DNA of 44,167 nucleotides from Planobispora longispora (GTDB taxonomy: Bacteria > Actinomycetota > Actinomycetes > Streptosporangiales > Streptosporangiaceae). Of the stretch, positions 1 through 44,167 are shown piece after piece (position 1 is the stretch's first letter; every line of letters begins with the position of its first letter). The stretch spans positions 1 through 44,167 of the forward strand of contig NZ_BOOH01000030.1 in the NCBI RefSeq assembly GCF_016863135.1, read 5' to 3'. A model generated the notes under the pieces. The model did not search any database. It was not told the origin of the DNA and saw nothing but the letters and a program-made list of their open reading frames with translations. The position numbers and the translations under genes were made by a program.

Positions 1-93
1 CGCGGGTCCATGGCCGTGCTGCGCACGGCGGCTCGGGGGCTGGTGACCGGTGGCTCCCTGGCGGGTGTCTTGGCTCGTAAGCTGCCTACATGA
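1..93 (+). CDS. C-terminal end of an upstream gene (partial)
   Basis: The frame beginning at base 1 is open for 30 codons and ends in TGA at 91-93. That stop overlaps the ATG of the ferritin-like gene at 90-92 in an ATGA junction, the usual sign of translational coupling in actinomycetes. The visible tail is hydrophobic and basic and ends in ARKLPT; it gives no family. The identity of the gene cannot be read from 30 residues. The call rests on the overlap and on the absence of any other promoter-like spacing before the next gene. Confidence 0.45.
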   Translation, partial: RGSMAVLRTAARGLVTGGSLAGVLARKLPT

Positions 94-740
94 GTGATTC
101 CTCTTCCGGTGTCGTCGACCTCCTCGGTGTTCTCGCCTATGCCGAGCTGACCGCGTTCCTCAGGCTGGCGGAGGACGCCGCCCGTTACGCGCCGACGCTC
201 AACGACCGGGCCGCCCTCGGTGACCTCGCGGCGGCGGAGTACGCGCACTTCCGCCTTCTCCGCGACCGGCTCGCCGCACTCGGCGCGGATCCGGAGGAGG
301 CGATGGCGCCGTTCGTGAGGGCGCTGGACGACTGGCACGAGCAGACCGCGCCGGGGGACTGGCTGGAGGCCCTCGTCAAGGCGTACGTCGGCACCGGGAT
401 CGCGCTCGACTTCTACCGCGAGGCGGCGGCCTACGTGGACGAGGAGACGCGGCGGCTGGTCGAGGAGGTGCTCGCCGACGAGGGGCGCTCCCAGTTCGCG
501 GTGGAGCGGGTCGGCGCGGCCCTCAAGGAGGACCCGAAGCTGAGCGGCCGGCTGGCGCTGTGGGCCCGGCGGATGGTCGGCGAGGCGCTGAGCCAGGGGC
601 AGCATGTGGCCGCCGCCCGGCCGGAGCTGGCGGGGCTGCTGGTGAGCGCCGGAGGAGAGGACATCACCCGGATGTTCACCCGCCTGACCGAGGCGCACGG
701 CAAGCGGATGGAGGCCCTGGGCCTGACCCCGGGCCCCTGA
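90..740 (+). CDS. Ferritin-like fold protein (MiaE-like, actinobacterial)
   Basis: This 216-residue, almost entirely helical protein fits the actinobacterial ferritin-like family often labelled tRNA-hydroxylase MiaE-like. Candidate metal ligands are Glu19 (AYAELTAF), Glu50 and His53 (AAEYAHF, an ExxH pair) and the acidic DE at 130-131 (LADEGRSQF), matching a four-helix di-iron layout. No signal peptide or membrane segment is visible. The start overlaps the upstream stop (ATGA). In many actinobacteria this gene sits beside DUF3107 and TetR genes, as here. The substrate is unknown; tRNA hydroxylation is only a family label and is not shown by the sequence. Confidence 0.8.
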   Translation: MSDSSSGVVDLLGVLAYAELTAFLRLAEDAARYAPTLNDRAALGDLAAAEYAHFRLLRDRLAALGADPEEAMAPFVRALDDWHEQTAPGDWLEALVKAYVGTGIALDFYREAAAYVDEETRRLVEEVLADEGRSQFAVERVGAALKEDPKLSGRLALWARRMVGEALSQGQHVAAARPELAGLLVSAGGEDITRMFTRLTEAHGKRMEALGLTPGP

Positions 741-753
741 TCGCGGGCGTCTT

Positions 754-900
754 CCTGAAACCGGTCTGCTGATCGAGCGGCGTGGAGAGGCAAAAGAGTT
801 GTACCGTGCGAGGCATGAGGGCCTCGCGCCGCTACGGCAGTTCCTTGACGAGATGTGGGCCGAATCGCTGGGCTACGCGCGCGGTGTTGCGGAGGGGCAG
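754..900 (+). pseudogene. Remnant of an ArsR-type regulator (C-terminal part)
   Basis: Read in the frame of 754, the DNA encodes GLLIERRGEAKELYRARHEG followed by LAPLRQFLDEMW. This closely resembles the wing and C-terminal helix of ArsR-family repressors of the type found with SRPBCC proteins. There is no upstream helix-turn-helix region, no start codon with a ribosome site, and the frame begins inside the end of the ferritin-like gene. Beyond about 900 the translation becomes low-complexity Pro/Arg/Gly with no family character. It is best read as a decayed fragment. The rest of the 332-base gap (741-1072) holds only the hairpin at 1019-1045. Confidence 0.5.
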
Positions 901-1018
901 CAGGGACTGCCCGGCCACCGATCACGGACGGGACGACGTCCGCCGGGTCCGCCGCCCGCGTGGATGCGGGTTCGGCGGGCGCGAGGAGTGTCCGGGCGGC
1001 TGAGCCCGGCCGCGACGC

Positions 1019-1045
1019 CGGTCCGGGACCACCGGTCCCGGACCG
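1019..1045 (-). terminator. Hairpin downstream of the DUF3107 gene
   Basis: A perfect 12-bp stem (1019-1030 with 1034-1045) encloses a 3-base loop. It lies 28 bases past the DUF3107 stop on the minus strand. No U-tract follows, so it would be a GC-only actinomycete-style terminator. Confidence 0.5.
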
Positions 1046-1072
1046 CGGCCGGAAGGACGCTGGACGGGCCGG

Positions 1073-1303
1073 CTAGAGCGTGCCGCCGAAGCCGACCGGG
1101 CGGGCCTCCTCCTCGCCGATCTCGATGAAGCCGAGGGAGGCCATCGGGACGAGGACTCTGCGGCCCTTGACGTCGGTGAGGGCGAAGATGCCCCGATCGG
1201 CGGAGAGTGCCTTGCCGAGTTCCTGCTCCACCTGCTCGGCCGTGAGGTCGGACTCCACCACGAGCTCGCGGTGCACGGAGCGCACCCCGATCTTGATTTC
1301 CAT
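1073..1303 (-). CDS. DUF3107 family protein (TB9.4-like)
   Basis: This 76-residue protein begins MEIKIGVRSVHREL and matches the short DUF3107 family, whose M. tuberculosis member is known as TB9.4. Family members are small soluble proteins with a beta-alpha-beta pattern: the N-terminal strand, a helix over residues 20-35 (TAEQVEQELGKAL), then strands around FALTDVKG and RRVLVPMASLGFIEIG. An AGGGG ribosome site lies about 7 bases before the ATG. The gene precedes the ferritin-like gene and follows a TetR gene, the standard actinobacterial neighbourhood. No biochemical function is established that can be read here. Confidence 0.85.
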   Translation of the reverse strand: MEIKIGVRSVHRELVVESDLTAEQVEQELGKALSADRGIFALTDVKGRRVLVPMASLGFIEIGEEEARPVGFGGTL

Positions 1304-1424
1304 ATTGTCCCCTTTTCGACGAGGGCTGCCCGTCCATCGTCACCCCATCGGGGATCCGGCGCGCCGGTTGATCGCGTCAAGCGAACAGATGTCCCGACGC
1401 GCAGCGTCGCCATGGACGCGGCTG

Positions 1425-2045
1425 TCAGCTCGTGCGGGGGAATCCGGAGATGCCGCGCCAGGCCAGGCGGGCCATGAGCTGGGTGGCGGCGTCCTTGGGG
1501 ATGGAGCCGGTGCTGCTGATCCAGTAGCGGGCGCTGACCTCGGCCATGCCGACCAGGCCGACGCCGAGCAGGCGGGCCTCGTCACTGGAGCAGCCGGTGT
1601 CCTCCTGGATGACCTGACTGATCATCTCGGCGCTCTCCCGGAGGTTGCGCTCGATGCGCTGGCGGACCTGGGCGACGTTGCGCAGGTCGGACTCGAAGAC
1701 GAGCCGGAACGCCTCGCCCTGGCCGGAGACGAAGTCGAAGAAGGCCCCGATGGCGGCCTGGACGCGCTGCTTGTTGTCGGTGGTGGAGGCGAGGGCGTCG
1801 CGGCAGCGGGCGATCATGTCGTCCACGTGCAGGTCGAGCAGGGCCAGGTAGAGCTCCTGCTTGCCGGGGAAGTGCTGGTAGAGCACCGGCTTGCTCACCC
1901 CGGCCCGCTCGGCGATCTCATCCATCGCGGCCGCGTGATAGCCGTTCTCCACGAACACTTCCTGCGCCGCGCTGAGCAGCTGGCGGCGGCGGGCCATCCG
2001 GGGTAGCCGGGTGCCCCGGGGCTTGGCGTCCGGGGTAGCGGTCAC
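1425..2045 (-). CDS. TetR/AcrR family transcriptional regulator
   Basis: This 206-residue repressor-type protein starts at a GTG preceded by AAGGAG. The N-terminal TetR helix-turn-helix occupies about residues 18-65: RRRQLLSAAQEVFVENGYHA, then the recognition segment AGVSKPVLYQHFPGKQELY. The rest is a helical ligand and dimer domain typical of actinobacterial TetR proteins. It lies in the same strand and order as DUF3107, in the arrangement of M. tuberculosis Rv3208-Rv3208A. Its ligand and operator are not evident, and no obvious palindrome was found just before its start. Confidence 0.88.
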   Translation of the reverse strand: MTATPDAKPRGTRLPRMARRRQLLSAAQEVFVENGYHAAAMDEIAERAGVSKPVLYQHFPGKQELYLALLDLHVDDMIARCRDALASTTDNKQRVQAAIGAFFDFVSGQGEAFRLVFESDLRNVAQVRQRIERNLRESAEMISQVIQEDTGCSSDEARLLGVGLVGMAEVSARYWISSTGSIPKDAATQLMARLAWRGISGFPRTS

Positions 2046-2123
2046 GGCGGTCTCCTTGCGGGATGCTCCTGAAGAGTGTCCGGCACTCTATGTCTCGGGT
2101 CATCCTACGCGCGGGTAACCAGG

Positions 2124-2357
2124 TCAGCGATAGTCGTCCTCGTCGAGCTCGACCACCCGGTTCTGGTCGGCGGCGTCCGCGGGGTCGGCGTCGAACGGGA
2201 TCTGGTCGGGCCAGGAGGGGCTCCCGGCGCGCACGCCGCGGTGCTGCTCGGCCGCGTCTGCCTCGGGGGTCTCCGGGTCGATCTCCCCGCTCAGCTCGTC
2301 GGTCAGGCTCTCGTCGAGTTCTTCGAGGGTGTCGCCGTTCACATCCATCTCCGACAT
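2124..2357 (-). CDS. Small acidic protein of unknown function
   Basis: This is a 77-residue, strongly acidic protein ending [10 protein letters not shown], with repeated Asp/Glu stretches and no signal peptide or membrane segment. The start is placed at the ATG (2357) because AAGGA lies 7 bases before it; longer versions from 2387 have no ribosome site. It is divergent from ku, and the 210-base gap between them probably holds both promoters. The composition suggests a disordered protein. No family is recognised. Codon use looks normal for this genome, which supports a real gene. Confidence 0.55.
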
Positions 2358-2569
2358 CGGCCTGTCCTTCCGTCCCATCGCGAACACTGGACGTCACCCA
2401 GCGTACGTTGTCGCCTCCCGCTCCTCCGAACAGGGCCGGGGCATCGGACGCCTGGTGGCGGGTATGTGCCCCGCCGGTGAGTGTTTGTCTCCAGCAGGCG
2501 ACATTTACGAACATGTGCGCGAAAATCAATAGGGAGACCTCAGTGGCAGGCCGAGACCAGGGAGGCGCC

Positions 2570-3391
2570 ATGCGGAGCATCTGGAACGGCGCGGTGTCGT
2601 TCGGGCTCGTCACGATCCCGATCAGGCTTTACACCGCGACGGAACAGCGCAACGTCGCCTTCCACCAGGTGCACCGGGATGACGGCGGCCGGGTGAGGTT
2701 CCGCAGGGTCTGCGAGGTCTGCGGGGAGGAGATCCCCTTCGCCCACATCGCCAAGGGCTACGAGCTGCCCACCGGGGAGATGGTGGTGCTCGGCCAGGAC
2801 GACTTCGAGGACCTGCCGCTGACGACCGCGCACCGCATCGAGGTGCTCCAGTTCAGCCCGGCCGACCAGATCGATCCGATCTTGTTCAACAAGTCCTACT
2901 ACATGGCGCCCGACCCCATGGGGATCAAGCCGTACGTGCTGCTCCGCGACGCGCTGGAGCGCTCGGGACGGGTGGCGATCGCCAAGGTGGCCCTCCGGCA
3001 GCGCGAGTCGCTCGCGACTCTCCGCGTCCGGGAGGGGGTGCTCGTGCTGGAGACCATGCTCTGGCCGGACGAGGTCCGCGAGGCCGGGTTCGAGTTCCTG
3101 GAGGAGAGCGTGGAGATCCGGGCGCAGGAGTCGAAGATGGCCGCCTCGCTCATCGAGAGCATGAGCGAGGACTTCGACCCGGCCGTGTACCGGGACGCCT
3201 ACCGGGAGGCGTTGCAGGAGGTCATCGAGGCGAAGGTGGCCGGCAACGAGGTCGTACGGCCGGCGGCCCCGGTCGCGGAGGGCGGCCCGTCGGCGGATCT
3301 GATGGCCGTGCTGCGGGCCAGCGTGGACGCCGCCAAGCGGGACCGGCGGACGTCCGAGCGCAAGCCGCGCAAGACCCGCAGGTCGGCCTGA
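2570..3391 (+). CDS. ku: Non-homologous end-joining protein Ku
   Basis: This 273-residue bacterial Ku would form a homodimeric ring on double-strand DNA ends and recruit LigD. The start MRSIWNGAVSFGLVTIPIRL is the family's signature N-terminus. The beta-barrel core continues through VCEVCGEEIPFAHIAKGYEL and LPLTTAHRIEVLQFSP to the bridge region around KSYYMAPDPMGIKPYVLLRD. The C-terminal tail is Lys/Arg rich (KRDRRTSERKPRKTRR), as in Ku proteins whose tail contacts DNA. An AGGGAGG ribosome site lies 6 bases before the chosen ATG; an upstream in-frame GTG (2543) is less likely. No ligD is in the window, so its partner must be encoded elsewhere. Confidence 0.95.
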   Translation: MRSIWNGAVSFGLVTIPIRLYTATEQRNVAFHQVHRDDGGRVRFRRVCEVCGEEIPFAHIAKGYELPTGEMVVLGQDDFEDLPLTTAHRIEVLQFSPADQIDPILFNKSYYMAPDPMGIKPYVLLRDALERSGRVAIAKVALRQRESLATLRVREGVLVLETMLWPDEVREAGFEFLEESVEIRAQESKMAASLIESMSEDFDPAVYRDAYREALQEVIEAKVAGNEVVRPAAPVAEGGPSADLMAVLRASVDAAKRDRRTSERKPRKTRRSA

Positions 3392-3427
3392 CCGGAGCGG
3401 GTGAGCCGGAGCGGGCTGACTGGAGCG
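3392..3427. repeat. Short tandem repeat after ku (CGGAGCGG type)
   Basis: Immediately after the ku stop, units beginning CCGGAGCGGGTGAG and CCGGAGCGGGCTGAC follow head to tail, then a partial TGGAGCG. The same core recurs at 32861-32902, 33301-33403 and, more loosely, 38923-39057. Confidence 0.6.
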
Positions 3428-3511
3428 TTCACACCGGAGACGGGTGGGCCGGGGCGCACGGGTCGGAGTTCCGGGCGGGGCCGCGTCCGGGGGGAGGGGG
3501 CCGGACATGCT

Positions 3512-3544
3512 TGTGCCGTGGGCCCTCGCGGGCGCCACGGCACA
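3512..3544. terminator. Bidirectional hairpin between ku and the SH3-like gene
   Basis: Arms TGTGCCGTGG (3512-3521) and CCACGGCACA (3535-3544) pair perfectly, with a nested GCCC/GGGC stem inside the loop. It lies between two convergent genes and could serve both. Confidence 0.6.
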
Positions 3545-3545
3545 T

Positions 3546-3569
3546 GATCACCTGATGGACAGGGTGATC
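3546..3569 (-). terminator. Second hairpin abutting the SH3-like gene stop
   Basis: GATCACC (3546-3552) pairs with GGTGATC (3563-3569), directly past the stop of the minus-strand gene ending at 3571. It stands in tandem with the larger hairpin at 3512-3544. Confidence 0.4.
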
Positions 3570-3570
3570 T

Positions 3571-3924
3571 TTAGGGCTCGAACTGGAACTTCCTGCCCTT
3601 GTTCAGGTAGTACTTGTGGGAGAAGCCCAGCCGGCCGGCGTTGCCGACCACCGACCGCCAGTTCTTCGTGGCGCGCCTGCACGCCCCGACGGTCGTCTGA
3701 CCGGGATAGAGAACGTCGATGACCTTGTACCTCCGGCCGTTGGCGTTGAGGGCCGGGCCCCTGCGCACGTTGAGGTAGCTGCCGGACGAGACGTTGCGCA
3801 CCTTGTAGAAGCAGGCGGTCTCGGCGCTGGCCGGAGCCGCGGCGGTGGCGCTGAGGGCGATCAGGCCACCGCCACCGGTGACGATCGCCGCCGCGATAGC
3901 GCTTGCGAGGCGCTGGAACTTCAT
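3571..3924 (-). CDS. Small secreted SH3-like protein, copy 1
   Basis: This 117-residue exported protein has a Sec signal peptide: MKFQRL, a hydrophobic core rich in Ala/Ile/Gly and a likely AxA cut near PASAET. The mature part resembles a bacterial SH3 fold (CFYKVRNVSSGSYLNVRRGP) and ends with WRSVVGNAGRLGFSHKYYLN. Two cysteines, one at the start of the fold and one after the fourth strand (VGACRR), are kept in all three copies and could form a disulfide. The ATG at 3924 is chosen over the GTG at 3933 because AAGGAAG would leave no spacing to the GTG. Copies 2 and 3 follow upstream on the same strand. Binding to the cell wall is inference. Confidence 0.75.
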   Translation of the reverse strand: MKFQRLASAIAAAIVTGGGGLIALSATAAAPASAETACFYKVRNVSSGSYLNVRRGPALNANGRRYKVIDVLYPGQTTVGACRRATKNWRSVVGNAGRLGFSHKYYLNKGRKFQFEP

Positions 3925-4128
3925 TTCAGTCACTTCCTTGCAGTCGATTCGGACTAGCTCATCGCCTAATCGGACATATAGCTACATAAACGCCATATGC
4001 GATTCTTTGTAGGCGGAAGTTGTCGGACGCGTCTTTCCCCAGGGCTCATGTGTTCGCTGATGGATGCGACATGCTGGGCCCACCGTGTGAGCGTCGTGTC
4101 ACCGGCCGTCCGAGGGCCGCTCGTGCTC

Positions 4129-4452
4129 TCAGGACAGTCGTGAGAGCTTCTTCAGGTAACGCTTGTGGGAGTAGCCGTTGACGCCCTTCCTGCCGACCAC
4201 GGCGCGGAAGTTCTTCGTCTGCAGAGCGCACTTGCCGAACGTGATCTGGCTGGGCAGGAGAGAGTCGACGACGGTGCCGTACGCCCGCGGGATGTCGCGC
4301 ACGGCGAGAACGCTGCCGGCGGGGACGTTGCGCACCCGGTAGGCGCAGGTCGCCGCCTCCGCTGCGGTCGCGGTGGCGGCGCTGAGGGCGATCGAGCCTC
4401 CGCCCGCGACGGCCGCTGCGACCATGACGCCCGCGAGTCGTTTAAAGATCAT
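4129..4452 (-). CDS. Small secreted SH3-like protein, copy 2
   Basis: This 107-residue paralogue of the protein at 3571-3924 has a signal peptide (MIFKRLAGVMVAAAVAGGGS, AxA-type cut near AAEA). Its mature SH3-like region begins CAYRVRNVPAGSVLAVRDIP and ends FRAVVGRKGVNGYSHKRYLK. Both conserved cysteines are present. A GAAGGAG ribosome site and the bases just before the ATG resemble those of copy 1, so the leader seems to have been duplicated with the gene. The flanking DNA (3950-4030, 4490-4590) is visibly AT-richer than the genes. Function is unknown; the basic mature domain fits a wall or polyanion binder. Confidence 0.72.
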   Translation of the reverse strand: MIFKRLAGVMVAAAVAGGGSIALSAATATAAEAATCAYRVRNVPAGSVLAVRDIPRAYGTVVDSLLPSQITFGKCALQTKNFRAVVGRKGVNGYSHKRYLKKLSRLS

Positions 4453-4590
4453 TAGTCACTCCTTCTCTCTCGATGTGGTGACTAGGGCCTTGATGTCCGG
4501 ATTCGTGATGCAAAAACGAGCACGCACCGTCATATATCAAATACATAGAGTTAACAGACGTGCCCTTTTCTGCATTTCGGACAAAAAGGA

Positions 4591-4624
4591 CATGCCGTGA
4601 AGTCCGGGCGGACTTCACGGCATG
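4591..4624 (-). terminator. Strong intrinsic terminator of SH3-like copy 3
   Basis: A perfect 15-bp stem (4591-4605 with 4610-4624) with loop GGGC is followed, in the minus-strand reading direction, by TCCTTTTTGT. Stem plus U-tract makes a classic Rho-independent terminator. It separates copy 3 from copy 2, so these two are not simply one transcript. Confidence 0.88.
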
Positions 4625-4653
4625 AACGGGCCGAGATGGGGCAGCGCGCGGCG

Positions 4654-4998
4654 CTAAAGACCGAACTCCTCGGTCGTGCCGAGCTTCTTCAGGTTCTTCT
4701 GTCTGGTGTAGCCCTTGGTGAGGTCGCGAGTGCCCACGACTCTGTGCCAGTTCTTGTCCTGGCCGTACGCGCGGCAGCTGCCCAGGGTCCGGTCCCCCCT
4801 GCGGATCCGGTCGATCACCTTCCCCTTCTTGGCCGGCTTGGACTTCACCGGCGCCCGGTGCTTGACCAGGAACACGCAGCCCAGCCCGGAGTTCCCGGAT
4901 GCCTCGGCCGGACTCGCCAGGACGGCACCCGCCACGACCGTGCCGCCGGCGGCGACGGCCGCCGTGGCGAGCGCGGCGGCGAAGCGCTTGAGTCGCAT
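4654..4998 (-). CDS. Small secreted SH3-like protein, copy 3
   Basis: This 114-residue exported protein is the most divergent of the three. The signal peptide is MRLKRFAAALATAAVAAGGT with a cut near ASPAEAS. The mature part keeps both cysteines (GLGCVFLVKHRAP and TLGSCRAYGQDKNW) and the closing motif WHRVVGTRDLTKGYTRQKNL. The first half is very lysine rich (KSKPAKKGKVID). An AGGAG ribosome site precedes the ATG by 7 bases. It has its own intrinsic terminator at 4591-4624. It is related to copies 1 and 2 by architecture and cysteine spacing; the exact fold is inferred from copy 1. Confidence 0.7.
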   Translation of the reverse strand: MRLKRFAAALATAAVAAGGTVVAGAVLASPAEASGNSGLGCVFLVKHRAPVKSKPAKKGKVIDRIRRGDRTLGSCRAYGQDKNWHRVVGTRDLTKGYTRQKNLKKLGTTEEFGL

Positions 4999-5156
4999 GG
5001 TGGAGCTCCTTCTTGATGAAGCGTCTGTTCCGTCCTGGATGTCACCATTCGACGATCAATGGGGGGCGACGCTCGCCTATATGCCGAACGCTTAGGTTCT
5101 CCGGGATCGCTCTTGTGGAATAACGTCGGAACGGAGAGTGAACCTCAGGAGGACAT

Positions 5157-6068
5157 GTGGGGGACAACCCGATTCCGTGCTGGCCGGGAGAGTCGGTCGA
5201 GCTGGCAGGCCGTCGCGTCCACGTGCGCTCGACGCCGCGCGGCCCGGCGGAGACGGCGGTCTACATCCACGGGCTCGCGGGCTCGGCCACCAACTGGACC
5301 GACCTGATGGGCGAGCTGTCGGACGTGGCGACCGGGTACGCGGTCGACCTGCCCGGCGCGGGGCACTCGCCGGAGCCGCCCGACGGCGACTACTCCATCG
5401 ACGCCCACGCCCGGACCGTGGCGGCGCTCGTGGAGCAGGCCGCCGACCGGCCCGTCCACCTGTTCGGCAACTCCCTGGGCGGCGCGGTCGCGGTGCGGCT
5501 CGCCGCCACCCGGCCCGAGCTGGTCCGCTCGCTCACCCTGGTCTCCCCGGCCCTGCCCGACCTGACGCCGAGGTACGGCCCGGCGCGGGTGGCCCTGTCG
5601 GCGGTGCCCGGACTCGGAGAGTGGGCCTTCGACCGGCTGCGCCTGCTGCCCGCCGAGCGCAGGCTCAACGCCACGATGAGCCTGTGCTACGCCGACGTCG
5701 CCCGGGTCCACCCGGAGCGGCTGCGGGAGGCGGTGGAGGAACTGCGCCGCCGGGACGCCCTGCCGTACGCCGGGACGGCGCTGCTCAACTCGGCGCGCGG
5801 GCTCGTCGCCGAGTACTTCCGGCGCGGCGAGGACAGCCTCTGGCGGCAGGCGGCCCGGATCCAGGCGCCCACGCTGGTGATCCACGGCCGCCGCGACCGG
5901 CTCGTCAACCCCCGCATGGCGGCCCGGGCGGGACGCACGTTCCCGCGCGTGAGGCTGGTGCTGCTGCCCGACGCCGGGCACGTGGCGCAGATGGAGCTGC
6001 CCAAGCGGGTGGCCCGCGAGGCGAGGCGTCTGATATCTGAGACGGCGCCGGTCACGATTGGGGAATGA
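5157..6068 (+). CDS. Alpha/beta hydrolase
   Basis: This 303-residue cytoplasmic alpha/beta-fold hydrolase has a complete triad: Ser106 in the elbow FGNSLGGAV, Asp247 in HGRRDRLV and His275 in DAGHVAQME. The oxyanion motif HGLAG is near residue 39 and a helical cap lies around residues 135-215. An AGGAGG box 4 bases upstream fixes the GTG start; the overlapping ATG at 5155 is out of frame. Members of this group include esterases, haloperoxidase-like and ring-cleavage product hydrolases; the substrate cannot be assigned. The gene stands alone upstream of moeZ, separated from it by a promoter-like region. Confidence 0.88.
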   Translation: MGDNPIPCWPGESVELAGRRVHVRSTPRGPAETAVYIHGLAGSATNWTDLMGELSDVATGYAVDLPGAGHSPEPPDGDYSIDAHARTVAALVEQAADRPVHLFGNSLGGAVAVRLAATRPELVRSLTLVSPALPDLTPRYGPARVALSAVPGLGEWAFDRLRLLPAERRLNATMSLCYADVARVHPERLREAVEELRRRDALPYAGTALLNSARGLVAEYFRRGEDSLWRQAARIQAPTLVIHGRRDRLVNPRMAARAGRTFPRVRLVLLPDAGHVAQMELPKRVAREARRLISETAPVTIGE

Positions 6069-6117
6069 CGGCGGCCCCCGGCTAGGTTGTGAGTGGTGCG
6101 CTAGCCGCACCATTCAC
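6058..6117 (+). promoter_or_regulatory. Candidate moeZ promoter and 5' leader hairpin
   Basis: TTGGGG (6058-6063) and TAGGTT (6083-6088), 19 bases apart, resemble a weak -35 and a good -10. Directly after lies a 12-bp stem (6089-6100 with 6106-6117, one G-U pair). The hairpin could end the hydrolase transcript or lie in the moeZ leader; the two readings cannot be separated by eye. Confidence 0.4.
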
Positions 6118-6141
6118 GACCCCTGAAACGGGAGCAGAACT

Positions 6142-7323
6142 GTGTCGTTGCCACCGCTGGTAGAGCCGGCAGCCGAGCTGACCGTCGACGAGGTGCGCCG
6201 TTACTCGCGTCACCTGATCATTCCTGACGTCGGCATGGCCGGTCAGAAGCGCCTGAAGAACGCCAAGGTGCTCTGTGTGGGCGCCGGCGGTCTGGGCTCC
6301 CCCGCCCTGCTGTACCTCGCGGCCGCGGGCGTGGGCACCCTGGGTGTGATCGACTTCGACGTCGTCGACGAGTCCAACCTGCAGCGCCAGGTCATCCACG
6401 GCCAGTCCGACGTCGGCCGGCCCAAGGCCGAGAGCGCCGCGGCCTCGGTCCGGGAGATCAACCCGCTGATCGACGTGGTGGCCCACAACGAGATCCTGAC
6501 GACCGAGAACGTCATGGAGATCTTCGCCCGGTACGACCTGATCGTCGACGGCACCGACAACTTCGCCACCCGCTACATGGTGAACGACGCGGCGGTCCTG
6601 CTCGGCAAGCCGTACGTCTGGGGCTCGATCTACCGCTTCGACGGCCAGGCCAGCGTCTTCTGGGCCGAGCACGGCCCCTGCTACCGCTGCCTCTACCCGG
6701 AGCCCCCGCCCCCCGGCATGGTCCCCTCCTGCGCCGAGGGCGGCGTGCTCGGCGTGCTGTGCGCCTCGATCGGCTCGATCCAGGTCAACGAGGCCATCAA
6801 GCTGCTCACCGGCATCGGCGAGCCGCTGGTCGGCCGTCTGATGATCTATGACGCCCTGGAGATGAACTACCGCTCGGTCAAGGTCCGCAAGGACCCCGAG
6901 TGCGTGCTCTGCGGCAAGAACCCGACGGTCACCGAGCTGCTGGAGGACTACGAGGCGTTCTGCGGCGCCGTCTCCGCCGAGGCGGCCGAGGCCGTGTCCG
7001 GCTCCACGATCACCGCGACCGAGCTCAAGTCCTGGCAGGACGCGGGCGAGAACATCTACGTGGTCGACGTCCGCGAGCCGAACGAGTACGAGATCGTCTC
7101 CATCCCCGGCGCCGTGCTCATACCCAAGGGCGAGTTCCTCAACGGCTCGGCGCTGGAGAAGCTCCCGCAGGACAAGAAGATCGTGCTGCACTGCAAGTCC
7201 GGCGTCCGGTCCGCCGAGTGCCTGGCGATCGTCAAGAACGCCGGCTTCTCCGACGCGGTCCACGTGGGCGGCGGCGTGCTGAGCTGGATCAAGACGATCG
7301 ACCCCAGCCTGCCGACCTACTGA
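6142..7323 (+). CDS. moeZ: Adenylyltransferase/sulfurtransferase MoeZ
   Basis: This 393-residue two-domain enzyme activates the C-terminal glycine of sulfur-carrier proteins with ATP and then loads sulfur, serving molybdopterin, cysteine and other sulfur pathways. The E1-like domain (about 15-265) has the nucleotide loop VGAGGLGSP (46-54), the DFDVVDESNLQRQ segment and a zinc site of two CxxC pairs (Cys180/183, Cys254/257). The rhodanese domain (about 290-390) has the active loop CKSGVRS with Cys351. Length and order match actinobacterial MoeZ (Rv3206c in M. tuberculosis). The GTG start has GGGAG 7 bases upstream. The carrier-protein genes are not in this window. Confidence 0.95.
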   Translation: MSLPPLVEPAAELTVDEVRRYSRHLIIPDVGMAGQKRLKNAKVLCVGAGGLGSPALLYLAAAGVGTLGVIDFDVVDESNLQRQVIHGQSDVGRPKAESAAASVREINPLIDVVAHNEILTTENVMEIFARYDLIVDGTDNFATRYMVNDAAVLLGKPYVWGSIYRFDGQASVFWAEHGPCYRCLYPEPPPPGMVPSCAEGGVLGVLCASIGSIQVNEAIKLLTGIGEPLVGRLMIYDALEMNYRSVKVRKDPECVLCGKNPTVTELLEDYEAFCGAVSAEAAEAVSGSTITATELKSWQDAGENIYVVDVREPNEYEIVSIPGAVLIPKGEFLNGSALEKLPQDKKIVLHCKSGVRSAECLAIVKNAGFSDAVHVGGGVLSWIKTIDPSLPTY

Positions 7324-7357
7324 CCCGCCCGTCTTCCCGTACGGCCGGTCCGCACGC

Positions 7358-7390
7358 GCGCCCCGTGGAGCCCTCCGCTCCGCGGGGCGC
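7358..7390 (+). terminator. Intrinsic terminator of moeZ
   Basis: A 14-bp stem (7358-7371 with 7377-7390, one G-U pair) with a 5-base loop is followed by CGTTCGTTTTC. It lies 35 bases past the moeZ stop. Confidence 0.75.
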
Positions 7391-7400
7391 CGTTCGTTTT

Positions 7401-7439
7401 CGGGACGCCGCATCCCAGGGACCGGGACGCCGCATCCCA
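7401..7439 (+). promoter_or_regulatory. Tandem palindromic operator-like repeat
   Basis: The 17-base element CGGGACGCCGCATCCCA occurs twice (7401-7417 and 7423-7439), exactly 22 bases apart, about two helical turns. Each copy is itself a dyad (GGGA-N-GC / GC-N-TCCC). A degraded third copy (GGGTCGCATCC) lies at about 7460. All sit upstream of the -10 of the first protease pair, so they look like sites for a dimeric regulator. The regulator is unknown. Confidence 0.5.
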
Positions 7440-7482
7440 CGGGATTACGACAGAACGGTGGGTCGCATCCACCACACCGCAT

Positions 7483-7488
7483 TAAGGT
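7483..7488 (+). promoter_or_regulatory. -10 element for a leaderless transcript
   Basis: TAAGGT ends 7 bases before the GTG at 7496, and no ribosome site is present. This spacing places the transcript start at or beside the start codon. Confidence 0.5.
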
Positions 7489-7495
7489 CGGGGGC

Positions 7496-8227
7496 GTGAA
7501 CGACGTGCCAGCCCGCCGCCGGGTGTGGCCGGGGCTGGTCGCGGCCTCCGTGCTCACCCTGGCCTGCGCGGGCGTGGCCGGGGTCGCCGCGGGGGTCGCG
7601 GGGGCCGAGCTGACCCGCGGCCCCAGTACGGCGGAGCTGCGCCAGGCGGCCGCCGAGGAGGTGGCCCGCCGCTGGCGGACGTGGCCGGCGGGGCGCGTCT
7701 TCCCCGAGACAGTGCGCTACGCCGCCGAGCAGGGCGGCATGGAGCGGGCCCGGCGGGTGGGCATCTCCCCGCAGACGGCCTGCGACCGGGCCGTGGACGC
7801 CCGGCTGAGGGAGCCGATGCGACGGGCGGGCTGCCGGGCGATCCTGCGCGCCACCTATCTCGACGCGCTCCAGGGCGTGGTCGTCACCGTCGGCGTCGCG
7901 GCGTTCCCGGACGAGCCGGGCAGCGTGAAGGCGATGTCCGCGCTGCCCCGGGGCGGGCGTCCCGCGCCGGGGCTGAAGGCGCTGTCCTTCCCCGGCACGG
8001 TCGCCGACCGCTTCACCGCGGCGGGCCGGCAGGCGAGCCTGGCGCGCAAGGGCGGGCCGTACCTGGTGATGGTGACCGTCGGCCAGGTCGACGGCCGCCC
8101 GGCGAAGGCCACGGGGGAGCAGCGGCCCACCATGTTCGCCTTCGCCGGTGACATCGCCGACCGGATCCTCGACTCCCTGACGACCCCCGCCCCGCCCGAC
8201 TGCGCCTCGCGGGAGTGGCGATGCTGA
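7496..8227 (+). CDS. Single-pass membrane protein, partner of mycosin-like protease 1
   Basis: This 243-residue protein has an N-terminal membrane segment (about residues 13-37) and an extracellular domain with four cysteines: Cys96 and Cys113, then Cys236 and Cys243. It shares with the protein at 9551-10660 the motifs VARRWRTWP and VFP, GCR-x-(I/L)LRATY, VVTVGVA, and FPGT followed by GPY. The spacing of the first cysteine pair is identical in both. No known family is recognised. Its stop lies inside the start of the protease gene (ATGCTGA), so the two are translationally coupled. Inference: an anchor, chaperone or inhibitor of that protease. Confidence 0.75.
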   Translation: MNDVPARRRVWPGLVAASVLTLACAGVAGVAAGVAGAELTRGPSTAELRQAAAEEVARRWRTWPAGRVFPETVRYAAEQGGMERARRVGISPQTACDRAVDARLREPMRRAGCRAILRATYLDALQGVVVTVGVAAFPDEPGSVKAMSALPRGGRPAPGLKALSFPGTVADRFTAAGRQASLARKGGPYLVMVTVGQVDGRPAKATGEQRPTMFAFAGDIADRILDSLTTPAPPDCASREWRC

Positions 8228-9471
8228 GGCGGGCCGGAGCCGTCGCGGGCGGGATGGGGAGCGCGGCCCGGGCCGTGGCCAGGGTGATGTTCCCGGTGCT
8301 GCTGGGCGCGGCCGTGCTGGGCTCCGCCCCGGCGGTCCCGGCCGCCCACGGCGACGAGGTGCGCGACGGCCAGCAGGCGGTGCTGCGGACCCTGGGGCTG
8401 CCCCAGGCGTGGCAGGTCTCCCGGGGTGAGGGCGTGACCGTCGCGGTGCTGGACTCGGGGGTGGATCCGCGCCACCGCGACCTGGCCGGGTCGGTGATCG
8501 AGGGCAGGGACTTCACCGTGGGCGCCAACCCGCCGGACGTGGCGCCCCTGCGCCTGCACGGCACCTACATGGCCTCGCTCATCGCCGGGCACGGGCACGG
8601 CGCGGGCGGCCGGGACGGGGTGATCGGGGTCGCGCCCCGCGCGCGGGTGTTGTCGGTGCGGGTGATCCTGGAGGACGAGGAGGCCGGGTTCCGGAGGTTC
8701 AACACCGCCAAGCGGTTCGAGAACGTGGTGGCCAGGGGCATCAGGTACGCCGTGGACCACGGCGCCGACGTGATCAACATGTCGATCTCCAAGGAGCTGG
8801 CGACCCGGGAGGAGCGGGCGGCGATCCGCTACGCCGTCTCCAAGGGGGTGGTGCTCGTCGCGGCGGCGGGCAACGACGGGGAGGGCAGGCGGCGCGGGCA
8901 CGCCCCGTACTCCTACCCGGCCGCCTTCCCCGGGGTGGTCTCGGTCGCGGCGACGGACCGGGGGCTGCGCCGGGCGTCGTTCTCCAACGCCAACCCCTCG
9001 GTCCTGGTGGCCGCGCCCGGGGTGGACATCCTGGGCGCGGGTCCCGGCGACGAGTACTGGGTCGGTCGCGGCACGTCGCAGGCGACCGCGCTGGTCTCCG
9101 GGGTGGCCGCCCTGATAAAAGCGAAATACCCGAAAATGGCGCCCGTTCTGGTCGCGCAGGCGCTCACCGCCGGGGCGACGCGCCGGCCCGCGGGCGGCTA
9201 CGACACCGGCACGGGCTTCGGCGTGGTCAACGCCGGCCGGGCGCTGGCCGAGGCCGCCAAGATCGCCCGTCACACCCACACCGCCGACGGCCACGGCGTC
9301 CACGACCCCGCCCGCCCGCTGGGTCAGGCGGGCGAGCCGGTACGGGTGATCCACCGGGACCGCGAAAGGATCACCTTCTACGGGGGGGTGGCTCTGGCGG
9401 CCGGACTCGGGGCCCTGGCCTCCCTCGCGGCGGTCGTGCTGGTCACGGTCCGGGCCCGGACGGCGAGGTAG
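8221..9471 (+). CDS. Mycosin-like membrane-anchored subtilase 1
   Basis: This 416-residue S8 serine protease has a signal peptide (to about PAAHGDE, residue 45), a catalytic domain and a C-terminal membrane anchor (about 388-410) followed by RARTAR. The triad is Asp78 (AVLDSGVD), His113 (LRLHGTYMASL) and Ser286 (GRGTSQATA); Asn218 in AAAGNDG fits the oxyanion hole. Signal, subtilase domain and tail anchor are the layout of mycosins (MycP) of type VII secretion. The ATG at 8221 is preferred because the second pair uses the same overlap with its partner gene; a GTG at 8215 is possible. No EccB, EccC, EccD or EsxA-like gene is in the window. Confidence 0.88.
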   Translation: MLRRAGAVAGGMGSAARAVARVMFPVLLGAAVLGSAPAVPAAHGDEVRDGQQAVLRTLGLPQAWQVSRGEGVTVAVLDSGVDPRHRDLAGSVIEGRDFTVGANPPDVAPLRLHGTYMASLIAGHGHGAGGRDGVIGVAPRARVLSVRVILEDEEAGFRRFNTAKRFENVVARGIRYAVDHGADVINMSISKELATREERAAIRYAVSKGVVLVAAAGNDGEGRRRGHAPYSYPAAFPGVVSVAATDRGLRRASFSNANPSVLVAAPGVDILGAGPGDEYWVGRGTSQATALVSGVAALIKAKYPKMAPVLVAQALTAGATRRPAGGYDTGTGFGVVNAGRALAEAAKIARHTHTADGHGVHDPARPLGQAGEPVRVIHRDRERITFYGGVALAAGLGALASLAAVVLVTVRARTAR

Positions 9472-9538
9472 CGGCCGGGACAGCGGAAAGCGACATGGCG
9501 GACACGGTCCGGCGCTGCGGCGGCGGGGCCCGGCGACG

Positions 9539-9544
9539 TAGCAT
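9539..9544 (+). promoter_or_regulatory. -10 element for a leaderless transcript
   Basis: TAGCAT ends 6 bases before the ATG at 9551 and there is no ribosome site. The second protease pair therefore seems to have its own promoter. Confidence 0.45.
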
Positions 9545-9550
9545 CGAAGT

Positions 9551-10660
9551 ATGTCGCAGCCCGGGAGGTCCCAGGAGCCGAAACGGCGTCTGGAGTCCTC
9601 CTCGCCGCACGCTCGCGGCGGCTGGCCGCCCGCCGGATCCCGTGCCCTGCGGGGCGGCAGGAGGCGCGGCGCGGCGGATCCGCGCCTCGCGCCGGGACAG
9701 CCGGGGCAACCGAGGCAGTCAGAGCAGCCGGGCCGTCCGGGGCGGGACGGGCCTCAGGAGCCGCGAGGGGGAAGAGCGGGCCCCGGGGCGCCGAGCGGCT
9801 CCGGGGCGAGCGGTCCGGGGGCGCCGGGCGGTGGAGCCGGCCGCCCGCCCGCGGCCAGGCGGCGGGTCCGTCCCTGGCCCGCGGCGGCGCGCGACCGGCT
9901 GGCCGCCGAGCGCGCCGAGGCGGCCGCGCTCGAACAGGGGGTCCGGTATCGCACGATCTTCCTCCTGCTGATGGGCGTCATCCTGGCCGTCGCCACGACC
10001 GCCGTGCTCTCCGGCGCGGTCGGGCTGCTGCGTGAGACCGCCTCCCGCCCGCTGACCGCCGAGGAGCAGAACCTCTACGTCCAGCAGGACGTCGCCAGGC
10101 GCTGGCGCACCTGGCCCACGACGCTGGTCTTCCCCCAGGAGCTGGAGTACGTCGGCCTCGCCCGGACCCAGCAGTACGCCCAGCGGATCGGCATCGCCCC
10201 CGAGGCGCCCTGCCGGGCCGGCACGGACGCCGTGGTCGGCTCGATCCTCGCCGAGAACGGCTGCCGCACCCTGCTGCGGGCCACCTACGTGGACCAGACG
10301 TCCACCTTCGTGGTCACCGTGGGCGTCGCGGTCATGGAGGACGTGGAGAAGCGGCGGACCGCGGTCGGGCAGCTCGGGGCGGACAACCGGGTGGGAGTGC
10401 GGCCGGTCGCCTTCCCCGGGACCGCCAGCGAGTCGTTCGGCGCGGCCCAGCGCCAGCGCAACGCCTGGATCGGGGTGGGACCGTACATCGTCTTCTCCAC
10501 CGCCGGATACGCCGACGGCCGCACCCGCGCGGCGGTCTCGCCGGAGGAGATCACGCACAGCGAGCTGTGGCCGACGGCCCAGTCGGTGGCCGGGCGCATC
10601 GCCCACGCCCTGGGCGCCGAGCCCGCCGTGCCGCGCTGCACCCAGGGGAACGTGTGCTGA
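9551..10660 (+). CDS. Membrane protein with long disordered N-tail, partner of protease 2
   Basis: This 369-residue protein is a paralogue of the one at 7496-8227. It adds about 130 cytoplasmic residues rich in Pro, Gly, Arg and Ser, then one membrane segment (about 136-160) and an extracellular domain. Cysteines are Cys221 and Cys238, with the same spacing as in copy 1, and Cys363 and Cys369. Shared motifs are VARRWRTWP, GCRTLLRATYVD and VVTVGVA. Its stop overlaps the GTG of protease 2 (GTGCTGA). The N-tail could contact a cytoplasmic partner. No family with known function is recognised. Confidence 0.75.
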   Translation: MSQPGRSQEPKRRLESSSPHARGGWPPAGSRALRGGRRRGAADPRLAPGQPGQPRQSEQPGRPGRDGPQEPRGGRAGPGAPSGSGASGPGAPGGGAGRPPAARRRVRPWPAAARDRLAAERAEAAALEQGVRYRTIFLLLMGVILAVATTAVLSGAVGLLRETASRPLTAEEQNLYVQQDVARRWRTWPTTLVFPQELEYVGLARTQQYAQRIGIAPEAPCRAGTDAVVGSILAENGCRTLLRATYVDQTSTFVVTVGVAVMEDVEKRRTAVGQLGADNRVGVRPVAFPGTASESFGAAQRQRNAWIGVGPYIVFSTAGYADGRTRAAVSPEEITHSELWPTAQSVAGRIAHALGAEPAVPRCTQGNVC

Positions 10661-11871
10661 GACGGCGAGGACGGAGACGGGCCGGGGCGGCGGTCGCGCT
10701 CGCCGCGGTGATCTCGGCGCTGTGCGCGGCCGTGGCCGCCCCGGCCGGAGCCGCCGACATCCGCGAGGACCAGCGGTGGGTGCTGGAGGCGCTCAACGCG
10801 CCGGAGGCGTGGAAGGTCACCAAGGGCGCCGGGGTCACCGTCGCCCTGGTGGACGACGGGGTGGACGACAGGGTCGCCGAGCTGCGCGGCAAGGTCGTCT
10901 CCGGGCCGAGCATGGGATCGATCGCCGAGGGGGGACGGGAGAGCGCCACCGGCGAGCACGGCACCGCGATGGCCTCGCTCATCGCGGGGGCCGGGAAGGG
11001 CGACGGCGGCCTGCTCGGGATCGCGCCCGAGGCGCGGATCCTGTCGCTGCCGCTGAAGTTCACCGAGGACGAGGAGGGCGACGCGATTCCCCCGGAGAGC
11101 GACCAGCGCACGCGCAGGGACAGCCCGGTGGCCCGGGCGATCCGCTACGCCGTCGACCACGGGGCCCAGGTGATCAGCATGTCCCTGGGCGCCTACGGCC
11201 CGAACCGGGCCGAGCGCGAGGCCGTCTCCCACGCGCTCTCCAAGGGCGTGGTCCTGATCGCGGCCGCCGGCAACGGGGGCGAGAGCGAGTACGCCACCGC
11301 CAACGCCACCTCCTTCTGGAACTTCCCCGCCGGATACTCCGGGGTGATCGGGGTGGGGGCGTCCGACCGCGAGGGCAGGCCCGCCCCCTTCAGCAGCGGC
11401 AACCTGTCGGTCCTGGTCTCGGCGCCCGGGGTGGAGGTCCCGGTGGTGACCCCCGGCGGGGAGTACGACCTGTCGGACGGGACGAGCTCGGCGACCGCGC
11501 TCGTGGCGGGGGCGGCCACGCTCATCAAAGCGAAATATCCGGACATCCCACCGCATCTGGTGGCGCGGGCCCTCTCCTCCACCGCCCGGTTCGCCACCAA
11601 GGCGGGATACGACGAGCACATCGGCTTCGGCGTGGTGGACGCGGCGGCGGCGCTCGACCGGGCGGGGGAGCTGCTGTCCGCCGCGGCCCCGGTCCCGGTG
11701 GCCGAGGGCCGTCGTTTCGGCGGCGGGCCGCTGCCCGAGGGGCCGGACCGGCCCGGTCCCGACCCGTTCCGCCTGTGGCTGTACGGCACCGGCCTGATCG
11801 TGGGCGTGCTCACGTTCACCGGGACTGTGGTGGTCCTCACCCGCAAAACCGGATCCGGAAGCCGTCTTTGA
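10654..11871 (+). CDS. Mycosin-like membrane-anchored subtilase 2
   Basis: This 405-residue S8 protease is a paralogue of the one at 8221-9471. The GTG at 10654 is chosen because it overlaps the previous stop in GTGCTGA, exactly as ATGCTGA does in pair 1, and it gives a proper signal peptide (LRRRGRRRAGAAVALAAVIS). The triad is Asp67 (ALVDDGVD), His102 (EHGTAMASL) and Ser278 (DGTSSATA), with Asn207 in AAAGNGG. A Pro-rich linker (about 345-372) leads to a tail anchor (LWLYGTGLIVGVLTFTGTVV). All catalytic residues are intact, so both copies should be active. Substrates are unknown. Confidence 0.87.
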   Translation: MLRRRGRRRAGAAVALAAVISALCAAVAAPAGAADIREDQRWVLEALNAPEAWKVTKGAGVTVALVDDGVDDRVAELRGKVVSGPSMGSIAEGGRESATGEHGTAMASLIAGAGKGDGGLLGIAPEARILSLPLKFTEDEEGDAIPPESDQRTRRDSPVARAIRYAVDHGAQVISMSLGAYGPNRAEREAVSHALSKGVVLIAAAGNGGESEYATANATSFWNFPAGYSGVIGVGASDREGRPAPFSSGNLSVLVSAPGVEVPVVTPGGEYDLSDGTSSATALVAGAATLIKAKYPDIPPHLVARALSSTARFATKAGYDEHIGFGVVDAAAALDRAGELLSAAAPVPVAEGRRFGGGPLPEGPDRPGPDPFRLWLYGTGLIVGVLTFTGTVVVLTRKTGSGSRL

Positions 11872-11890
11872 CGCATTTCCACTGCGTTTT
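11871..11890 (+). terminator. Small hairpin with T-run after protease 2
   Basis: CGCA and TGCG (about 11872-11875 and 11883-11886) form a short stem at the stop codon, followed by TTTT. The stem is weak for such GC-rich DNA. Confidence 0.35.
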
Positions 11891-11970
11891 GGACACTGTT
11901 CGGACGCGGTCCGGCCGATCTCGCCTTTCCCGGTCCGGACAGCGGTGAAGGTTCGCTAAGGTCGCGCCTC

Positions 11971-12339
11971 ATGGGGTACGAGTTGCGGATAGAGCGCCCG
12001 GCGCCTCTCTCGTTCGCGGAGCTGGCGAACGTGCTGGGGCGGGCGGGGTTCGAGTTCCGCGGTTCGCAGGAAGAGGGCGAGGTCCTCGCGCGCTACGGAG
12101 ACGCGGTCCACGCGATCGCCGTCTGGAACGGCGCGCTGACCGGCGCGCCCGGATCCGACTGGCAGGTGGCCCAGCTCGCGCGGGTCTCCGGCCTGCTGGG
12201 GGCACGTCTGGTCGGTGAGGACGGCGAGTCCTACGCGATCCGCGACGGCGTCGTCGAGCAGCACAGCGGTTCGGCGGCCTACGAGTTCGGCAAACTGGAC
12301 GAGATCCTCGCGGCCGGCCCGGCCGCCTGGACCGCGTAG
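11971..12339 (+). CDS. Conserved-looking small protein of unknown function
   Basis: This 122-residue soluble protein has no signal peptide, membrane segment or cysteine. It begins MGYELRIERPAPLSFAELAN, and the pattern of alternating strands and two helices suggests a small alpha/beta fold. A TAAGGT -10 (11957-11962) ends 8 bases before the ATG with no ribosome site, so the mRNA is probably leaderless. It reads in the same direction as the following ATL gene, 16 bases away. No family is recognised. Confidence 0.65.
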   Translation: MGYELRIERPAPLSFAELANVLGRAGFEFRGSQEEGEVLARYGDAVHAIAVWNGALTGAPGSDWQVAQLARVSGLLGARLVGEDGESYAIRDGVVEQHSGSAAYEFGKLDEILAAGPAAWTA

Positions 12340-12355
12340 CGGCCGGATCCGCCGT

Positions 12356-12673
12356 ATGGGGCGCCCGGAACCGGAAGGCCACCCGACTCCGTACGCCGAG
12401 GTGGTCCTCGACCTCGTCGAGCGCATCCCGCCCGGCAGGGTGATGTCCTACGGGGACATCGCCGAATATCTCGGCGAGGGCGGCCCCCGTCAGGTCGGCA
12501 GGGTCATGTCGCTCTGGGGCGGAGGCGTCCCCTGGTGGCGCGTCGTGCACGCCGACGGCACCCCGCCGCCCGGCCATGAGCAGCGCTGTCTCACCCACTG
12601 GCGGCAGGAGGGGACCCCGCTGCGGGGAGCCCGGGCGGACATGCGCGTCGCGCGATGGGACGGACAGTCCTAA
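12356..12673 (+). CDS. Alkyltransferase-like protein (ATL, MGMT family)
   Basis: This 105-residue protein is the DNA-binding domain of the O6-alkylguanine-DNA alkyltransferase family. Helix-turn-helix residues GRVMSYGDIAEYLGEGGPRQ are followed by the active loop, which reads PWWRVVHADG. Trp60 replaces the methyl-accepting cysteine of PCHRV, so it cannot repair by transfer. ATL proteins bind bulky O6-alkylguanine and hand the lesion to nucleotide excision repair. The start is the ATG at 12356, 16 bases past the previous stop. An MGMT-like gene beside adnAB is also found in M. tuberculosis (Rv3204), which supports the assignment. Confidence 0.88.
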   Translation: MGRPEPEGHPTPYAEVVLDLVERIPPGRVMSYGDIAEYLGEGGPRQVGRVMSLWGGGVPWWRVVHADGTPPPGHEQRCLTHWRQEGTPLRGARADMRVARWDGQS

Positions 12674-12702
12674 AGAGCGCGTAACCGGCTCTCCCGGGCC
12701 AC

Positions 12703-12708
12703 TAACAT
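12703..12708 (+). promoter_or_regulatory. Candidate -10 for the TagF-like gene
   Basis: TAACAT here would start transcription near 12715. That puts the GTG at 12712 outside the mRNA and favours the ATG at 12757 as the real start. Confidence 0.4.
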
Positions 12709-12756
12709 GGCGTGGGACGGAGACGCAGTCTTGTCCTGAAAGGCGGTGCCTTCCCC

Positions 12757-15657
12757 ATGGCCACCGGCGCCTCACCCGTGCGTACGAGCGGCGATCGCCT
12801 CGCCGAGCGGCTGCGGGCCGTACAGGATCTCTGCGACCGGGGGGAGCCACTCGATTCGGTCATGGCCTCGGTGCTCGCGGAGGGCCTGACTCCGGCGGAG
12901 CGGAAGCGGTTCGACGCCGACGTGCTCGCCGGACCGCTCGGCTCCCGGCTCGACATCGCGGTCAAGCGCGGGGCGGCTCGCCGCCGCGAGTTCGTCACCG
13001 CCGTCAAACCCTATCTCGCGAGCGTGGACCCCCAGGTCAAGCTCGACCTGCCGGTGGCCCGGCGGCTGGCCTTCCACCTGATCGACCGGCGCGGCGTGGA
13101 CGAGCTGGCCGAGGGCGACGCCCTGAGCAAGATCGTCACCGCCGCCGCGGAGCCGTCCCGCCGGGTCAGGAAGAGCATGCGCTGGTATGCCGACCTGCCG
13201 CTCCGCGACGAGCTCCCCGAGTCGCTCTACCGGCTGCGCGCCGCCGACCTCATCCCGGTGACGCAGGTCGAGGACGTCTCCTGGTCCGGCGACCGGCTCC
13301 GGATCACCGGGCACGCCTACCTGGCGGGCCTGTCGGTCCGCAGCCGCCGCTTCAACCGGGCCACCGTCGTGCTGCGCGGCCCGCGCTGGCTGCCCCCGGT
13401 GCGCCTGCGCACCCGCCGGATCCACCACCCGGAGGCCACCCACGGCGCCCGCGAGGCGGGCTGCAACTACGACTGGTCCGGATTCACCGCCGAGCTCTCC
13501 CCGTGGGCGCTGCGCTGGCGCGCCGCGGTGCGGGCGGTCGCCCGCGGCGGCAAGCGGCTGCTGCGCCGCCGGGGCACCGTACGGGACACCACCACCTGGC
13601 GCGCGGAGATCGTGATCTGGAGCCGGGGCGCCCGCGCGGTCGGCCTGCTCCGCGGCCCGATCAGCGGCAGGACCGAGCGTCCGTCGGGCCTGGAGGTCCG
13701 TCCCCGCTGGTGGATCCGGCCCGTCTGGACCTCCGACCGCGCCCTGCAGGTCGTGCTGCAGCCCACCCGGGCCGAGCTGACCGACGTGCGGCTGGACGGC
13801 GAGCGGCTGGAGCTGACGGTCTTCCTGCCGGACAAGAAGGTCGGCAGGGGACACGCGCGGCTCGACGGCCACCGCATCGCGGCCGACTTCACCCCGGTCG
13901 AGGGCGGCACGCGGGTCGTGGTCCCGCTGGCCGTTCCGTCGCTGCTGTCCGAGCGCGACGGCGGCAGGCTCTGGATCGAGCCCAAGGGCGACCCCGCGGC
14001 CCCGGTGATGCTGGGCGCGGCGAAGGAGAGCCGCTCCGTCATCGGCGATCGGGAGATCACGGTGCTGGGCGACCGGCGGGACCGGGTGATCATCGCCGCG
14101 CACCGGGTCCGCCCGGTCATCTCGTCGGTGACCTGGGGCGAGGACGGCTCGCTCACCCTCGGGGGCTCCTACCCCGGCTCGGGACGGGCCCAGCTGACGA
14201 TCCGCCACCGCAGCGGGCTGATGTACGCCGCGGAGCTGGAGCGCGACGGCTCCCGCTTCACGACGCGGATCACGCCCGCCGCGATGCCGCGCTTCGCCGA
14301 GACCGTCCCGCTGAGCAGCGGGAACTGGAGCATGGCGGTCCGTGAGGAGTCCGGTGAGATCATCCCGATGCGGATGGACCACGCGGCCCTGGACGCGCTC
14401 GACGAGAACCCGAGGGTCGTCGGCGGCCGTGAATACCGGCTGATCTCCACCCGGTTCGACGTGCCGGTGCTGGCCGCCGCCGAGGTCCGGCCCGACGACG
14501 AGAAGGGCCCCGGCGGGCTGCACGCCCTGCAGCGCACCTTCTATCCGGCCGAGCGGGGCCGCGAGCTGAACGACGCGACCGTCTACGTCGCCTACGACGG
14601 GCGGCAGTACGAGGGCAACGTCCGCGCGGTCTACGAGGAGCGGGTGCGGCGCGGCGACGACCGCGAGCACATCTGGATCGTCAAGGACGGCGCCTTCACG
14701 CCGCCGGGTTCGCGGGAGCTCGGGTTCGGCCCGGACATCCGGCCGACCGTGGTCCGCGCGGGCAGCCGGGAGCACTACGCGGCGCTCGCCCGCTCGCGGT
14801 ACGTGGTGACCAACGCCTTCCTGCCGCCCTGGTTCCGGGCGCGCGAGGACCAGACGGTGGTGCAGACCTGGAACGGCAGCCCGCTCAAGCGCATGGGCAA
14901 CGACCTGCCGCACATGTCCCGCGACCCGAAGCCGCCGGCCTGGCACCGGCAGGCCGTCGAGGTGCGCGGCTGGGACCTGCTGGTCGCGCAGAGCCCGTGG
15001 GCCGTCCCGGTCCTGCGCAAGGCGTTCGGCTACCAGGGCGAGGTCCTGGAGAGCGGCTACCCGCGCAACGACGTGCTGTCGTCCCCGGACCGGGAGGAGC
15101 TCGCGACGCGGGTGCGGGCCCGGCTCGGCGTCCCGGAGGGCGCCAAGGTGGTGCTCTACGCGCCGACGTTCCGCGACTACGACCGCAAGAACGCCTCGGT
15201 CAAGCTGAACCTGGCCGAGGCGCGGCGGGTGCTCGGTCCCGGCTACACGTTCCTGGTCAGGGGCCACTCGATGCAGGCGACGCCGAACGTCCCCGCGGGG
15301 CTCGGGATCGACGTCACGACCTATCCGGATATAACGGATCTGCTGCTGGTCGCGGACGTGCTGATCACGGACTACTCGTCGGTCATGTTCGACTTCGCCG
15401 CGACCGGCCGGCCGATGGTGTTCTTCACCCACGACCTGCAGCGCTACTCGGCCAAGCGCGGTCTCTACCTCGACCTGGCCGCGGAGGCCCCCGGCCCGCT
15501 GCTGTCCGGCAGCGCCGAGGTGATCGAGGCGCTCCGGACGATCGACGAGGTGGCCGCCGCCCACGCCGACCGCTACGCGCGCTTCAGGCACACCTACGCC
15601 CCCCGCGACGACGGCAAGGCCACCGCCAGACTGGTGGACCACGTCTTCGCCTCCTGA
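12757..15657 (+). CDS. CDP-glycerol glycerophosphotransferase family protein (TagF/TagB-like)
   Basis: This 966-residue protein would polymerise or prime wall teichoic acid-type polyol phosphate chains from CDP-linked donors at the inner membrane face. The C-terminal third is the glycerophosphotransferase domain: TVVQTWNGSPLKRMGNDL, ESGYPRNDVL, VVLYAPTFRDY and VLITDYSSVMFDFAATGRPM, ending near residue 960. The first 600 residues hold strand-rich repeated modules of the kind found in long actinomycete TagF proteins; no glycosyltransferase-2 domain is evident. No membrane segment is visible, so attachment would be peripheral. The start at 12757 is a choice over the GTG at 12712. Partner tag/tar genes are not in the window. 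Confidence 0.85.
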   Translation: MATGASPVRTSGDRLAERLRAVQDLCDRGEPLDSVMASVLAEGLTPAERKRFDADVLAGPLGSRLDIAVKRGAARRREFVTAVKPYLASVDPQVKLDLPVARRLAFHLIDRRGVDELAEGDALSKIVTAAAEPSRRVRKSMRWYADLPLRDELPESLYRLRAADLIPVTQVEDVSWSGDRLRITGHAYLAGLSVRSRRFNRATVVLRGPRWLPPVRLRTRRIHHPEATHGAREAGCNYDWSGFTAELSPWALRWRAAVRAVARGGKRLLRRRGTVRDTTTWRAEIVIWSRGARAVGLLRGPISGRTERPSGLEVRPRWWIRPVWTSDRALQVVLQPTRAELTDVRLDGERLELTVFLPDKKVGRGHARLDGHRIAADFTPVEGGTRVVVPLAVPSLLSERDGGRLWIEPKGDPAAPVMLGAAKESRSVIGDREITVLGDRRDRVIIAAHRVRPVISSVTWGEDGSLTLGGSYPGSGRAQLTIRHRSGLMYAAELERDGSRFTTRITPAAMPRFAETVPLSSGNWSMAVREESGEIIPMRMDHAALDALDENPRVVGGREYRLISTRFDVPVLAAAEVRPDDEKGPGGLHALQRTFYPAERGRELNDATVYVAYDGRQYEGNVRAVYEERVRRGDDREHIWIVKDGAFTPPGSRELGFGPDIRPTVVRAGSREHYAALARSRYVVTNAFLPPWFRAREDQTVVQTWNGSPLKRMGNDLPHMSRDPKPPAWHRQAVEVRGWDLLVAQSPWAVPVLRKAFGYQGEVLESGYPRNDVLSSPDREELATRVRARLGVPEGAKVVLYAPTFRDYDRKNASVKLNLAEARRVLGPGYTFLVRGHSMQATPNVPAGLGIDVTTYPDITDLLLVADVLITDYSSVMFDFAATGRPMVFFTHDLQRYSAKRGLYLDLAAEAPGPLLSGSAEVIEALRTIDEVAAAHADRYARFRHTYAPRDDGKATARLVDHVFAS

Positions 15658-15670
15658 GACGGCTGAGCCC

Positions 15671-15695
15671 CCCGGGGCGGCGTCGCCGCCCCGGG
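15671..15695 (+). terminator. GC-rich terminator of the TagF-like gene
   Basis: A perfect 11-bp stem (15671-15681 with 15685-15695) with loop GTC lies 14 bases past the stop codon. No U-tract follows. Confidence 0.6.
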
Positions 15696-15706
15696 AAGGC
15701 GGAAAT

Positions 15707-15724
15707 GTTAAAGAAACTTTCCGG
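15707..15724 (+). promoter_or_regulatory. Operator-like AT-rich dyad before the hexosaminidase gene
   Basis: GTTAAAGAAACTTTCCGG stands out as AT-rich against its surroundings and contains the AAAG-N3-CTTT dyad. It resembles the TTAGGAAACTTTCCTAA-like sites seen before glycan-degradation genes in actinomycetes. That recollection is general, and the link to sugar control is inference. Confidence 0.35.
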
Positions 15725-15764
15725 TTTCTCCCTGCTCCGGACGGATCCGTGATCTGATTCGGGC

Positions 15765-17405
15765 ATGAGATGGCGCGCGCTGCTCACCCCCGTCGTGGCC
15801 GTCGTGACCCTGGCCGCCGGGGCGTGCTCCGGTGAGGACGCGCCCGCCCCCTCGCCGCGGGAGCGCCACGGCCTGGTGCCCCTCCCCGTCGAGGTGGTCC
15901 ACCGGGGCGCCGGGTTCACGATCGGCGAGGACGCCGTGATCACGGCTCCGCCGGAGGCCGAGAGGGCGGCCGGGCACCTGGCGGAGGCCGTACGGGACGT
16001 GACCGGGCGGACGCCGCGCAGGGGCGGGAACGGGGCGATCCGGCTGGAGATCACCGCCGGGCCGGGCACTGGCACGGCGCCCCCGGGAGGGGACGAGCCC
16101 GCCGACGCCGTCCTCGTGGACCCCGCCGACGAGGCGTACGAGCTCACCGTGGACGCGGAGGGAGTCCGGATCAGGGCGAGCCGTCCGGTCGGGCTGTTCC
16201 GCGGCGTCCAGACGCTCCGCCAGCTGCTCCCGGCGGCGAACCGGGCCGGGACGGCGGGAGAGACCGGGGCGACGGGAGAGGCCGGGACGGCGGGGAAGAC
16301 GGAGGCGGTCCTGCCCGGCGTGCGGATCACCGACCGGCCGAGGTTCGCCTGGCGCGGCGCGATGCTGGACGTCGCCCGGCACTTCTTCACGGTGGACGAG
16401 GTCAAGCGCTACGTCGATCTCGTCTCGGCCTACAAGGTCAACGTGCTCCACCTGCACCTCAGCGACGACCAGGGCTGGCGGCTGCCCGTCAGGGGACGGC
16501 CCGAGCTGACCCGCATCGGCGGGGCCGGCGAGGTCGGCGGCGGGCCCGGGGGCTCCTACACCGAGCGGGATTACCGGGAGATCGTCGCCTACGCCCGGGA
16601 GCGTTTCGTCGAGGTCGTCCCGGAGATCGACATGCCCGGCCACGTCAACGCGGCGCTGGCCGCCGACGGGACGCTCAGCTGCGACGGCAGGCGGCGGGAG
16701 CCGTACACCGAGATAGAGGTCGGGTTCAGCGCGCTGTGCGTGGGCAAGCCCGAGGTCGACCGGTTCCTGGCCGACGTGATCGGGGAGATGGCCCGCCTGA
16801 CCCCCGGCCCCTACCTGCACATCGGCGGGGACGAGGTGGAGAAGCTCACGGAGGAGGAGTACGCCCGCTTCGTCGGGCGGGCCGTGGAACTGGTCGGGGC
16901 GGCGGGCAAGCGGGCGGTCGGCTGGCAGGAGATCGGCGGAGCCCGGCTCGCCGCCGGGACCCTCGCCCAGTACTGGCAGACCGAGGGGTCGCCCGAGGAC
17001 GCCCTGAGCGCCGTACGGCAGGGCGGGAAACTCATCATGTCCCCGGCCTCCCGGACCTACCTGGACATGAAATACGACGACGGGACCCGCCTGGGCCTGA
17101 GGTGGGCGGGGCTCATCGAGCTCGAGGACGCCTACGACTGGGACCCCGCGACGACGATCCCCGGCGCGGGGGACGGCCAGGTGCTCGGCGTGGAGGCCCC
17201 GCTGTGGACCGAGACCGCCGAGACGATGGACGACCTGGAGTATCTGGCCTTCCCCCGGCTGCCCGCGATCGCCGAGGTGGCCTGGACGCCGCGGGAGGCC
17301 AGGGAGTTCGGCGACTTCGCGGCCCGTCTGGCCGGGCACGGACCCCGTTGGGCCCGGCTGGGCGTCGACTTCCACCGATCTCCCGGGGTGGCCTGGCCGG
17401 AGTGA
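15765..17405 (+). CDS. Beta-N-acetylhexosaminidase, GH20, probable lipoprotein
   Basis: This 546-residue enzyme removes terminal GlcNAc or GalNAc by substrate-assisted catalysis. The N-terminus (MRWRALLTPVVAVVTLAAGAC) looks like a lipoprotein signal with Cys21 as the lipidated residue, though Ala at -3 is not ideal. Domain GH20b covers about 40-185, and the TIM barrel begins at RFAWRGAMLDVARHFF. The catalytic pair is Asp356-Glu357 in HIGGDEVEKL; LHLHLSDDQGWR is the usual active-site strand. A short Gly/Thr/Ala/Glu repeat (about 163-183) links the domains. The length is typical. Chitin or peptidoglycan fragments are likely substrates. Confidence 0.92.
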   Translation: MRWRALLTPVVAVVTLAAGACSGEDAPAPSPRERHGLVPLPVEVVHRGAGFTIGEDAVITAPPEAERAAGHLAEAVRDVTGRTPRRGGNGAIRLEITAGPGTGTAPPGGDEPADAVLVDPADEAYELTVDAEGVRIRASRPVGLFRGVQTLRQLLPAANRAGTAGETGATGEAGTAGKTEAVLPGVRITDRPRFAWRGAMLDVARHFFTVDEVKRYVDLVSAYKVNVLHLHLSDDQGWRLPVRGRPELTRIGGAGEVGGGPGGSYTERDYREIVAYARERFVEVVPEIDMPGHVNAALAADGTLSCDGRRREPYTEIEVGFSALCVGKPEVDRFLADVIGEMARLTPGPYLHIGGDEVEKLTEEEYARFVGRAVELVGAAGKRAVGWQEIGGARLAAGTLAQYWQTEGSPEDALSAVRQGGKLIMSPASRTYLDMKYDDGTRLGLRWAGLIELEDAYDWDPATTIPGAGDGQVLGVEAPLWTETAETMDDLEYLAFPRLPAIAEVAWTPREAREFGDFAARLAGHGPRWARLGVDFHRSPGVAWPE

Positions 17406-17522
17406 TCCGCCGGTTCTCGACGGTGACCTGAATCACGGTCCGACGAGGGCTGATCCCCCGGACCGGGCCCGTCCGCACGATGCCGGGCGGGCGGACTCGG
17501 CACGATCATTGCCCGACATCTG

Positions 17523-20500
17523 GTGGAATTGCGAGCTGTGAGTGGTCAGGGCTGGCGATTGGTGCGTCGCGGGGACACGGGGAGAGCCGTTGCCCCCGTG
17601 CTCGACGAGCATCAGCGGGCGGTCGTGGCCCATGAGAGCGGCCCCCTGCTGGTTCTGGCGGGCCCGGGCACCGGAAAGACCACCACGATAGTGGAGACCG
17701 TGGTCGACCGGGTGCGGCGCCGGGGAACGGACCCCGAACGGGTGCTCGTCCTCACCTACAGCCGCAAGGCCGCCGACGAGCTGCGCGCCCGGATCACCGC
17801 CAGACTGCGCCGCACGACCAGGACGCCGCTCGCCCTCACCTTCCACAGCTACGCCTACGCGCTGCTGCGCCGCGAGGCGGTGCTCGCCGGTGAGCAGGCG
17901 CCCCGGCTGCTCACCGGCCCCGAGCAGCTGCTGGAGATCCGCCGCCTGCTCGTCGGCGAGCTGGAGGACGGCGCGCCCCGGTGGCCGGAGGACATGCGCG
18001 AGGCGCTCAAGACCCGGGGCTTCGCCCAGGAGCTGCGCGACTTCATCGCCCGCGCCGCCGAGCGCGGCCTGGACGGGCGGGGCCTGGTCGAGCTGGGCCG
18101 CCGCCACGGCCGTGCCGACTGGGTCGCCGCCGGCCGGTTCGCGGACCGCTACCTGGAACGGTTCGACCTGGACCCCGAGCCGGTGCTCGACTACTCGGAG
18201 CTGATCCGCGAAGCCGCGGCCAGGCTCGCCGACCCGGAGGTACGGCTCCGCGAGCGCTCCGCCTACGACGTCGTCCTCGTGGACGAGTACCAGGACACCG
18301 ACCCCGCCCAGGAGGCCCTGCTGCAGCGGCTCGCGGGGGAGGGCCGCGACCTGATCGCGGTCGGCGACCCCGATCAGTCGATCTACGGGTTCCGCGGCGC
18401 CGACGTCCACGGGATCATGGACTTCCCCGACCGGTTCCGCCGCGCCGACGGCGAGCGGGCGCCGGTCCTCGCGCTGCGCGTCTGCCGCCGCAGCGGCCCC
18501 GGCCTCCTGACGGCCACCCGCCGCGTCACCGCCCGCCTGCCCGCCATCCCCGGCGGCGCCGGTCACCGTGACCTGACGGCGCTCCCGGACGCGGAGCCCG
18601 GAGACGTCCGGGTGGTGGTGGCCGACAGCCCCACCCAGGAGGCGGCGATCGTCGCCGACACCCTGCGCCGCGCCAACCTGCTCGACGGGGTGGCCTGGTC
18701 GCGGATGGCCGTGCTGGTCCGGTCGGCGACCCGGCAGGTGCCGCTGCTGCGCCGGGCGCTGGTCGCGGCGGGCGTGCCGGTCGTGGTGGGCGGCGGCGAG
18801 GTGCCGCTGTTCCAGGAGCCGGGCGTGCGGCCGCTGATCCAGCTCATCCAGGTCGCCCTCCACCCCGAGACCCTGGACGAAGGACTGGCCGAGGAGCTGC
18901 TGACCGGCGCGCTCGGCGGCACCGACATGATCGGCGTGCGCCGGTTGCGCCGTGCCCTGCGCATCGCCGAGCACGAGGCCATGGCGCTCCCGGTGGAGCC
19001 CGCCGACCTCCCGGAATCCGCCGAGCTCGCGGAGCGAGGGGAGCCCGGGGAGTCCGAGGAGCGCGGAGACGCCGCGGAGTCCGCGAAGCTCGGAGAGTCC
19101 GGGAAGCCCGAGAAGTCCGGGGAGGCCGAGGCGTCCGGGGAGCTCGCGGAGCTCGGGGAATCCCCGGAGTCCGGAGATTCGGCGGAGCTCGCGGAGTCCG
19201 CGGAGCCCGAGGAGTCCGCCGCGGGACCGGAGACCCCTGCGGGCCGGGCCTCGGGCGCCGGGAGGCCGAGGTCCTCCGGGGAGCTCCTCGTCGCGGCCCT
19301 CAAGGACGCGCGTGAGCTGGTCATGGTGGAGCCGCACGTCGCGCTGCCCGCCGAGCGGCTGGCCCGGCTCATCGCCGCCGCCACCGAGGCCGTACGGCAG
19401 GGCGGCACGGCGGAGGACGTGCTCTGGGCCGTCTGGCAGATCACCGGTCTGGCCGACAAGTGGAGCGAGACGAGCGTCGCGGGCGGGCACCGGGGCCGGC
19501 AGGCCGACCGCGACCTGGACGCGGTCATGATGCTGTTCGACCGCGCGGCCAAGTTCGTCGACCGGCTGCCCCACGCGGGCGTGGACGTGTTCGTGCAGGA
19601 CCTGATCTCCCAGGAGATCCCCGAGGACTCCCTCGCCGCGCGGGCGCCCGAGGGCGACTCGGTGCGGGTCATGACCGCCCACCGGGCCAAGGGCCTGGAG
19701 TGGGACCTCGTGGTCGTCGCCGGGGTCCAGGAGGGCTCCTGGCCCGACCTGCGGCCGCGCGGGTCGATCCTGAGCACCGACGACATGTCCGCCCGCGCGG
19801 AGGGGTCGGAGAACGAGAACCCGGCCGAGGTCAGAGCCGCGATCGCCTCCCAGCTGCTCGCCGAGGAGCGCCGCCTGTTCTACGTGGCCGCGACCAGGGC
19901 CCGCAGCAGGCTCGTGGTCACCGCCGTGGGCGGGGACGACGTCGAGGAGCGGCCGTCGCGGTTCCTCGGCGAGCTGGTGCCCGGCACGGGTGAGGAGGCG
20001 GCGGTCGTCGACGAGCGGTCCCGCTGGCTGAACATGTCCGCGCTGGTGGCCGACCTGCGCGCGGCGGTGTGCGACTCGACCCGGCCGGAGCCCCTGCGCA
20101 GGGCCGCCGCCGAGCACCTGGCCAGGCTGGCCACGGCCGGGGTGCAGGGCGCCCATCCCGACGAGTGGTACGCGCTCACCCCGATCTCCGACGACCGCCC
20201 GCTCGGCTGGCCCGACGACGTCGTGCGCATCTCCCCCTCGGCGGTGGAGAGCTTCACCAAGTGCGGCCTGCGCTGGCTGCTGGAGACCTCCGTGGGCGCG
20301 GGCGGCACCGACGTGGCCCGCGGCCTGGGCACGGTCGTCCACGCGCTGGCGGTGCTCGCCGCCGACGGCATGCCCACCGAGGAGACCCTCGCCAAGCGTC
20401 TGGACGAGGTCTGGTCCGAGCTGGACTTCGGCGGCGTCTGGTACAACCGCAAGCAGCGCCGGGTCGCCGAGCAGATGATCTCCAAGTTCGTCCGCTGGCA

Positions 20501-20978
20501 CCGGGAGAACCCGCGGGAGCTGGTCGCCACCGAGGAGTCCTTCATCGCGATGGTCTCCGAGGGCGTGCAGATCAAGGGCCGGGTGGACCGGGTGGAGCGC
20601 GACGAGCAGGGCCGCGCGGTGATCATCGACATCAAGACCGGCGGCAGCAAGCCCTCCGACACCGATCTCGAACGCCACCCGCAGCTCGGCGTCTACCAGC
20701 TCGCCGCCCTGCTGGGCGCCTTCCAGCGGCACGGCATGACCGAGCCCGGCGGGGCCGCCCTGGTCCAGGTCGGCAAGGCCGCCGGGAAGGACCCCAAGGA
20801 GCAGATCCAGCAGCCCCTGGCGGATGACGCCGACCCCGGCTGGGCCCACGACATGGTGGACACCGTGGCGCGGGGCATGTCCCTGCCCTTCTTCAACGCC
20901 AAGGTCAACGACGGCTGCCGCACCTGCGCCGCCCGGGCGAGCTGCCCGGTCAACGAGAGCGGGGGCCAGGTGTGCTGA
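17523..20978 (+). CDS. adnA: AdnA: UvrD-like motor subunit with PD-(D/E)XK nuclease
   Basis: This 1151-residue protein is one half of the actinobacterial AdnAB helicase-nuclease, which resects double-strand breaks. Walker A is AGPGTGKT (about 46-53); the DEYQDTDPAQ and GDPDQSIYGFRG motifs and VMTAHRAKGLEWDLV (motif V) follow. The C-terminal nuclease has VIIDIKTG (about 1033-1040) and a Cys pattern (FTKCGLRW, then CRTCAARASC) suited to an iron-sulfur staple. A low-complexity Glu/Ser/Gly insert occupies about residues 495-588. The start is uncertain: a GTG at 17538 in the same frame is an alternative, and neither has a good ribosome site. adnB follows 115 bases later. Confidence 0.92.
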   Translation: MELRAVSGQGWRLVRRGDTGRAVAPVLDEHQRAVVAHESGPLLVLAGPGTGKTTTIVETVVDRVRRRGTDPERVLVLTYSRKAADELRARITARLRRTTRTPLALTFHSYAYALLRREAVLAGEQAPRLLTGPEQLLEIRRLLVGELEDGAPRWPEDMREALKTRGFAQELRDFIARAAERGLDGRGLVELGRRHGRADWVAAGRFADRYLERFDLDPEPVLDYSELIREAAARLADPEVRLRERSAYDVVLVDEYQDTDPAQEALLQRLAGEGRDLIAVGDPDQSIYGFRGADVHGIMDFPDRFRRADGERAPVLALRVCRRSGPGLLTATRRVTARLPAIPGGAGHRDLTALPDAEPGDVRVVVADSPTQEAAIVADTLRRANLLDGVAWSRMAVLVRSATRQVPLLRRALVAAGVPVVVGGGEVPLFQEPGVRPLIQLIQVALHPETLDEGLAEELLTGALGGTDMIGVRRLRRALRIAEHEAMALPVEPADLPESAELAERGEPGESEERGDAAESAKLGESGKPEKSGEAEASGELAELGESPESGDSAELAESAEPEESAAGPETPAGRASGAGRPRSSGELLVAALKDARELVMVEPHVALPAERLARLIAAATEAVRQGGTAEDVLWAVWQITGLADKWSETSVAGGHRGRQADRDLDAVMMLFDRAAKFVDRLPHAGVDVFVQDLISQEIPEDSLAARAPEGDSVRVMTAHRAKGLEWDLVVVAGVQEGSWPDLRPRGSILSTDDMSARAEGSENENPAEVRAAIASQLLAEERRLFYVAATRARSRLVVTAVGGDDVEERPSRFLGELVPGTGEEAAVVDERSRWLNMSALVADLRAAVCDSTRPEPLRRAAAEHLARLATAGVQGAHPDEWYALTPISDDRPLGWPDDVVRISPSAVESFTKCGLRWLLETSVGAGGTDVARGLGTVVHALAVLAADGMPTEETLAKRLDEVWSELDFGGVWYNRKQRRVAEQMISKFVRWHRENPRELVATEESFIAMVSEGVQIKGRVDRVERDEQGRAVIIDIKTGGSKPSDTDLERHPQLGVYQLAALLGAFQRHGMTEPGGAALVQVGKAAGKDPKEQIQQPLADDADPGWAHDMVDTVARGMSLPFFNAKVNDGCRTCAARASCPVNESGGQVC
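19003..19245 (+). repeat. Low-complexity GGAGTCCG-type repeat inside adnA
   Basis: Degenerate short units built on GGAG(T/C)(C/T)CG recur for about 240 bases. They encode a run of Glu, Ser, Gly, Ala and Lys (for example SAKLGESGKPEKSGEAEASG). The frame is maintained, so the block adds a flexible charged linker and does not break the gene. Confidence 0.7.
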
Positions 20979-21093
20979 GCCGTACTCCGCCGGGCCGTAC
21001 GGCCGTCCCGCCGGGCTCTTCCGCCACCGCTGCCGTCGCCGTCGCCGTGACGGATCGCGCCACCGCCCCGCGTCGCACCGATGGAGGCCGAGT

Positions 21094-24000
21094 TTGCTGA
21101 GTCCGATCCAGCTCGCGGCCAAGCTGGGCATCCTTCCCCCGACTCCCGAACAGGCCGCGGTGATCGAGGCCGGGCTCGAACCGATGGTCGTGGTGGCCGG
21201 CGCGGGGTCGGGCAAGAGCGAGACCATGGCCGGGCGGGTCGTCTGGCTGGTCGCCAACGGCCTGGTCCGGCCCGAGCAGGTGCTCGGCCTGACCTTCACC
21301 CGCAAGGCCGCGAGCGAGCTGTCGCACCGGGTGCGCGAGCGCCTGGCGGCCATCGGCCGGGACGTGCCCGCGGACATGCTCGCGGGTGAGCCGACCATCT
21401 CGACCTACCACGCCTACGCCTCCCGGCTGGTGACCGAGCACGCCCTGCGCGAGGCGCTGGAACCCACCATGCGCCTGATCACCCCCGCCGTCGCCTGGCA
21501 GCTCGCCGGGCACGTGGTCAGCGCCTACGACGGCCCGATGGAGCAGATCGAGTGGGGCCCGGCCACGGTCACCCGCGCGGTGCTGGAGCTGGCCGGGGAA
21601 CTGGCCGAGCACATGCGCGACCCGGCGGACGTGCGGGAGGTGGGGGCCTGGCTCACCGCGCGCTACGAGGCGTTGCCCGGCTCGCCCATCGTGGCCCAGC
21701 GCAGGCCCCTGGCCGTCCAGCGGGCCAGGGAGCAGCTGCTCCCGATGGTGGAGGCGTACAACCGGCTCAAGCGCAGGCGCGAGGTCGTCGACCACGGCGA
21801 CCAGATGGCGCTGGCCGCCCGGATCGCGGCCAAACATTCCGAGGTCGGCCGGATCGAGCGGGACCGGTTCGCCGTCGTGCTCCTGGACGAGTACCAGGAC
21901 ACCAGCCACGCCCAGCTCGTCCTGCTCCGCTCGTTGTTCGGCGGCGGCCACCCGGTGACCGCCGTCGGCGACCCCTGCCAGTCCATCTACGGCTGGCGCG
22001 GGGCGTCGGCCGGGAACCTCACCCGTTTCCCCCGCGACTTCAGGACGGCCTCCGGGGAGCTCGCCCCGGTCCGCCAGCTCTCGGTCAGCTTCCGCAACGG
22101 CGACGCCGTCCTCGACGTGGCCGCCCGCGTGCAGCTCCCCTTGCGCATCGAGGCCAGGGAGGTGCCGGTGCTGGTGCCCGGCGGCAACCGGGTCGAGCGC
22201 GGCCGGGTGATGTGCGCCTTCCACGAGACGGCCGAGGACGAGGCGAAGTGGGTCGCCGACCAGGTGTGCGGGCTGCTCGGGAGCGACACCGCCCCGGACG
22301 GCCTGCCGTGGGGCGAGGGAGAGCGCAAGAAGGCCAAGCAGAGCGTGTGGGGCGGTCCGCAGTGCCTGCAACCGCACGATGTGGCGATCCTCGCGCGCAA
22401 ACGCTCGCAGTTCCCGGCGCTGCGCAGGGCCCTGGAGGAGCGCGGCGTCCCCGTCGAGGTGGTCGGCCTGGGCGGCCTGCTCATCGTCCCCGAGGTCGCC
22501 GACGTGGTGGCCACGCTGCGCGTGCTCTACGACCCGACGGCCGGGGACGCCCTGGTCCGGCTCCTGTCCGGTCCCCGCTGGCGGATCGGCCCGGCGGACC
22601 TGAAGGAGCTGGGCGAGCGGGCCCGCGAGCTGAACCGGGAGAACCGCGAGGACGCCTCCCCGGTGGCCGACCCGCTGGACCAGGTCGTCGCGGACCTGGC
22701 CGGGGAGCGCGGCAGCCTGGTCGACGCGCTGGACGAGCTGCCCGACCGGCCCGAGTGGCAGGACCTGTTCTCGCCGCTGGCGCGGGTCCGGCTGGTGGCC
22801 ATGGCCCAGGAGCTGCGGGCCCTGCGCGCCCGCGCCGGGCAGCCGCTCCCCGACCTGATCGCCGAGGTCGAGCGCCGCCTCGGCCTGGACGTCGAGGTGG
22901 CGGCCCGGGGCTCGGCCGCGGGCCCGTTCGCCGCCCGGGCCGATCTGGACGCCTTCGTCGACGCCGCCTCCCGGTTCGCGGGCGACTCCGAGGACCCGAC
23001 GCTGGGCGCGTTCCTGGCCTATCTCAAGGCGGCCGACGAGGAGGAGAACGGCCTGGACGCCGGGAGGGTGGGCGAGAGCAACAGCGTGAAGCTGATGACC
23101 GTCCACGCGTCCAAGGGCCTGGAGTGGCCGGTCGTGATCGTTCCCGGGATGTCGCAGGCGCTGTCGAAGTCCGGCTCGCCGACCGTCGGCACGATCTTCC
23201 CCGCCCGTCCGATGATGAGCCCCAGGTGGACGGAGAACCCGCGCAAGCTGCCCTACCCGCTGCGCGGCGACGCCTCCGACCTGCCCCCGCTGACGGGACT
23301 GGCCAAGGAGGAACTGGCCGAGTTCGACGAGCGCTGCCGCGACCGCGACCTGATGGAGGAACGGCGGCTGGCCTACGTCGCGGTCACCCGCGCCCACTAC
23401 CTGCTGATCGCCTCGGGCTACCGCTGGGGGAGCGCCGCCAAGCCCCTGGACCCGTCGGAGTTCCTGGTGGAGATCCGCGAGACCTGCGGCCGGGTGGCCA
23501 CCTGGGCGCCCCCCGCCGCCGAGGACGCCACCAACCCCCTCCTGGCAGAACCCGCCGAGACCGTCTGGCCCGTCACTCCCGAGGGCGTCCGCTACGAGGC
23601 CACCGTCGACGGCGCCTTCCTCGTCGAGGCCGCCCTCCGCGCCCTCGCCGAATCCCCTGCCGCCCCTCACCCGGACGCGCCCGCCGCGCCGGCTCCCCGT
23701 ACGGGCCGCGAGGGCTCCGCACCCGTGGAGTCCGCGAAGGCCGTGGAGTCCGCGAAGGCCGTGGAGTCCGCGAAGGTCGCGGAGCCCGCGAAGCTCGTGG
23801 AGGTCGCGGAGCCCGCGAGCGGGGACGACCCGCGCCTGGCGGAGCTGCGCGGCTGGGACAGGGAACGGGCGAAGGCGTGGCTGCGGGACACCGAGCTGCT
23901 CCTGCGCGAGCGGGAGCGCAACAGCCGCCGGGGCAGGGGTGGCCCGGTCGAGCTGCCCACGCACCTCACCGTCTCGTCTCTCGTCACCCTCGCCGCCGAC

Positions 24001-24552
24001 CCCAAGGCCCTGGCCCGGCAGATCCGCAGGCCCGTCCCGAAGAAGCCCGCACCTCTGGCCCGCCGCGGCACCTCCTTCCACGAGTGGCTGGAGAACCGGT
24101 GGGGCCAGCAGCGCCTCATCGACGAGTTCGAGCTGCCCGGCGCGGGGGACGAGGTCGAGGAGGCCGAGTCCCAGCTGGCCGAGCTCCGGGAGATGTTCGA
24201 GGAGAGCGAGTGGGCGAGCCGGGAGCCCCTCGACGTCGAGGTCCCGTTCGAGACGATGATCGCCGATCGGGTGGTCCGCGGCCGGATGGACGCCGTCTTC
24301 CAGACCCCGGACGGCGGCTACGAGGTCGTCGACTGGAAGACGGGCCGCCGCCTCATGCCCACCACCCGGGCCGCCGCCTCCGTCCAGCTCGCCGCCTACC
24401 GGCTGGCCTGGTCGCACCTGGCGGGGGTCCCCCTGGAGCGGGTGAGCGCGGCCTTCCACTACGTGCGCTTCAACGAGACGGTCCGCCCGGTGGACCTCCT
24501 CGACGAGCGCGGCCTGGTCGCGCTCATCGAGTCGGTCCCGGAGATCAGGTGA
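21094..24552 (+). CDS. adnB: AdnB: UvrD-like lead motor subunit with PD-(D/E)XK nuclease
   Basis: This 1152-residue protein is the partner of AdnA. The TTG at 21094 is chosen as start because GGAGG lies 6 bases before it and the N-terminus then reads LSPIQLAAKLGILPPTPEQ. Walker A is GAGSGKS (36-42); LLDEYQDTSHAQL, GDPCQSIYGWRG and LMTVHASKGLEWPVV are the helicase motifs. The C-terminal nuclease has EVVDWKTGRR (near residue 1076) with QLAAYRLAW, as in RecB-type nucleases. It lacks the C-terminal cysteine cluster seen in AdnA. An 18-base tandem repeat (23725-23814) expands the linker before the nuclease. Order and sizes match the mycobacterial pair Rv3202c-Rv3201c. Confidence 0.92.
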   Translation: MLSPIQLAAKLGILPPTPEQAAVIEAGLEPMVVVAGAGSGKSETMAGRVVWLVANGLVRPEQVLGLTFTRKAASELSHRVRERLAAIGRDVPADMLAGEPTISTYHAYASRLVTEHALREALEPTMRLITPAVAWQLAGHVVSAYDGPMEQIEWGPATVTRAVLELAGELAEHMRDPADVREVGAWLTARYEALPGSPIVAQRRPLAVQRAREQLLPMVEAYNRLKRRREVVDHGDQMALAARIAAKHSEVGRIERDRFAVVLLDEYQDTSHAQLVLLRSLFGGGHPVTAVGDPCQSIYGWRGASAGNLTRFPRDFRTASGELAPVRQLSVSFRNGDAVLDVAARVQLPLRIEAREVPVLVPGGNRVERGRVMCAFHETAEDEAKWVADQVCGLLGSDTAPDGLPWGEGERKKAKQSVWGGPQCLQPHDVAILARKRSQFPALRRALEERGVPVEVVGLGGLLIVPEVADVVATLRVLYDPTAGDALVRLLSGPRWRIGPADLKELGERARELNRENREDASPVADPLDQVVADLAGERGSLVDALDELPDRPEWQDLFSPLARVRLVAMAQELRALRARAGQPLPDLIAEVERRLGLDVEVAARGSAAGPFAARADLDAFVDAASRFAGDSEDPTLGAFLAYLKAADEEENGLDAGRVGESNSVKLMTVHASKGLEWPVVIVPGMSQALSKSGSPTVGTIFPARPMMSPRWTENPRKLPYPLRGDASDLPPLTGLAKEELAEFDERCRDRDLMEERRLAYVAVTRAHYLLIASGYRWGSAAKPLDPSEFLVEIRETCGRVATWAPPAAEDATNPLLAEPAETVWPVTPEGVRYEATVDGAFLVEAALRALAESPAAPHPDAPAAPAPRTGREGSAPVESAKAVESAKAVESAKVAEPAKLVEVAEPASGDDPRLAELRGWDRERAKAWLRDTELLLRERERNSRRGRGGPVELPTHLTVSSLVTLAADPKALARQIRRPVPKKPAPLARRGTSFHEWLENRWGQQRLIDEFELPGAGDEVEEAESQLAELREMFEESEWASREPLDVEVPFETMIADRVVRGRMDAVFQTPDGGYEVVDWKTGRRLMPTTRAAASVQLAAYRLAWSHLAGVPLERVSAAFHYVRFNETVRPVDLLDERGLVALIESVPEIR
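23725..23814 (+). repeat. 18-base tandem repeat inside adnB
   Basis: GTGGAGTCCGCGAAGGCC occurs twice perfectly and once with one change (23725-23778), followed by two diverged units. Translated units are VESAKA, VESAKA, VESAKV, AEPAKL, VEVAEP. The multiple-of-three length keeps the frame. Confidence 0.85.
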
Positions 24553-24561
24553 ACGGGTTCA

Positions 24562-24577
24562 GGCGGACAGGTCCGCC
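24562..24577. terminator. Hairpin between convergent adnB and the siderophore operon
   Basis: GGCGGAC (24562-24568) pairs with GTCCGCC (24571-24577). It lies just past the adnB stop and before the end of the minus-strand decarboxylase gene. Confidence 0.35.
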
Positions 24578-24665
24578 GCGTCGACGGCCGGATCGAACGG
24601 CTCGGGCGGGGTCCTCCGCGTCGTAGCCGCCCTCACCGAGCCTCTCGCGGGGCCGATGAACCGGG

Positions 24666-25853
24666 TCACCGATAGTGGAACGCCGGTTCCGGGTGCATCA
24701 GGAAGTCGTGGTGGGAGATGTTCCAGGCGTAGGCCCCGGCCATCGCGAACTCGACCACGTCGCCCGCCTCCAGCCGGACCGGGACCCTCCGGGCCAGCAC
24801 GTCCTTCGGCGTGCAGAGCTGGCCGACGATCGTGACCGGCTCGCCATGCCCGCCCGGGCCGCCCGCCGAGGTCCAGGCGGCCAGCGGCTGGTCATGACCC
24901 TTGGTGGCGGGGGTGCGGATGTGGTGGGTGCCCCCGGCGACCACCGCGAACAGCTCGCCGTGGACCCGCTTGACGTCGATCACCCGGGTGACGTACCGCC
25001 CGCAGTAGACGGTCAGCGCACGCCCCGGCTCGATCCGCAGCACCTCGCCGGGGCGCCGGAGCGCCGCCAGGCCCTCGCCGTACGTCTTCCAGTCGAACCG
25101 GGCGACCGGGTCGGTGTAGGACACGGCCATGCCGCCGCCGAGGTTGACCTCGGTGACGCCGAGCCCGCGCGCGTAGTCCAGTACGGCCGCCGCGAGCTCC
25201 AGCATCCTGGCCGCGTCCAGGCCGCTGGCCAGGTGGGCGTGGATTCCGCGCAGCCGTACCGGACCATGCCCGTCCGGACCATGCCCATCCGGACCATGCC
25301 CGTCCGGCCCGCGCCCGTCGTGCCCGCCCGGGGGAGAGAGCAGGTCAAGGCACTCCGCGACCCCGTCCGGGTCCATGCCGAACGGGGTGGCCCCGCCGCC
25401 CATGGCCAGTGAGGCGCCCTCGACCGGGACGTCCAGGTTGACCCGGAGCAGAACGTCGGCCGGGCGCCTCCGGGACGGCCCCGGGGCCAGCAGCCGCCGC
25501 AGTTCGGAGGGGCTCTCCACGTGCAGCCGGGTGACGTCCGCCAGCAGCTCGGCGTCGGTCTTGCCCGGCCCGCCCAGCGCGACGGGCGTGTCCGGGAACA
25601 GCGCGCGCACGTGCGCCAGCTCCCCGCCCGACGCCACCTCGAAGCCGTCCACGTGCGGGGCGAGCACCCGCAGCAGCTCGGCGTCGGGGTTGGCCTTGAC
25701 CGCGTAGTAGAGCTCGACGCCGTCCAGCGCCGCCCGGACCGCGGCCGCGTGCGCGTCCAGGGCGGCCAGATCGTAGACGTACGCGGGCAGGTCGCCGGGG
25801 ACCGCGGAGAGGGGGGCGGAAAGGGGCACGGGGAGAACCTCCGGGGACGTCAT
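24666..25853 (-). CDS. PLP-dependent decarboxylase of a NIS siderophore operon (PvsE/SbnH-like)
   Basis: This 395-residue group IV (alanine-racemase fold) decarboxylase is related to diaminopimelate and ornithine decarboxylases. The PLP lysine is Lys53 in YYAVKANPD; VASGGELAHVRALF, IHAHLASGLD and NLGGGMAVSYTD (glycine-rich phosphate loop) follow. As the last gene of the operon, overlapping the upstream synthetase by ATGA, it most likely makes or finishes a diamine or amino-alcohol building block. Vibrioferrin PvsE (supplying ethanolamine from serine) and staphyloferrin B SbnH are the models. A Gly-His-Pro-Asp repeat (residues about 178-198) is inserted before IHAHLASG. Confidence 0.85.
   Translation of the reverse strand: MTSPEVLPVPLSAPLSAVPGDLPAYVYDLAALDAHAAAVRAALDGVELYYAVKANPDAELLRVLAPHVDGFEVASGGELAHVRALFPDTPVALGGPGKTDAELLADVTRLHVESPSELRRLLAPGPSRRRPADVLLRVNLDVPVEGASLAMGGGATPFGMDPDGVAECLDLLSPPGGHDGRGPDGHGPDGHGPDGHGPVRLRGIHAHLASGLDAARMLELAAAVLDYARGLGVTEVNLGGGMAVSYTDPVARFDWKTYGEGLAALRRPGEVLRIEPGRALTVYCGRYVTRVIDVKRVHGELFAVVAGGTHHIRTPATKGHDQPLAAWTSAGGPGGHGEPVTIVGQLCTPKDVLARRVPVRLEAGDVVEFAMAGAYAWNISHHDFLMHPEPAFHYR
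25261..25320 (-). repeat. 15-base tandem repeat inside the decarboxylase gene
   Basis: GGACCATGCCCGTCC occurs at 25261-25275, with one change at 25276-25290, again at 25291-25305, and diverged at 25306-25320. It encodes GHGPD-type pentapeptides in a surface loop and keeps the frame. Confidence 0.82.
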
Positions 25854-27514
25854 GACAGCACCGCCAGGGGATTGGCCACCGGGACATACCCCGCCGCGCG
25901 GTCCGCCGACCGCGCCCATCGCACCGACAGGTTGGCCTTGGCGGGCAGCGGCGCCCCGGCCAGAAGGTCCGACAGCTCACGCGGCCATCCCCGGGAGGCG
26001 GCGTAGCCCGCGAGCACCTCCCCCGCGGCCGCCCACAGCTCCCGCAGCAGCGCGTCCGCCTCCGGGGACGTCCCGGCGAGCGTGGCGGCGACCTCCGGCA
26101 GGTGGTTGACCATCAGGCAGTAGAGCACCCGGTTCCAGCCGCTCGCCGCGTCGTAGGCGAGCCGGTCGGCGACCCGGCCGGGCAGGTCGGACAGGTCGTG
26201 GCGACCGGCGACGAGCTTGGTGCCCTCCAGGTCGCGGAAGACGGCCTCCACCGGGATCCCGGCGTCGTCCACACCGACCAGCACGTTCTGCAGATGCGGC
26301 TCCAGCACCACGCCGTGGCTCAGGTAGGCGTCCAGCACCGGCGGCGCCACCCGCTCCACGTAGGCGCGCCACCAGCGCACCGGGTCGGCCGCGGCGGCCC
26401 CCGGGAGGACGCCGGGGGAACCGCCCGCGGCCAGGGCGCCGCTCAGCAGGGGGGTGACGCCCGGACGGCAGACCGACCAGGGGCTCACCCGGATGATGAC
26501 CCCGAGCCCCTCCATCAGCCGGACGCCGAGATCCGCCGACCGGTAGCCGGGTTCGGGCAGCCAGCGGGTCCCGGGGAACTCCGCGGCCAGCCGCCGGAAC
26601 ACCGGATCCAGGCGCGAGGTCAGCTCGACCGCCCCGGCGAGCTCGTACCAGGAGTTCTTCCGCACGCAGTTGGTGATCCGCACGTCCAGGCTGAACTTCA
26701 GGCACCGGTCGATCGACGGCTCGTAGACCGTGCGGACCGACGAGGTGGGGATCGCGGGGCGGGAGCCGTACCCCAGGTCGATCAGTCTCCCGTCGGCCAG
26801 CGGCGCGGCCAGCTCCGCCGCGAGCAGGTCGAACTGCCAGGGGTGGACGGGGAGCGGCGCGTATCCGAGCGGCGCGCCCAGCCCGTCCAGCGCCGCCGTG
26901 TCGCCCTGCTCGGCCAGCAGGTCGCGGCGGACCCCGAGGAGCCGGAGCGGGAAGCGGGCGTGCGCCTCGGGGGCGTACCGGAGCCAGTCCGCGCCGCCCC
27001 CCTCCACGCCGCCACGGCCCTTCTCCGGGCCGGTTCCCGGGGCGTGTCCCGCGCCGGAGCCGCGGCCGCCGCGGGCCTTCGGGCTGGGGTGGAACGGGTG
27101 CCCGAAGACCAGCGCCTGCTCGGACGCCAGCCACGGGTCCGCCGGAGCGGCGGTCTCCCGCCGGGCCCGCAGCAGCGCCGCCATGACCTCCCGGCTCGCC
27201 CGGACCTGGGCCGCGAACTCCTCGTTGCCGCCGCCCAGCTCGCCTTCCACGAGCCGGACGAGGTCGTCGGCGGGGAGCGGCCGCCAGCAGCCGTCCTCCA
27301 GCCGCTCGGGGAGGCCCTCGAAGCGCAGCGCGAGCCCGCCGTGCGTCCGCGCCCGGAGCAGGTCGCCCGCCACGCGCAGGAGGACGTACGGCCCGGCGTG
27401 CCAGACCTGCCCGCGCGGCCCGGCCACCTCCCTGACGGTGCAGCGCAGCAGCGCCGCCGAGGTCGCCTCCTCGGCGACGGCGGCGGGGGAGTCGAGCGCG
27501 AGGCCGGTGGTCAT
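25850..27514 (-). CDS. IucA/IucC family siderophore synthetase (second in operon)
   Basis: This 554-residue NIS synthetase condenses citrate or a citryl intermediate with an amine or alcohol using ATP. Family marks are FGHPFHPSPKARGG (ATP site), LPVHPWQFDLL, SSVRTVYEPSIDRCLKFSLD followed by ITNCVRKNSWYEL, and in the C-terminal part HGVVLEPHLQNVL with FRDLEGTKLV. A Gly-rich insert follows the first motif. It overlaps the upstream synthetase by ATGA (27511-27514) and the decarboxylase by ATGA at the other end. By position it corresponds to PvsD of vibrioferrin synthesis; the real substrate is not readable. Confidence 0.9.
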   Translation of the reverse strand: MTTGLALDSPAAVAEEATSAALLRCTVREVAGPRGQVWHAGPYVLLRVAGDLLRARTHGGLALRFEGLPERLEDGCWRPLPADDLVRLVEGELGGGNEEFAAQVRASREVMAALLRARRETAAPADPWLASEQALVFGHPFHPSPKARGGRGSGAGHAPGTGPEKGRGGVEGGGADWLRYAPEAHARFPLRLLGVRRDLLAEQGDTAALDGLGAPLGYAPLPVHPWQFDLLAAELAAPLADGRLIDLGYGSRPAIPTSSVRTVYEPSIDRCLKFSLDVRITNCVRKNSWYELAGAVELTSRLDPVFRRLAAEFPGTRWLPEPGYRSADLGVRLMEGLGVIIRVSPWSVCRPGVTPLLSGALAAGGSPGVLPGAAAADPVRWWRAYVERVAPPVLDAYLSHGVVLEPHLQNVLVGVDDAGIPVEAVFRDLEGTKLVAGRHDLSDLPGRVADRLAYDAASGWNRVLYCLMVNHLPEVAATLAGTSPEADALLRELWAAAGEVLAGYAASRGWPRELSDLLAGAPLPAKANLSVRWARSADRAAGYVPVANPLAVLS

Positions 27515-29412
27515 GGAGTCCTCTGCTGGGTCACGGGCCGGAGGGCCGCGGGGGGCTGGCGGAGGTAGTTGGGGCCGCTGGTGCCGTAGAACTTGTTCAC
27601 GTCGCGCGCCCCGGTGCGCGCCTTGTCCACGAGGGTCCCGGCGGTGACCATCGACTTGCCGACGAGCCGGGCGGCGTCGAGGGTCCTGGCCCGCAGCAGC
27701 CGGGCCATCGGGTCGTCGCCGTACGGCTCCAGCGCCTCGGCGAGCGCGTCCCCGACGAGCCGGGCGGCCCGCGGCGCGGGCAGCGCGCCGAACGCCGGGG
27801 CGGCGGCGGCGAGGTGGAGGGTGATGGTCACGAACACGTCGGCGAGCGCGTGCGGGTCGTCGGTGAGCATGCGCTCGTCGGTGAAGTCCGGCACGGTCAG
27901 GCCGGCGGCCCGCAGGTGTCCGGGGGAGGCCAGCAGGCCGTCGTTGTCCTTGACCAGGAGCCGGAAGGGGGCGGAGTCCGCGCCGGAGCCGGGACCGTCG
28001 GTACCCGGCCCGGCCTCCTCTCCGAGGACGAGGGCGAGGTTCTGCTGGTGGGCCTCGAGCGCGGTGCCGTACTCGACGAACAACCGCACCCCGAACCCGA
28101 ACAGCAGCCGCAGATAGGCGCCGAGCAGCCCCTCCACGTCCCCGCCGGACAGCCGGTCCGCCAGCGCCTCGACGACCGTGCCTGCGCCGGGCAGGGGCGC
28201 GAGCAGCGCGGCGACCGGGACGATCTCGCCCGGCGGCAGGCGGCGGAGCAGCCAGCCCAGGTACTCGTGCCCGGCGTGGGCGTGGGTCTGCTCGTCGGCC
28301 AGGAGGATCCCGGGGGACGGCATCGCGCGCAGCAGCAGCTCGGCCCGGGCCCCGTCGGCCAACGTGCCCGGCTTGATCGAGCGCCGGTTGCGGAGTCCGA
28401 GGGTGCTGGTGGTCAGCGGCAGCTTCAGCTGCGCGCGCGGGCCGATCGCGACGGTGCGCATCGACAGAGTGGGCCTGACCGTCAGGTACGGCACCGGCCC
28501 CACGACCGCCCACGGGATCTCCCGTACGGCGGGGACGGTCAGCGGGTGCACGGGGAAGAGCGCGTGCGTCTGGGCGAACTCCCGGGGCAACCCGGCCGCC
28601 GCGAACGCCTCGGCCGCCCCGGCCGCCTCGGACCACCTTCGCGACTCCGCCGGGTCGGATGTCCCGAGCCCTCCGGCCGGACCGCCCCTCCCGAGCCCCG
28701 GGACCGGCGGCACGGGCGTCCCGGTGACCCGCTCCCGGGGCACCGCCGCCCATCGCAGGGCGAAGCTCGGCGCGAACTCCGGCGCGTATGCCACCAGTTC
28801 CTCATCCGTCAGCCCGACCCGGGACCGCGCCGTCGGATAGACCGGATGGTCCACGAAGGCCGCCAACGTCTCGTAGCGCACAGCGTCCTCGCTCACGCTC
28901 GGAGCCGTCACCGCCTCGCGCGCCGCCGAGATGCGCGCTTGCGTGCTCGGCAGACTCCGGGAGGCTCCGTCATCAGCCGTCTCGGACGCCGTCGGGGCGT
29001 ATGCCACGTCCGATGGTCCTGCGGGGTTCCGAGCGGAGGCGGGGACGCTGCGGCCCAGGCGGGCCAGGACGTCCTCGCGGTGTCCGTCGTGGAGGTCGAG
29101 GGCGCGGAGGGCCTCGTGGCACTCGCGGGCGAACGCCTCGACCCCGGGGGCGTCGGCCGGGGCGGCGATCTCCCGGAGCGTGTCGAGCACGTCCTCCAGC
29201 CGGAGGCGCTCCTCGGGCGCCGCCACGAAGTCCTGGAAGAGCGAGCCCGGGACCAGCCGGACCCGGTGCCCGCCGGTGAGGACGACGGCGACGCCGTCCT
29301 TGCTCCGGGTCACCCGCCCGGCCAGCCCTCCGTAGTCCTCGCGCAGGAGCGCGTTCAGGACGCGGGCGGCGAGGTACGGCTCCCGCCCCGTGACGGTGCT
29401 TCCCGCGATCAC
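27511..29412 (-). CDS. IucA/IucC family siderophore synthetase (first in operon)
   Basis: This 633-residue NIS synthetase is of a different subgroup from its neighbour. Marks include VDHPVYPTARSRVGL, ALFPVHPLTVPAVREI, RPTLSMRTVAIGPRAQLKLP and STLGLRNRRSIKPGTLADGA, and in the C-terminal part VEYGTALEAHQQNLALVL with RLLVKDNDGLL. The final residues KFYGTSGPNYLRQPP are typical of the family end. The GTG at 29412 overlaps the stop of the ATP-grasp gene by four bases (GTGA). An extra loop (about residues 130-170) is Ser/Ala rich. It corresponds by position to PvsB. Confidence 0.9.
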   Translation of the reverse strand: MIAGSTVTGREPYLAARVLNALLREDYGGLAGRVTRSKDGVAVVLTGGHRVRLVPGSLFQDFVAAPEERLRLEDVLDTLREIAAPADAPGVEAFARECHEALRALDLHDGHREDVLARLGRSVPASARNPAGPSDVAYAPTASETADDGASRSLPSTQARISAAREAVTAPSVSEDAVRYETLAAFVDHPVYPTARSRVGLTDEELVAYAPEFAPSFALRWAAVPRERVTGTPVPPVPGLGRGGPAGGLGTSDPAESRRWSEAAGAAEAFAAAGLPREFAQTHALFPVHPLTVPAVREIPWAVVGPVPYLTVRPTLSMRTVAIGPRAQLKLPLTTSTLGLRNRRSIKPGTLADGARAELLLRAMPSPGILLADEQTHAHAGHEYLGWLLRRLPPGEIVPVAALLAPLPGAGTVVEALADRLSGGDVEGLLGAYLRLLFGFGVRLFVEYGTALEAHQQNLALVLGEEAGPGTDGPGSGADSAPFRLLVKDNDGLLASPGHLRAAGLTVPDFTDERMLTDDPHALADVFVTITLHLAAAAPAFGALPAPRAARLVGDALAEALEPYGDDPMARLLRARTLDAARLVGKSMVTAGTLVDKARTGARDVNKFYGTSGPNYLRQPPAALRPVTQQRTP

Positions 29413-30596
29413 ACGACCACCCAGGGACTCTCGGAGTCGAAGGCCGCGATGGCCTCGTCCACGCTCGCCCGGTCGGGCCCGATGGCGCGGACGATACCCA
29501 GATAATCCCTGTTCGTGTGACTCTGGTCGACGCGGTCGCCCACGGTGCGCAGCGGCCGGTGCCAGAGCCGCACCCGGTCGCCGGGCGGCGGCGTGACCGT
29601 CCCGGGAGCCGCGACCACGGTCCCCGACCGGTCCGCGACGATGCTCAGGGCGGTCCCGTGGCCCCCGGCCGCGCCGGAGTCGCCCGTCCCCGCCCCGAGG
29701 TGGACGCCGAGGATCCGCTCGAACAGCGGGATCCCCAGCAGGTCGGCCAGGAGGAAGTCGCAGTGGTCGCCGATCACCCGGTAGTTGACCTCGATGATCC
29801 GCGGCCCGTCCGGCGTCGTCACGTACTCGGTGTGGCAGGCCCCGAACCCCACTCCCAGAGCATCGAGGGCCCGCAGCACGTGATCGCGCTCCCGTGGGGG
29901 CGGGGGCTCCCAGTCCAGGCGCTCCTCCACGAAGTGCGGCAGCGGCCCGAGCGTGGTCCGGAAGCCGCCGAGCACCCGGGTCTCCCGGCCGTCGCCCAGC
30001 GTCTCCATCGTGCGCAGCGGGCCGTCGAGGAATTCCTCCACGACGAGCGCCTCGCCCGGCCGCCGGCGCCGGATCTCCCGTACGGCCTCGGCCAGCTCGC
30101 GGCCGTCCCGGACGAGGACGACGTCCTCGCTGGCCACGCCCTCGCGTGGTTTGACCACGGCGGGCAGCGGCACGTCCCGCTCCGGGACCGCGTCGCCGGG
30201 CGCCAGCCGTACCGAGCGGACGGTCTCGACCCCGGCCGCCGCCAGCCGCCGCCGGGTGAGCGCCTTGTTCTTGGCCGTGACGCACGCCCGCCAGTCCTTG
30301 CCGGGCAGTCCGAAGTAGGCGGCGGCCAGGGCGGTCTCGGCCTGGATGTGGTCGGAGTTGGAGAAGATCGCGTCGGGTGCGCGGTGGTGCGCGACGGCGT
30401 CGATCACCGCGCGCGCGTCGTGCACGTCGCAGGCGAGCACGTCGACCCCCTCGGCGATCCCTGCGGCCGCGGAGTCCCCGTACTGCTCCGGCCGGTCGGT
30501 GAGGATCGTGACGTCGCAGCCCAGCGCGCGCGCCGCGGGCAGGAAACCGTCGATGACCGAGTCTGTCGGTTTGAGCGTGGTGAGGTACAGCCGCAA
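29409..30596 (-). CDS. ATP-grasp ligase of the siderophore operon (PvsA-like)
   Basis: This 395-residue ATP-grasp enzyme would form an amide between an amino acid and a carboxylate. N-terminal strand LRLYLTTLKPTDSV leads to the pre-ATP domain; VKPREGVASEDVVLV and ALVVEEFLDGPLRTME are the ATP-grasp segments, and RIIEVNYRVIGDHCDFLLAD carries the metal-binding Glu and Asn. The start is set at the TTG (30596). The in-frame ATG at 30641 lies on the -10 and upstream of the iron box (30613-30631), so it cannot be on the transcript. It is the first gene of the operon and PvsA of vibrioferrin synthesis is the closest model. Confidence 0.82.
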   Translation of the reverse strand: MRLYLTTLKPTDSVIDGFLPAARALGCDVTILTDRPEQYGDSAAAGIAEGVDVLACDVHDARAVIDAVAHHRAPDAIFSNSDHIQAETALAAAYFGLPGKDWRACVTAKNKALTRRRLAAAGVETVRSVRLAPGDAVPERDVPLPAVVKPREGVASEDVVLVRDGRELAEAVREIRRRRPGEALVVEEFLDGPLRTMETLGDGRETRVLGGFRTTLGPLPHFVEERLDWEPPPPRERDHVLRALDALGVGFGACHTEYVTTPDGPRIIEVNYRVIGDHCDFLLADLLGIPLFERILGVHLGAGTGDSGAAGGHGTALSIVADRSGTVVAAPGTVTPPPGDRVRLWHRPLRTVGDRVDQSHTNRDYLGIVRAIGPDRASVDEAIAAFDSESPWVVV

Positions 30597-30612
30597 CGAA
30601 GAACCCCCGAAT

Positions 30613-30631
30613 GCAGGTAAGGCTAACCTAA
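30613..30631 (-). promoter_or_regulatory. Iron box (DmdR/IdeR-type operator)
   Basis: GCAGGTAAGGCTAACCTAA matches the actinobacterial iron-box consensus TTAGGTTAGGCTAACCTAA at 16 of 19 positions. It lies just downstream of the predicted transcript start of the siderophore operon, a classic repressor position. Iron-loaded DmdR/IdeR would switch the operon off. Confidence 0.88.
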
Positions 30632-30639
30632 CCAACCGC

Positions 30640-30645
30640 ATCTTA
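30640..30645 (-). promoter_or_regulatory. -10 element of the siderophore operon
   Basis: On the minus strand this reads TAAGAT, a good TANNNT hexamer, with the iron box starting 8 bases downstream. No clear -35 was found at the right distance. Confidence 0.55.
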
Positions 30646-30844
30646 GTGGGAGGGAGATCATCGTGTGGCCCGACCGGTCAATCACCCTAAATGTCTGGTC
30701 CATCGAGAGGGGAGGCGGGGCGCCGGCTGATGCGCCACCCGACCGCCCACCGCGTTTTTCCCGGCGGCGATACGGTGTTTGCCCTAGAGAGCGGGAATCC
30801 GGCGAATCGTAAGAGGCGACCGGTTCGGGGAGGAGCGGAACGGC

Positions 30845-31825
30845 GTGGAGATCACAGTGGGCGAAGGAGTACTGGGGCCGTTGCTGCTCGCGCGCAGCGC
30901 CATCGACCGCTCGGCCGTGCTGCGCGACGACGTCGAGTGGATCGGGCGGGCGTGGGCGGACGGCACGACCAAGGTCGTGGTCATCGACGACGGGCGGGCC
31001 CTGGTGCGGCGGAGCGGGGACGGGATCGGCCTCGTCCTGCTCTCCCCGGACGAGGCCCCCGAGGGCGAGCGCTACCTGCTCGGCGTGGGCGCCGACGGGG
31101 TCGCGTACTTCGCGGTGGCGGCCTCACCGGGGAACGCCGGGTGGAACGGGGCCGCTCCCGCGCGGATCGTCGCCCCGCTGGAGGCCGGGGCGCTGCCGGA
31201 GGGCGAGGCCGTGCCCACCGGGCTGCGCCAGGTCGGCGCCCTGCTGGGAGACCTGGACGCCGGGCTGCTGGTCCACGCGGTCGCCCTGGAGGCGTGGCAC
31301 TCCACGCACGAGTTCTGCCCGCGCTGCGGTGGCCGTACGGAGGTGCGGGCGGGCGGGCACATGCGGGTGTGCCCGGACGACGGCAGCCAGCACTTCCCCC
31401 GGGTCGACCCCGCGGTGATCATGCTCGTCCACGACGACGAGGACCGGTGCCTCCTCGCCCGGGGGCCGCAGTGGCCCGAGGGGCGGATGTCGGTTCTCGC
31501 CGGATTCGTGGAGCCGGGAGAGTCGCTGGAGCAGGCGGTGATCCGCGAGGTGGCCGAGGAGGTCGGTGTGCGCGTCACCGCCCCCCGCTACCTGGGCAGC
31601 CAGCCCTGGCCGTTCCCGCGCAGCCTGATGCTCGGCTTCTTCGCCCGGGCCACCTCCACCGAACTGGTCCCCGACGCCGAGGAGATCGCCGAGGCGCGCT
31701 GGTTCACCCGGGCGGAGCTGGCGGACGCGCTGCGGAGTGGCGAGGTGGCCCTGCCGCCCGTGGTCTCGATCGCGCGACGCCTGATCGAGACCTGGTACGG
31801 CGGGGACCTGCACGGGGACTGGTGA
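30845..31825 (+). CDS. nudC: NAD(+) diphosphatase NudC
   Basis: This 326-residue enzyme hydrolyses NADH and NAD to NMN(H) and AMP and may remove NAD caps from RNA. The Nudix box runs from Gly220 to Val242 (GFVEPGESLEQAVIREVAEE), and SQPWPFPRS (252-260) is the NADH-pyrophosphatase signature. The zinc ribbon has Cys158, Cys161 and Cys176, but the fourth cysteine is missing (VCPDDGSQ), so a different ligand or a lost metal is implied. The N-terminal domain covers about 1-150. The GTG start has GGAGGAG upstream. Its place between adnB and mycoredoxin matches M. tuberculosis (Rv3199c), apart from the inserted siderophore operon. Confidence 0.94.
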   Translation: MEITVGEGVLGPLLLARSAIDRSAVLRDDVEWIGRAWADGTTKVVVIDDGRALVRRSGDGIGLVLLSPDEAPEGERYLLGVGADGVAYFAVAASPGNAGWNGAAPARIVAPLEAGALPEGEAVPTGLRQVGALLGDLDAGLLVHAVALEAWHSTHEFCPRCGGRTEVRAGGHMRVCPDDGSQHFPRVDPAVIMLVHDDEDRCLLARGPQWPEGRMSVLAGFVEPGESLEQAVIREVAEEVGVRVTAPRYLGSQPWPFPRSLMLGFFARATSTELVPDAEEIAEARWFTRAELADALRSGEVALPPVVSIARRLIETWYGGDLHGDW

Positions 31826-31932
31826 CCGGATCGTCCGGACTGTCGTTGAATGTCAGGGAGATCAACAGGCGATTTAGGGGCTATTTGCTCTATGTAGTTG
31901 TGTGGTAACTATGTGTATTCATGTAGCGGGAT

Positions 31933-31969
31933 GGGGGTATCGACTCCTCGGATCCGGAGTCGGTCCCCC
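31933..31969 (+). promoter_or_regulatory. Leader hairpin before the 68-residue secreted protein
   Basis: GGGGG (31933-31937) and CGACTCC (31941-31947) pair with GGAGTCG (31956-31962) and CCCCC (31965-31969) around a small internal loop. It lies in a 225-base gap whose first half (31840-31925) is AT-rich and probably holds the promoter. It may end nudC or structure the next gene's leader. Confidence 0.4.
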
Positions 31970-32050
31970 GGCTGGCAGCCGAGGCGGACGCCGGATCTGA
32001 TCCGAGCCCGGTCCGGGACAGGACCGGAGCGAGAAAGGAACCGGAGTCAT

Positions 32051-32257
32051 ATGAGCAGATCACTGTGCCGCATCGCACTCACGGCGATGGCGGCGGCAGC
32101 CCTGGCACTGTCGGGTTCGTCCCTCGCCATCGCGGGCGACCGCGACGATCCGTCCGACCACTCCGAGTGGAGTGGTTCCGCCTTCTTCAAGACGTCGTCG
32201 CAGCAGGCCGGTCCGACGGGGGCGTCGAGCACCCACACCGTCAGCGGCGCCGACTGA
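32051..32257 (+). CDS. Very small secreted protein, SGA motif type
   Basis: This 68-residue exported peptide has a clear signal sequence (MSRSLCRIALTAMAAAALAL, with a cut near AIAGD), leaving about 40 mature residues with no cysteine. The mature part contains SSQQAGPTGASSTHTVSGAD. The next gene's product carries a related stretch (SRAGPGGASLK and, later, TVSGAG), so the two form a small family. AAAGGA lies about 13 bases before the ATG. The function is unknown. The name given here describes only the motif. Confidence 0.6.
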   Translation: MSRSLCRIALTAMAAAALALSGSSLAIAGDRDDPSDHSEWSGSAFFKTSSQQAGPTGASSTHTVSGAD

Positions 32258-32288
32258 GATCGGCGGCCGGACGTTCATCGTGATGGAT

Positions 32289-32317
32289 GTGGGTCCCGCA
32301 CGCTGGGCGGGACCCAC
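32289..32317 (+). terminator. Hairpin between the two small secreted proteins
   Basis: GTGGGTCCCGC (32289-32299) pairs perfectly with GCGGGACCCAC (32307-32317). It could act as a partial terminator that sets the ratio of the two products. Confidence 0.55.
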
Positions 32318-32358
32318 TGCCAGTGCCTTCCGCAGCAGAATCCCGTGAGGAACATCAA

Positions 32359-32799
32359 ATGACCGGTATGACAGCGCGCCGTCTCCTCGGTGCAGGAATC
32401 GTGGCGCTCGTGCTCGGCGGGCTCTCCGGAACAGCCGTGGCCGACACCTTCTGGGAGCGATCCGAGAGCCGGGCGGGTCCGGGCGGCGCGAGCCTGAAGA
32501 TCATGAGGGCCTACGCCGGCGACGACGGCAGAGTCCTTTTCGAAGAACTGCACTACACGGCCGGTCCCGACGGCGCGAAGGTCTACAGGACCGTCAGCGG
32601 CGCGGGCGGGAACGACGGCGCCGCGCCGGTCTCACGCGGCGCCCGCCAGCCCGCCGGGGCGAGCGGGGACGACGGCGCCGAGCCGATTCCGCTCCGCGCC
32701 CGCAAGCCGGCCGGCGTGAGCAAGGGCGGCGGCGCCGAGCGGGTCCCGCTCCGCGCCCGCAAGGCCGGAACCCAGAAGGCCGGCACGCCTCGCCGGTGA
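32359..32799 (+). CDS. Secreted protein with basic tail repeats
   Basis: This 146-residue exported protein has a signal peptide (MTGMTARRLLGAGIVALVLG, cut near AVADT). Residues about 30-85 contain RAGPGGAS and YTAGPDGAKVYRTVSGAG, related to the mature part of the upstream 68-residue product. The C-terminal 60 residues are three imperfect units: GAAPVSRGARQPAGAS, GAEPIPLRARKPAGVS and GAERVPLRARKAGTQ. This tail is strongly basic and probably disordered. GTGAGG lies 8 bases before the chosen ATG. No known family. A wall-polymer or nucleic-acid binding role is only inference from charge. Confidence 0.62.
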   Translation: MTGMTARRLLGAGIVALVLGGLSGTAVADTFWERSESRAGPGGASLKIMRAYAGDDGRVLFEELHYTAGPDGAKVYRTVSGAGGNDGAAPVSRGARQPAGASGDDGAEPIPLRARKPAGVSKGGGAERVPLRARKAGTQKAGTPRR

Positions 32800-32860
32800 T
32801 CTCCGGCGGGGCGTCCGGACGGAAGTCTCCGGCCCGGTGCCGGGGGCCCGGCGGATCCGG

Positions 32861-32902
32861 GCCGGAGCGGCCGGGTCGGAGCGGCTGGGTGGGAGCGGCT
32901 GA
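32861..32902. repeat. 14-base tandem repeat (CGGAGCGG type)
   Basis: Three consecutive 14-base units read GCCGGAGCGGCCGG, GTCGGAGCGGCTGG and GTGGGAGCGGCTGA. They lie between the convergent 146-residue secreted-protein gene and the mycoredoxin gene. Confidence 0.7.
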
Positions 32903-32912
32903 GCGCGGACGC

Positions 32913-33164
32913 TCAGGCGGCGCCCTCGAGGAGGCGCTTGACCTCCGTGACCGGGGGGTTGGTCAGGGCGATCGGGCCGGACGAGGAGTGCACGACGACC
33001 GTGGGCACGGTCTGGTTGCCGTTGTTGACGCTCATGACGAACTCGGCCGCGTCGGGGTTCCGCTCGATGTCGATCTCCTCGAAGGCGATGCCCTCGCGGG
33101 TGAGCTGGGCCTTCAGCCGCCTGCAGGGGCCGCACCACGTGGTGGTGTAAACGGTGAGCGCCAT
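32913..33164 (-). CDS. mrx1: Mycoredoxin, glutaredoxin-like
   Basis: This 83-residue thioredoxin-fold protein would reduce mycothiol-mixed disulfides in the cytoplasm. The strand MALTVYTTTW leads to the active site WCGPC; TVPTVVV carries the conserved cis-proline. The redox motif is CGPC where many mycoredoxins have CGYC. The ATG at 33164 gives the normal family length; an in-frame upstream start (33227) would add an atypical tail. The gene lies between nudC and uvrD2, the order seen in M. tuberculosis (Rv3199c, Rv3198A, Rv3198c), which supports mycoredoxin over a plain thioredoxin-like protein. Confidence 0.87.
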   Translation of the reverse strand: MALTVYTTTWCGPCRRLKAQLTREGIAFEEIDIERNPDAAEFVMSVNNGNQTVPTVVVHSSSGPIALTNPPVTEVKRLLEGAA

Positions 33165-33300
33165 GTCGTTGAATATCCCCTCGTACGATGTTCGGCGGTC
33201 ATTGCCAACACGTGGAGCGCCGTACATCTTCCCGATGCCCGAAAGAGATCTCTCCGCGCGGAGGAGCCCTTCCGGAGAGGGCCTGAACCGGGAGAGCCCA

Positions 33301-33403
33301 GGTCGGAGAACCCGGTCCGGAGCGACCGGTCCGGAGCGACCCGGCTGAGCCGGCTGAGCCGGCCGGCTCGGTCGGAGCGGCCCGGTCAGAGCGGCCCGGT
33401 CAG
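33301..33403. repeat. Cluster of short CGGAGCG-type tandem repeats
   Basis: Units of 9-15 bases such as GGTCCGGAGCGACC, GGCTGAGCC and GGTCGGAGCGGCCC follow each other up to the esterase stop codon. The core is the same as at 32861-32902 and 3392-3427. Confidence 0.65.
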
Positions 33404-34383
33404 AGCAGCTTCTCCGCGACCCACGTCTGGACCTTCTCCGCCACGCCCGGCAGCCGGTAGAGCGGCGCGCTGTGATCGATGCCCGGTTCGGTGAGGACGG
33501 TCATCTGGACGCCGACCTGGCGCAGGCGGGCCTGGAGCTGGGTGCTGTGGACGGGAGGCACGAACTCGTTCTCCGCGTGCACGCTCAGGATGGGGGCGTC
33601 GCCCCGGCTCGCGTGCTCGGGGACCTCCATGCTCTGCCAGATCCTGGCGCACTTGCCGGACGGCCCGCAGCCGCCGGCGAGCCGGATGGCGGCCGTGCGC
33701 AGCCTGCGCTTGTCGGGGTCGGCGCTCTCGGCCCCCTCGATGTACGCCGTGAGCGGGGAGACCACGGGGGAGATCCCGACCACGCCCTTCAGCCCGGGCA
33801 GGCCGCCGGTCTTGTAGGTGCCGACCGCGGTGGCGAGGTGGCCGCCCGCGGAGAAGCCGATGACCACGTAGTTGTTCGGGTTGAAGGACCACAGCGCCGA
33901 GTGCCGCCGGGCGGTGGCGATGGCGTCGAAGGCGTCGACGCGCTGGGCGGGCCACGACGCGTCGCCGGAGAGACGGTAGTTGATGTTGAAGACCGTGTAG
34001 CCCAGCTCGGCGTAGCTCCGGCTGATCTCGGTCATGTACTTCTTGTCCCCGGAGGACCACCAGCCGCCGTGGATCAGGAAGACGCCCGGCCTCCGCAGGT
34101 CGTCGGGCTGGTACCAGACGTCCATGCGCTGGCGGGAGTGCGAGCCGTACGCGACCGTGTCGATGACCGTGCCCTGCGGGGCGGGCTCGGAGGTGGGGGC
34201 GGACGTGGGCGTGGGGGTGGGGGTCGGCGTCGGGGCGGGCGTGGGAGCCGGGTCGCCCACGGCAGCCGACACGCCGGTGGAAGAGGTGAGGGAGCCTTCT
34301 CCGGACGAGGCCGCGTGCACCCCGGAGGGCGCGAGCACCAGCGTCGCAAGAGCGAGCGCGCCTACGGTCGCCGCAGTTCGCAC
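33400..34383 (-). CDS. Secreted alpha/beta hydrolase (BD-FAE/esterase-like)
   Basis: This 327-residue exported hydrolase has a signal peptide (to about VHAAS, residue 26), a Pro-Thr linker (about 45-65, PTPAPTPTPTPTPTSAPTS) and a hydrolase domain. The oxyanion motif is HGGWW (105-109), the nucleophile Ser178 lies in GFSAGGHLA, and His304 is in GIDHSAP. The acid position is unusual: where HGxxDxxVP is expected it reads HAENEFVPP, so Glu271 or Glu273 would have to replace the Asp. AGGAAG precedes the GTG start. It is divergent from uvrD2. Substrates may be small esters or polysaccharide acyl groups. Confidence 0.85.
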   Translation of the reverse strand: MRTAATVGALALATLVLAPSGVHAASSGEGSLTSSTGVSAAVGDPAPTPAPTPTPTPTPTSAPTSEPAPQGTVIDTVAYGSHSRQRMDVWYQPDDLRRPGVFLIHGGWWSSGDKKYMTEISRSYAELGYTVFNINYRLSGDASWPAQRVDAFDAIATARRHSALWSFNPNNYVVIGFSAGGHLATAVGTYKTGGLPGLKGVVGISPVVSPLTAYIEGAESADPDKRRLRTAAIRLAGGCGPSGKCARIWQSMEVPEHASRGDAPILSVHAENEFVPPVHSTQLQARLRQVGVQMTVLTEPGIDHSAPLYRLPGVAEKVQTWVAEKLL

Positions 34384-34559
34384 GGACTCTCTTCCTTTCC
34401 CCGGGGTTTGGTTCGCACCTATTGTGGAGTAAAGGACCCTGTTTGCGCATCTCAGCGGTTATCCAAGTGAACAACGGTACGGTGCCAGAATGGGCGAAGC
34501 TTGGCCGGTGACTGGAAAAATGGTTCCGCCCGGACCGTCGATGAGCGCTAAGGAGTCCC

Positions 34560-36629
34560 ATGGAGCCCGCTGACGTTCTGGCGGGGCTGGACCCCGAGCA
34601 GCGCGAGGTCGCCGAGGCGGTGCGCGGTCCGGTCTGTGTCCTCGCAGGTGCGGGCACCGGGAAGACGAGGGCGATCACCCACCGCATCGCGCATGCCGTG
34701 CGCAGCGGGGCGGTCGACGCCCAGGGCGTGCTGGCCGTGACATTCACCACACGGGCGGCCGGAGAGCTGCGGCAGCGGTTGCGCGAGCTCGGCACGCCCG
34801 GGGTGCAGGCGCGCACCTTCCACGCCGCGGCCCTGCGCCAGCTCACCTACTTCTGGCCCCGCGTCATCGGCGGCGACCCGCCCGCGGTGATCGAGTCGAA
34901 GCTGCCGCTGCTGATCGGCGCGTGCCGCCAGATCGGCCGGGACCTCGAACGTTCGGAGCTGCGCGACGTCGCCTCCGAGATCGAGTGGGCCAAGGTCACC
35001 CAGACCGGCCCGGAAGACTACGTCGAGGCCGCCAGGAAGGCGCACCGGACCCCGCCGATCCCGGCCGAGGAGGTGGTCCGCCTCTACGACGCCTACGAGA
35101 TCATCCGCCGCGAGCGGCACCTGGTCGACTTCGAGACCATCCTGGAGCTCACCGCCGCCCTGATGACCGAGCACCGCGAGGTGGCCACCCAGATCCGCCA
35201 GCAGTACCGCTACTTCGTCGTCGACGAGTACCAGGACGTCAACCCCCTGCAGAAGCTGCTGCTCGACACCTGGCTCGGCGGCCGGGACGACCTGTGCGTG
35301 GTCGGCGACCCCAACCAGACGATCTACTCCTTCACCGGCGCCACCCCCCGCTACCTGACCAACTTCCCCGTCGAGCACCCCGACGCCGCCGTGATCAAGC
35401 TGGTCCGCGACTACCGCTCCACGCCCCAGGTCGTCTCCCTGGCCAACCGTGTCCTGTCCGCGGCGCGGACCCCGCACCGGCTCGCCCTGATCGCCCAGCG
35501 CCCGGACGGCCCCGAGCCGGTCTTCAGCGAGTACGACGACGAGACCGCCGAGGCCGAGGGCGTGGCGCGCGCCGTGCGCAGGCTCGCCGACGACGGCGTC
35601 CCGCTGCGGGAGATCGCCGTGCTGTTCCGGGTCAACGCCCAGTCCGAGGCCTACGAGCAGGCCTTCGCCCGGGCGGCCGTCCCCTACCTGGTGCGCGGCG
35701 CCGACCGGTTCTTCGAGCGGCCGGAGGTCCGCCAGGCGGTCGTGCTGCTGCGCGGGGCGGCCCGCTCGGCCGGGGCCGACGACGAGCTGGCCCCGACCGT
35801 CCACCACATCCTCGCCGGCGTCGGCCTGACCCCCGAGGCTCCCGGCGGGGGCAAGGCCCGCGAGAAGTGGGAGTCGCTGAAGGCGCTGGCCGACCTGGCC
35901 GAGGACATGGCGGCCGAGGGCGCCGACCTCGCCGGCTTCGTCGCCGAACTGGAGCGGCGGGCCAGCGAGCAGCACGCGCCGCCGGTCGAAGGCGTGACGC
36001 TGGCCTCTCTCCACGCGGCCAAGGGCCTGGAGTGGGACGCGGTCTTCCTGGTCGGCGTCACCGACGGCATGCTGCCGATCGTCTACGCGGAGACTCCCGA
36101 CCAGATCGAGGAGGAGCGCCGCCTGCTGTACGTGGGCGTCACCCGGGCCAGGGTCCACCTGGAGCTGTCGTGGGCACTGGCCCGCTCCCCGGGCGGGCGC
36201 CGCTCCCGCCGGCCCTCCCGCTTCCTCGACGGGCTCACCGGCCGCCCCGCCGCCAAGAGCCGTCCCTCCTCGGCCGCCCCCGGTCAGCGCCGTACGGCCG
36301 CCGGCCCGGTAAGCTGCCGGGTCTGCGCCAAGACCCTGGCCACCGCGGCCGAGCAGAAGCTCGGCCGGTGCGCCACCTGCCCCGTCGACTACGACGAGGC
36401 TCTGCTGGAGAACCTCAAGACCTGGCGGACGGCCGTCGCCAAGGAGGCCAAGGTCCCGGCCTACGTGGTCTTCACCGACGTCACCCTCCAGGCGATCGCC
36501 GAGCGGGTGCCGACCTCCGAGCAGGACCTGCTGGCGATCGCCGGGGTCGGGCGCGTCAAACTGGAGCGGTACGGCGATGCGGTGCTCGGCCTGTGCCGGG
36601 CCGCCGGGTATGGAACGGAGTCTGCGTGA
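34560..36629 (+). CDS. uvrD2: ATP-dependent DNA helicase UvrD2
   Basis: This 689-residue superfamily 1A 3'-to-5' helicase has Walker A GAGTGKT (30-36), VVDEYQDVNPLQ, GDPNQTIYSFTGA, and the motif V/VI segments TLASLHAAKGLEWDAVF and RRLLYVGVTRAR. After the motor come a four-cysteine zinc motif (Cys586, Cys589, Cys604, Cys607) and an HRDC domain (about 610-689), the combination that defines UvrD2 and separates it from UvrD1. The stop overlaps the GTG of tesB by four bases. It is likely essential or important in DNA repair and replication, as in mycobacteria. Confidence 0.94.
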   Translation: MEPADVLAGLDPEQREVAEAVRGPVCVLAGAGTGKTRAITHRIAHAVRSGAVDAQGVLAVTFTTRAAGELRQRLRELGTPGVQARTFHAAALRQLTYFWPRVIGGDPPAVIESKLPLLIGACRQIGRDLERSELRDVASEIEWAKVTQTGPEDYVEAARKAHRTPPIPAEEVVRLYDAYEIIRRERHLVDFETILELTAALMTEHREVATQIRQQYRYFVVDEYQDVNPLQKLLLDTWLGGRDDLCVVGDPNQTIYSFTGATPRYLTNFPVEHPDAAVIKLVRDYRSTPQVVSLANRVLSAARTPHRLALIAQRPDGPEPVFSEYDDETAEAEGVARAVRRLADDGVPLREIAVLFRVNAQSEAYEQAFARAAVPYLVRGADRFFERPEVRQAVVLLRGAARSAGADDELAPTVHHILAGVGLTPEAPGGGKAREKWESLKALADLAEDMAAEGADLAGFVAELERRASEQHAPPVEGVTLASLHAAKGLEWDAVFLVGVTDGMLPIVYAETPDQIEEERRLLYVGVTRARVHLELSWALARSPGGRRSRRPSRFLDGLTGRPAAKSRPSSAAPGQRRTAAGPVSCRVCAKTLATAAEQKLGRCATCPVDYDEALLENLKTWRTAVAKEAKVPAYVVFTDVTLQAIAERVPTSEQDLLAIAGVGRVKLERYGDAVLGLCRAAGYGTESA

Positions 36630-37492
36630 ACGAGGCGCTCAAGGAGCTGCTCGACCTGCTCGACCTGGAGCAGATCGAACTCGACATCTTCAGGGGCCGC
36701 AGCCCCGAGGAGCGCATCCAGCGCGTCTTCGGGGGGCAGGTGGCCGCCCAGGCGCTGGTGGCGGCGGGCCGTACGGTCCCGTCGGACCGGCACGTGCACT
36801 CGCTGCACGCCTACTTCATCCGGCCGGGCGACCCGTCGATCCCCATCGTCTACAACGTGGAGCGGGTCCGGGACGGCCGGTCCTTCACCACCCGCAGGGT
36901 CGTGGCCGTCCAGCACGGCAAGGCGATCTTCACGATGTCGGCCTCCTTCCACATCCCGGAGAACGGGGTCGAGCACCAGGCGTCGGCGATGCCCGAGGTC
37001 ACCGCGCCGGAGGACCTGCCCATGTTCCGCGAGCGGATGCGCGAGGTGCTGGGTGAGGACCCCTCGTGGCGCGACTGGCTGAGCAAGCCGCGGCCGGTGG
37101 ACATCCGCTACGTGACCCCGCTCACCTGGGAGGCGCACCGCGATCCGGAGCTGCGCGGCGCGGAGACGAACGTGTGGTTCCGCTACGACGCGGAGCTGCC
37201 CGACGACCCGCTGCTCCACGTGGTGCTGGCCGCCTACGCCTCCGACTTCACCCTGGTGGACACCGTGCTGCTGACCCACGGCCTGGCATGGGGCGCCTCC
37301 AACGTGGCCGGGGCCTCGCTGGACCACGCCATGTGGTTCCACCGGCCGCTGCGCGCCGACGACTGGGTGCTGTACGCCCAGGAGTCGCCGTGGTCGGGCG
37401 GGGCGCGGGGGCTCGCCCGCGGACAGATGTTCACCCGGTCCGGAGAACTGGCGGTGTCCGTGGTGCAGGAGGCGATGATCCGCGTTCTGTGA
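36626..37492 (+). CDS. tesB: Acyl-CoA thioesterase II (TesB)
   Basis: This 288-residue double-hotdog enzyme hydrolyses medium and long acyl-CoA to free acid and CoA. The N-terminal hotdog contains FGGQVAAQALVAAG and HSLHAYFIRPGDP; the C-terminal one contains AAYASDFTLVDTVL (catalytic Asp), LDHAMWFHRP and GLARGQMFTRSG with the catalytic Gln. It overlaps uvrD2 by GTGA and is likely co-transcribed. The uvrD2-tesB pairing is an accessory feature; in mycobacteria uvrD2 is next to whiB7. The length is normal. Confidence 0.92.
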   Translation: MNEALKELLDLLDLEQIELDIFRGRSPEERIQRVFGGQVAAQALVAAGRTVPSDRHVHSLHAYFIRPGDPSIPIVYNVERVRDGRSFTTRRVVAVQHGKAIFTMSASFHIPENGVEHQASAMPEVTAPEDLPMFRERMREVLGEDPSWRDWLSKPRPVDIRYVTPLTWEAHRDPELRGAETNVWFRYDAELPDDPLLHVVLAAYASDFTLVDTVLLTHGLAWGASNVAGASLDHAMWFHRPLRADDWVLYAQESPWSGGARGLARGQMFTRSGELAVSVVQEAMIRVL

Positions 37493-37516
37493 CCCGTGAT
37501 CGGCGTTCTGTAGTCC

Positions 37517-37542
37517 GTAAAACTGCAGGTAGAAAATATGTT
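37517..37542 (+). promoter_or_regulatory. Candidate whiB7 promoter (AT-rich patch with -10)
   Basis: An AT-rich patch includes AGAAAA directly followed by TATGTT (37537-37542). WhiB7-dependent promoters carry an A/T run just upstream of the -10, which suggests autoregulation. No convincing -35 was seen. Confidence 0.4.
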
Positions 37543-37628
37543 GCCCCTTCCCGCTCGCGGGTTTAGGGTCATGGTCAAGCGAGTCGGACGCTCCTGTCCG
37601 GCGATCTACGAATGGAGGTGAGTCCGCT

Positions 37629-37934
37629 GTGAAGAGCCTGATTATGCAGATGCCGGCCCTGACGGGGCTCGCTTCCGCATGCACTGGCACCACCCTGCCC
37701 ACCGCTCGACGCCGGGTCGTCCTCACGGATGCCGTGGCCGCTCAGCTCCGGCAGGAGAAGTCTGTCCTCTTCCAGATCCAGGCCAGCCGCAAGGCCGTCC
37801 GCCCCGCCTACCCGGCGACGGACGTCCCGGCTGCCCCGATGGCGGAAGCCGGCGGCGATGCACAGCAGACCAAGCACATCGGAAACGGTGGGCTGCGCGG
37901 TCCGCAACCCTGGAGGCACCCTCAGGTCACATGA
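37629..37934 (+). CDS. Upstream ORF in the whiB7 leader
   Basis: The 101-codon frame starts at a GTG with a very strong ribosome site (GGAGGTGA, 7 bases upstream) and ends in TGA at 37932-37934, only 20 bases before the attenuator stem. Its product (KSLIMQMPALTGLASACTGT, then basic and Ala/Pro-rich sequence) has no recognised family or export signal. In mycobacteria and Streptomyces, whiB7/wblC expression depends on translation of such a leader ORF: slow translation prevents terminator formation. I infer the same role here. The peptide itself may have no function. An in-frame later start is possible. Confidence 0.6.
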   Translation: MKSLIMQMPALTGLASACTGTTLPTARRRVVLTDAVAAQLRQEKSVLFQIQASRKAVRPAYPATDVPAAPMAEAGGDAQQTKHIGNGGLRGPQPWRHPQVT

Positions 37935-37954
37935 CCTGAAAAGGGAGAGCCTTC

Positions 37955-37997
37955 AGGCCGCGGATCCGCAGACAGGATCCGCGGCCTTCTTGTTTGT
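37955..37997 (+). terminator. Intrinsic attenuator upstream of whiB7
   Basis: A perfect 13-bp stem (37955-37967 with 37975-37987), loop GCAGACA, is followed by TCTTGTTTGT. It stands 68 bases before the whiB7 ATG and just past the leader ORF, so it ends transcription before whiB7 unless an alternative fold forms. A smaller dyad (CAGGTC / GACCTG, 37923-37938) overlaps the leader ORF stop. Confidence 0.85.
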
Positions 37998-38064
37998 CGC
38001 GACATCCCTGACCCCCACCCACGAGGTAATCCAAAAGATCAACACCAAACGAGAGGTGACACAG

Positions 38065-38334
38065 ATGGGGGCCAAGACGGTCATGGACCTGATCGACGAA
38101 GCCACGATCCCCTGTCGTACCGACCCCGACCTCTGGTTCGCCGAGTCTCCGGAGGACGTGGAGTTCGCCAAGGCGCTCTGCGGAGACTGCCCGATCCAGC
38201 AGGCCTGCCTGGCCCGCGCGCTGGAGCGCGAGGAGCCGTGGGGCGTCTGGGGCGGCGAGCTCATCCTGCGGGGAGTCGTCGTTCCGCGGAAGCGTCCGCG
38301 CGGACGTCCCCGCAAGACCCCGGTCGCTGCCTGA
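38065..38334 (+). CDS. whiB7: WhiB7 redox-sensing transcription factor
   Basis: This 89-residue WhiB-family protein binds a 4Fe-4S cluster through Cys17, Cys39, Cys42 and Cys48 (CxxCxxxxxC). GVWGGE (60-65) is the turn that contacts the primary sigma factor, and the tail KRPRGRPRK is the AT-hook specific to WhiB7 (WblC). It would activate intrinsic antibiotic-resistance genes and itself when translation is inhibited. GAGAGGTGA before the ATG is a strong ribosome site. The leader ORF and attenuator upstream fit the known control. The ABC1 kinase gene downstream on the other strand is also its neighbour in M. tuberculosis. Confidence 0.95.
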   Translation: MGAKTVMDLIDEATIPCRTDPDLWFAESPEDVEFAKALCGDCPIQQACLARALEREEPWGVWGGELILRGVVVPRKRPRGRPRKTPVAA

Positions 38335-38389
38335 CAGACCGCATCCAACCAGCGAAGACTTCAGAACATTTCCGAAAGGACCACTTCCG

Positions 38390-38584
38390 ATGACGACCTT
38401 CACCAGCCGGAGCCTCGACGTCCCGTCTATTCACGAAGAACTGGTACGGGACCGAATACGTACGCTCCACCGTGAGGCCGAGGAGCACCGCCGCGCCGCG
38501 AGCATCATGCGCCTCCGGCGCGCCCGCCGCGACGTGGAGCGCGCCTCCGCCCGCCTGCGCCATGCGCTCATGAGCATGGTCTGA
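38390..38584 (+). CDS. Small basic helical protein
   Basis: This 64-residue protein is highly helical and rich in Arg, Glu and Ala (RIRTLHREAEEHRRAASIMR), with heptad-like spacing and no signal peptide. AAAGGA lies 10 bases before the ATG. It follows whiB7 by 55 bases on the same strand and may be co-induced with it. Basic helical proteins of this type are common in actinomycetes, but no function is assigned. Coding status is supported by the ribosome site and by regular third-position GC. Confidence 0.6.
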   Translation: MTTFTSRSLDVPSIHEELVRDRIRTLHREAEEHRRAASIMRLRRARRDVERASARLRHALMSMV

Positions 38585-38830
38585 GAGAACCGCCTGTAGC
38601 GGGATCCCCTCCCCGCCGCGTGACGCCCGGACGGCGTCGCGCGGCGGGGGAGGACCCCGGAGCCGGGCATGTTCCCCGGCGCCCCGGAGCCGGCCGCGTC
38701 CCCCGGGACGGGATCACACGAGATCCCGTCCCGGGGTCGACAACCGGCCTCCGGGACACGGGCTCGACGGAGCCCGGACGGCGCCCCGGGGAGATGCCTC
38801 CGGCGGGGCACACCGTGCCCCGAACCGATG

Positions 38831-38874
38831 ACGCCGAAGGGGCGGCCCGATCTTCCGGGCCGCCCCTTCGGCGT
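38831..38874. terminator. Very strong bidirectional hairpin
   Basis: A perfect 19-bp stem (38831-38849 with 38856-38874) with loop ATCTTC lies between the convergent whiB7-side genes and the ABC1 kinase gene. It is the only clear signal in the first part of the 475-base gap 38585-39059; the second part is repeat. Confidence 0.8.
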
Positions 38875-38922
38875 GTCTCCGTCTTCCCCGCGAACCAGAA
38901 CGTGCCGCTGACCGAGGGCTCC

Positions 38923-39057
38923 GCTCAGCCCGGAGCATGTCCTCCCGGGTGCCGCTCAGTCCGGAGCCGTTTCCCCGGCTGGGGGTCTGCTCAGTCCGGA
39001 GCCGTTTCCCCGGCTGGGGACCTGCTCAGTTCGGAGCGTGTCCTCGGCCGGAGGGCC
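38923..39057. repeat. Tandem repeat of about 35 bases past the ABC1 kinase gene
   Basis: Two nearly identical 35-base units (38954-38988 and 38989-39023) both begin GCTCAGTCCGGAGCCG. Diverged units flank them (38923-38953 and 39024-39057), and GCTCAG also spans the kinase stop codon, so the array seems to have grown from the gene end. Confidence 0.8.
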
Positions 39058-39059
39058 GC

Positions 39060-40424
39060 TCAGCTGGCGAGGGGCTCCTCCTGGAGATCGTCGGAGTCGT
39101 CGGGGTCGTCGGCGAAGCCGGGGACCCAGCGGATGACCTCGTCGCGGAAACGGGCGGTGGCGCCGAGCTGGCAGAGCACGCCGACGCCGGCCGCGTGCAC
39201 CCGGTGGATGAGGACGTAGGAGACCGGCAGGTTGAGCTGGCGCACCACGTTGCCGGGACGCAGGTCGGTCGCCGTGGCGGCCTGCTGCTGCAGCCATTCG
39301 CGGCTGAAGCTGAACTCCTCCACCGCGGTCGGTTCGACGTAGGGGGCCAGGAAGGCTCGCAGAGCCTCGGGGTCCACTTCGATGTGGGGGCGGATGAACC
39401 CCTCATCGCGCAGCCCCTCGATCACGGTCTCCATGTCACCCTGGTTGAAGATCCGGGTGAGCCTGCCGAAGACCGGCGGGTATCCCTCGGGCAGCCGGTT
39501 GACCGCGCCGAAGTCGAGCACGCACAGCCGCCCGTCCCCGGTGATCCGGAAGTTGCCCGGATGCGGGTCGGCGTGGAGCATGCCCACCCGGGACGGAGAG
39601 CAGAACAGGAAGCGGACGAACTGCAGGCCGGCGCGGTCGCGCTCGTCCTGGGTGCCGTTGGAGATGATCTGCGAGAGCGGGGTGCCGTCCACCCATTCGG
39701 AGACGAGCACCTGCTCGTTGGCGGCGATGACGTCGGGCACGAAGAAGTCGGGGTCGTCCTTGAACTCCAGGGCGAAGGCGTGCTGGGCCTCGGCCTCCCG
39801 CAGGTAGTCGAGCTCCTCGACGATCCGCTCGCGCAGCTCCGCGAGCACGGCCTTGATGTCGAGACCGGGCAGCAGCACCCCGAAGAGCTTGCCGAGGCGG
39901 GCGAGCTGGTTGAAGTCGGAGATCAGGGCCTTTCCGGCCCCCGGGTATTGGATCTTGACCGCGACGGTGCGCCCGTCGTGCCAGACGGCCTTGTGCACCT
40001 GGCCGATGGAGGCGGCGGCGGTCGGCAGGTCCTCGAACGACTGGAAGTGATCGCGCCAGTCGTCCCCGAGCTGCTCGGTGAGCACCTTGTGCACGGTCTT
40101 GGCCGGCAGCGGCGGGGCCGCGTCCTGGAGCTTGGTGAGGGTCGCCCGGTAGGGGCCGACGATCTCCGGGGGGAGGGCGGCCTCGAAGATGGACAGCGCC
40201 TGGCCGAGCTTCATCGCCCCGCCCTTGAGCTCGCCCAGCACCTTGAAGATCTGCTCTGCGGTGCGTTCCTGGATCTCCTGGGCGACGAGCTCGGCGGACC
40301 TGCCCCCGATGCGCTTGCCCAGACCCAGGGCGGTGCGCCCGGCGAACCCGATGGGCAGAGCCGCCAGCTTGGCGGAGCGTGTGACTGCGCGGCGCGGAAG
40401 GTCACTCACCTTGGTTCGCGGCAT
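39060..40424 (-). CDS. ABC1/UbiB-family atypical kinase
   Basis: This 454-residue protein-kinase-like ATPase has the ABC1 marks: KGGAMKLGQ (KxGQ), the Ala-rich loop [21 protein letters not shown] with the ATP lysine, [18 protein letters not shown] and VLDFGAV. No membrane segment is clear. Family members support isoprenoid quinone synthesis or related lipid processes; actinobacteria do not use ubiquinone, so the target here is open. It is the counterpart of M. tuberculosis Rv3197 beside whiB7. It follows the ThiF-like gene by 55 bases on the same strand and may share its transcript. Confidence 0.9.
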
Positions 40425-40479
40425 GCCCCCGTCAGCGAGACGCCGCTCCCTCCCTTCGTCGTGGTGGTTGTGGTGTCTG

Positions 40480-41580
40480 TCAACGGCAGGTAGCCGACGC
40501 GCCCATTGTCAGCGAACCAAACTCGTTTCGGAAGCAACGACATTGAGGATGAACGCTCCAAGGGGTCTTCTTCCATCTCCAATCAGGCAATACATCCATT
40601 GTGCCGTTGGTCACAGTCGTTCCGCGACCGTCCAGAAGCGCAAGCGCATGACCGGTCGCCATGGCCGCCACCAGCGTGGAGAGGGCCGTCCCGCAGGCGA
40701 TTTCACCCGCGGGGAAGCCGCCCAGGCGGGCACTGACGATCGGCCAGCCGGGATCCCGGTCGCGCCGGGCGAGATCGAGGCAGTTCAGGCATGCGCTCCG
40801 GCCCGGCAGCACCAGCGGGCCGACCGAGCCGAACCCCTCGCAGGCGCTCACCAGCAGGTGGGGGATCTCCCAGGCGACCAGCTCCCGCACCAGCAGGCCG
40901 TCCAGAGGCTTCACGGGAGCGAGCACCGCCAGGTCGGGACGGCGGGAACCGTCGGCCGGGTGGGCGGCGTTCTCCCCGGTCCACGCGGTGACGGCGGGCG
41001 CCAGCCGCCCGGCCACCGTCACGGCGCCGTCCTGCCTGCTCATCCCCAGCTCGGACGGGGTCAGGCCGCCGGGTGCGAGGTCGCGCGGGCGGGCCGCGTC
41101 GGGATCGACCACGCAGAGCCGCCCCACTCCGGAGGCGGCGAGGAGGGCGACGACCTGCGCGCCCACCCGGCCCGCGCCGTACACCGTCACCTGGGCGGCG
41201 CGCCTGCGCTCCAGGGCGGCGAACCCGCCGTCGGCGGCGCCCGGGGCCAGGGAGAGGGCGTCCAGCTCGGGCTGGAGGCGGTCGCGCTCGGCCAGGGTGA
41301 GAGCCCGCAACGGGCGCGGAGGCGCCCCGGCGTCGTCCACGACCCCCTGATCGACCAGCATGTCGAGCAGGAGGCGCGCCTGCCTCTCGCCGATCCCGGC
41401 GCCGGCGGCGCCGGCCAGCGCCCCGGCGAGGTCCCGGGTGCCGTCGAGACTCTCGACCCAGCTGCGAACCCCCGGCTCGAGATCGGTGAGCACGACCGCG
41501 CGACGGGGATGCGTGCCGAACTGCAGGGTGCGCTCGTCACGGTAGACCCGCCGGAGCGCGGGCTTGAGCCGTGGCCTCAT
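40480..41580 (-). CDS. ThiF/E1-like protein related to TOMM cyclodehydratase partners
   Basis: This 366-residue protein has an N-terminal region (about 1-120) that looks like a small winged-helix/peptide-binding module, then an E1-like Rossmann domain with VYGAGRVGAQ (133-142) and a zinc site of CLNC (264-267) and CRC (347-349). The segment after the loop reads VVDPDAARPRD; the Asn-Arg-Gln of active E1 enzymes is absent, so adenylation is unlikely. This fits the leader-binding protein of thiazole/oxazole-modified peptide systems, but no YcaO gene or precursor peptide is nearby. The start at the ATG (41580) follows AGGCGG. Confidence 0.75.
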   Translation of the reverse strand: MRPRLKPALRRVYRDERTLQFGTHPRRAVVLTDLEPGVRSWVESLDGTRDLAGALAGAAGAGIGERQARLLLDMLVDQGVVDDAGAPPRPLRALTLAERDRLQPELDALSLAPGAADGGFAALERRRAAQVTVYGAGRVGAQVVALLAASGVGRLCVVDPDAARPRDLAPGGLTPSELGMSRQDGAVTVAGRLAPAVTAWTGENAAHPADGSRRPDLAVLAPVKPLDGLLVRELVAWEIPHLLVSACEGFGSVGPLVLPGRSACLNCLDLARRDRDPGWPIVSARLGGFPAGEIACGTALSTLVAAMATGHALALLDGRGTTVTNGTMDVLPDWRWKKTPWSVHPQCRCFRNEFGSLTMGASATCR

Positions 41581-41811
41581 GGGAGCCGCCTCATCTCCTG
41601 GGTGTCCCGGACCGGAGCCGCCGGGACGTGCCGTCCGTGGGAAGTGCCAGCGTGCCACGCCCCCGCACGGCTCCGGGCCGCCCGTTCCCCACCCTGTGGA
41701 CAACTCCGCACCCCGGCCGCGGACTGTGGAAACCGCCTCTGAGTTTTCGCGGCGGGATCCTGGATACGGCTCCACGGCCGGGCATACGGGTGCGGGTGAT
41801 CTCCCGTCCAC

Positions 41812-41817
41812 TACGCT
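41812..41817 (+). promoter_or_regulatory. -10 element for a leaderless crotonase mRNA
   Basis: TACGCT ends 6 bases before the ATG at 41824, and there is no ribosome site. Confidence 0.45.
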
Positions 41818-41823
41818 CCCGGC

Positions 41824-42609
41824 ATGAGCGAGCTCTTGGTGGACCGGCGGGACGACGGCGTCGTGGTTCTCACTCTGAACCGTCCCGAGCAGCGCAACCC
41901 GATGACCGACGCGATGACCGAGCAGTGGCGGCAGGCCATCGCCGACCTGCGCCGGGACCGGGACGTACGGTGCGTCGTCGCCACCGGCGCGGGAAGCGCG
42001 TTCTCCTCCGGGGGAGACCTCTCCTGGCTGGCCGAGCGGGGGGCGGAGAGTGTGCCCGCGCTACGGGACCGGATGCTCGGCTTCTACCGGACGTGGTTGT
42101 CGATCGCGGACCTGGAGGTGCCGACCATCGCCGCGATCAACGGCGCCGCCGTCGGGGCCGGCCTGTGCTTCGCCCTCGCCTGCGACCTGGTCTACGCCGC
42201 CGAGGACGCCAAACTGCTCGTCCCCTTCACCGCCCTCGGCCTCCACCCGGGCATGGCGGCGACCTACCTGCTGCCCAGGGTCGCGGGAGTGGGTGTGGCC
42301 AGGGAGATGCTGCTGACCGGACGGACGATGCTCGGCGCCGAGGCGGCCTCCGCCGGGCTGGTCACCCGGGCCTTCCCCCGGGAGACGCTGCTCGCCGAGG
42401 TGCTGGAGATCGCATCCAGGACCGCGGCCAACGCCCCGATCGCGACCCGGCTCACCAAGATCGCTCTCGCCGGCGGCGGGCATGCGGATCTGGAGGCCGC
42501 ACTGCGCTGGGAATCCCTGGCTCAGCCGGTGACGATGGCCTCCGACGACATGCGCGAAGGGCTGGCCGCCCAGAGAGAACGGCGGGTTCCAAGATTCCGG
42601 AACTCATGA
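41824..42609 (+). CDS. Enoyl-CoA hydratase/isomerase family protein
   Basis: This 261-residue crotonase-fold enzyme acts on acyl-CoA thioesters. The oxyanion-hole segments are GAGSAFSSGGDLSWL and INGAAVGAGLCFALACDLVYA. In the region where hydratases carry their first catalytic Glu it reads LGLHPGMAATYLLPR, without that Glu; the second could be in MLGAEAASAG. It may therefore be an isomerase, a thioesterase or another crotonase activity rather than a simple hydratase. It is not in an obvious fatty-acid operon. The length is normal for the family. Confidence 0.88.
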   Translation: MSELLVDRRDDGVVVLTLNRPEQRNPMTDAMTEQWRQAIADLRRDRDVRCVVATGAGSAFSSGGDLSWLAERGAESVPALRDRMLGFYRTWLSIADLEVPTIAAINGAAVGAGLCFALACDLVYAAEDAKLLVPFTALGLHPGMAATYLLPRVAGVGVAREMLLTGRTMLGAEAASAGLVTRAFPRETLLAEVLEIASRTAANAPIATRLTKIALAGGGHADLEAALRWESLAQPVTMASDDMREGLAAQRERRVPRFRNS

Positions 42610-42750
42610 GACGGGCGATATCCAGGTTAATTCCATAAGTCACGGTCATAGCGGATCGGTCTCGCTGAACAATCAACGAACGGGGATTGACCAGCAAGAA
42701 CGTGTTCTGCCCTCTGGTGGGAATTCACCATTCTCGGCTACCGTGCATAT

Positions 42751-43266
42751 GTGCCCCCCGAGACAGTCGAGGTCCGTCGAAGCTCTCGTCGCCGGCGGAC
42801 CGTTTCGGCGTACCGCGATGGCGAGAAAACGATCGTGCTGCTCCCCGACGGCCTGAGCAGGACCGACGAGGAACAATGGGTGCGCCGGATGCTCGACCGG
42901 CTCGCGGCCAAGGAGCAGCGAAGGCGCCCCTCCGACGATGACCTGCTCGATCGGGCCAACGATCTGTCGGCGCGTTACCTGGAGGGCAGAGCGCGACCGG
43001 CGAGCGTGCGATGGGTGGAGAACCAGCAGCACCGCTGGGGCTCCTGCACTCCGGACCACGGCACCATCAGGATCTCCACCCGGCTGCGCGGCATGCCGGC
43101 GTGGGTGGTCGACTACGTGATCATGCACGAGCTCGTGCACCTGCTGGTGCCGAGCCACGGCCCCCGGTTCTGGGCGCTGGTGGAACACTATCCCAAGGCC
43201 GAGCGGGCGCGCGGGTTCCTCGAAGGATTCTCCATGGCCTCCAACGGCACCGCCGAGGAATGGTGA
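42751..43266 (+). CDS. YgjP/M48-like metallopeptidase
   Basis: This 171-residue protein belongs to the YgjP-like (DUF45) zinc metallopeptidase group. HELVH (126-130) gives His126, Glu127 and His130, and His136 (SHGPRF) is a likely third ligand. The family segment ENQQHRWGSCTPDHGTIRIS precedes it, and FWALVEHYPKAERARGFL closes the domain. A TACCGT -10-like hexamer (42739-42744) ends 6 bases before the GTG, with no ribosome site, so the mRNA is probably leaderless. The physiological substrate of the family is not established. It overlaps the next gene by GTGA. Confidence 0.87.
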   Translation: MPPETVEVRRSSRRRRTVSAYRDGEKTIVLLPDGLSRTDEEQWVRRMLDRLAAKEQRRRPSDDDLLDRANDLSARYLEGRARPASVRWVENQQHRWGSCTPDHGTIRISTRLRGMPAWVVDYVIMHELVHLLVPSHGPRFWALVEHYPKAERARGFLEGFSMASNGTAEEW

Positions 43267-43907
43267 CCGGACAGGCATCGGGTGAGGACGCGCGGCTGGT
43301 CGCGGTGCTCGTCATGCCCACGATGGCCGGCGCGGCGCCTCCCGGCGTCGATCCCGGGGATTTCCTCGCCGCCGTCGCCGAAGACACCTGCGAACTGGTC
43401 GCTGGGCTCGACTTCGTGACCCCCGTCCTGGTGACGGGCGTGCCGGGGCTGGAGGAGATCGTCTGGCCGGGGACGCCCATCGTCGAGATCGATCCCGAGC
43501 TGTCGGGAAGCGCCCTGACGGAGGCGGCGTTCACCGCGGTCTCCGCGGCGGTGCCGTACGGCCGGCAAGCGGTCCTGCTGAGCGGGGACGCCCCCGATCT
43601 GCCCGCCCTGTTGATCGGCAAGCTCTTCCGGGCGCTGGGCCGCGCGCAGGTCGCCGTCTGCCCGGCCGTGGGCGGGGGCGCCGTGGCGATAGCCGCCCAC
43701 CTGCCCTATCCCGAATGGGCGCGGACGGGACTCGACGACCCCGACCCGGTCCGGTCCCTGCGCGACTCGGCCCCCGGCCGCCGCATGGTCGCCACCGGTC
43801 CCGGCTGGCATCGCCTGCGCGCCCCCGGTGACATCGGATGGCTCGACCCCGGCCTGGAGGGCTGGGAGAACACCCGCGACCTCCTCGCCACCGGTCACCA
43901 CCGATAA
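43263..43907 (+). CDS. Hypothetical protein, possibly GT-A/nucleotidyltransferase fold
   Basis: This 214-residue soluble protein has VAVLVMPTMAGAAPPGVDPG at the start, then DFVTPVLVTG, AVLLSGDAPDLPALLIGKLF and QVAVCPAVGGGAVAIAAHL. The order resembles DUF2064-type GT-A fold proteins, in which SDxPDLP and a PAxDGG loop bind nucleotide-sugar and metal; here the second motif is degenerate (PAVGGG), so activity is doubtful. The GTG overlaps the metallopeptidase stop (GTGA), so the two are coupled. The last 60 residues are rich in Gly, Asp and Trp. Fold assignment is tentative. Confidence 0.6.
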   Translation: MTGQASGEDARLVAVLVMPTMAGAAPPGVDPGDFLAAVAEDTCELVAGLDFVTPVLVTGVPGLEEIVWPGTPIVEIDPELSGSALTEAAFTAVSAAVPYGRQAVLLSGDAPDLPALLIGKLFRALGRAQVAVCPAVGGGAVAIAAHLPYPEWARTGLDDPDPVRSLRDSAPGRRMVATGPGWHRLRAPGDIGWLDPGLEGWENTRDLLATGHHR

Positions 43908-43950
43908 GACGCCCTACGCCCTACGCCGGGTGCCGGTGGCGGGTTGGCCC

Positions 43951-44010
43951 GGGTCATGGTCGTGCTGTACGGGTCATGGTCGTGCTGTACGGGTCATGGT
44001 CGTGCTGTAC
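43951..44010. repeat. Perfect 20-base tandem repeat, three copies
   Basis: GGGTCATGGTCGTGCTGTAC is repeated three times without any change and without spacers. It directly adjoins the left arm of the inverted repeat that follows. Confidence 0.95.
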
Positions 44011-44121
44011 GGGCGGGTCTGCCGGCCGGCCGTCGGGGTTGCTGTCTGGTTGTTCAGGCCTCCGGCCTGGCGGGCGCGCGGGGTCCTGGCCCTTTTTCAC
44101 GCCGGCCGGCAGACCCGCCCG
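44010..44121. repeat. Long inverted repeat with inner hairpin
   Basis: A perfect 21-bp inverted repeat (44010-44030 with 44101-44121; outer part GGGCGGGTCTGCC) encloses 70 bases. Inside is a second hairpin, CAGGCC/GGCCTG (44055-44069). No coding frame is convincing. It could be a small non-autonomous element, a structured RNA or a terminator; the window ends 46 bases later. Confidence 0.75.
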
Positions 44122-44167
44122 CGCCGCACTCCTTCTGGCTGCGCCGTAATCGGTGCGGACCGTAGGA

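Follow-up and report, generated by a model that had tools for sequence, protein, structure and literature searches.

The window, as we call the whole stretch of DNA analyzed (44,167 nucleotides; positions 1-44,167, forward strand, of contig NZ_BOOH01000030.1 from Planobispora longispora, assembly GCF_016863135.1), contains two tandem pairs of genes. Each pair consists of a gene for a membrane protein (partner; PA or PB) and an overlapping gene for a mycosin-like S8 protease (SA or SB). The features of the locus are as follows.

5157..6068, + strand: ABH, conserved neighbor upstream of the pairs (synteny), which we take to be alpha/beta-hydrolase-like
6142..7323, + strand: moeZ, conserved neighbor upstream of the pairs (synteny), presumably encoding a MoeZ-like adenylyltransferase/rhodanese
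7496..8227, + strand: PA, partner A, 243 aa, with a single transmembrane segment (TM) and a four-cysteine ectodomain (ORF, alignment, and model)
7781..7834, + strand: core cysteine pair of PA (C96, codon 7781-7783; C113, codon 7832-7834)
8201..8224, + strand: C-terminal cysteine pair of PA (C236 and C243, the latter being the final residue)
8211..8227, + strand: GGGAG ribosome-binding-like sequence within the end of PA, then the ATGCTGA stop/start overlap (8221-8227)
8221..9471, + strand: SA, mycosin-like S8 protease A, start ATG, with signal peptide, catalytic domain, and C-terminal TM
9376..9447, + strand: C-terminal TM of SA, approximate (hydropathy)
9551..10660, + strand: PB, partner B, with a long basic Pro/Arg-rich N-tail, TM, and four-cysteine ectodomain
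10643..10660, + strand: C-terminal QGN codons of PB (CAGGGGAAC), a purine-rich ribosome-binding-like stretch, then the GTGCTGA overlap (10654-10660)
10654..11871, + strand: SB, mycosin-like S8 protease B, start GTG, with a C-terminal TM at about 11785-11838
11971..12339, + strand: DS, 122-aa conserved neighbor downstream of the pairs (synteny)

The duplicated coupled pairs described in the original prediction were confirmed: two partner-S8 pairs lie in tandem at these positions and are joined by ATGCTGA and GTGCTGA overlaps. The two partners are 37% identical to each other and the two proteases 45%. Both partners carry the reported VARRWRTWP and GCR-x-LRATY motifs and the same cysteine spacing (C96 to C113, 17 apart).

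A scan of genome contigs yielded 95 loci, the best 80 of which formed our set of Streptosporangiaceae loci. The order ABH-moeZ-PA-SA-PB-SB-DS was complete in 73 of these 80 loci. They contained 158 partners (contig edges leave L149 without PA and L165 without PA and SA), and an S8 gene adjoined the partner in 157 cases, the remaining one being cut by a contig end. Pairs with ATGA or GTGA junctions also occurred outside this set: 10 Streptomyces-like genomes and a single f6 genome had them, and the Streptomyces-like partners are homologous to those of Streptosporangiaceae (profile, E 2.4e-33). The module is kept across Streptosporangiaceae as two pairs and occurs in fewer copies in Streptomyces-like bacteria. 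These comparisons showed that a partner and its overlapping S8 gene are inherited as a unit, present twice in Streptosporangiaceae. Distance-based coevolution corrected for MoeZ was not pair specific, the values for PA-SB (0.77) and SA-SB (0.76) being higher than those for PA-SA (0.68) and PB-SB (0.62).

Adjacency to a protease was further assessed in 22 loci picked from the stronger matches of the partner search, where an S8 adjoined 33 of 34 partner genes; the exception (L078) was of a solo type. The weaker matches, which were of this solo type, were examined separately where fetched: all 18 loci lacked S8, and truA was on the same stretch in 15 of them. Partner and S8 occurred together in 13 of 20 further regions, and the other seven had a partner-superfamily gene without S8, all near truA. 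A protease-free sister subfamily of the partner ectodomain exists near truA. Because of this solo subfamily, the expectation that the partner family adjoins an S8 protease held for the paired subfamily only, the wider superfamily also occurring without a protease. Conversely, the window's genome has a lone S8 (C39) that belongs to the pair clade but has no partner.

At 156 of the 158 junctions in the 80 Streptosporangiaceae loci, the S8 reading frame ran uninterrupted from the overlapping NTG, one of these frames (L134) ending at its contig edge. An SD-core match of at least 4 bases was present in 76 of 78 PA junctions versus approximately 22% of random windows. At the PB junctions the match was just 3 bases (78/80), which is not above random windows; the Gly codon of PB's QGN was GGG or GGA in 73/73 cases, compared with 29% of gene-body Gly codons. 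These patterns suggest that a ribosome-binding sequence is selected for within the partner's end.

PA has one TM (helix 11-40 in the AlphaFold model, in agreement with hydropathy) with a putative N-in/C-out orientation. The N-tail preceding the TM is approximately 10 residues long in PA and approximately 130 aa in PB, and partner N-tails are poorly conserved. The C96-C113 pair was invariant in alignments of 32 and 90 sequences and present in the 13 partners of the Streptomyces-like set. The final residue was Cys in all 158 partners of the 80 loci, and all 80 PBs have four cysteines, as does the PA of L112. The second pair (C236/C243) is absent from the Streptomyces-like pairs, whose partners have two cysteines. 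Given that this second pair is lineage specific and that its last codon overlaps the protease start, "four cysteines" is not a family signature. The label fits both window partners, and only C96-C113 is general; as judged from the alignments, that pair is the family signature.

In line with the original prediction, neither PA nor PB reached a Pfam or NCBIfam cutoff. DUF7373 (PF24088; cutoff, 27 bits) matched 6 of 20 partners without reaching its cutoff (best E, 1.6e-4), and a search of 41 genomes with this model gave just two matches (21.3 and 21.7 bits). PknH_C (PF14032; cutoff, 27 bits) gave no significant match (2 of 20 partners hit; best E, 0.0023), and membership in that family was rejected by profile comparison (hhalign E, 0.06; probability, 0.9%). 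The partner was likewise rejected as an EccB member (hhalign probability, 0.05%; no profile similarity). A viral origin or viral fold was discarded, there being no relative in one viral-contig scan and no significant viral structure. The AlphaFold model of PA was confident (pLDDT, 89.4), with a mixed alpha/beta ectodomain of approximately 200 aa. Sequence searches gave no solved relative under E 0.1, and a Foldseek search of the ectodomain model against the PDB gave nothing under 1e-3, the weak matches including mycobacterial TiME (E, 0.03) and PknH (E, 0.22). As the ectodomain has no significant Foldseek relative, it is from topology that a "platform" or "sensor" role would be drawn.

Both proteases matched PF00082 (SA, 4.5e-45; SB, 1.5e-41), and their catalytic residues are intact in the window (SA, D78 H113 N218 S286; SB, D67 H102 N207 S278). 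An N-terminal signal peptide and a C-terminal TM were assigned to the paired S8s by hydropathy only; the C-terminal hydropathy peak exceeded 1.6 in 77/77 SAs and 77/80 SBs. Since the S8s thus have their own C-terminal hydrophobic segment, the suggestion that the partner anchors the protease is not needed. The AlphaFold model of SA, built from 26 sequences, had a low pLDDT (57) and was therefore not used for a fold search.

Catalytic residues were intact in all 79 SAs (77/77 aligned, plus L154 and L158, which were inspected by eye because their start, 8 bp farther along, kept them out of the alignment). The catalytic His and Ser were lost in 26 of 80 aligned SBs; the SB of L134, which runs off its contig, was left out of the SB table. 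The loss corresponded to one clade, to which Herbidospora belongs, and one change on the MoeZ+SA tree. Across 10 within-genus pairs of this pseudoprotease clade, dN/dS was 0.19 to 0.47 for SB and 0 to 0.22 for PB. SB exceeded SA in 8 of the 9 comparable pairs, indicating that constraint on SB is weaker than that on SA. Because one clade keeps SB without the catalytic His and Ser, SB is dispensable as an enzyme. By these rates, the SB predicted to be catalytically dead is under purifying selection, and its partner is retained.

Mycosins are parts of type VII secretion (ESX) systems, in which it is difficult to tell their proteolytic role from their structural one. Against the mycosin model TIGR03921, of which the S8s cover positions 2-345 of 353, SA scored 268.6 bits and SB 229.7 bits, both below the cutoff of 278.75. 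In a quick tree, from which fragments shorter than 200 residues or scoring below the limit were dropped, 39 paired S8s and one orphan formed a single clade (SH-aLRT, 98). Thirteen of 15 S8s from ESX regions fell outside the pair clade, and the other two formed its sister group (93).

The reported lack of ESX genes near the pairs extended to the whole genome: EccB was undetected anywhere, and no EccC match was above the cutoff. Three same-genus relatives likewise lack EccB and canonical EccC. Six other genomes (G009, G021, G024, and G026-G028) had no EccB match, yet had EccC over the cutoff. The absence of EccB alone is an imperfect proxy for the absence of ESX; therefore, we required both to be absent. 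Eight of 16 module-bearing relatives, including the window's genome, lacked EccB and lacked EccC over the cutoff; four of these eight (G005, G014, G020, and G022) are just 88-93% complete, and G005 and G014 had EccC-like matches of approximately 350 bits, below the cutoff. No partner was found in 20 EccB regions. Given this result and the module-bearing genomes without EccB and canonical EccC, we rejected the partner as an ESX component. With paired partners adjoining S8 and none in those 20 regions, the original view of a separate, ESX-independent surface-protease module was borne out.

We consider it moderately probable that the locus encodes a stand-alone, ESX-independent envelope module in which partner and S8 form a complex, with SA cutting, SB structural or regulatory, and the partner serving as a platform. 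Translational coupling would produce partner and protease in near-equal amounts, and the two would assemble into a heteromeric complex at the external membrane surface. SA would be the cutting subunit. The role of SB would be structural or regulatory; depending on the genus, it may be an active protease or a pseudoprotease. By analogy with MycP capping the EccB chamber, the partner ectodomains may provide an assembly platform for the proteases. A sensory role for the ectodomain is possible but unsupported.

A narrower version, which we hold possible but doubtful, is a minimal translocon-free EccB/MycP-like assembly, with the partner in EccB's place and a duplicated protease pair supplying an active subunit and a second one that became a pseudoprotease in one clade. 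In passages describing the ESX-5 structure, a MycP5 trimer caps the EccB5 chamber, making the mycosin a structural subunit (PMC8131196). As far as the relevant passages go, the EccB-MycP assembly combines, as proposed here, a single-TM protein bearing a periplasmic domain with a structural mycosin (PMC8131196, PMC6986878). The partner ectodomain, however, has approximately 200 aa versus approximately 400 in EccB, and the module lacks EccC and EccD.

The partner could instead replace the subtilisin propeptide as an in-trans chaperone or inhibitor that folds the protease or silences it until release. The gene order would suit this role, with the partner encoded first and overlapping the protease start, as would an ectodomain predicted to lie outside like the protease domain and a mycosin-model match in SA whose first residue, 59, follows shortly after the signal peptide. 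However, PB retains four cysteines and a dN/dS of 0 to 0.22 beside a dead SB, where a pure inhibitor would be unneeded, and S8s of ESX loci have no partner nearby (20 EccB regions). We regard this explanation as unlikely. Inhibition, as originally proposed, is disfavored for pair B because PB is intact where SB lacks catalytic residues; as SB lost His and Ser under purifying selection with the partner retained, a structural complex is favored over an inhibitor.

Rather improbable, in our assessment, is a stress relay in which the partner is the substrate of SA: the ectodomain would sense stress and SA would clip the partner in a site-1-like manner, releasing or changing the N-tail. The long basic N-tail ahead of PB's TM, the single-TM topology, and the ectodomain's weak similarity to the sensor domain of PknH are consistent with such a relay, but the PA tail in the window has approximately 10 residues, the tails are poorly conserved, and none of the conserved neighbors tracked, going by their putative annotation, is an obvious regulator or site-2 protease. 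Finally, that the module is a type VII remnant or accessory acting on ESX elsewhere in the genome is highly improbable, the ESX-less genomes having largely refuted it. In its favor, the protease resembles a mycosin, and EccB is present in 8 of the 16 relatives that carry the module and in 11 of 15 further genomes with it; against it, in addition to the absences described above, the module lies approximately 89 kb or more from EccB where both share a contig.

The stand-alone envelope module would represent a natural, ESX-free, duplicated mycosin-like system, one copy of which lost catalysis clade-wide yet persists with its partner. A structural role of mycosin-like proteases would be testable in such harmless actinomycetes, and a conserved, unannotated membrane-protein family gains a likely context. 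Our results also suggest that "type VII mycosin"-like genes in actinomycete genomes need not mean an ESX system.

Among known systems, mycosins (MycP, TIGR03921) share the S8 domain, N-terminal signal peptide, and C-terminal TM with the paired S8s. Unlike ESX mycosins, the paired S8s score below the cutoff, lie outside any ESX cluster, overlap a partner gene, and form their own clade. Among the matches listed from the open-licence literature searched, we found neither a mycosin partner protein nor a paper pairing "mycosin" with "pseudoprotease," which in both cases is weak evidence of absence. A survey of tail-anchored proteins for Tat export notes mycosins as tail-anchored extracellular proteases (PMC10924467); its passages on mycosin, in a work about Tat substrates, give no partner. 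The partner ectodomain is presumably extracytoplasmic, like the PknH sensor domain (PF14032) and the TiME soluble domain (PDB 7cu8/7cu9). PknH structure 4esq ranked eighth in the Foldseek search (E, 0.22; TM, 0.25 to 0.30 against the partner model). The extracellular sensor domain of PknH has two disulfides, according to passages in PMC3601408 and PMC4118811, versus four cysteines in the PA and PB types of Streptosporangiaceae and two in Streptomyces-like partners. Clostridial Csp proteins (active CspB and the pseudoproteases CspA and CspC) are also paralogous subtilases with dead forms kept, and the Csp pseudoproteases are soluble spore proteins, as portrayed in PMC6636752, PMC12880746, and PMC6199464. 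The corresponding trait here, a kept paralog without catalytic residues, occurs in one clade and not in the window. Unlike its Csp counterparts, the dead SB arose from an intact second copy in that one clade and is paired with a membrane partner.

The module at 7496-11871 of the window, which is one entire contig from an 8.84-Mb source genome, consists of four genes.

PA: gene 1 of 4 in 7496-11871; partner membrane protein A, 243 aa
SA: start ATG at 8221; mycosin-like S8 protease A, 416 aa
PB: gene 3 of 4 in 7496-11871; partner membrane protein B, 369 aa
SB: start GTG at 10654; mycosin-like S8 protease B, 405 aa

The original prediction described tandem partner/subtilase pairs with the partner stop lying in the protease start, and both overlaps are present (ATGCTGA at PA/SA; GTGCTGA at PB/SB). 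PA and PB share 37% identity, and SA and SB share 45%. Both proteases are S8 subtilases (PF00082; 4.5e-45 for SA, 1.5e-41 for SB) and cover nearly the full length of the mycosin model TIGR03921, at 268.6 (SA) and 229.7 (SB) bits versus a cut-off of 278.75. Neither partner reaches any family, as had been proposed. Elsewhere in the window, three tandem genes (3571-4998, strand -) encode small, probably secreted proteins (107-120 aa) with similar N termini and Cys residues. Downstream of the module, a gene at 12712-15657 encodes a 981-aa protein, the C-terminal half of which we take to resemble CDP-glycerol glycerophosphotransferase.

Scanning GTDB species genomes with a profile yielded 95 loci, the best 80 of which were kept; judged by the genera in their titles, all 80 belonged to Streptosporangiaceae. 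Ordered by stop positions, the arrangement alpha/beta-hydrolase-like gene, MoeZ-like gene, PA, SA, PB, SB, and a conserved downstream neighbor was complete in 73 of these 80 loci. Six of the remaining seven lay at a contig edge or on a short contig, and one had no detected downstream neighbor. SA accompanied every PA (78/78) and SB accompanied 79 of the 80 PBs, the remaining SB being cut by the contig. The 158 junctions read GTGCTGA (136), ATGCTGA (12), GTGTTGA (8), TTGCTGA (1), or GTGCTAG (1), and the protease frame was open from the overlapping NTG at 156. At the two exceptions, both PA/SA junctions of Sphaerimonospora (L154 and L158), the protease starts 8 bp downstream and the partner retains its terminal Cys; the overlap motif is apparently repeated there.

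Several features may indicate that this coupling is selected, although the related sequences are not independent and the signs are thus indications only. In 76 of 78 PAs, 4 or more bases just 5' of the start match the core of the ribosome-binding sequence, versus about 22% of random windows; this measure fails for PB (only 3 bases in 78/80). In the 73 PBs ending in QGN (the other 7 lack it), the Gly codon is always GGG or GGA, versus 29% of gene-body Gly codons, and the last 14 bases of PB are 65% purine versus 50%. The conserved partner C terminus, perhaps including the terminal Cys (158/158 partners), may in part be a product of the overlap. A pure overlap effect is opposed by the terminal codon, which is TGT in 8 of 158 partners and never Trp (TGG), and by the two Sphaerimonospora partners that keep Cys despite the moved start.

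Partner-family matches occurred in 25 of 41 relatives searched. Among 34 partner genes in 22 loci chosen from the stronger matches, an S8 gene followed 33, including one apparently decayed pair present only as short open frames (L070; G014:C85). The exception (L078) is of a solo type and is 65% identical to a solo paralog in the window's own genome, G000, which carries two:

G000:C19 97119-98213 (L049) and 98917-100779 (L003): Pro-rich solo paralogs, one transmembrane (TM) helix, without protease

These paralogs lie between rpsI/rplM and truA/rplQ, with a CAP-domain protein beside them. That interval is the site of ESX-4 in mycobacteria. In a class-wide sample, 22 of 148 genomes had a match. 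Paired partners occurred in 17 of these (family f1, 6; one Streptomyces-like f20 genus, 10; f6, 1), and the other 5 had the solo form only. One f20 genome (G117) held two pairs. Adjacency to an S8 gene therefore stands for the paired forms, including 13 of 20 fetched regions (partner immediately 5' of the S8 gene; junction ATGA or GTGA), but not for the solo forms near truA: the other 7 regions, and weaker-match loci (some overlapping) with an S8 gene in 0/18 and truA on the same stretch in 15/18. Profile comparison joined both Streptomyces-like partners (E, 2.4e-33) and solo paralogs (E, 1.7e-22) to the family. The f20 genus is probably Streptomyces, judging from genomes of 7-10 Mb and from flanking genes that look like infC-rpmI-rplT in several regions. 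Two Streptomyces-like regions (L214 and L215) each contain one solo paralog near truA. Some Streptosporangiaceae carry extra copies of more divergent pair kinds (L075, L076 and L077, L213), which lack the C-terminal Cys pair and have proteases in two separate tree positions.

The proposed separation from type VII secretion held. Neither G000 nor any of its three same-genus genomes contained EccB, and EccC also stayed below the cut-off in them (best, 231.7-240 of 509 bits). Both components over cut-off were missing in 8 of 16 relatives with a pair, four of these eight being only 88-93% complete. Compared on EccB only, 15 further module-bearing genomes contained it in 11 cases and lacked it in 4; on shared contigs, the module and EccB were about 89 kb (G015), 138 kb (G117), or farther apart. 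Twenty EccB regions (13.6-18 kb) contained 15 S8 genes, spread over 13 regions, and no partner gene. In a quick S8-domain tree (n = 61: 39 paired, 15 from EccB regions, 1 orphan, and 6 other), the paired proteases and the orphan formed a single clade (support, 98); 13 of the 15 ESX-region proteases fell elsewhere, and 2 were sister to this clade (93). We rejected the module as type VII secretion on the genomes lacking both EccB and EccC over cut-off, the separate clade, and the partner-free EccB regions.

G000:C39 239227-240489 (L006, L051): orphan mycosin-like S8 protease, 273.9 bits, in the pair clade

No partner gene lies upstream of this orphan. G000 also encodes an FtsK/SpoIIIE protein (C8 95419-97407; about 1700 aa) that resembles EccC but scores far under the EccC cut-off.

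Hydropathy and an AlphaFold model (pLDDT, 89.4; pTM, 0.79; 90 sequences) give the partner a single TM helix, a juxtamembrane helix, and an ectodomain of mixed alpha/beta structure. The predicted four Cys were found in the named Streptosporangiaceae loci (exactly four ectodomain Cys in 157 of 158 partners, with four also in the truncated remaining one; all PBs retain them), but Streptomyces-like partners have the first pair only. These residues most likely pair within the partner itself, because mature proteases mostly lack Cys (55/77 SAs and 46/80 SBs). Foldseek against the PDB gave no match under 1e-3; the best were CoxG (0.02) and mycobacterial TiME (0.03; probability, 0.89), with the PknH extracellular domain ranked eighth (0.22). 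Pfam gave hints of DUF7373 (6/20 members, best 1.6e-4) and PknH_C (2/20, best 0.0023), and hhalign against PknH_C was negative; thus, we assigned the partner to neither family.

The two proteases differ in their active sites. The catalytic Asp, His, Asn, and Ser are present in every SA examined (77 by alignment, two more by eye). Of the 80 SBs, 54 are intact, the window's among them; the other 26 lack both the His and the Ser, and 25 of these also have Asp in place of the oxyanion Asn. On a MoeZ+SA tree, which leaves SB out (25 dead versus 53 intact rows; dead row L165 unplaced) and in which Planobispora rosea is nearest to the window (95% identity), one change between the two SB states suffices. 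The dead group comprises Acrocarpospora, Herbidospora, Planotetraspora, Sphaerimonospora, Microbispora, two Microtetraspora, and one further genus; a third Microtetraspora has an intact SB. The dN/dS of SB was 0.19-0.47 in ten within-genus pairs of the dead group versus 0.11-0.62 in eight intact pairs. In 8 of the 9 dead-group pairs that could be compared, SB had a higher value than SA. SB is thus less constrained than SA, yet still under purifying selection. PB had a dN/dS of 0-0.22.

The idea that the partner acts solely as an inhibitor is disfavored: PB is kept beside dead SB, where an inhibitor alone has no need to remain, which makes a stable complex the more plausible interpretation. The folded parts of partner and protease are predicted to lie outside the membrane. 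The overlap would set the order of synthesis (partner, then protease) and would likely fix their ratio; the partner would serve as a platform, with one S8 protease as active and the other as auxiliary subunit. This platform-plus-two-protease complex is the best overall explanation and a somewhat probable one, slightly weakened by the failed PB measure and the faster change of SB. In distance correlations, PA, SA, PB, and SB all vary together with no pair-specific excess, which fits one four-part complex and is no proof of it.

The open-licence literature matches listed contained no account of the partner family, the coupling, the ESX independence, or the pseudoprotease clade. The paired proteases themselves represent a variant within a known class. 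The type VII MycP also has a structural role, capping and stabilizing the EccB chamber (PMC8131196).
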